Virus record (IMG/VR): IMGVR_UViG_3300037585_000165
Span: 1 to 24,298 of that record
Direction: 5' to 3' (one strand)
Source of the DNA: a virus
Length of the DNA stretch: 24,298 nucleotides
Part shown: one piece after another, positions 1 to 24,298 of the stretch
Layout of the letters: every line of letters begins with the position of its first letter
How positions within the stretch are numbered: the stretch's first letter is position 1
Notes under the pieces: generated by a model
Seen by the model: only the letters and a program-made list of their open reading frames with translations
Told to the model about the DNA's origin: nothing
The model's database searches: none
Made by a program: the position numbers and the translations under genes

Positions 1-284
1 GCATATTTATTTTTGAAACTTGCGTGTTTACCTTTTGATAGATTATCTGCTTTGACATAGTTATTAAAAAGTGTACTAATATCAAATATTCCCATACCTG
101 CATTATTTGGTGTAGTTTTAAATTCACCAATCGGCTCTCCGTCAATCCAAAGTTTACATACAAACTTTACATTTTGCTCGACTGCAACAGCAAGTTGACA
201 TGATGCTGCAATAATTAGTTCTTGCCCTAAAGCTGTATATGGAAAAGGAATAGTTTGTCTTGTAACTGTAGTATGTTGTGCCAT
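1..284 (-). CDS. Virion-like protein of unknown function, 3' end outside window
   Basis: An open reading frame starts with ATG at 284-282 and runs without a stop to the left edge, so only the first 94 or so residues are visible. The protein begins MAQHTTVTRQ and contains a mixed polar/hydrophobic stretch with the phrase LWIDGEPIGEF followed by FDISTLFNNYV. I recognise no enzyme motif. It starts just after the stop of the gp10-like gene (stop at 286-288), in the tail-assembly run and on the path toward the tape measure gene at the other end of the window. A tail or neck structural role is therefore the likeliest guess. The role is inference; the reading frame itself is secure. Confidence 0.75.
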   Translation of the reverse strand, partial: MAQHTTVTRQTIPFPYTALGQELIIAASCQLAVAVEQNVKFVCKLWIDGEPIGEFKTTPNNAGMGIFDISTLFNNYVKADNLSKGKHASFKNKY

Positions 285-285
285 C

Positions 286-825
286 TTATTTAGTGTAAGT
301 TGTTATGTAATTTTGTATGTCTAGTTTCAATACATCTAATATTTGTTCTTTTAGTTTTATGTATTCTACTCCTAAAGGTTTTTGAAAAAAGCTCAGGCTT
401 TTAATCCCCCTAGTTTTAATCTTTTTACTTATGTAAATAGCTAGTCCTGTAATATATCGTCCTGTATTTTTATCTCTGCCTTTCTTCATTCCGTGTCCTT
501 TGATTCCTTTCTTTTTCACCCACTTAGAAAGTATGTCAATAGGTGGACCTTTAGTGGTGTAACTGTATGAGCTTTTTCTAGTCTTACCTTTAGCATCTGT
601 AAATGAGTGACTCACTTTAGTTCCTGAAACTCCTTCATCTAAATAAGTTCCATAATCATTCATATAGAACATAGTATCAAAGCCTGTAGCTGTTGGCACT
701 ACTTTCACTCTAATTGACTTGCCTAAAGCAGTATCACCTTTTTGGTTTTTTAGACTTTTTTTAGCTTCATCTACAACCTTATCACCAAAATCCTGTAGAT
801 ATTTTTCAAGACTAGGTGTTTTCAT
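286..825 (-). CDS. HK97 gp10-like head-tail/tail completion protein
   Basis: A 179-residue protein rich in Lys and Gly. It has the pattern typical of HK97 gp10-like minor tail or head-closure proteins: an N-terminal helix, a central segment YGTYLDEGVSGT around residues 58-69, then a W-V-K-x-K-G-I segment and a late RGIKSLSFF segment near the C-terminus. Proteins of this family sit at the neck and help join head and tail or finish the tail. Its ATG overlaps the stop of the upstream gene by one base (TAATG), so the two are probably translationally coupled. The family call rests on pattern recognition, not on a search. Confidence 0.65.
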   Translation of the reverse strand: MKTPSLEKYLQDFGDKVVDEAKKSLKNQKGDTALGKSIRVKVVPTATGFDTMFYMNDYGTYLDEGVSGTKVSHSFTDAKGKTRKSSYSYTTKGPPIDILSKWVKKKGIKGHGMKKGRDKNTGRYITGLAIYISKKIKTRGIKSLSFFQKPLGVEYIKLKEQILDVLKLDIQNYITTYTK

Positions 826-1277
826 TATTCAAGCCCTACAAATATTTCTACTCTTGGATTGTAAGAAGATCCTACAGGCTTAACTATCAACCATTGTATA
901 TCTTCCATTGTTCCAAATGAAGGTGCTTCATCAGCTTCAGCTAAAGCAATAGCTGCAGCTTGGAATAAAACGTGAGAGCCACCTGCTCTAATTGTTACTT
1001 GATAATTTGTATTCGTTGTAACTACTGCTAATTCTATCTCAGCATTTGCATCAAGATTCGTGACACGTATGTACTTCGTTCTATCTACATCAATTGCCCC
1101 TGCTTCAGTATGAGGGGTTGTAGCAAATACTGCTACTGTTGTTTCTTGTGAATGTGCACAAGTTACTATTCTTTCAAAGACATCATTTATATCTGTCGTT
1201 GTTACCGCATTACTTGAACCTCTTGTTGATCCATTTAAAGCTACTTGGTCTGTTATTGTTGTTACTAAGTCTGCCAT
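825..1277 (-). CDS. Small virion/neck protein, unknown family
   Basis: A 150-residue, acidic, Thr/Ala/Val-rich protein that looks like an all-beta structural protein. A central segment reads KYIRVTNLDANAEIEL and is followed by a Gly-containing turn (RAGGSH) and a C-terminal beta-rich part. I see no catalytic motif. It lies between the tail-terminator-like gene and the gp10-like gene, with a one-base stop/start overlap to the latter, so a neck or tail decoration role is likely. Its N-terminus (MADLVTTITDQVALNG) is loosely like that of the 91-residue protein at 18552-18827, so they may be distant members of one family. That comparison is by eye only. Confidence 0.6.
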   Translation of the reverse strand: MADLVTTITDQVALNGSTRGSSNAVTTTDINDVFERIVTCAHSQETTVAVFATTPHTEAGAIDVDRTKYIRVTNLDANAEIELAVVTTNTNYQVTIRAGGSHVLFQAAAIALAEADEAPSFGTMEDIQWLIVKPVGSSYNPRVEIFVGLE

Positions 1278-1343
1278 ATTATAATTTTATTGTTATTTTA
1301 AAAAATCCGATTTCTATTCTATATTTTCCTATTTTAAATTTCA

Positions 1344-1916
1344 TTAATATCCTGAACCTGTTCCTGTACCTGTTTTCATAGGAATAGTACAAGCTTGAAA
1401 GTCATTTTGCACTAAGACTCCCATATTAAATACCCACCCACAACAAAGATTGTCAAACCTTTCTTGAAATGGCTCTATTGAAAATTGGTCATCTGTAAAG
1501 TAGAGGGGTGCATTAATATCATCTACATCTATTAATGATTGTTGTGCTGAATGTCTAAGCATTCCAATAAAGTCAGTACAGATTTGTAAAGTTTCATTAA
1601 ATACATCTTGTTCATTACTTAAAGTCTTATACAGTTTTGTAAATGTATTTTTTGGTGACATTATTTTATCTCTATTTGTTGTCCAATCAGCCTTTTCAGT
1701 TACCATATCCATAATGAATATCTGAAAGTTGTACGTCAAAGTAGAATCACCTGTAGTTACTGAAGTTGGGTTGAGATGTAGTAAAGGAAACTTGGTATTT
1801 TTTTCCAAGTCTATATCCCAAATATCACCTACTGAAGTTGTAGAGATTTGCTCGTGTTTTTCACAAATCCTTAACAGAGTATTGACTACATTATTATAAG
1901 TTTTATTGCTTACCAT
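1344..1916 (-). CDS. Tail terminator/completion-like protein
   Basis: A 190-residue protein placed directly after the tail assembly chaperone, where siphoviruses often carry small tail-completion proteins. The middle part (residues about 50-110) has the alternating pattern of an alpha/beta fold, with a phrase LTYNFQIFIMDMV. The end has WVFNMGVLVQNDFQAC followed by a Gly/Thr-rich tail. I recall similar C-terminal phrases in other Bacteroidota phage proteins of this position. The start ATG at 1916-1914 lies inside the final codons of the chaperone -1 frame, which stops at 1905-1903, so translation could be coupled to the frameshifted product. Function is inferred mainly from position. Confidence 0.55.
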   Translation of the reverse strand: MVSNKTYNNVVNTLLRICEKHEQISTTSVGDIWDIDLEKNTKFPLLHLNPTSVTTGDSTLTYNFQIFIMDMVTEKADWTTNRDKIMSPKNTFTKLYKTLSNEQDVFNETLQICTDFIGMLRHSAQQSLIDVDDINAPLYFTDDQFSIEPFQERFDNLCCGWVFNMGVLVQNDFQACTIPMKTGTGTGSGY

Positions 1917-2684
1917 TTAATTTTGTTTTTTGACTTTCATTTAAGTCTGTTTCATAACTGAGCCAAGTTAAGCACTCCAAAAGTCCTAAGCTCGTTATAC
2001 TTTCTAATTTACTTATGTCTTCATTACAGAGTCTGTGCATTACTCCAAACCAACCCCATTTCTCACTTATACTTTCGCTGACGATTGAGTCTTCATTTCC
2101 TTCAGCTTCATTGTCAAATATGATTGCGAAGTCTCCGATAATTCGTTCACGAAATTGTAAAAAAAAACCAATGCACTTTGCACTTGCTCTGCTGACATCT
2201 TCTTCATCTTTTCGGCTCGGATAGTTAAATCACCCCCATAGGCTTGAATAGAATAGACTTCATTTTCTTTTTCTAAAATTGGTCTATACAGAACTGCCAT
2301 CACTTCAGGCAGGTGTTCTTCTATTCCTATTTTTATAAAAGTTTCCAAATCTGCATACTCACCTAATGTAATCTCATCTAAATTTGGGTGAAAACCATAC
2401 TCAACCCCATCTATTTCAATTATCCTTTTTAAAGAACTATCTTGTCTTGCCTGTAACTCTGCTACTTTTTCCATAATAACAGCTACATCTTTTAAGCTAA
2501 GCTGATTGATTAATTGCTTAGGTATATCTGACATAGCAGCTATTGTTTCTTCTGCTTCCTTCGTCTTACTTCCTGACTGAAACTCAATTAATTTTAACCA
2601 TCTTTCAAGCGTTACATCTGACCAACTATTTATGAGCTTGAACTCCTTTGTCTTGCCTTCCTTCTTGATTTTGACTTTCATCAT
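1903..2684 (-). CDS. Tail assembly chaperone, -1 frameshift fusion product (gpG-T-like)
   Basis: If ribosomes slip back one base on the T run at 2160-2166, the first 175 residues of the chaperone continue into an open -1 frame of 85 codons ending at 1905-1903, giving about 260 residues. The -1 extension contains EKWGWFGVMHRL and later a Leu/Ser-rich helical part ending in LNGKQ. The KWGW phrase followed by helices resembles second chaperone ORFs of Bacteroidota phages as I remember them. The only ATG in the extension (2040-2038) lies after the KWGWFGV segment, so independent initiation would lose that part. In lambda and many siphoviruses a -1 slip makes the G-T fusion that loads onto the tape measure protein. 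The slippery run and open frame are seen directly; the mechanism is inferred from that precedent. Confidence 0.7.
2067..2684 (-). CDS. Tail assembly chaperone, zero-frame product (gpG-like)
   Basis: A 205-residue, Lys/Glu-rich helical protein that starts with two adjacent ATG codons (2684-2679). It contains a W-x-x-V-T-L-E-R-W segment near residues 21-29, a central EITLGEYADLETF segment, a VLYRPI phrase and a C-terminal helical part. This is the composition and size expected of phage tail assembly chaperones, which hold the tape measure protein during tail assembly. It sits downstream of terminase large and upstream of tail-completion genes. The last 30 or so codons overlap the -1 frame, as in known chaperone pairs. 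A repeated AT-rich box lies directly before the start codon (2686-2704). Confidence 0.65.
   Translation of the reverse strand: MMKVKIKKEGKTKEFKLINSWSDVTLERWLKLIEFQSGSKTKEAEETIAAMSDIPKQLINQLSLKDVAVIMEKVAELQARQDSSLKRIIEIDGVEYGFHPNLDEITLGEYADLETFIKIGIEEHLPEVMAVLYRPILEKENEVYSIQAYGGDLTIRAEKMKKMSAEQVQSALVFFYNFVNELSETSQSYLTMKLKEMKTQSSAKV
2160..2166 (-). other. Programmed -1 frameshift slippery heptamer T TTT TTT
   Basis: On the minus strand the reading frame is GTT TTT TTT TAC, giving nine consecutive T (2167-2159). The heptamer formed by the last T of GTT and the next two TTT codons is a canonical X-XXY-YYZ -1 slip site in the correct frame. Slipping there moves translation into the only frame that stays open to 1903. 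I did not identify a definite downstream pseudoknot by eye. Confidence 0.7.
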
Positions 2685-2791
2685 AATATAATAGAAAAAG
2701 TTTGTTTTTAGTTTAAAGTTTGTATATTTGCCACGTTTTCTTTCGTTTCATATTCTGTTGGATTGGGGGTTGTCTTTAAGGCAGCCCCTTT
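2685..2791 (-). promoter_or_regulatory. Intergenic spacer between terminase and tail genes, with repeated AT-rich box
   Basis: This 107-base gap follows the terminase stop. On the minus strand it begins with a weak GGGG/CCCC inverted repeat (arms 2785-2788 and 2766-2769) lacking a T tract in this direction. It ends in a 19-base element (plus strand 2686-2704, atataatagaaaaagtttg) immediately before the chaperone ATG. That 19-mer recurs exactly at 19324-19342 before another late gene. No TAnnTTTG promoter is present in the gap. The element may be a phage-specific promoter or a translation-start enhancer. Confidence 0.45.
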
Positions 2792-4102
2792 TTACTGTAC
2801 AAAATACTTTCCAAAGTTATTATCTATTTCATAAAACATTCTCATAGCTAAAGCATCTGAATAGTCAGGAGATCTACCTATTATGTCTTTGACTATTTCT
2901 TTAGGAACTATTTGTAGCTTAGTGTCTTTGTCTGCGTCTTTCATTCTTACTTGCTCACACTCTTCAATGATATGATTTTTTACATTTATATCAGGGCAAG
3001 TTATTCCTATCTGAGCTTTGTTAATTAATTCAGCTAACTTGTAATAGCACTGAGTCTTTAGGTTCTGATAATTCTCTTTTTTTAATGGTCTTGCATTGTT
3101 AGTAAATCCTTGACACCTGAGAAAGTCTTTAGCTCCACCCCCAACCCCATCTTCGTCTATAATGATATGGCGTAATGGTACACCGTTAGTCTGTTGTAAT
3201 TGCCTTACTTCGTCTACAACGTCATTTACAGCCGATTTAAGCAACGTTCTTATCTTTTTAATATGTAACCCCTCCCAATACATTATAACTGTTCTATCAC
3301 TTCCAAAACGTGCTACATCACAACTGATAAACTTTTGACCTTCTATTCCTTTTTGAGTAAACATATTTATTATAGCATCATATTCAATTAAATTATCTTT
3401 ACTTGCATCATATTCCCAATTCCCAAATAGGAGTCTTTGTTTACTGAGTTCATCTAATGTTTCTAACTGAGTCTTGTAATACTTAGAAATGTATTCATTA
3501 TCATCTACAAGGCTTTGAATAAACTTTCTATATGGTTTTTGTTTACCTTCTTTTGATGGTCTGTAGTATTGAGTATACACCCAATTCTTAGCAGGATTAC
3601 AGGTCATTAACATCTTTGGAATTAATCCATAGTCATCTAACTTGTATCTCATTCTTGAAGCTACAATATTTTTGGCTTTCTCTGTTATCTGATTTGCTTC
3701 ATCTATAAAAGCTCCTGTTATTTCTAATGAACCTAAGTTGTCAAAGTTCCTATCACTTGGGTACAAGAATAAATCCTTTAGCATTATCTCTGACTTATTA
3801 TAGAACTTAATGATGTTAGATCCTCCATTAAAATTGTAATGTTTATTAGCTTTCAAACCCCACGCGTCACATACTTCTAAAAAAGTATTCAGAGTTGTCT
3901 TTTTCAAACTATCTAATTTTGACCTGCCCATTAAGTACCTAGTCTTTGGATATTTTAAACACATAAGAATCAACCAACTACAGCCCACCCAAGATTTACC
4001 ACCACCTGCTGCTCCACCAAATAATACTTCAGTAGTGGTTTTGTCAAATAGATATTCTATTGCTTCTGCTTGAGTGCTTGTAAATTCTGTATCAATATTC
4101 AA
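2792..4102 (-). CDS. terL: Terminase large subunit (TerL)
   Basis: A 436-residue packaging motor ATPase and nuclease that cuts concatemeric phage DNA and pumps it into the prohead through the portal. Visible motifs are the Walker A loop GGAAGGGKS (29-37), Walker B with the catalytic acid GAFIDEA (130-136), a coupling motif TCNP (167-170), and nuclease-domain acidic residues D262 in CDVARFGSD, D316/D318 in IIIDEDG, and D413/D416 in SPDYSDA. These match the order in TerL proteins, and the length is normal. It overlaps the small subunit by 11 bases, so the two are coupled. It lies about 12 kb from the portal gene, which is unusual. Confidence 0.95.
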   Translation of the reverse strand: MNIDTEFTSTQAEAIEYLFDKTTTEVLFGGAAGGGKSWVGCSWLILMCLKYPKTRYLMGRSKLDSLKKTTLNTFLEVCDAWGLKANKHYNFNGGSNIIKFYNKSEIMLKDLFLYPSDRNFDNLGSLEITGAFIDEANQITEKAKNIVASRMRYKLDDYGLIPKMLMTCNPAKNWVYTQYYRPSKEGKQKPYRKFIQSLVDDNEYISKYYKTQLETLDELSKQRLLFGNWEYDASKDNLIEYDAIINMFTQKGIEGQKFISCDVARFGSDRTVIMYWEGLHIKKIRTLLKSAVNDVVDEVRQLQQTNGVPLRHIIIDEDGVGGGAKDFLRCQGFTNNARPLKKENYQNLKTQCYYKLAELINKAQIGITCPDINVKNHIIEECEQVRMKDADKDTKLQIVPKEIVKDIIGRSPDYSDALAMRMFYEIDNNFGKYFVQ

Positions 4103-4445
4103 CTCCCTTGATATTTACATTAATCTTAATTGGCTCATCACCTGAACTGAGGTCAAGTTCTGATCTTTCTATATACCCTCGTCTTTTTCCTTTAGTCTTT
4201 AAAAAGAATATTGTAGCTGATGTATTTCCATCTCCAATCTGTTTATGTAACTGACTTTCACCAAAGTCTAGTGCTATATTCTCTATGTCTTTTACTGCCT
4301 TAGCAAAATCCTCGTCCTCTTTTAGCCATTTATAATATGTTGAACGTGGAACATCTGAAGCTTTACAAGCTACTGTAACCACCCCCAAACTATTCTCTAA
4401 TGCTTTTAAAATACTTTCCTTTTTTATATGTCTACTTTTGTCCAT
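4092..4445 (-). CDS. terS: Terminase small subunit (DNA-recognition subunit)
   Basis: A 117-residue protein immediately upstream of and overlapping TerL. Residues about 10-45 form a helix-turn-helix of the homeodomain type: a helix ending in SLGVV, then CKASDVPRSTYYKWLKED. A helical oligomerisation-like part follows, with the phrase GDGNTSATIFFLKTKGKRRGY common in small terminases of this type. It recognises the packaging site and recruits the large subunit. Its start lies inside the last codons of the TAGT-like glycosyltransferase gene, overlapping by 14 bases, so packaging genes and the candidate DNA-modification genes look like one coupled operon. Confidence 0.85.
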   Translation of the reverse strand: MDKSRHIKKESILKALENSLGVVTVACKASDVPRSTYYKWLKEDEDFAKAVKDIENIALDFGESQLHKQIGDGNTSATIFFLKTKGKRRGYIERSELDLSSGDEPIKINVNIKGVEY

Positions 4446-5307
4446 TATTATATTTTAGTTTCATACCATAATTATTAACTTTGTTTTTTACCTTATATGA
4501 TTTTTTCTTTATTAACTTAGTTTTTTTAAATGGCGTATAATCAACGTGATGATGTATTCTACCAAATCTAAATGTAAGTCGTGATACGTCAGGGTGTACA
4601 TCTACTTGCATTTGACTCTTTGGCAAAGTTCCTTCTTTATCATAAAACTCTGCTGAGTTTCCACCTCTTAATACTTGTGTAGTAGTTTTTAGTTGCATAA
4701 AAGCATTAAATTGAATTGTACAATATCCTGCTTTTAACATATCTAAACTCAATATAGTGTCTTCATTATAGCGTCCCCTCCATTTAAAAGGTACATCATT
4801 CTTAATTAAATTGCAGCTATATATTCTAGTATTCTTAACAAATGGTGGTACAGCTTGTTTACGTGGCACGAACATATAATAGTTTGGTCCTGCCATTGCT
4901 ACATTCTCATACCTTTCTACAAAATCTTCCATAGCTTTAAATCCTGCACCATTTCCCAAAGGTATTTGTAGATTGTTATTCATTCTCAAAAACCTATCTA
5001 TGTTGTCATCCATTACCCAATGATATTCAAATCCATTTTCCTTAGAATGATCCCAAACAAAGTTTCTTGCTGCACCCGGTCCTGTGCTTTTAGATCTTCC
5101 AAGTTTATCTAAAACTTCATATTCATCAAAATATTTTTCAGGCAATATTAATATCTTTTTTTTATCAATTACAGCTGAATAATCTTTGTACTCACTTTTT
5201 TCTATTACAATATTATAAGGCACATTCATCTTTTCTAATGCTTTACTTGTCAGCCTACTATCTGCCCTGCCTTTTGAAACTATATATAATGGATATTTAG
5301 GATTCAT
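4432..5307 (-). CDS. TET-associated glycosyltransferase (TAGT/GREB1-like) family protein
   Basis: A 291-residue protein I recognise as the TAGT or GREB1-related glycosyltransferase family. It begins PLYIVSKGRADSR (6-18), has GPGAARNFVWDH (76-87), then a DXD-like metal/sugar-nucleotide site in HWVMDDN (96-102), AGPNYYMFVPRK (139-150), RGRYNEDT (177-184) and a late FRFGRIHHHVDY segment. The family was predicted by comparative genomics to attach sugars to oxidised (hydroxymethylated) pyrimidines in phage DNA, often near TET/JBP dioxygenases. No such dioxygenase is visible here. It overlaps the upstream glycosyltransferase and the downstream terminase small subunit, forming a tight cassette. Family call is confident; substrate is inference. 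Confidence 0.85.
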   Translation of the reverse strand: MNPKYPLYIVSKGRADSRLTSKALEKMNVPYNIVIEKSEYKDYSAVIDKKKILILPEKYFDEYEVLDKLGRSKSTGPGAARNFVWDHSKENGFEYHWVMDDNIDRFLRMNNNLQIPLGNGAGFKAMEDFVERYENVAMAGPNYYMFVPRKQAVPPFVKNTRIYSCNLIKNDVPFKWRGRYNEDTILSLDMLKAGYCTIQFNAFMQLKTTTQVLRGGNSAEFYDKEGTLPKSQMQVDVHPDVSRLTFRFGRIHHHVDYTPFKKTKLIKKKSYKVKNKVNNYGMKLKYNNGQK

Positions 5308-6292
5308 ATAATGTTATTTCATAGCTTTTATCATATAAAATTGATCTCCAATCTTTTCCAAATATATGCTTTGCTTCTTTAGCTAATAAACAATCATCTT
5401 TTAATTTTTCCCAAAAATCATTATCTACACCTGAAGATTTATTAAAAGCACTCTCAAAGAAATGTTGTACTATAAAAGATTTTTCAAAGATCTCATTAAT
5501 ATCAGGAAGTGTATGCCCAAATAATTCTGTTTTACCATCTAACCTTGAAGGTGACTCTAAAGAGTAGCACTTTTCTTTTCCAAGCCAAGCAGGTAGTGGG
5601 CAAAAATACAGAGGCTGATAAACTTTTGATTTTTTATCAATACTCATTAATTTTTTTATTGTCCATATTACATAATTCCAAGATTTACTATCTGTTTTTG
5701 GTTCTTCCATTAATGTATTCATAATTTTATGAGAAAGTGATGCAATATGTTTTGATATATTCTTACTAACTTTTACAGGAAAAGCAGCTAATGATTTACC
5801 ATTCCAACTTTTATCATTAATAAATAAAGGAGGGTGGGCATCACCCCATTTTGGAGCAAATCCACCTGTGAGTTTTGCAGGCATAGAAGCAAACCAACCA
5901 TCATCTTCAGGAAGCTGTCTAAGTATTACAGCGTCCATATCTAAAACGACACCTAAGATCTCTGAAGCAACTTTTAATCTTACTGCATCTGATATATGAG
6001 CTATGCTATGACCATTTACTAAAGAGTTATACGCTTGTTTAGATGGAAATATCTCATTTGCATTTTTTACTTTTATACCTTTAGGAACTTGACCCTCATT
6101 AAATTCTTGATACGAATAAAGTGTAGTATCATTATTAAATTTAATATGAGATCCTAAACTTAAAAGATGGAATGGTGAAATATTTATTTTTCTACTTAAC
6201 CACTTATTGTAATCATAATCAATTTTATTATCATAACTACTCCAAAATAAAATATATTTATTATTCATATGTTTTATCAAATTGCTTTGCAT
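5297..6292 (-). CDS. DXD-motif glycosyltransferase (GT32-like, GT-A fold)
   Basis: A 331-residue protein with the signature of DXD sugar transferases related to Gly_transf_sug/OCH1-like enzymes. This is a H-x-S-D-A-x-R-L helix (99-106) followed by GVVLDMDAVIL (114-124), where D118 and D120 would bind metal and the nucleotide-sugar. The N-terminus (WSSYDNKIDYDYNKWL) and C-terminal HHFxxS-type phrase (QHFFESAF) fit the fold. The true start may be Met9 (ATG at 6268-6266), which would shrink the overlap with the ParB-like gene from 32 to 8 bases. Between a ParB-like gene and a TAGT-like enzyme, it could add a sugar, or a second sugar, to modified DNA. A virion-protein or host-surface target is possible. 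Confidence 0.75.
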   Translation of the reverse strand: MQSNLIKHMNNKYILFWSSYDNKIDYDYNKWLSRKINISPFHLLSLGSHIKFNNDTTLYSYQEFNEGQVPKGIKVKNANEIFPSKQAYNSLVNGHSIAHISDAVRLKVASEILGVVLDMDAVILRQLPEDDGWFASMPAKLTGGFAPKWGDAHPPLFINDKSWNGKSLAAFPVKVSKNISKHIASLSHKIMNTLMEEPKTDSKSWNYVIWTIKKLMSIDKKSKVYQPLYFCPLPAWLGKEKCYSLESPSRLDGKTELFGHTLPDINEIFEKSFIVQHFFESAFNKSSGVDNDFWEKLKDDCLLAKEAKHIFGKDWRSILYDKSYEITLYES

Positions 6293-6848
6293 TTTTTACT
6301 TCAGGAAACCATAATGATTTTGTTTTATCTGTTATTTGCTGATTCAATAATTTTGCAAAACTCTTAATGTCATCTTCATTTTTAAAAGACACTATGAGTT
6401 GTCTTATAGGTGTCTTATCCTCTTGATTAAATTCAGGCATATCAGTCCACTCTAAATCAGCATCTAGCTCATTTTTATCATCTTGATTTTCCCATACATC
6501 TAAACCCCACTCTGTAATTTTAATTGTATTCCATTCATTACCTAACATAGCCCAATCCCACTCTCCAAAACCTACGTTATCTTTAACAATAAATTCTTTT
6601 TTTTGTTCTTCTGTAAGTCCTTCAGCTACTTCAATCCATATATCTTTAAGTCCTGCTTGTTTACTTGCTTTCAATCTCATATTACCACCTAGCACTACCA
6701 TATCTTCATCTACTACAATAGGTCTGAGCTTCAGCATTTCAGGAAAATCTTGTATTGATTTTACTAGCTTCATAAACTTATCGTTCTTAATGATTCGCGG
6801 ATTACTTGGGTTGCTTTTTACTTTGTTTATTTTAACTTGTTGTTTCAT
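6261..6848 (-). CDS. ParB/Srx-domain protein
   Basis: A 195-residue protein whose N-terminal 110 or so residues form a ParB-type domain: KSNPSNPR (11-18), then a segment LKLRPIVVDEDMVVLGGNMRLKA split around residues 39-61, with the GGNxR box at 54-58. The domain then has a DNVGFGEWDW phrase characteristic of phage ParB-like proteins. The C-terminal part ends in KTKSLWFPE and has no methyltransferase motifs, unlike many ParB-methyltransferase fusions. ParB-domain proteins are repeatedly linked with phage DNA modification loci. Here it opens a coupled run with two glycosyltransferases, consistent with a role in that pathway or its DNA targeting. The function is inferred. Confidence 0.75.
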   Translation of the reverse strand: MKQQVKINKVKSNPSNPRIIKNDKFMKLVKSIQDFPEMLKLRPIVVDEDMVVLGGNMRLKASKQAGLKDIWIEVAEGLTEEQKKEFIVKDNVGFGEWDWAMLGNEWNTIKITEWGLDVWENQDDKNELDADLEWTDMPEFNQEDKTPIRQLIVSFKNEDDIKSFAKLLNQQITDKTKSLWFPEVKNAKQFDKTYE

Positions 6849-6877
6849 AATATATTATAGAATTTATTGTTATTTAT

Positions 6878-7126
6878 TTAAAAATCTTCATTAATGCCAC
6901 GCTCACCACATAGTTTCTCTTTAGCACTATCCCAAAGTTTATCTCTGTTCTTACTTAGTGATGGTTCAGTCCTTCTAAGACTAGGCATACCTTCTTCAGG
7001 TTCTGAGTCCATCCATTTGCCACAATCACATAGAGCTTGTATTGTTCTCCACCTTCCTTCTTTAAAAGCTAAAGTTGCTTTTCCTATTTCTTTAGTTTCA
7101 CCGCAAGTACATTTATAAAGTGTCAT
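6878..7126 (-). CDS. Small Cys-motif (zinc-ribbon-like) phage protein
   Basis: An 82-residue protein with two C-x-C pairs (C6/C8 and C33/C35), which could form a zinc site. The second half carries the phrases SEPEEGMPSL, EPSLSKNRDKLW and CGERGINED. I recall closely similar short proteins in many unrelated phages with this arrangement, but none with a known function. It starts within the final codons of the 56-residue ORF upstream. It lies just before the ParB/glycosyltransferase cassette, separated by about 30 AT-rich bases. Confidence 0.65.
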   Translation of the reverse strand: MTLYKCTCGETKEIGKATLAFKEGRWRTIQALCDCGKWMDSEPEEGMPSLRRTEPSLSKNRDKLWDSAKEKLCGERGINEDF

Positions 7127-7283
7127 AGAGTCTATTTAATTCGTTATGTAAAACATTAATTACTTCTTGGATTAATTTAGGGCTATAGTCTTTTTGAGGT
7201 TCTAAAGTTTCTATTTGTGTTATGATGTCAAGAGCTTTTCTAATCTCTGATTTCTTTTCTTCTTGTATTGGGATTGGTGTCAT
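7113..7283 (-). CDS. Small unknown protein, 56 residues
   Basis: A short reading frame starting with ATG at 7283-7281 inside the stop of the upstream gene (ATGA overlap) and ending at 7115-7113, inside the start of the downstream Cys-motif gene. The product begins MTPIPIQEEKKSEI and is predicted mostly helical, with two amphipathic stretches. The exact overlaps on both sides in a tightly packed operon support a real gene, although no family is recognised. Confidence 0.6.
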   Translation of the reverse strand: MTPIPIQEEKKSEIRKALDIITQIETLEPQKDYSPKLIQEVINVLHNELNRLYDTL

Positions 7284-7471
7284 AGTTCAAGTAGTTTTAA
7301 TAGTTGTTGGCTAGTGTAGATCCTATCATCACCTGAATAGTTTTCATATATACAAGTAAAGTTTTCATCTTCACCCTGCTGCCAAGTCCAAAGACTTTTC
7401 ACATTCTTTTTAATATGAAACCTCAGAACTGATTTAATTGATTTGTATTGTTTATTTTTTGTATTGTTCAT
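7280..7471 (-). CDS. Unknown small basic protein, 63 residues
   Basis: The product is Lys-rich at the N-terminus, with a central SLWTWQQGEDENFTCIY segment and a Leu-rich end. No family is recognised. It overlaps the upstream Cys-rich protein by 20 bases and the downstream 56-residue ORF by four bases, so it is part of the same compact early/middle operon. Confidence 0.5.
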   Translation of the reverse strand: MNNTKNKQYKSIKSVLRFHIKKNVKSLWTWQQGEDENFTCIYENYSGDDRIYTSQQLLKLLEL

Positions 7472-7853
7472 ATATTCTTTTTATTCCATCAAAAGCTGAC
7501 GAGATACAAGAGCCGCAATTAGTTGATGGACTGTAGTTAGTATTAAAAATCGTGTTGTAAGTTTCTATCATTCTTTTTTTAGCTGCTTGATCTTTTGCTC
7601 TTCCTGTCTTTAAGTCACCCCACATATCTAAAACCTCATCTATTAAATGTTGCGGCAACTCTTTTGAAGGCTCAAGCTCTGTAGTTTTATCCCAATACTT
7701 CTGAGGACAAGCCAAAGGTGCAAGTCGTGCTTTTATTTTCATAAAACATAGACATACTTTACATTGCCCTAAAGTCTTTGAATAGTAAACACAAGACTTG
7801 CAGATTGCAATACGTTCTTCATATATTTTGTCAGGTACAAAAAACTTATTCAT
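7452..7853 (-). CDS. Cys-rich putative metal-binding phage protein
   Basis: A 133-residue protein with an N-terminal cysteine cluster: C18-x2-C21, then C31-x2-C34-x-C36, then C49 in LACPQKYW. The phrase CFMKIKARLA lies between. A second pair C113/C116 (NCGSC) lies near the C-terminus, before a helical end. The spacing suggests one or two structural zinc sites. Proteins with this N-terminal pattern recur in marine and flavobacterial phages as uncharacterised genes. It directly follows, and overlaps by eight bases, the sigma-like factor, so a role in transcription control is possible but not shown. Confidence 0.65.
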   Translation of the reverse strand: MNKFFVPDKIYEERIAICKSCVYYSKTLGQCKVCLCFMKIKARLAPLACPQKYWDKTTELEPSKELPQHLIDEVLDMWGDLKTGRAKDQAAKKRMIETYNTIFNTNYSPSTNCGSCISSAFDGIKRIYEQYKK

Positions 7854-8391
7854 TCAATTTCTTTTTTAATATATTCCGAACCTTATCTATTGTAGTAAAA
7901 AGACTGTTACGACTTATGCTAGTCTTTTCAGCTAGACTGTCAAGAGTATTCCCTTCATAATAGTACAACTCAAAAACCTTCTTATCATACCAAGTGACTG
8001 ACTCCAAAGCCTCATCAATTTCTTGTAACTTAGTCCATTGCCATTTATCTACTTTACCTTCAGGAATATTGTAAATGCTTTTATGGTCACCCATAGTAGT
8101 ATTTGTTTCGTAATAGTCCTGAACAGTATTGTAATATTTTTTGTACTTATAATAAAATGCGCTTCTTGTACTTGTCAAAGAACGTCTAAGAGCTACAGCT
8201 CCATACTTTGTTATTCCTTCTATTCCATCTTTGTCATAAATTTTCTTGAGAGTTTCAGGATTCATCTGTAAAAAATACAACATAAGTTCCTGAACAGCGT
8301 TATCAATTTGGTTCTTATCTGTTGAAAGTCCATATGCCATAGTTCTAAATTTATCAGATAGCTTTGCTATTTCTGCATATATCTCAGTCAT
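7846..8391 (-). CDS. Sigma-70-family-like (ECF-type) factor
   Basis: A 181-residue protein with the two-domain layout of small sigma factors. The N-terminal half (residues about 5-75) is helical and resembles region 2 (KFRTMAYGLSTDKNQIDNAVQELMLYFL read in two parts). The C-terminal half (about 125-178) is region-4-like: a helix FELYYYEGN, then TLDSLAEKTSISRNSLFTTI, the helix-turn-helix that would contact a -35 element. It could direct host RNA polymerase to phage late promoters. The repeated AT-rich box before several late genes is a candidate target. Region 2 is weak, so a DNA-binding regulator without sigma activity cannot be excluded. Confidence 0.65.
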   Translation of the reverse strand: MTEIYAEIAKLSDKFRTMAYGLSTDKNQIDNAVQELMLYFLQMNPETLKKIYDKDGIEGITKYGAVALRRSLTSTRSAFYYKYKKYYNTVQDYYETNTTMGDHKSIYNIPEGKVDKWQWTKLQEIDEALESVTWYDKKVFELYYYEGNTLDSLAEKTSISRNSLFTTIDKVRNILKKKLNE

Positions 8392-8746
8392 CTTGAGGAT
8401 CTATTCTGTCAATCTTGTCTACTGTTTCTTGTAGTAATTCATCTAAAACCACTTTATATGCTCTGAGGATTGCTCTGTTTTTTTTAGTTTCTAGGGCTGC
8501 AAAATATCCATTAGTGGCAACTGAAACATTGATAGGAATTATCATTAACCAATCAAAAAAATTATGCTCTTTAGTTCCTGTTCCATAAGAATTGTGATAC
8601 TCCAATATCAAGTCAAGTACTTCTAAATAATTTTGGTGTCTTGTCTTTGAGCTTGTTTCTTTTACAAACTCTTCACACATTAATAAGTAAGTTTCTATGG
8701 CTTGTCGGTGTTCTTGATTTGCATAGATTGGTTTTCGCATACGCAA
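8384..8746 (-). CDS. Unknown phage protein, 120 residues
   Basis: The protein is mostly helical, with a conserved-looking centre NSYGTGTKEHNFFDWL and a following hydrophobic stretch MIIPINVSVA that is too short and broken for a clear membrane helix. The C-terminal half is acidic and helical (DELLQETVDKIDRID). No family is recognised. Its end overlaps the start of the sigma-like gene by eight bases. Confidence 0.6.
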   Translation of the reverse strand: MRMRKPIYANQEHRQAIETYLLMCEEFVKETSSKTRHQNYLEVLDLILEYHNSYGTGTKEHNFFDWLMIIPINVSVATNGYFAALETKKNRAILRAYKVVLDELLQETVDKIDRIDPQDD

Positions 8747-8761
8747 ACTTAACAGAAAAGT

Positions 8762-9169
8762 TTACTCAATTCCTTTATCTTTTTTTATGTTTTCAACAAG
8801 GTTTTTGTAATAACTGATTTTATCCTCATAATCTAATCTAGTAAACTTGACTATTGACTTAGATAATAATTGTAGTTCTTCTGCTTTTCCTTCACCATAT
8901 TTTGAGTCTAAATATAATGCAAATTTATACTGTTCACCTGCACGAAACATATTACAAGCTACACATTGAGGTTGGCAATTCTCTTCGTCAAATCTTGTAG
9001 CTAGAAAACTTCTTGATTGGAAATGTCCACATTGCATTCCTTTTTTGTAATACTTTACAGAGCCACAAGTGAAGCATTGGCAAAGTCCTTCATCTGTCGC
9101 ATCTCTTAGCCTTATGTAAAGACTGAACCATTTGTCTAGATGCTTTTTTAATTTAGATATTGTCTTCAA
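8762..9169 (-). CDS. ninG: NinG-like recombination protein (Rap family)
   Basis: A 135-residue protein with the zinc-binding pattern of lambda NinG/Rap: C32-x2-C35 (CFTCG), MQCGHFQSR with C47 and H49, and CQPQCVACN with C69/C72. N-terminal helices read WFSLYIRLRD. NinG-type proteins process recombination intermediates and resemble HNH nucleases. It lies next to a nuclease-like gene and downstream of replication genes, matching the lambda arrangement of recombination accessories. It overlaps the upstream gene by 17 bases. Confidence 0.85.
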   Translation of the reverse strand: MKTISKLKKHLDKWFSLYIRLRDATDEGLCQCFTCGSVKYYKKGMQCGHFQSRSFLATRFDEENCQPQCVACNMFRAGEQYKFALYLDSKYGEGKAEELQLLSKSIVKFTRLDYEDKISYYKNLVENIKKDKGIE

Positions 9170-9578
9170 TTTTAATCAGGTTTCTTTTGTCAATTTTTAC
9201 CATTAGTTCAATATCGTGTGTGCTTCCTTTTCTTTTCTTGCGACCACCAAAATAAAATTCACCATTAAGATTTTCAATTCTTTGATAAGCTATGTAGTCA
9301 TTAAATGCCCATATTATAGCTACAGGTTTTTTATGTTTTATTTGTTCTGCCTGACAGTCTACTAGCTTTCTCATTGATACAACTACATAGTCTTTATCAT
9401 CATAATTACTATGGACTCCTTTGACTTCAGCTAGTCCAACAAGTTTAGTATTTTTTCTAAGAAATGAATCAATAGCAGCAAAGTCATTATTCTCTGTAAA
9501 AGTCATTCCAAAATTCTTGCAAAATATTTCTAAAGCATTTGTTTGTCTTTTCCTATTTTCTGACTTTTCAAATTTCAC
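9153..9578 (-). CDS. Putative PD-(D/E)XK nuclease
   Basis: A 141-residue basic protein with GTG as start codon at 9578-9576 (the first residue is still Met). The segment around D37, followed by a beta strand ending in GLAEVKG with E51 and K53, fits the D...ExK core of PD-(D/E)XK nucleases such as resolvase-like or VRR-type enzymes. The C-terminal half is beta-rich and basic (GGRKKRKGS). Its neighbours are NinG-like and replication genes, so a role in branch resolution or DNA end processing is plausible. The GTG overlaps the stop of the 38-residue ORF upstream as GTGA. Family placement is tentative. Confidence 0.55.
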   Translation of the reverse strand: MKFEKSENRKRQTNALEIFCKNFGMTFTENNDFAAIDSFLRKNTKLVGLAEVKGVHSNYDDKDYVVVSMRKLVDCQAEQIKHKKPVAIIWAFNDYIAYQRIENLNGEFYFGGRKKRKGSTHDIELMVKIDKRNLIKIEDNI

Positions 9579-9691
9579 TTTTTCTTTCTTCTGTCATTTG
9601 GTACATAACTTTTTAATTGATCAAATCCAAACATCATTTTAAATGAGCTGCACTTATCAGGGTTGTAAAGTTTTTCTTTTTTCTTTTTCAT
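9575..9691 (-). CDS. Very small basic protein, 38 residues
   Basis: ATG at 9691-9689 overlaps the upstream stop as ATGA, and the TGA stop at 9577-9575 overlaps the next start as GTGA. The product begins with a Lys run, has YNPDKCSSFKMMFGFDQL in the middle and ends in RRKKK. The two exact four-base overlaps and the absence of any other gene in this gap make it likely to be translated. No function is recognised; its charge suggests nucleic-acid binding. Confidence 0.6.
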   Translation of the reverse strand: MKKKKEKLYNPDKCSSFKMMFGFDQLKSYVPNDRRKKK

Positions 9692-10050
9692 TTAAGTAGC
9701 TTAATTGGTTCTTGATAATAAGGTACATTCTTTTGCTTTAATGTATGGGTTTGATAATAAGCATCATCTATCACTTTCTTATGAGCATAAGTCCACTTGT
9801 AAAAAGTTCTGATATTTAAAAAAGGTTCGTCTTTTCCAAATCTTACACCAAGTCTGAAGGCATCTTGTATTTGATTAAAAGTCATTTTACCAAATCGTTT
9901 CTCTTGGATTAAATCTGTCGCAAAGATCTTACTTAGACTAGCTAGAGTTTTTGCGTCAGTTCTGTGTCCTATCTCAATTGAAGTTAATGATACTAAGTCT
10001 AAGACTTTTTGTGTAAGCTCTTGAAGGTTTTCTTGTTTTAATGGTTTCAT
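9688..10050 (-). CDS. Unknown protein next to replication genes, possibly helicase-loader-like
   Basis: A 120-residue helical, basic protein with a core reading KTLASLSKIFATDLI and then FNQIQDAFRLGVRFG and IRTFYKWTYAHKKVID. No ATPase motif is present. It directly follows the winged-helix replication protein with a four-base overlap, so it may act with it, for example in loading a host helicase. This is positional inference only. Confidence 0.55.
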   Translation of the reverse strand: MKPLKQENLQELTQKVLDLVSLTSIEIGHRTDAKTLASLSKIFATDLIQEKRFGKMTFNQIQDAFRLGVRFGKDEPFLNIRTFYKWTYAHKKVIDDAYYQTHTLKQKNVPYYQEPIKLLK

Positions 10051-10664
10051 AATAATTTTTTAGCTTGTTCATACTGACTTAATTGTGCGTCTAATTTACT
10101 CATTTTTTGCTTCTTGTAACTTCTTGTCTCCCAAGTTCTTACAGCCGCTCTCCAATCCTTCATTTTATTTTTACCTACCTTCCAACCTTTTGATTCATAA
10201 AAATCATAAAAAGCAAAAGCATCTATTTTATTTTTCCTTTCTGAACAATAAAAATCTATCTGCTCAACTGTTGGCTTTTTAAAATATTTATTGTTTATTT
10301 TTATTTCTTTATTCTTATTAATAGTTGTGAAGTTACTTGACTTTAAGTTGTTAAGAAAATGAACAACTAGTTCTTCATTAATTTTAAAGTATTGTTTTGC
10401 AGGTATTCCCATACGCTTAACTTCTATCAGTTGGTGCTTTTTAAGCTCTTTGATAGACTTTCTCTGCTGATAGGGTGTAAGAGTAGTATCGGCTTGTATA
10501 TTAGCCTCAGTATTAAAAAACCAACCATCAGTCATTCCGTTAGATATGAAGTATTCTTCTTTTGAAATTAGATCCGCAAGTAATATTGCGGCTTTTAATC
10601 CTATTTGCCTTGCCAATTCCTTATTTAGCACTATGAAAGCTGTACTACTGAGAAGGTGTTTCAT
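10047..10664 (-). CDS. Winged-helix replication initiation/organizer-like protein
   Basis: A 205-residue protein. The N-terminal 95 or so residues look like the winged-helix domain of phage replication initiators: LLADLISKEEYF, then DGWFFNTEANIQADTTLTP and a recognition helix YQQRKSIKELKKHQLIEV. A low-complexity Asn/Lys linker (about 110-128) leads to a short C-terminal domain with FYDFYESKGWKVGKNKMKDW, a pattern common in phage replisome-organizer proteins. It likely binds the phage origin and recruits replication proteins. It overlaps the DnaA-like gene upstream and the next gene by four bases each. Confidence 0.7.
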   Translation of the reverse strand: MKHLLSSTAFIVLNKELARQIGLKAAILLADLISKEEYFISNGMTDGWFFNTEANIQADTTLTPYQQRKSIKELKKHQLIEVKRMGIPAKQYFKINEELVVHFLNNLKSSNFTTINKNKEIKINNKYFKKPTVEQIDFYCSERKNKIDAFAFYDFYESKGWKVGKNKMKDWRAAVRTWETRSYKKQKMSKLDAQLSQYEQAKKLL

Positions 10665-11170
10665 ATAATCCTGAGTTCGTATTGATAATTTTTGAGGGCT
10701 AATTTAATATTTTCTAATTGATTTGAGAAATCAAGGTAAGAAGTTATTATGATACATACAGCTTTTCCACTTTTTACTTCTATAAATACTTGGCTTTTTG
10801 CATTTTCTTTTACGCCTTTTTTTAATAGATGAGCTTTTAAAAAATCATCATCTATAAAAGATTTCTTTGATGTTTCTAAGTTTTTGTAGGCTATATAAAC
10901 TTTGTTAAAAGCATTCCTGTATTGTACCCAAGTAGCATAATTATGTCTATGCTTTTTCTCGTAGTGATAGATCAGAGTTCTATGCCTGTCTAATACTTCA
11001 GCAATTATATCACGCTTTGTATGGTCTTCCATTCTACTTATAACACTAGCAATAGATCTACCTATGTTCAAATTCTGCTTCCTGCTTTTTAAGGCTAAAG
11101 AGTCTTTAGGCAACCCCAAAACTCTCGTAGTGAGGTCGCATAAATTTATAAAGGTTTCTTGCTCTATCAT
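10661..11170 (-). CDS. DnaA domain IV-like DNA-binding protein
   Basis: A 169-residue protein whose N-terminal 75 residues resemble the C-terminal DNA-binding domain of DnaA. It has the sequence RVLGLPKDSLALKSRKQ (16-32), then an IGRSIASVISR helix (36-46), and DRHRTLIYHYEKKH (61-74). The last matches the position of the DnaA signature helix that reads the DnaA box. There is no AAA+ domain. The C-terminal half is unrelated and of unknown fold. It sits between the SSB and the winged-helix protein, so it may help mark or open the phage origin. The resemblance is visible in motif order but needs a profile comparison. Confidence 0.6.
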   Translation of the reverse strand: MIEQETFINLCDLTTRVLGLPKDSLALKSRKQNLNIGRSIASVISRMEDHTKRDIIAEVLDRHRTLIYHYEKKHRHNYATWVQYRNAFNKVYIAYKNLETSKKSFIDDDFLKAHLLKKGVKENAKSQVFIEVKSGKAVCIIITSYLDFSNQLENIKLALKNYQYELRII

Positions 11171-11487
11171 TAGAAAGGTAAATCTGATTCATCTTTACTA
11201 GCTACTGTTTCTTCACCTATCTTAGCTATGAACCAACCATCTATATTATGATAATACTTTCCATTGTATTCTCTTGAAGATAAGTTGATTGAAACATTAA
11301 CTTCTGCGCCTTCCTGAAGATCTCTAATGCTCTTGACCTTATCACCAAAGAAACTGACTACAACTTCTTTATTGTATTCTGTTCCTGCTTGTTCTATCAA
11401 GATTGATTGTTTTTCCCAAGACTTTCCTGACTTAGATGTTCCTGTTTCTCTGTCTAATTTTTTTACTAATTTGCCTATTATTTGCAT
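11170..11487 (-). CDS. ssb: Single-stranded DNA-binding protein, DUF3127-like OB fold
   Basis: A 105-residue protein with the layout of DUF3127 proteins, a Bacteroidota OB-fold group. It opens with an IIGKLVKKLDRETG strand, followed by SWEKQSILIEQ, a VSFFGDKV strand and a SSREYNGKYYHNIDGW segment. It ends in the acidic DESDLPF tail typical of single-stranded DNA-binding proteins, which recruits partner proteins. It would protect single-stranded phage DNA in replication and recombination. Its neighbours are a possible recombination protein upstream and DnaA-like and replication genes downstream. Confidence 0.8.
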   Translation of the reverse strand: MQIIGKLVKKLDRETGTSKSGKSWEKQSILIEQAGTEYNKEVVVSFFGDKVKSIRDLQEGAEVNVSINLSSREYNGKYYHNIDGWFIAKIGEETVASKDESDLPF

Positions 11488-11504
11488 ATCTATTTATTTA
11501 TTAA

Positions 11505-11906
11505 TTAATATTTTTTTTTAAAATCTTCTGCTTCATCTTCACCAAAAACTCCTAGTTCGTAAAATCCTGTTAGCTTCAGAACTGCTCTTGACATTGCTCT
11601 TTTCTCTGCCATTTCCATAACATACCAAGTGTTAGTGTTTCCATCTTGATATCCTTTTCCTTTTAAAGCTGAACCAAAAGTTTGGATTGTAACTTCATTA
11701 GATCCTCTTAACATATTTGCATATGCCTTTACAACGCAAAAGTCTTTTTCGCATTTTATGACTTCATAGTCAATACTTATTCCTTCTATGGCTTGGATTT
11801 TATCAATACCACTTCTTGTGATAATGATATAATGTTGATGTTTAAAGACATCATCTTTGGTAAGGTTGTATCTTTCATACTTTTCCTTTAATACTTCTGT
11901 TTTCAT
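11505..11906 (-). CDS. Conserved phage protein, possible single-strand annealing/recombination factor
   Basis: A 133-residue protein with phrases YIIITRSGIDKIQAIEG, VVKAYANM and NTWYVMEMAEKRAMSRAV, ending in the acidic GVFGEDEAED. The segment in which a tryptophan/tyrosine strand precedes an AEKRAxSRAVLK helix resembles the core of Sak/Erf-type annealing proteins, but it is shorter than most. It lies directly before the SSB gene, as annealing proteins commonly do. The family resemblance is by eye and therefore tentative. Confidence 0.45.
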   Translation of the reverse strand: MKTEVLKEKYERYNLTKDDVFKHQHYIIITRSGIDKIQAIEGISIDYEVIKCEKDFCVVKAYANMLRGSNEVTIQTFGSALKGKGYQDGNTNTWYVMEMAEKRAMSRAVLKLTGFYELGVFGEDEAEDFKKKY

Positions 11907-11949
11907 ATCTGTTTAATTTAGTTAATAATTGTGTGTAAAGATAAGATTT

Positions 11950-12153
11950 TTATTTGGATCTTATATGTTTTATGACTTGTTTTTTGATATATTTTAGCTG
12001 CTCTGTATCAATCCAATTTAGAAAGTCGTAAGCATCAAATACTACCTGAAAGTCTTTTCCATATTCGTCTGTTCCTCTAAGGTATAATTCGCCATCACAG
12101 CATTGAAAGGTGTTCAGGTTATTCATAGCCTTGTGTATCAATTCGTTTTCCAT
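11950..12153 (-). CDS. Unknown small protein, 67 residues
   Basis: An early-region protein with a central beta-like segment LYLRGTDEYGKDFQVVFDAYDFLNW and a basic C-terminus. It shares a one-base stop/start overlap with the upstream 111-residue gene. No family is recognised. The gap to the next gene downstream (11907-11949) is AT-rich and shows no TAnnTTTG promoter. Confidence 0.55.
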   Translation of the reverse strand: MENELIHKAMNNLNTFQCCDGELYLRGTDEYGKDFQVVFDAYDFLNWIDTEQLKYIKKQVIKHIRSK

Positions 12154-12488
12154 TAGTTTATGTTTAAAATTAAAGCTCCTTTTTTCTGATTATACATTTC
12201 TTCATATTGCCTGAGCTTTTTAGCAATAATGATATTCTGTTTTTCGTTATAATGAAATGAGCCTTTTTTTTCTACTTCATAAGTGTAGCACTCATCAAGA
12301 TTTAATTCTGTTCTGTTAATGTATTCATCTAAGGCTCTATTGATTTCTGTTGGAGTTCCAAAGATCCTAATAGCTGTAGCTATTTCTTGGACATCGTGGT
12401 CAAAAGATAGGTTGTGGCTTTGCCATTTTGATACTGTAGTGTATCTGCCATTTGGATAAAAATAGTAATCTTCGCATTTTAGTTTCAT
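12153..12488 (-). CDS. Unknown early protein, 111 residues
   Basis: The protein begins MKLKCEDYYFYPNGRY and continues with a helical middle (EIATAIRIFG, INRALDEYINR) and a Lys-rich end. Aromatic residues are concentrated in the first 30 positions. No motif is recognised. It belongs to the cluster of small early genes after the 13111-13136 terminator. Confidence 0.55.
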   Translation of the reverse strand: MKLKCEDYYFYPNGRYTTVSKWQSHNLSFDHDVQEIATAIRIFGTPTEINRALDEYINRTELNLDECYTYEVEKKGSFHYNEKQNIIIAKKLRQYEEMYNQKKGALILNIN

Positions 12489-12491
12489 AAT

Positions 12492-12734
12492 TTAATAGTT
12501 TAGTTGTATATGTAAAAGGATTGAGGCGATAGTAAGCAGAGTAAGTGAAGTGTATAAGACCCAAGATGGTATTATATCTATGAGCCTTTTTTCTGTATTT
12601 TCTATCGTGTATTTTTTGTAATCGTTTTTGAATACAAAGGTTGCTAGTTCTTGAGCATTCATAAACTGAACTGACTTAGTTAGCTTATGAGTGACCTTAT
12701 AGTCTGCTCCTGTTGTAATGTTTAAGTTTTTCAT
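12492..12734 (-). CDS. Small single-pass membrane protein, 80 residues
   Basis: The N-terminal 50 residues are soluble and basic. Residues about 55-77 form a clear hydrophobic helix (SWVLYTSLTLLTIASILLHI), giving a tail-anchored topology. Early phage membrane proteins of this size often interfere with superinfection or host envelope functions, but nothing here shows which. Confidence 0.5.
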   Translation of the reverse strand: MKNLNITTGADYKVTHKLTKSVQFMNAQELATFVFKNDYKKYTIENTEKRLIDIIPSWVLYTSLTLLTIASILLHIQLNY

Positions 12735-12763
12735 ATTTTTTGATGTTAAAGTTAATATTTTTT

Positions 12764-13072
12764 TTAGAAGTTCTGAATTATGAAGCTATCTTTTCCTACA
12801 GGTATTGTATGAGTGTAGTCGTGTAGTCCATCTATATCTACTATGTCTTGATATTCTTTACAGGTGTAGTTAGACTTAAATTCATCTAGATCTTCGTACT
12901 CTGTGTATTCGCAACATAAAGCTATAGGATCAAATTCTAATTCGTGTCCTGTGTCCTGTTCGTATTGCTCTAAGTCTTCAAATAGTGCTTGTAGTCCTAC
13001 TCTGCTAAAGCTATTTGGTCTGTTAATTTCAAACCATCTTTTAAATTCGTACTCGTTGACATTTGTTTTCAT
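12764..13072 (-). CDS. Conserved acidic early protein of unknown function, 102 residues
   Basis: The protein is strongly acidic. A motif-like stretch FSRVGLQALFEDLEQYE (22-38) is followed by TGHELEFDPIALCCEYTEY (41-59), and the protein ends in a hydrophobic SFIIQNF. I recall proteins with this order (ALF...LE, then FDxIALCCEYxEY) in many phages of different hosts, always uncharacterised. It is the first gene after the intrinsic terminator at 13111-13136, so its expression may depend on read-through or antitermination. Confidence 0.6.
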   Translation of the reverse strand: MKTNVNEYEFKRWFEINRPNSFSRVGLQALFEDLEQYEQDTGHELEFDPIALCCEYTEYEDLDEFKSNYTCKEYQDIVDIDGLHDYTHTIPVGKDSFIIQNF

Positions 13073-13110
13073 TTTCTTTTTTTTTAAATTAATACTATTT
13101 TATTTACTAC

Positions 13111-13136
13111 AAAAAAAAACCCTAAAAATTAGGGCT
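13111..13136 (-). terminator. Intrinsic terminator after the 51-codon leader gene
   Basis: The minus strand reads CCCTAA-TTT-TTAGGG followed by nine T (13119-13111). This gives a six-base-pair stem with a three-base loop and an excellent T tract. It ends the transcript that begins at the promoter near 13459, only about 340 bases downstream, before the remaining early genes. Confidence 0.75.
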
Positions 13137-13143
13137 TTTATTT

Positions 13144-13299
13144 TTAAGCTACTAAGAAATCTTCTGCAGTTTCTCCTGTAGGCTTTCCATCTATGAGGAT
13201 TCTTATACTAGGACAGATACCTGAGGTTAGGATATAATCTACTAATTCTCCTATACTACTAAAAGATTCCTTACTTCCTTCTAAACTATACTTTTTCAT
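13144..13299 (-). CDS. Short early/leader protein, 51 residues
   Basis: ATG at 13299-13297, stop at 13146-13144. The product begins MKKYSLEGSKESF and contains ILIDGKPTGETAEDFLVA at the end, a soluble acidic protein. It is the only gene between the Bacteroidota-type promoter (13459-13466) and the terminator (13111-13136), so a short monocistronic transcript is expected. No family is recognised. The long structured 5' leader suggests that it, or read-through past it, is regulated. Confidence 0.6.
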   Translation of the reverse strand: MKKYSLEGSKESFSSIGELVDYILTSGICPSIRILIDGKPTGETAEDFLVA

Positions 13300-13452
13300 T
13301 TTGAATATTTTTAAATTTTAGCTCCTTTTGAGTGGTGGCTTTTACTCTATTAGGGTAAGAGAGTTGCCTGTCACTAGATAAGATTGACCTTGCTTAGTTT
13401 AAAATGGAGGCTTTCGCTCCTGAGGTTTCTGATACTATTTCTTCCCTCTCTT
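13300..13452 (-). promoter_or_regulatory. Structured 5' leader of the early transcript
   Basis: From the predicted start near 13452 to the ATG at 13299, about 150 untranslated bases contain two clear secondary structures. One is a hairpin with GGAG/CTCC arms and a GAAA-type loop (13406-13420). The other is a nested stem in which 13331-13334 pairs with 13372-13375, 13337-13339 with 13366-13368, and 13344-13348 with 13360-13364. A second GGAGC copy near 13321-13325 could compete for pairing with the first hairpin. This may be a riboregulator or attenuator; no known riboswitch class is recognised. Confidence 0.45.
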
Positions 13453-13458
13453 GTAGTA

Positions 13459-13466
13459 CAAAGATA
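13459..13466 (-). promoter_or_regulatory. Bacteroidota-type promoter -7 element TATCTTTG
   Basis: The minus strand reads TATATCTTTGTACTAC in the largest non-coding segment of the window, matching the Bacteroidota primary sigma consensus TAnnTTTG. The upstream -33 element (TTTG consensus, about 20 bases farther, near 13487-13490) is poor. Direction, location before the early genes and the AT-rich upstream sequence support a real early promoter. Confidence 0.6.
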
Positions 13467-13681
13467 TAACAAATAAAGTTATTAACCTAATTTTTAACTA
13501 AGTATTTAACAAATAATAGAAAGTGCTAGATACAGCAACTTTAAGTGCTGTCTAGTATGTTACTATTAAAAAGGTCTGAAAGTGCCTAAAAAGGCTCAAG
13601 GGTGCTATAAATTAAGCAGTATAATGCCTAATATTAAAAGCATATATATTAGAAAGATTTTTATGGTTGGATTTTCTTCCA
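13467..13681. repeat. Non-coding segment with hairpin and AAGTGC repeats (possible origin/operator)
   Basis: No gene is seen here. It contains an inverted repeat at 13526-13555, with arms CTAGA(TA)CAGCA and TGCTGTCTAG, a 10-base-pair stem with a two-base bulge. AAGTGC repeats occur at 13521 and 13543 and, followed by CTAAAA, near 13581; a related GGTGCTA lies near 13601. A small palindrome GCCTAAAAAGGC lies at 13585-13596. Position between late and early blocks, near replication genes, fits an origin or an operator region. There is no strong T tract to mark a terminator for the phosphoesterase gene. Confidence 0.4.
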
Positions 13682-14413
13682 TTACAAAGGCATTAAAAGA
13701 TTTAAAGGAGTTTCGCCATTATTTAATACTACAGCGCAACCAACTGCCGGTCTTTTGCCATATTTAGCATAAGCCATAGCGTAAGACTTATGATTTATTC
13801 CGCAGCCTACCTGAGTTCCAAAGACTCTGAACTTCTTACCTACATAATGTTCTGTATAACATTGTGTGTGGAGATGCCCTTGTACTGTGTTCATCATATC
13901 AGCACGACATTTAGTCCTTGCAGTACCGCCTTCACCGTGTATATACTGAACACCATCTTGCTCATAGCGTTCTACAAAATCCCAATTAGGCGTTCCTAAA
14001 ACTTCTTTGTAGGACTTAATCCATTTACTTGGAATAGCTGAGGTCTGAGCCTTACGCATTATAATTCGGTCGTGATTTCCGATTATAACTTTAGTGCCTT
14101 TTTCGTCAAAGGCGTTGTACCATTTAGATATTTTTCTTGTAGCTAAATCTAATTCGTCTGCTCCACCCATACCATCTGCTGAGGTTTCGTGATATGAGCT
14201 ATAATGATTGTCTATGATATCACCTATGAAGATTGTTTGAGTACAGTTATAAGACTCATACTGCTCTAAACAAAAGTCAAGATAACCATCAAGACAAAAG
14301 GGTTCGTGAAGGTCACCGATAACTAGAACATTTCTAGCTTCGGTTTCCCTCAATTTTTTAAGTGCCACAATTTCGTGTGGCTTTAGTCTAAATCTATTTG
14401 TTTGACTTTCCAA
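13682..14413 (-). CDS. Calcineurin-like metallophosphoesterase
   Basis: A 243-residue protein with all core motifs of the metallophosphoesterase fold: GDLHEP (33-38), GDIID followed by N-H (64-70), GNHD (112-115), HGEGG (159-163) and GHLH (179-182). The metals and catalytic His are thus intact. Such phage enzymes may hydrolyse nucleotides, nucleic acids or phosphoproteins; substrate is unknown. It overlaps the holin-like gene upstream by 20 bases, so it is expressed with the lysis block although its role need not be lysis. It is followed by non-coding DNA. Confidence 0.9.
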   Translation of the reverse strand: MESQTNRFRLKPHEIVALKKLRETEARNVLVIGDLHEPFCLDGYLDFCLEQYESYNCTQTIFIGDIIDNHYSSYHETSADGMGGADELDLATRKISKWYNAFDEKGTKVIIGNHDRIIMRKAQTSAIPSKWIKSYKEVLGTPNWDFVERYEQDGVQYIHGEGGTARTKCRADMMNTVQGHLHTQCYTEHYVGKKFRVFGTQVGCGINHKSYAMAYAKYGKRPAVGCAVVLNNGETPLNLLMPL

Positions 14414-14582
14414 AATCTGCTAAAGATTGACCACCTAACATAGCAATAAGACTCCACCAAATCTGACTTACGCTTGTTTCATCAACTCCAAGAGCTGCTG
14501 CAATAATAGGTATTAAGATTGAACTGATTCCAAGCCATACTTTCTTAGAGCTAAGTAATTGTGTAATAATGTAACTTTTCAT
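14394..14582 (-). CDS. Holin-like small membrane protein
   Basis: A 62-residue protein with one clear hydrophobic helix (residues about 15-35, VWLGISSILIPIIAAALGV) and a second weaker one near 43-55 (WWSLIAMLGGQSL), and a charged C-terminus. This size and topology suit a holin that permeabilises the inner membrane at lysis. It lies two bases downstream of the peptidoglycan-active gene, which supports the call. Confidence 0.65.
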   Translation of the reverse strand: MKSYIITQLLSSKKVWLGISSILIPIIAAALGVDETSVSQIWWSLIAMLGGQSLADFGKSNK

Positions 14583-14583
14583 T

Positions 14584-15081
14584 TTATTTATTTTTAATTA
14601 TTAAATTTATTTTTTCGCCACCTAAATTAATGATTTCCTTCATAAGTAAATCCATTGCAAAAGTTGAGTTCTTAACATAGTCCTGTTTACTTGCAAATCC
14701 TACTAGGATACAGCCTCTTGTATCTTTTGCTGAATTGCCCCTGTGAAATAATATGTAATCTCGGTTGGGTACATCTTTAACTAGAAGGTGCAAGTATTCT
14801 CTTGTAGCTGATTCTCTTGCTAGTCTTAGTCTTACCTTGTACTCACCTTCAGGAATACAAGAGATCCTTCTTTGATTATCCTGCCAAGGATTTTCTAAGG
14901 TGTCGCACATTCTTTCTCCATTTAAAAAAAGCTCACCTACAGTAGATTCGTTAGTAAACGTATCTCGTATGATTAATAGGTTAATCTTGTGAGGCGTAGT
15001 CAGAGTTTGGACGATAGACTGAGATTTTGACTCCATTAACTTCGCCAACCAATTCTTTACGAGCATTAAGATCCTTTTCAT
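14584..15081 (-). CDS. DUF5675-family peptidoglycan-active (endolysin-like) protein
   Basis: A 165-residue protein whose domain starts near residue 33 (INLLIIRDTFTNESTVGEL). It contains NPWQDNQRRISCIPEGEY (64-81) and HRGNSAKDTRGCILVG (113-128), with H113 and C124 in the H...GC arrangement seen in YkuD-like L,D-transpeptidases. DUF5675 proteins are frequent in Bacteroidota phages next to holins. The first ATG is shown, but residues 1-32 overlap a 54-codon ORF in another frame. The true start may be Met16 (ATG at 15036-15034) or later. Lysis role is inferred from family and neighbours. Confidence 0.75.
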   Translation of the reverse strand: MKRILMLVKNWLAKLMESKSQSIVQTLTTPHKINLLIIRDTFTNESTVGELFLNGERMCDTLENPWQDNQRRISCIPEGEYKVRLRLARESATREYLHLLVKDVPNRDYILFHRGNSAKDTRGCILVGFASKQDYVKNSTFAMDLLMKEIINLGGEKINLIIKNK

Positions 15082-15145
15082 CTTTTTTAGTGTATTTAGG
15101 ATTTTTACTGTTTAGCTTTTTCTTTTTGTTTGTTGGTACGTCCAT
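14981..15145 (-). CDS. Small basic/acidic protein overlapping endolysin start, 54 residues
   Basis: ATG at 15145-15143, stop at 14983-14981. It begins MDVPTNKKKKLN, has YTKKDEKDLNARKELVGEV in the middle and ends VYRPNSDYASQD. The frame overlaps the annotated start of the DUF5675 gene by about 101 bases. Its balanced composition looks more protein-like than the endolysin residues 1-32 in the same DNA. It starts one base after the stop of the upstream membrane-protein gene. I think it is probably translated, and the endolysin start lies further in. Confidence 0.5.
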   Translation of the reverse strand: MDVPTNKKKKLNSKNPKYTKKDEKDLNARKELVGEVNGVKISVYRPNSDYASQD

Positions 15146-15146
15146 A

Positions 15147-15302
15147 TTATTTTATTTTAAATTTAATGAATTTATAAATCGTAAATGATATTGCTAATAC
15201 TAAAGAAACTAGTGTTAATATTTCATTGCATTCAGTTATGCTAAATGCTATTGCCGAGCCATTAGCGACTGCTACTTGGATTGTGTCTTGAACTTCTTTC
15301 AT
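15147..15302 (-). CDS. Small single-pass membrane protein of the lysis block, 51 residues
   Basis: ATG at 15302-15300, stop at 15149-15147. A polar N-terminus (MKEVQDTIQVAVANGS) is followed by one membrane helix (ILTLVSLVLAISFTIY) and a basic end (KFIKFKIK), the topology of a small holin or spanin-like component. It lies between the connector gene and the peptidoglycan-active gene, giving the region two candidate membrane lysis proteins. Confidence 0.65.
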   Translation of the reverse strand: MKEVQDTIQVAVANGSAIAFSITECNEILTLVSLVLAISFTIYKFIKFKIK

Positions 15303-15384
15303 TTATTTTAGTTTTAGGCTTTGTTTCCAAGTAGGATTTCAGCTTAGTTATATTTTTTGGTTTTGTTTTGTAGTGTTTCTTCAT
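15262..15384 (-). CDS. Possible very small basic protein, 40 residues
   Basis: ATG at 15384-15382 overlaps the stop of the connector gene (TAATG); stop at 15264-15262. The product is very basic (MKKHYKTKPKNITKLKSYL...). It overlaps the next membrane-protein gene by 41 bases. The coupled start supports translation; the composition of the last ten residues does not. Kept as a low-confidence call. Confidence 0.35.
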   Translation of the reverse strand: MKKHYKTKPKNITKLKSYLETKPKTKINERSSRHNPSSSR

Positions 15385-15935
15385 TAATCTAAAAAGTTCC
15401 TTAATGTAAGACTAGTGCCTTGTTGATTTGGTCTTTCAAGGTTCATTCCGTTATAGTAGGCGTTTCTATCAGGACTGACATCTGAACCGGAGCTTGTTGA
15501 GTATTCAGGAAAACTAGCTAGATTGTTAGTGACATAGTCTATCATTCGTTCCGTATAGTATTCGGCTGTATTTCTGACCTCTTCACGAAGGTGTTGTGCT
15601 TCTTCTGTACTTAAAGCTGTTCCTGTTTCTGAGGTCTTAGAATAGATATTGCCATTTTCTATCTTGAAACGAAGAAACGGAATGGAGTGATAAAATGCCC
15701 AATTCGGTAGCATGTCACCAATATAATCATCTACGAGAGTTTTGTATGCTCCTGCTAAAGTTCCTGCTGTAATTTCAGCTTTTAATTTGTCAGTTAAATC
15801 TGTGCCAAGTTTAGTTTCTACATAGAGCTTCTGTGCTTGTCTTACATACGGAAGTAGTAAATCTACATCTACATTTAGGTTGATTGCGGTGCTGTCTTTG
15901 AGCTTTGCTTCTGATATAAAGAGTACGTATGCCAT
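15384..15935 (-). CDS. Head-tail connector protein (DUF6712-like)
   Basis: A 183-residue, mostly helical protein directly after the portal gene. Segments YVRQAQKLYVETKLGTDL (30-47) and LVDDYIGDMLPNWAFYHS followed by HLREEVRNTAEYYTERMIDY match the pattern I associate with DUF6712, a connector/adaptor group in Bacteroidota phages comparable to gp6-type head-tail connectors. It likely forms the first ring below the portal. Only three bases separate it from the portal stop. Confidence 0.7.
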   Translation of the reverse strand: MAYVLFISEAKLKDSTAINLNVDVDLLLPYVRQAQKLYVETKLGTDLTDKLKAEITAGTLAGAYKTLVDDYIGDMLPNWAFYHSIPFLRFKIENGNIYSKTSETGTALSTEEAQHLREEVRNTAEYYTERMIDYVTNNLASFPEYSTSSGSDVSPDRNAYYNGMNLERPNQQGTSLTLRNFLD

Positions 15936-15937
15936 AA

Positions 15938-17821
15938 TTAATTGTAATATCCGTGGTTATCCATTCGTTGAGGTGGTATTGCTACCAACTTATCATTTCT
16001 TTCTGCTGTAAATCCTTCAGATACAGCTTTCGTGTAGCCTATGAGTTCAGCATCTTTAATAGGTTGCTTTGCATTTCTTAGTGAAGTCTTGTAAATCTTA
16101 CGCAAGAAAAAATGCCGACATTGTGGTCCTCCTTTGTACAAAAAGATATTATAAGTTCCTTTCTCTCCATCTTTGTATGCGTATTCAGGGTGTCCAAATC
16201 CTTTATTTACTACTTGACTATTCGCATTCACCAAGTCTTCTTTACGATATACTTTTTCTGCTGCTACCATTAATTCACAAAACTCTCTGCTTGTTCCTGA
16301 TTTATTTTTTAAGAACTCATCTGTTTCATAAACATACCTTACTTTATAATAATCGTTATAAGATTTATTGACCCCATCTTGACTACTTCTTGCGTTTGGT
16401 CTTGCGGTTACAGTTTCAGCTAATTCAATTCTTTTATTAGCCTCTTTGTTTAGCTCCTTTTCAAAGTTAAAATCATTATGTTCACCATCTACAATTTCTT
16501 CATCTACCAATTCCCAATCATCAGACATATCTTCACCTACTTCGTTAATCCACTTTTGAAGTTCTGTTTTATTGCAACATACTTTTTTAAGTTTCACATC
16601 TTGCTCTACAGTATCTTCATTGTCTAAAGGTTCAAGCCCAAGTTCTTCACGTATTTCGTCTGTAGTCATCACTTCTCTGATAGTCTTAGAATCAAATTGA
16701 ACTGTAATAGGTTTAAGCTGTACAAAATTCACAGGTAAATCCATATTATTTACTTGAAAGATTTTTCTAAGGCTTTTAACTAACTGATCTTGGAATGGCT
16801 TGATAACAGTATTTAAGTAAAAATTTGCTGCATTTATGATTTCATCTGTATTTGAACTAAAACCATTAGACGAGTCTATGCCCATAAGCGTCTTAGAGGT
16901 TACTCTATGCCCACTTAAGATGTTTGAGGTAAGTAACTCTTGTAGTGCCAAATATTGTTTATCTAAGTCGCTAGAATTGATTGGTGTAATTTCAGGAGTT
17001 CTTGTCTTATCGTCTGAAAAGGTAAGTACAAACTTGCCACTATTTTTTTCTGAGCAGAATTTTTCTGTCAAACTTTGTTCTATTTGAAATCGTTCTTCTT
17101 GTGTAGGTACGCCATTTGCAAAGCTAATCATAAAGCTCCCTGCAAATCCATTTGAGATATTATTTAAATGAAACTCAGATACACGACCATCAATAAGTGC
17201 CCAATTATTGCAGCTAACGTAGTCAGGAGTATAATAGCTATTCATATTCGGACTGTAAAGTCCTGAATACATAAGTTGATTAGCTGAAGTCCTGTCGTGA
17301 GTATTAAAGCAAGGAACGTAATAAGGTTTGTTCTGTCTAGTGTTTGACCAATCTGCTGAGATGTAGTAGCCTGTAGTTTTTCCAAATTCGTCAGGTCTTG
17401 CGCATCTTACTTTAGAAGTATCAACGTGATAGATTTCAGCAATTTGTGTTCTATCCTTTGACCATACTATGTTAAGTGCGAATGCTCCCTGTAGCTTAAA
17501 GTCAAAGGCTAGTTTCTTTATAACTTCGTGTAGGCTTTCATTACTGTTAGCTCTATTCATAAAGTTTTTTAGCTTAATACTAGCATCTGTTACTTCTTCA
17601 TCTTCAATTATAAGGTCTTCACCTGCAATCATTTCGGCTGTAGAATTAATAATGGCAGCAGATATACTACTTGAATAGTAAAGATCTATCAAAAACTGCG
17701 GATATAAGTTTTTCCATTCACCATTAGCATCTCCGTATTCAATCCAATCTTTTCCACGAACCTCTGCAATAACAGGAGCTGTTGATGTTTCTAAATTAAT
17801 ATTAATGATATTGTCTTTCAT
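15938..17821 (-). CDS. Portal protein with Cys/His-rich C-terminal extension
   Basis: A 627-residue protein. Residues 1 to about 420 have the layout of siphovirus portals: a helical N-terminus (LYPQFLIDLYYSSSISAAII), a wing with ADWSNTRQNKPYYVPCF, a stem region (EERFQIEQSLTEKF) and a conserved helical QDQLVKSLRKIF segment followed by TTDEIREELGLEPL. Portals form the 12-mer DNA gate at the head vertex. A C-terminal part has GTSREFC (509-515) and YKGGPQCRHFF, with C568 and H570, before a final KLVAIPPQRMD tail. This layout recalls the Cys-and-CxH signature of MuF/SPP1 gp7-type head morphogenesis domains and may be a fusion. The portal identity is confident; the extension is inference. Confidence 0.85.
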   Translation of the reverse strand: MKDNIININLETSTAPVIAEVRGKDWIEYGDANGEWKNLYPQFLIDLYYSSSISAAIINSTAEMIAGEDLIIEDEEVTDASIKLKNFMNRANSNESLHEVIKKLAFDFKLQGAFALNIVWSKDRTQIAEIYHVDTSKVRCARPDEFGKTTGYYISADWSNTRQNKPYYVPCFNTHDRTSANQLMYSGLYSPNMNSYYTPDYVSCNNWALIDGRVSEFHLNNISNGFAGSFMISFANGVPTQEERFQIEQSLTEKFCSEKNSGKFVLTFSDDKTRTPEITPINSSDLDKQYLALQELLTSNILSGHRVTSKTLMGIDSSNGFSSNTDEIINAANFYLNTVIKPFQDQLVKSLRKIFQVNNMDLPVNFVQLKPITVQFDSKTIREVMTTDEIREELGLEPLDNEDTVEQDVKLKKVCCNKTELQKWINEVGEDMSDDWELVDEEIVDGEHNDFNFEKELNKEANKRIELAETVTARPNARSSQDGVNKSYNDYYKVRYVYETDEFLKNKSGTSREFCELMVAAEKVYRKEDLVNANSQVVNKGFGHPEYAYKDGEKGTYNIFLYKGGPQCRHFFLRKIYKTSLRNAKQPIKDAELIGYTKAVSEGFTAERNDKLVAIPPQRMDNHGYYN

Positions 17822-17831
17822 ATTTTATTTT

Positions 17832-18548
17832 TTATAAACTTGCGAGTCTAGCATTTACATTAGCTGTTAAGGTAGCACTTGTTGAGCTGAATATTTGTAC
17901 TTCACTTATTGACCCATCGTACGGATTGAGGTCGGTTTTTCTAACACCAAGAGTATCTATGTCTGCTGTTCCTGAAATTGTAGTTGTATCACCTTGTTCC
18001 ACCCCATTCCACCAAAGATTTAATACATTACTTGAATCTCTTGTTATGACTAAATAGCTATCACTAAACCAAGTGCCACTATCTAACTCTAAGTCGCCTA
18101 ATGTATTATCAATCTTGACTCTTAATATACTATTGGAAAATAGTTTAACAAATTCACCTGCAGTTGTATTATCACCTATGATAATTCCACCTGCTGCTGC
18201 AACGTGTAGCCTCATTCCAATAGTAAATTCACCTGTCAAAGATATTTGGGTTGATGGCAGACTTAGATGGGCGTCCTCAGAAGGATCAAACGTTAAAGCA
18301 CCTGTTGCCGCATCATATGTAGGCGACTCTGCTGCATTGTGAGGCATCAGGAGATGTCCACCCCCTCCATATTTAAGACCAACCCAACCGTAGACTCTGT
18401 CAGTATCTCCCGGTGTACCATATAAAGAGATGCCTTCTTTATTTTCCCACCAAACTTCGCAACTTGTTTCATCAGTTGGCTCCCAAGGAGCACCCCCACT
18501 TGTCTTTTTTAGTGTATTTAAACTTAACGCTTGTTTAAGTGCTAACAT
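17832..18548 (-). CDS. LamG/concanavalin-like virion protein
   Basis: A 238-residue beta-rich protein. After a short N-terminal segment with SCEVWWENKEGISLYG, residues about 75-235 show the repeated beta-strand pattern of LamG-type concanavalin folds: HLSLPSTQISLTGEFTIGMR read in parts, IIIGDNTTAGEFVKLF, WFSDSYLVITRDSSNVLNLW, and a final SISEVQIFS strand. These domains bind carbohydrate or protein ligands. Between tail proteins and the portal, it may decorate the virion or aid host-surface attachment. Confidence 0.75.
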   Translation of the reverse strand: MLALKQALSLNTLKKTSGGAPWEPTDETSCEVWWENKEGISLYGTPGDTDRVYGWVGLKYGGGGHLLMPHNAAESPTYDAATGALTFDPSEDAHLSLPSTQISLTGEFTIGMRLHVAAAGGIIIGDNTTAGEFVKLFSNSILRVKIDNTLGDLELDSGTWFSDSYLVITRDSSNVLNLWWNGVEQGDTTTISGTADIDTLGVRKTDLNPYDGSISEVQIFSSTSATLTANVNARLASL

Positions 18549-18551
18549 ATT

Positions 18552-18827
18552 CTATGTAGTTGGTCCTTCGTGATAACCTACTCCAATACCACTCGTTAGA
18601 GTTATTGCAGTCACGTTCATAAATAGAGTCGTTCCTGCAGGTAGTGTCGTTTGTAAATTTTCTCCACCTGTTGCATCTGCTACTGTTATAGTGGAAACTA
18701 CACTTTCTACAGGAAAGTAAACACAATACCAATCTTTACTTGTTTGTGCTCCTGTAGTAAAGATATCAGTATCTCCATTTTTTCCTAATTGCTCTGTTAA
18801 GAGCTGTTGTACATTTTCTATTGCCAT
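18552..18827 (-). CDS. Small virion-like protein, 91 residues
   Basis: A compact beta-rich protein with a helical N-terminus (MAIENVQQLLTEQLGKNG) followed by WYCVYFPVESVVSTITVAD and a Thr/Gly-rich middle and end. Its composition is close to small decoration or neck proteins. It lies between the 159-residue tail-region gene and the LamG gene, three bases before the latter. No specific family is recognised. Confidence 0.55.
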   Translation of the reverse strand: MAIENVQQLLTEQLGKNGDTDIFTTGAQTSKDWYCVYFPVESVVSTITVADATGGENLQTTLPAGTTLFMNVTAITLTSGIGVGYHEGPTT

Positions 18828-18839
18828 TTTTTAATTTTT

Positions 18840-19319
18840 TTATTGTCCATAATATATATAATTCGTTGAATCAGGAGCTACACGTTGTGTGTATTGAACC
18901 TGAGCCTTTCCTGTATAATCTGTCATATTTAAAATTCCTTTAGTTACTAGCCCTTGAACTACACCATGAGAGTCTTCAACAGGCAATACGTCTTTTTCTG
19001 TAGCAGGTGCTGTATCTTCAGATAGTGTTATTTCTGCTAACCAAGACACTTCATATACTTCATATTTATAGTGTCCTGAAGGTATTAACTTCGTTTGACC
19101 TGCAAACATATCAGGCTCATCACTATATAAAAAGCTGAAAGTTGTATATCGATTTTGTATTGTTTCTTCAGCCGCATAAGCATATTGAACAGAACCATCC
19201 ATATCATTTATGAACTTCCATAAGTGCCAAATATGGTTTGAAGTAACAGAAGTATTTATACGATTATCTTCTGTACATAGAAATACGTGAAAAGTAGACT
19301 CTGTGATTGCTTGTATCAT
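18840..19319 (-). CDS. Tail-region structural protein, 159 residues
   Basis: A beta-rich protein with the segments RYTTFSFLYSDEP and IPSGHYKYEVYEVSWLAEI, a pattern I associate with uncharacterised structural proteins of flavobacterial siphophages. It follows the two major tail proteins after a strong intrinsic terminator. It starts four bases after a copy of the repeated TCTATTATAT box (19324-19333), which suggests its own control signal. Precise role is unknown. Confidence 0.6.
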   Translation of the reverse strand: MIQAITESTFHVFLCTEDNRINTSVTSNHIWHLWKFINDMDGSVQYAYAAEETIQNRYTTFSFLYSDEPDMFAGQTKLIPSGHYKYEVYEVSWLAEITLSEDTAPATEKDVLPVEDSHGVVQGLVTKGILNMTDYTGKAQVQYTQRVAPDSTNYIYYGQ

Positions 19320-19323
19320 TATT

Positions 19324-19342
19324 ATATAATAGAAAAAGTTTG
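19324..19342 (-). promoter_or_regulatory. Repeated AT-rich late-gene box (copy 2)
   Basis: On the plus strand the 19-mer atataatagaaaaagtttg is identical to the one at 2686-2704. On the minus strand it ends in TCTATTATAT, four bases before the ATG. It directly follows an intrinsic terminator (19359-19384), so any transcription of the next gene independent of read-through must start within this short gap. Confidence 0.5.
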
Positions 19343-19358
19343 ATTCTGTTTGGCTTGT

Positions 19359-19384
19359 AAAAGAAAAAGGGGCAAAAGCCCCTT
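19359..19384 (-). terminator. Intrinsic terminator after the tandem major tail protein genes
   Basis: The minus strand has a seven-base-pair stem AAGGGGC/GCCCCTT around a TTTT loop, followed by TTTTTCTTTT. It lies about 30 bases after the stop of the second tail protein gene, where a high-abundance structural transcript would be expected to end. Confidence 0.75.
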
Positions 19385-19414
19385 AATCAGAATATATGAA
19401 AACTACAAATTAGA

Positions 19415-20002
19415 TTATGATGGATCTATTGTAATTACACCACCATCGTCAATGTTATCAAAAGGTACTCCACCTGTAGAGTGGTCTTTTAATATTGGTG
19501 ATGGTGCAGGTTCAAATCCTTCAAAGTTCAAAGTATAACCATTCCTGTCCGAAAAGGCAGCCCCTGATGCTGCTGAACCTGAATTTAATGACATAGCGTT
19601 TTTAACGCCCATTGCCATTATAATATCCTGTCCACTTGAAGTTTTAGTTGCGTTAAGTTGAACGAATATAACTACTTGAGTTTGTCCGAGCAACTTGATT
19701 TCATTTTGGTCTTCTTTTGTAAGACGATTAATAACCATTGAAAGAGTTGGTTGGTAGCTGATAGTTCCATTTTCTGTGCTTCCTGTTACTGTTTCGCTTA
19801 TTGATGTAGATCCTCTCGGAACTGCATATCTGTAAAGTGGTGAAGTAACACCCCCAACTGTCATTTCAATATCTGTTACTTCAGAAGATGAAACTGTTAT
19901 TGAATCAATTTGATCAGCTACTCCAAAATACACGTACTTTATTCCGCCTGATACTCTGTTGCAATCTAATCCTCGTCCTTTTGTTAATGATGTACAAGCC
20001 AT
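19415..20002 (-). CDS. Major tail tube protein, paralog 2
   Basis: A 195-residue protein that is clearly paralogous to its upstream neighbour. Both begin MAC-x-x-LTKGRGLDCNR, share RYxVPRGSTxIxExVTGSTENGTI (residues about 60-82, read in parts), a central INRLTKEDQ-like helix, and SDRNGYTLNF or GDRNGYTLTW near the end. Beta-rich composition, length and position next to the major capsid gene fit the tail tube subunit. Its spacing from the upstream copy is 13 bases, and it ends before a strong terminator. Which copy forms the tube cannot be told from sequence alone. Confidence 0.75.
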   Translation of the reverse strand: MACTSLTKGRGLDCNRVSGGIKYVYFGVADQIDSITVSSSEVTDIEMTVGGVTSPLYRYAVPRGSTSISETVTGSTENGTISYQPTLSMVINRLTKEDQNEIKLLGQTQVVIFVQLNATKTSSGQDIIMAMGVKNAMSLNSGSAASGAAFSDRNGYTLNFEGFEPAPSPILKDHSTGGVPFDNIDDGGVITIDPS

Positions 20003-20015
20003 TGTTATTTATTTT

Positions 20016-20606
20016 TTATGAGGTTATTATTTCAGTAGCAGGATTTATTGTAAATCCTGAGTTGTCAAACGGGGTGCTAGTGTAATCTTCAAGCATTGGA
20101 AACGGAATGCTTTCTAAACCGTCCCAAGTTAAAGTGTATCCATTTCTGTCACCAAATCCTGCTCCTGAATCAATAGTACCTGCATTTAATGACATTCCAT
20201 TTACCATTCCTAAAGCTACAATAACATCGTGCCCATTACTTAGCTCTTCATTTAATTGAGCAAAAATCCTTACTTGAGTAGCACCCATTAATTTCATCTG
20301 CTCTTGCATATCTTTAGTAATTTTATTAAGTACCATTGAAACTGTTGGAGTGTAAAAAATAGTCCCATTTTCAGTTGAGCCTGTTACAGCTTCGTCAATC
20401 GTTGTACTACCACGAGGAACGGTATATCTGTAAATGTCATTTCCACCAAAGTTAATAGTATCAATCATTTGCTCACTTGTGCCTGTTGCACTAGAATAAT
20501 CATATGAAGTTATTTGGTCGTAAACAGAAAAATATAAATATCTCACTCCGCCACTTGACCTGTTACAATCTAAGCCCCTACCTTTTGTTAATGCTGCGCA
20601 TGCCAT
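20016..20606 (-). CDS. Major tail tube protein, paralog 1
   Basis: A 196-residue beta-rich protein, the upstream member of the tandem pair. By eye the two proteins are about half identical, including the opening LTKGRGLDCNR, GSTENGTI and DRNGYTL stretches. Divergence is greatest in residues 30-55 and in the C-terminal 25 residues. It follows the major capsid gene across a short gap containing a GC-rich hairpin. Tail-tube identity is inferred from family-like composition and position in the virion block. Confidence 0.75.
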   Translation of the reverse strand: MACAALTKGRGLDCNRSSGGVRYLYFSVYDQITSYDYSSATGTSEQMIDTINFGGNDIYRYTVPRGSTTIDEAVTGSTENGTIFYTPTVSMVLNKITKDMQEQMKLMGATQVRIFAQLNEELSNGHDVIVALGMVNGMSLNAGTIDSGAGFGDRNGYTLTWDGLESIPFPMLEDYTSTPFDNSGFTINPATEIITS

Positions 20607-20626
20607 ATTTTAATTGTTTTAGAGTT

Positions 20627-20648
20627 AAAGGGGGCTTTCACCCCCTTT
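20627..20648. terminator. GC-rich hairpin between capsid and tail tube genes
   Basis: AAAGGGGG and CCCCCTTT form an eight-base-pair stem around a six-base loop. On the minus strand, the direction of the genes, only TTT then AACTC follows, so termination would be partial. On the plus strand a T-rich tract follows. It may set the ratio of capsid to tail protein or protect the capsid mRNA 3' end. Confidence 0.5.
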
Positions 20649-20660
20649 TATTTATTTTAT

Positions 20661-21581
20661 TTATGATACAAGAACTACGTCAGCTCCAATACCTACTTGG
20701 CAACCTCCTGAGTATCTAGCTACCACTCTCATATTGTCTGATCCATCTAAAGCAGCCATATCCATCAAGCTTATTCTAGTTTGGTCGCTTAACAAGTCAG
20801 TTCCAAAGAATAAGTTAGATTTTTCTGCTGCTACTAAAACGTCATCTGACATTCCTGTACAAACTGCCAACTTGATTCCTTCAAATACTGCATCATAATC
20901 TCCATTCATAGAATAAGCATTTACATATCCTAAAGTTGAGATAGCTGAAATGTATAATCTGTAAGACTTTGGACTCATATAAATGTAAAGATCTTCTTTT
21001 GTATATACATTAGTTGGAATATCTGCTGTACAGTTTTGTAAGTTTGTAATAATGTTACCTGCTGTATACGCTGTTCCTGCTCCACCTACATTAGCTACAT
21101 CATTTACTGTAGCATCTGCAACTAAAATCCCTACTGCTGCTGCAGGCGTTACAAATCCTGTCCATTCTCCTGCGTCACCTACATCGCCATTCCAAATATT
21201 ATTTTCTGTTGAGTCAGCTATAATTTCACCTAAGTAAGAAATTACATAGTCATCAAAAGATGCAGGTGGTGGTGCTCCTGCTCCTGCTCTCATTTGTAAT
21301 GCCTCCCAAGAATCCAATAAATCTGCCTTACATAAGTCAGTATTGATTTGTAGATTTTTAGGTGTTAATACATTTTCTGTTAATGCTAAAGTACCTGCAG
21401 TTGTGAAATTACAAGTTGCATCTACTACCATTCCTGTAGCATTCATTTTCTGAATGTTACTCTTATATTTGATATTTTCTATCATAGTCAAGAACTCCAT
21501 AGAAGTTGCTTGTCTTAATGCCGCAGAGATGTAAAATCCTGCAGCTTTTCCTGCATAATTACTAGTTGTTGTTAATGCCAT
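20661..21581 (-). CDS. Major capsid protein
   Basis: A 306-residue protein directly downstream of the protease and scaffold genes, where HK97-type capsid genes normally lie. It is Ala/Thr/Gly-rich. It has an N-terminal helix (YISAALRQATSMEFLTMI), a long acidic segment near ISYLGEIIADSTENNIWNGD, a P-domain-like region (LYIYMSPKSYRLYISAI), and a final TRISLMDMAALDGSDNMRVV, which together match the order in HK97-like coat proteins. It would form the icosahedral shell after scaffold-assisted assembly and proteolytic maturation. Confidence 0.85.
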   Translation of the reverse strand: MALTTTSNYAGKAAGFYISAALRQATSMEFLTMIENIKYKSNIQKMNATGMVVDATCNFTTAGTLALTENVLTPKNLQINTDLCKADLLDSWEALQMRAGAGAPPPASFDDYVISYLGEIIADSTENNIWNGDVGDAGEWTGFVTPAAAVGILVADATVNDVANVGGAGTAYTAGNIITNLQNCTADIPTNVYTKEDLYIYMSPKSYRLYISAISTLGYVNAYSMNGDYDAVFEGIKLAVCTGMSDDVLVAAEKSNLFFGTDLLSDQTRISLMDMAALDGSDNMRVVARYSGGCQVGIGADVVLVS

Positions 21582-21587
21582 TTTATT

Positions 21588-22274
21588 TTATTTATTTAAG
21601 TTATATATGAATTGTTCTCTTTTTGTTAGTTTTTTATAATCTGCTTTTGACAAACTAACTTTTTCAGAACTAAATTTATTTGTATTTATAGGAGCTTCAG
21701 CAGGTTGTTCTGCAAGTTCCGTTTTAAGTTTTTCGTTTTCAGCTTTTATTGCTTCCACTTCTTCGGCTGAAAATTCTTTTACTTCTGTGGTCTTTATAGT
21801 TTTAGGATTTGTAGATGGCTCTTCAGTTTCTTCTGCCATTTCTTCAACATCACCTTTTTCACCAATTTCTTTCTTAATATCTGATACAGCATCTTCCAAG
21901 TTTTTGATTCTTTTTTCCATACCCTCCCAATCATCAACTGATGCTTCGTCATCATCTTCACCTCTGTCTTCACCGAGTTCTTCTTTTTCTTCAGGTGCTT
22001 CTTCTTTTTCTTCCGTTTCAGACTCAATAACTTCAGCTACAATACCTTCTTCTTCTACACGAAATGATACGCCTGTGTCCGTTTTGTATGTTCCTACAGG
22101 TAGCAAGATTGTAGTGCCATCTTCCGTTAAAACAGATATATCCACTCCTGCTTCTAATTCTTCAGCAGTAGATACGAAAATTGTGCCATCGTCTGACTTC
22201 GCTTGCCAAGCCAATTTCACTTCTTCGTCTTTGCTAAGACCAAGAGCTACTAATATTTGTTCTTTTAAATCCAT
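21588..22274 (-). CDS. Acidic scaffold-like protein
   Basis: A 228-residue protein between protease and capsid genes. Residues about 80-125 form a very acidic, low-complexity Glu/Asp run. Residues about 118-140 and 168-190 look like coiled coils (MEKRIKNLEDAVSDIKKEIG, EVEAIKAENEKLKTEL), and the C-terminus is basic (KREQFIYNLNK). These are hallmarks of phage scaffold proteins, with a basic C-terminal capsid-binding end. The N-terminal 80 residues form a small beta-rich domain of unknown role. A TCTATTATAT box precedes the gene. Confidence 0.75.
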   Translation of the reverse strand: MDLKEQILVALGLSKDEEVKLAWQAKSDDGTIFVSTAEELEAGVDISVLTEDGTTILLPVGTYKTDTGVSFRVEEEGIVAEVIESETEEKEEAPEEKEELGEDRGEDDDEASVDDWEGMEKRIKNLEDAVSDIKKEIGEKGDVEEMAEETEEPSTNPKTIKTTEVKEFSAEEVEAIKAENEKLKTELAEQPAEAPINTNKFSSEKVSLSKADYKKLTKREQFIYNLNK

Positions 22275-22288
22275 AGTGTTCTTTTTTT

Positions 22289-22321
22289 ATATAATAGAAA
22301 ATTTAGTTAATTATTTGATTT
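22289..22321 (-). promoter_or_regulatory. Bipartite AT-rich late-gene box before scaffold gene (copy 3)
   Basis: On the minus strand the 15-mer AAATCAAATAATTAA (22321-22307) is followed after exactly eight bases by TCTATTATAT (22298-22289). The same two parts at the same eight-base spacing occur before the protease gene (23062-23030). The upstream part overlaps the last codons of the protease gene. Confidence 0.5.
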
Positions 22322-23026
22322 TGTAATTATTTCATTTAATGCTTTTAGGATCTCTTCATTAGTTGGTGCTTTTTCAGACATCTTTTCCATCTTATCTGTA
22401 AAGTAACCTTCAATGCTCAATCCTCTCAAAGAGCCATCTTTTATCTTTGCCCATAAGTCATCATTCTCAATTCTCATTTTAACAAACCAAGTTCCATTTG
22501 GTAAATCAAATCCGTACAATTTAGACTTATCCATATCACCTTCTTTTATCCAAGACTCAACAGTTAAAACTCCTGATACTCTATCTTGGTGTTCATAGGT
22601 AGCTTTATGGTGGTTATTATGTTTCAAGTAAAGTTCTGAAGCCTTTCGGACAGTTTCTTTTGAAAAATATACATAATATTCTGAGTCAGTATTTGCATCA
22701 TATCTGAAAATCTGCTTATTTGGGATTAAAGCAGGACTGACTACAATTCTTTTGTCCTCATCTACTTTAGCAAAAGTCAAGTTATTCTTAGACTTATTAA
22801 AGTAAACAAAGTCCTGCTCAATGGCAGGTGCTGAAACTAAACTAATTGCGTCAATAGCAAGTTCTTGTGAATCGTTATCAATTACAAGTTCAACTATTGA
22901 GGTAGTTTTCATTTCTTCATAATGGTGGTCAGGATTTGCTTTTTGACACTCTTCTAAAGTATCGTATTCACATTCTCCTGTTTCACCCCATTTATATTTT
23001 CCTTCTTTGCATTTTGTACAAGGCAT
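22307..23026 (-). CDS. XkdF-like prohead protease
   Basis: A 239-residue protein. The C-terminal 195 residues match the XkdF-like phage serine protease group. They include LAIDAISLVSAPAIEQDFVY (56-75), a segment NHHKATYEHQDRVSGV with a catalytic-candidate His, NGTWFVKMRIEND (179-191) and SLRGLSIEGYF (200-210). Such proteases cut scaffold and capsid proteins during maturation. The first 40 residues form a separate Cys module (CTKCKEG, GECEYDTLEEC) that may bind zinc. Position directly before scaffold and capsid genes is as expected. Confidence 0.8.
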   Translation of the reverse strand: MPCTKCKEGKYKWGETGECEYDTLEECQKANPDHHYEEMKTTSIVELVIDNDSQELAIDAISLVSAPAIEQDFVYFNKSKNNLTFAKVDEDKRIVVSPALIPNKQIFRYDANTDSEYYVYFSKETVRKASELYLKHNNHHKATYEHQDRVSGVLTVESWIKEGDMDKSKLYGFDLPNGTWFVKMRIENDDLWAKIKDGSLRGLSIEGYFTDKMEKMSEKAPTNEEILKALNEIITKSNN

Positions 23027-23029
23027 AGT

Positions 23030-23062
23030 ATATAATAGATTTTGTTATTAATTATTTGATTT
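23030..23062 (-). promoter_or_regulatory. Bipartite AT-rich late-gene box before protease gene (copy 4)
   Basis: On the minus strand AAATCAAATAATTAA (23062-23048), eight bases, then TCTATTATAT (23039-23030), three bases before the ATG. It lies in the short gap after the tape measure stop, so here the repeat is not explained by coding constraint. Confidence 0.5.
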
Positions 23063-23063
23063 G

Positions 23064-24298
23064 TTAGATTGTAGCTCTACGTCTTATGTTAGCTAATTGG
23101 TTTTGGCTGTTAGTCATTTCGTCTGTTACTACAAAGGCTTTGATAGGTTCAGGAGCTGTTCCACCTGTTAAGTCAAATTCACCTGACATCATTTGAGGTG
23201 CAGGAACTTGTTCTGTAGTTGTAGCAGGTGCTGTTATATTCCCTCCACCACCACCTCCACCACCACCACCTGCTGAAGTAATAGCTTGAACATTTTTAAT
23301 ACCTGCAGCAACTGCGGCTGCTGCTGCAACCCCTCCTAAAACAGGTCCGACTACAGGAATCCCTGCCAAAGAAGCATAAGATGCCTGTGCTGATTTATAA
23401 GTATCTATGGTGGCTTGAACAATAGCTGCTGCTTTTCCTGCGGCTGTTTCTTCACCTAAGATTTCAGCTAAAGCTCCTGCTGTACTGTGAGCAATATTCA
23501 TCTTTTCCTTAGCTGTCATATCTGCCCACTTAACTTCTTGGTCTGATAGCTGTTGAAATGTCCTTGTAGCGTCTTTTACTTTCTTTTTGTCATCAGTTGC
23601 ATATTTTTTATCAATAGCATCAAGTTCGGCAGCGTATGCTGCTTTTAAATCTACCAACATAGCAGAGCCTTCTTCTTCACCTGCAATCAGACTTTCCCAT
23701 TTTTCTTGTGCATCTAGTATTTCATTTTCTTTTGCAGTTCTTTGAGATGCATAAAACTCATCTAATGCTTCAGCTACATCAGTTATTTGTTTATTAAGTC
23801 TATCGGCTTCCAAGTCCATTAATTCCTGAAGTGCAGCTTTTTCTGCTTCTATTCCATCAAGTCTTGCTTGTTCCCTAGCTTTTTGTTCTGCTGATATTTT
23901 TCTTTGAATACCATTTAATTGTCTAGCTAACATTTTTTGCTTAGTAAACGATTTTGTTTCTAGCTCTATCATTTTAGCTTTTTCTTCTTGTAATTTTCTT
24001 TCATCTTCGGCAGTACTATTTGACATATTCTTTCTTTCTTGTGCTATTCTAACACGTTCTGCCTGATTATCAATTTCTATTTGTAATAGATTTTTTTCTA
24101 CTTCTACAGCATCTGTCAGGGCTTTTTTCCTTTCTTGTAATGACTTCGTTTCATCTGTAGCTATTAACCTAGCTTCAGCTATTTGCCTCTTCATCTCTGC
24201 CTTTATAGTAAGCTGATCCTTTTCTACATCTCTTAACTTCTGACTTGCTTTTTCTAACTTACCTGCAGCCTCAGTTTCTTTAATCATTTCATCTGTAA
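23064..24298 (-). CDS. Tape measure protein, C-terminal part (5' end outside window)
   Basis: The frame stays open through the right edge (codons before the Met at 24287-24285 remain sense), so only the C-terminal 411 or so residues are seen. A long Glu/Lys/Ala coiled coil covers most of it. A hydrophobic Ala/Gly segment (AASYASLAGIPVVGPVLG-type, then AAAAAVAAGIKNVQAI) follows, then a run of ten Gly, and an end reading PIKAFVVTDEMTNSQ and RRRATI. That C-terminal layout is typical of tape measure proteins of Bacteroidota siphophages. It sets tail length and is ejected with DNA. Confidence 0.8.
   Translation of the reverse strand, partial: TDEMIKETEAAGKLEKASQKLRDVEKDQLTIKAEMKRQIAEARLIATDETKSLQERKKALTDAVEVEKNLLQIEIDNQAERVRIAQERKNMSNSTAEDERKLQEEKAKMIELETKSFTKQKMLARQLNGIQRKISAEQKAREQARLDGIEAEKAALQELMDLEADRLNKQITDVAEALDEFYASQRTAKENEILDAQEKWESLIAGEEEGSAMLVDLKAAYAAELDAIDKKYATDDKKKVKDATRTFQQLSDQEVKWADMTAKEKMNIAHSTAGALAEILGEETAAGKAAAIVQATIDTYKSAQASYASLAGIPVVGPVLGGVAAAAAVAAGIKNVQAITSAGGGGGGGGGGNITAPATTTEQVPAPQMMSGEFDLTGGTAPEPIKAFVVTDEMTNSQNQLANIRRRATI
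23242..23270. repeat. CCA/ACC trinucleotide run encoding poly-Gly
   Basis: A near-perfect CCA repeat on the plus strand encodes the Gly run near the tape measure C-terminus. Such runs can gain or lose units by slippage, changing linker length without shifting frame. Confidence 0.7.

Follow-up and report, generated by a model that had tools for sequence, protein, structure and literature searches.

The gene that directly follows the terminase in the window (the whole stretch of viral DNA analysed, 24,298 nucleotides from IMG/VR record IMGVR_UViG_3300037585_000165) is very probably a recoded gene with two products. Most of its expression would yield a short protein of 205 aa that ends in its own tail. 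A minority would yield a protein of 260 aa that fuses the N-domain, at ...VFF/LQF..., to a C-domain encoded in the -1 frame. That the gene is real, recoded and makes two products follows from the conserved -1 arrangement among relatives, from purifying selection on the -1 frame and from the short-product tail, which is kept open. Its role is most likely that of a tail assembly chaperone in a siphovirus related to flavobacterial phages. The version of this account in which RNA polymerase makes the switch by slipping on a long T run is, in our estimate, an evenly balanced proposition. The elements of the gene and its neighbours are listed below, each read from the sequence unless other evidence is named.

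2067..2684, minus strand: zero-frame open reading frame of the short product (205 aa; the N-domain followed by a tail of its own)
2159..2167, minus strand: T9 run, zero-frame GTT TTT TTT TAC
2160..2166, minus strand: in-frame heptamer T TTT TTT, which would be the slip site for a ribosomal mechanism
1903..2160, minus strand: -1-frame extension, 85 codons and a stop, C-domain (sequence and pN/pS)
2067..2159, minus strand: post-slip zero-frame tail of the short product, 30 codons and a stop, overlapping the extension
2147..2149, minus strand: third-frame TGA directly past the T run
2792..4102, minus strand: terminase large subunit, the gene directly upstream (PF04466, E 3e-15; phrog_2, E 1.2e-34)
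1344..1916, minus strand: next gene, 190 aa, whose ATG overlaps the end of the extension by 14 nt

A sequence-only reading of this DNA had proposed a programmed recoding event at nine T's in the frame GTT TTT TTT TAC, with a T-TTT-TTT slip site, a -1 frame open to 1903 that adds 85 codons with a KWGW motif, and a long product of about 260 residues. These details are borne out. The run lies at 2167-2159 and the heptamer at 2166-2160 on the minus strand, and the -1 frame is open from stop to stop between 2229 and 1903, with its stop codon at 1905-1903. Past the slip, positions 2160-1906 encode 85 residues (LQFRERIIGDF...KWGWFGVMHRL...NGKQ), so that the predicted long product has 175 + 85 = 260 aa. 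The sole ATG of the -1 frame (2040-2038) comes after the KWGW motif (2061-2050), as that reading had noted. The T9 is the sole coding-strand T run of at least nine within the genes of the window. An A9 is present on the coding strand at 11511-11519 (T9 on the plus strand), at the very end of the open reading frame 11505-11906, and may be a second slippage site.

Relatives were collected by an IMG/VR scan with the fused sequence, which gave 222 relatives, 80 of which were kept. Very divergent relatives were added by three further scans with distant queries and by one genome scan. Rows taken from a GenBank record were left out of the alignments. Loci were counted with separate N-domain and C-domain profiles on all three forward frames. 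The C-domain lies in the -1 frame and is joined at the T run in 310 of the 312 loci that carry both domains. The remaining two loci are one contig (L091, identical to L178), where both domains share one open reading frame because the run is a T10. This contig (2555-3298) has T10 where its close relatives have T9, which is either a sequencing error or a natural fixed fusion. The gene is also found in the cultured Nonlabens phages P12024S and P12024L (genes 38/39), with the terminase as neighbour, a T9 and a -1-frame extension with KWSW; it is 24-27% identical to the gene of the window. In these phages the two parts were deposited as separate hypothetical proteins and the recoding is unannotated, in line with the prediction that standard annotation would miss the extension. 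Another clear relative (L163, 6001-6632) is 52-58% identical to the window in each domain and sits on a contig labelled as a MAG of Pseudooceanicola, an alphaproteobacterium; this is probably a mis-binned viral contig. A separate junction type (CGG or AGG, T9, G) occurs in separate branches of the close clade (L007, L015, L070, L184, L185, L192, L194, L195 and others), distributed as if a short segment had been moved by recombination.

Purifying selection acts on the -1 frame, whose pN/pS in 65 distinct close relatives is 0.28 over the whole extension and 0.26 past the overlap, where the other two frames give 0.99 and 1.72. Together with the shared arrangement of the 310 loci, this strongly supports programmed recoding into the -1 frame. 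The sequence-only reading had named two outcomes that would speak against it, a conserved start codon of the second frame and loss of the T run in relatives, and neither was seen: the run is retained, and no conserved -1-frame start codon was found in 74 non-redundant loci. In 38 of these 74 there is no ATG, GTG or TTG ahead of the WGW motif, and in some loci the -1 frame is open for as little as 13 nt ahead of the slip. The zero-frame tail is weakly constrained in sequence (pN/pS 0.82). Within its codons 1-15, 67 clusters contain no zero-frame stop, where synonymous resampling of the -1 frame predicts about 56, and a [YW]x[LF]xxxL pattern is retained. The open tail and the retained pattern suggest that the short product with this ending is required as well. 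The tail also shows reduced entropy, a result of limited weight because shared ancestry is not part of the null model. The tail is always at least 16 codons long in the 67 clusters, often 55-57, and past its first residues the sequence shows little conservation.

It is highly improbable that the second frame instead reflects a homopolymer sequencing error, gene decay or phase variation at the tract, or that it is a separate gene with a start codon of its own. Homopolymers are error-prone, and the contig with T10 and a single fused reading frame is what such an artefact could look like. Against this, the same frame relation recurs across many metagenomes in all but one contig, run length differs in none of 127 close locus pairs, the -1 frame is under strong selection, and about half of the non-redundant loci offer a separate gene no start before WGW. 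Sequencing error, decay and phase variation do not account for the conserved layout, for its presence in P12024S and P12024L or for the constant run length in close pairs.

The length of the T run is itself conserved. Among the 310 recoded loci the run is T9 in 270 and T10 in 38, with a single T12 and a single T8; it is thus at least nine in 309, and its start may fall at codon position 1, 2 or 3. In every recoded locus the heptamer T TTT TTT stands in zero-frame register at the junction, since any nine-T run must contain one; the T8 lineage (L258) also retains it. With u as the number of T's before the in-frame heptamer and d as the number after it, the counts of (u,d) are (1,1) 241, (1,2) 32, (2,0) 15, (0,2) 14, (2,1) 6, (1,4) 1 and (1,0) 1. 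As u falls d rises, so that an upstream loss of T is offset downstream, whatever the codon register. When d was shuffled among cluster states, the P value for this compensation was <5e-5 with clusters at 80% identity, 1e-4 at 60% and 1e-4 at 50%; it was 0.19 at 40%, where there are four clusters only. In the 14 loci with u = 0, where the usual V/I/L codon is replaced by one for N, G or A, the next -1 codon is TTT in 14/14, compared with 33/275 (12%) of the loci with u = 1. Both Phe codons of the slip site are TTT in 67/67 clusters, and TTC makes up 25% of Phe codons elsewhere in the same genes. T runs of at least nine are absent from 287 kb of neighbouring coding sequence against 4.2 expected, and A runs of at least nine occur there 7 times against 26 expected.

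A third-frame stop lies within eight codons past the slip in 0.99 of clusters against 0.76 expected (z 4.9). The excess drops to z 2.6 with 50% clusters, and controls at six positions further downstream gave z from -1.8 to 0.9. Stable RNA structure was not detected in 70-nt windows downstream of the slip in 40 loci (mean z about 0, pseudoknots not included); one window upstream of the slip gave a weak z of -0.57. An upstream SD-like element is not enriched (2/67), and special synonymous-site conservation just upstream of the slip is absent, other windows being equally low.

One added U and a -1 ribosomal slip yield an identical fusion protein; the sequence leans towards the polymerase as the machine, and the product ratio given above is likewise a prediction. 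Host RNA polymerase would slip on the T9 (nine or more T's come close to the 9-10 bp RNA:DNA hybrid) and add one U, after which ordinary translation would continue in the -1 frame, and transcripts with other changes would terminate at the nearby third-frame stop. As the mechanism, slippage on T9-T10 seems to us neither probable nor improbable. The bacterial enzyme has a hybrid of 9-10 bp, and nine A or T are enough for efficient slippage (Atkins et al., 2016, PMC5009743); coding regions avoid long runs, and the length at which this avoidance sets in is nine for many bacteria (Baranov et al., 2005, PMC1088944). In Thermus dnaX, in IS elements and in type III secretion genes of Shigella a homopolymer of about nine A or T is the switch, as here, and Thermus dnaX also has other-frame stops close to the slip site (PMC5009743, PMC1088944). 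Those are cellular or transposon genes in which slippage was shown by experiment, whereas here a probable phage chaperone is concerned and slippage is deduced from conservation. A wider proposal, that a large unrecognised family of tail chaperones, carried by marine phages related to flavobacterial phages, uses polymerase slippage on T9-T10 in hosts whose ribosomes are largely SD-blind, is tentative and falls a shade below even chances. The Nonlabens phage relatives suggest that the host is a flavobacterium, and one report (PMC9976891) states that Bacteroidia ribosomes do not recognise SD sequences. This would remove one of the usual stimulators, yet it does not decide the mechanism.

A serious alternative to polymerase slippage is that the ribosome shifts into the -1 frame at T TTT TTT in the classical programmed manner known from lambda G/GT and P2 E/E+E'; we place it somewhat below even chances. 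Both tRNAs would move back by a single base on U UUU UUU, and the long product would come from a minor fraction of the ribosomes. To our knowledge all known recoded tail chaperones use the ribosome, so that this is the known route for such genes, and no recoded locus, the T8 one included, has the heptamer out of register. The sequence-only reading had taken the site as a canonical slip site for such a frameshift. The register of the heptamer agrees with this. The evidence, however, points to selection on T-run length (at least nine) that goes beyond the heptamer alone, for which transcriptional slippage is an explanation no worse than ribosomal frameshifting. A ribosome needs just T TTT TTT (or T TTT TTC), and it has no need of nine T's, of compensation or of third-frame stops. 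Seven T's would suffice, yet nearly every locus has more, in three registers and with compensation; the second Phe codon is never TTC, and third-frame stops are enriched. Downstream structure or an upstream SD-like stimulator is common for -1 frameshifting and not obligatory, and neither was found here. P2 resembles the present gene in its T-rich slip site, its -1 frame and the lack of a downstream hairpin (PMC3091744, PMC3931495). Its slip site is TTTTTTG, with T7G or T7C in relatives (PMC3091744, PMC3931495), so that the ribosomal route also has a precedent on T6G where no downstream hairpin was found (PMC3091744); runs of the P2 type have six or seven T's, in contrast to nine or more here. 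A cluster of tail chaperones showed 7% frameshifting in tests (PMC3711429). We therefore lean slightly to transcriptional slippage, because a ribosome requires none of the three features that are conserved (nine T's, register compensation and third-frame stops). The lean is modest given the ribosomal precedent in chaperones, the one T8 lineage, the T's partly dictated by hydrophobic residues and the non-independence of related sequences. The flanking T's are partly forced by these residues, which makes a protein-level cause of the compensation possible.

The N-domain matches phrog_32199 (unknown function) in all 31 aligned members. An AlphaFold model of the short product, which contains this domain, reached a pLDDT of 85. 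In BFVD, a collection of predicted viral structures, the model matched annotated tail assembly chaperones at E 5e-3 (probability 0.99, TM 0.44) and 0.055, most of its matches there being unnamed proteins; a fold search against the PDB gave no match. A search of the -1-frame translation in the window found no Pfam or PHROG match for the C-domain, and in relatives only chance-level matches were seen, e.g. to phrog_38404 at E 0.17. Because a second frame conceals it, the C-domain is almost unrepresented in Pfam and PHROGs. A model of the full fused protein (from L091, with its N and C fragments) had a pLDDT of 48 and was too poor to use. Phage_TAC_7 (PF10109) matched the protein of the window at E 0.012 with 16.1 bits, under the cut-off of 25, and was a weak match in 3/31 members. 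Comparison of the family profiles by hhalign with the single sequences of lambda G and lambda T found nothing, and that of the family profile with the single P2 E sequence was also empty.

The gene resembles lambda G/GT in that a short and a long product share one start, the long one arises via the -1 frame and the gene lies in a structural block; in both, the short product is the N-part and the extension is a C-domain. In lambda, G and T are flanked by the major tail gene on one side and the tape measure gene on the other, whereas here the gene follows the terminase, and no sequence relationship to lambda G/GT was detected; the junction here is a long T run. Tail assembly chaperone had been the sequence-only assignment. 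It is favoured by the weak fold matches to annotated chaperones, by the two-product design and by the genome position, and the detected similarities do not extend to lambda G/T or P2 E. The gene probably works like lambda G/GT, by analogy, and is not a demonstrated member of the lambda G/T or P2 E families. On that analogy, the tape measure protein would be coated by the N-domain, with the C-domain bringing in tail-tube subunits.

It is unlikely that the gene, recoded as described, encodes some other two-product morphogenesis factor beside the terminase. This possibility concerns the role and is compatible with either slippage mechanism, so its probability stands apart from theirs. The position directly after the terminase, with six genes and about 6.7 kb separating the gene from the downstream tape measure gene in L164, would suit such a factor, as would the undetected homology to lambda G/T or P2 E and a weak PHROG match to a terminase small subunit (E 0.008). 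The fold matches that carry a function are to chaperones, however, and phrog_166, a 'tail protein', is a weak match in 10/31 members. The -1 shift that links two products within a structural block also argues for the chaperone, being the hallmark of such genes.

A recoded tail chaperone is already a known kind of gene. A search of openly accessible papers turned up no description of the gene family, of its C-domain or of how run length behaves at its slip site, and a tail chaperone made by polymerase slippage would, if true, be the first known to us. A different machine would then serve the familiar principle of assembly, in which the long chaperone makes up a set minor fraction. The annotation is corrected for a gene family that is present in hundreds of marine phage contigs. 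The family is also a natural test of polymerase against ribosome slippage, because the protein and the run are the same and edited transcripts come from one of them only.

The gene order is clearest in L164, where the terminase and the recoded gene are followed by genes of 182, 149, 191, 473, 911 and 286 aa, then by the tape measure gene and an XkdF-type protease. The counterpart of the 190-aa next gene of the window lies at 3156-3704. On other contigs with a tape measure match, that match is several kb downstream of the recoded gene on the same strand. The recoded gene adjoins the terminase and was not found between the major tail protein and tape measure genes. The window has an unusual order at 15938-24287 (minus strand), with a tape measure gene, an XkdF-type protease, a capsid-like gene and, further on, a portal, so that tail genes precede head genes in transcription order. 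A TET-associated glycosyltransferase at 4432-5307 (minus strand; PF20691, E 1e-44; phrog_842) suggests that the phage carries hypermodified, glycosylated DNA bases. Just past the capsid-like gene, 19415-20002 and 20016-20606 (minus strand) encode adjacent paralogous proteins of about 195 aa, both phrog_19091, which are candidates for duplicated tail-tube or virion proteins.

Follow-up and report, generated by a model that had tools for sequence, protein, structure and literature searches.

A TAGT-family glycosyltransferase and its adapter module beside the terminase genes of a flavophage-like virus: a putative DNA glycosylation cassette

Introduction

Sugars on phage DNA defeat restriction and CRISPR nucleases, and such sugars are attached to hydroxylated pyrimidines. 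To go by the title of a 2024 study by Pyle and co-workers, viral glycosyltransferases reportedly place diverse glycans on DNA. One described enzyme of this kind is the beta-glucosyl-HMC-alpha-glucosyltransferase (Ggt) of phage T6, which adds a second glucose to the glucosylated hydroxymethylcytosine (hmC) of phage DNA (PMC13390438; PMC13216743). Ggt falls in family PF20691 (1e-8, above the cut-off), as does the TAGT glycosyltransferase of the locus described here. Unlike that locus, where the adapter module is carried on a ParB-like protein and no hydroxymethylase was found, Ggt has no adapter module and adjoins a dCMP hydroxymethylase.

Other phages resemble the locus in different respects. 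Lactobacillus phages phi jlb1 and c5 have the same gene order of ParB, TAGT, (terminase small subunit, TerS) and terminase large subunit (TerL), with overlapping ParB and TAGT genes, but their TAGT belongs to another lineage, their ParB protein ends in another adapter of ~100 amino acids and they have no GT32-like gene. Vibrio phages 1.076.O and 1.124.O and Aeromonas phage Aeh1 encode a TAGT that is 53–55% identical to the one studied here and comes with the same type of adapter (adapter-1). However, in these phages the module is located on the N-terminus of the TAGT, there is no ParB protein and the terminase is not adjacent. In Psychrobacter phage vB_PmaS_Y8A, a ParB protein likewise overlaps a DNA-modification enzyme and is followed by the terminase, but that enzyme is Mom (PF25680) and the ParB C-terminus is different. 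The kind of system is known. What sets the present locus apart is an adapter that goes with its TAGT, a slot for tailoring enzymes and the missing acceptor-maker; these features are probably new, the comparison of the adapter with the literature being partial.

Layout of the Locus

The window analysed here is the whole of the linear virus record IMGVR_UViG_3300037585_000165 (24,298 bases), which is probably a fragment. All its major genes lie on the minus strand. The cassette runs from a ParB-like gene (6261–6848) through a DXD enzyme (5297–6292) and a TAGT (4432–5307) to TerS (4092–4445) and TerL (2792–4102), and neighbouring genes overlap by 32, 11, 14 and 11 bp, respectively. This confirms the arrangement in the original prediction, in which three overlapping genes led by overlap into the terminase subunits. 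The prediction also described the three as fused in one operon. In the window this amounts to overlapping genes; a true fusion of ParB, module and glycosyltransferase exists in the relative L016/L193.

TerS was recognised by PHROG terminase small-subunit families (phrog_309, 4.6e-9) and TerL by PF04466 (3e-15). The source is a marine, flavophage-like virus, whose closest isolates by TerL are Flavobacterium phage 11b (54% identity) and Cellulophaga phage phi10:1 (50%). As neither ParB nor a glycosyltransferase is present among the annotated genes upstream of the terminase in these two phages, the cassette seems to be an accessory insertion. Its pattern is not due to chance, because it recurs in many independent contigs.

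The first gene encodes a ParB-domain protein of 195 amino acids (6261–6848, minus strand). It matches PHROG ParB/nuclease/methyltransferase families (1e-21 to 1e-25), but its match to Pfam PF02195 (ParB/sulfiredoxin-like; 3.9e-5, 24.1 bits) is just below the cut-off of 26.3, which the close homologue in L012 exceeds with 27.0. The ParB-like domain occupies residues 1–118 (6495–6848, with an NPR...GGNMRLKA motif) and is 85% identical in the relatives L180 and L086, despite C-termini that bear no relation to that of the window protein.

The position between ParB and terminase is filled by different enzymes in different phages. It holds Mom in phage Y8A (PF25680, 1.8e-55), and Mom, like that of phage Mu, acts on unmodified DNA. 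In Pasteurella Pmp13 and Pseudoalteromonas SL25 it holds an ABC-plus-GNAT protein. A ParB gene overlapping a putative modification gene right before the terminase is seen in the window as it is in Y8A, Pmp13, SL25, jlb1 and c5. Fusions of ParB to a DNA methyltransferase recur in streptococcal phages, and the TET gene of Mycobacterium phage Nigel is overlapped by a ParB-like one, an assignment made by eye at a profile score of only 0.007. Because the slot elsewhere holds Mom or ABC-GNAT proteins and PF20691 contains T6 Ggt, the role in DNA modification that had been proposed for the cassette gains support.

The TAGT Glycosyltransferase

The protein encoded at 4432–5307 (minus strand, 291 amino acids) is a TAGT-family glycosyltransferase and a predicted DNA glycosyltransferase. 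The TAGT assignment was borne out by profile searches, with matches to PF20691 at 1.1e-44 (153.3 bits, against a curated cut-off of 27.5; domain at 4663–5295) and to phrog_842 at 1.9e-50. Three motifs conserved among 35 TAGTs, in the general form DD(N/D), (N)ED and HH, are intact in the window protein: DDN (residues 100–102, 5002–5010), a putative metal/sugar-nucleotide site of which both aspartates are invariant; NED (residues 181–183, 4759–4767), the probable catalytic region, invariant; and HH (residues 252–253, 4549–4554), also invariant.

A natural fusion of module and TAGT in the relative L025 yielded a single confident model (pLDDT 91.3, pTM 0.90) with a GT-A fold; it matches GT-A enzymes at E-values of 1.5e-4 to 1e-3 and models of viral TAGTs at values down to 1.6e-24. 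The model of the DXD enzyme is poor (pLDDT 58.5), and the fold matches obtained with it were set aside. Sequence searches of the PDB with the TAGT and with the DXD glycosyltransferase, both single-sequence and profile, returned nothing useful.

A Short Module Accompanies the TAGT

The original prediction noted that ParB-domain proteins recur in such loci. In 80 viral loci fetched by TAGT sequence alone, the gene directly upstream of the TAGT was usually not ParB but an ORF of 71–109 amino acids. An alignment revealed a module of ~63 residues that these short ORFs share with the C-termini of ParB proteins and with the N-terminal extensions of long TAGTs (consensus EWxGMPEFxQ...VxFxxxEDxxxFxKLIxQxxTxKTKSxWxP...Y). 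In the window it occupies residues 133–194 of the ParB protein (6267–6452, minus strand; EWxxMPEF...KTKSLWFP...Y). An HMM trained exclusively on free-standing copies of the module from other contigs recovered the window ParB protein at 3.1e-23, with the next window ORF at 0.16. The module had no match in Pfam, and its matches in PHROGs were weak. ParB itself was ruled out as the constant partner of the TAGT, since most adapter-1 loci are without it; what is constant is the ~63-residue module, which here is carried on the ParB C-terminus.

Of 139 distinct TAGTs, 81 have the module upstream as a free-standing protein (of about 70–110 amino acids), 28 have it on the C-terminus of a ParB protein, 17 carry it as an N-terminal fusion and one has it on another ORF; the 12 exceptions to the pairing are mostly contig ends or overlapping gene calls. 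The association also holds when the search starts from the module. Two such scans each covered the best 80 matches, in samples that partly overlap and may miss rarer arrangements. In the first, a module-only search, 79 loci were kept among the matches listed: in 73 the TAGT is directly downstream and overlapping, in 5 it is further downstream (four of them with one intervening gene) and 1 ends at the contig edge. In the second, made with ParB-type modules, the 78 loci among the matches listed had module and TAGT adjacent or fused (68), separated by one gene (9) or cut by a contig end (1). Thus, in every assessable case among the matches listed, a TAGT follows the module. As the module alone retrieved a TAGT in all of these loci, it may serve as bait for new DNA-sugar systems in metagenomes.

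Joint Exchange of TAGT and Adapter

The window virus has a near relative in L180. TerL (82% identical), TerS (85%) and the ParB N-terminus (85%) are closely similar in the two, whereas the TAGTs share only 24% identity and the ParB protein of L180 has a C-terminus with no relation to the window adapter. This C-terminus, of ~100 amino acids, is common to 28 phage records, including Lactobacillus phi jlb1. In all six further distant phages inspected (E. coli phage 613R10, archaeal virus HHTV-2, Nocardia NTR1, Vibrio phiKT1024, Lactobacillus c5 and a faecal contig), an adapter of the L180 type has a TAGT of the second lineage directly downstream, and in Vibrio phiKT1024 this adapter is free-standing, without the ParB part. 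The second TAGT lineage forms one clade (SH-aLRT 100) on long branches.

TAGT and adapter were thus exchanged together between L180 and the window lineage, while their neighbours were kept. Since the two moved jointly and the neighbours stayed, physical docking of the adapter to the TAGT seems a reasonable reading, and the swap points to a cognate docking adapter. If adapter and glycosyltransferase swap as a unit, this would account for the exchange of DNA-sugar chemistries among phages.

The DXD Enzyme and a Tailoring Slot

Between the ParB protein and the TAGT lies a DXD glycosyltransferase-like protein of 331 amino acids (5297–6292, minus strand), a probable sugar-extending or tailoring enzyme. 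Its signature, SD..R(L)...G(I/V)VLDMD, includes a DMD (DXD) motif at residues 118–120 (5933–5941), and SD..R and DMDA (within LDMDA) are kept in 16 relatives. In a comparison with GT32, the signature is conserved, but the match to PF04488 (GT32-type DXD region; E-value 0.0047, 18.0 bits) is below the cut-off of 23. Thirteen of the 16 relatives match PF04488 (best 2.7e-4), and the family consensus scores 20.5 bits. We therefore rejected an outright GT32 name and call the protein GT32-like. As it falls below every family cut-off and its model is of low confidence, the reaction assigned to it rests on context.

Profile searches found 25 loci with this enzyme, and a TAGT is nearby in 23 of them; of the other two, L086 is cut off near the gene and L185 shows no other cassette gene. 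A search of bacterial genomes with the glycosyltransferase sequence found none. In other phages, the genes between module and TAGT encode a GT4 glycosyltransferase (PF00534, 3.4e-10), FkbM methyltransferases (1.3e-17 and 1.5e-8), a class I methyltransferase or a 351-residue protein of no family. Because GT4, FkbM and class I methyltransferases occupy the same position elsewhere, it appears to be a slot for sugar tailoring and hints at sugar decorations that have yet to be explored, methylated and extended ones among them. These associations lend support to the second sugar step of the original prediction, and from them we infer that the DXD enzyme would add the second sugar in this phage.

The Acceptor Base

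The original prediction drew attention to the lack of a TET/JBP dioxygenase, methyltransferase or hydroxymethylpyrimidine synthase. Scans of window proteins agree, with no TET/JBP, methyltransferase or hydroxymethylase among those scanned, the window being probably a fragment. The name of the TAGT family implies an association with TET/JBP dioxygenases, yet a search for PF12851 in 49 distinct related records, mostly fragments, gave no match, although it did detect the positive control, gp2 of phage Nigel; TET was thus rejected as the acceptor-maker. A hydroxymethylase of the thymidylate-synthase fold, as in the T4-type hydroxymethylcytosine pathway, was found neither in the window scans nor in 31 related records, nearly all fragments, in searches that detected the T6 gp42 control. 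Among the phages searched, such enzymes were seen only in large ones, which makes this an unlikely acceptor-maker here. Searches for C5-methyltransferases gave two partial matches in 39 records and none in a second set of 11, and those for other 2OG oxygenases (PF13640) gave none in the related records searched.

The complete TAGT phages phi jlb1, c5, HHTV-2 and NTR1, of 32–65 kb, also lack TET/JBP, thymidylate-synthase-type, C5-methyltransferase and PF13640 proteins, which makes the missing acceptor-maker a general property of the group. Judged from these sequences, either an unrecognised enzyme makes the acceptor or the TAGT uses a canonical base. A bolder proposal, which we regard as rather unlikely though not far-fetched, is that in small phages the adapter–TAGT pair attaches sugar to a DNA base with no help from a known hydroxypyrimidine-maker. 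The sugar would be coupled to an unmodified base, or the acceptor would be made by some unrecognised enzyme, for which the ParB-like protein itself is a candidate. ParB proteins would then be general carriers, into which C-terminal adapters plug different DNA-modifying enzymes. The missing acceptor enzyme in complete phages of 32–65 kb is a concrete and testable gap.

Proposed Mechanism and Alternatives

We consider it probable that late in infection the products of the cassette attach sugar to the phage's own DNA, by means of a TAGT–adapter pair and an extending DXD enzyme, in a protective step timed to packaging. The TAGT would move a sugar from a host nucleotide-sugar onto a base in DNA, acting as a pair with the ~63-residue adapter module, and the ParB-like domain that bears the adapter would most likely load or position the TAGT on DNA. 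The DXD enzyme would then add a second sugar or otherwise extend the first, so that the DNA would most likely receive a sugar, and probably a chain of two, just before packaging. Overlap with the terminase genes would time glycosylation to packaging, and the sugar would shield phage DNA from host nucleases. We infer DNA as the target, the docking, the order of the steps and the protection from the comparisons above, and the late timing from gene order.

Several alternatives concern the targets of the two transferases. Both might glycosylate DNA but use one and the same acceptor base as alternatives to each other, not in sequence, or the TAGT alone might act on DNA and the DXD enzyme elsewhere. 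The DXD gene is not essential, being missing in the close relatives L012 and L013, which keep a TAGT (89% identical; TerL 85%), and its place varies: it lies before ParB, between ParB and TAGT or after TAGT, or is fused to ParB and module (L016/L193). The near-constant company of a TAGT, and the sugar-type enzymes that otherwise fill the slot between module and TAGT, argue against this reading, and we regard separate or alternative activities as unlikely. It is improbable, in our view, that both transferases instead modify host surface polysaccharide or protein, in serotype conversion or superinfection exclusion. Surface glycans are frequently the products of GT32-type and GT-A enzymes, the PDB fold matches of the L025 model are glycan and glycoprotein transferases, and no acceptor-base enzyme was found. 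However, PF20691 includes the DNA-acting Ggt, the slot beside the terminase elsewhere carries Mom and other modification enzymes, and no obvious glycan-export or integral-membrane partner was recognised nearby.

For the module, the alternative to docking is a regulatory or DNA-site-binding element that travels with the TAGT for its expression, by translational coupling. This would fit the module ORF typically overlapping the TAGT start, usually by 11–41 bp. Docking accounts better for the in-frame fusions of module and TAGT on scattered branches of the tree, the joint swap in close relatives, the single confident model of the L025 fusion and the persistence of the pairing across an intervening gene of 1 kb, and a purely regulatory module seems to us quite unlikely. 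Finally, it is very improbable that the window phage carries a decaying or inactive cassette. The TAGT reading frame is split in the relatives L181 and L182, but the window motifs are all intact and the TAGT is 97.6% identical in the independent contig L005.

Variation of the cassette in related viral loci

In some of the related loci, the tailoring slot between the adapter module and the PF20691 glycosyltransferase (TAGT) is occupied by a class I methyltransferase family (L144, 3188-4048; L146; L157, 2356-3201; L226, 1692-2561; L252, 3130-3933), which perhaps methylates the DNA-bound sugar. The same slot holds a 351-aa protein with no Pfam family in L257-L259 (4191-5246).

Two contigs carry the TAGT reading frame in two pieces (L181, 154-1012; L182, 3681-4537), which may reflect a frameshift, an assembly error or a genuine two-part enzyme. 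In Aeh1 and POP12, a second small adapter-like ORF lies directly 3' of the fused adapter-TAGT gene (L087, 3894-4094 and L091, 3852-4031, respectively).

ParB genes accompany other enzymes as well. In two loci (L092, 2974-4619; L093, 2947-4550), the gene order is ParB, an ABC-ATPase fused to a GNAT domain, and terminase, possibly an unrecognised DNA-acylation cassette. In Mycobacterium phage Nigel (L202, 1-1744), the TET/JBP gene gp2 is overlapped by gp1, a gene assigned as ParB-like by eye and with weak profile support. This overlap suggests that enzymes of base oxidation, too, are served by ParB carriers.

Other genes in the window

A metallophosphoesterase gene (13682-14413; PF00149, phrog_221) is among the first in the order of transcription. 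The region 8762-9578, which precedes the packaging genes, holds a NinG-type junction nuclease gene that overlaps a PDDEXK nuclease gene.
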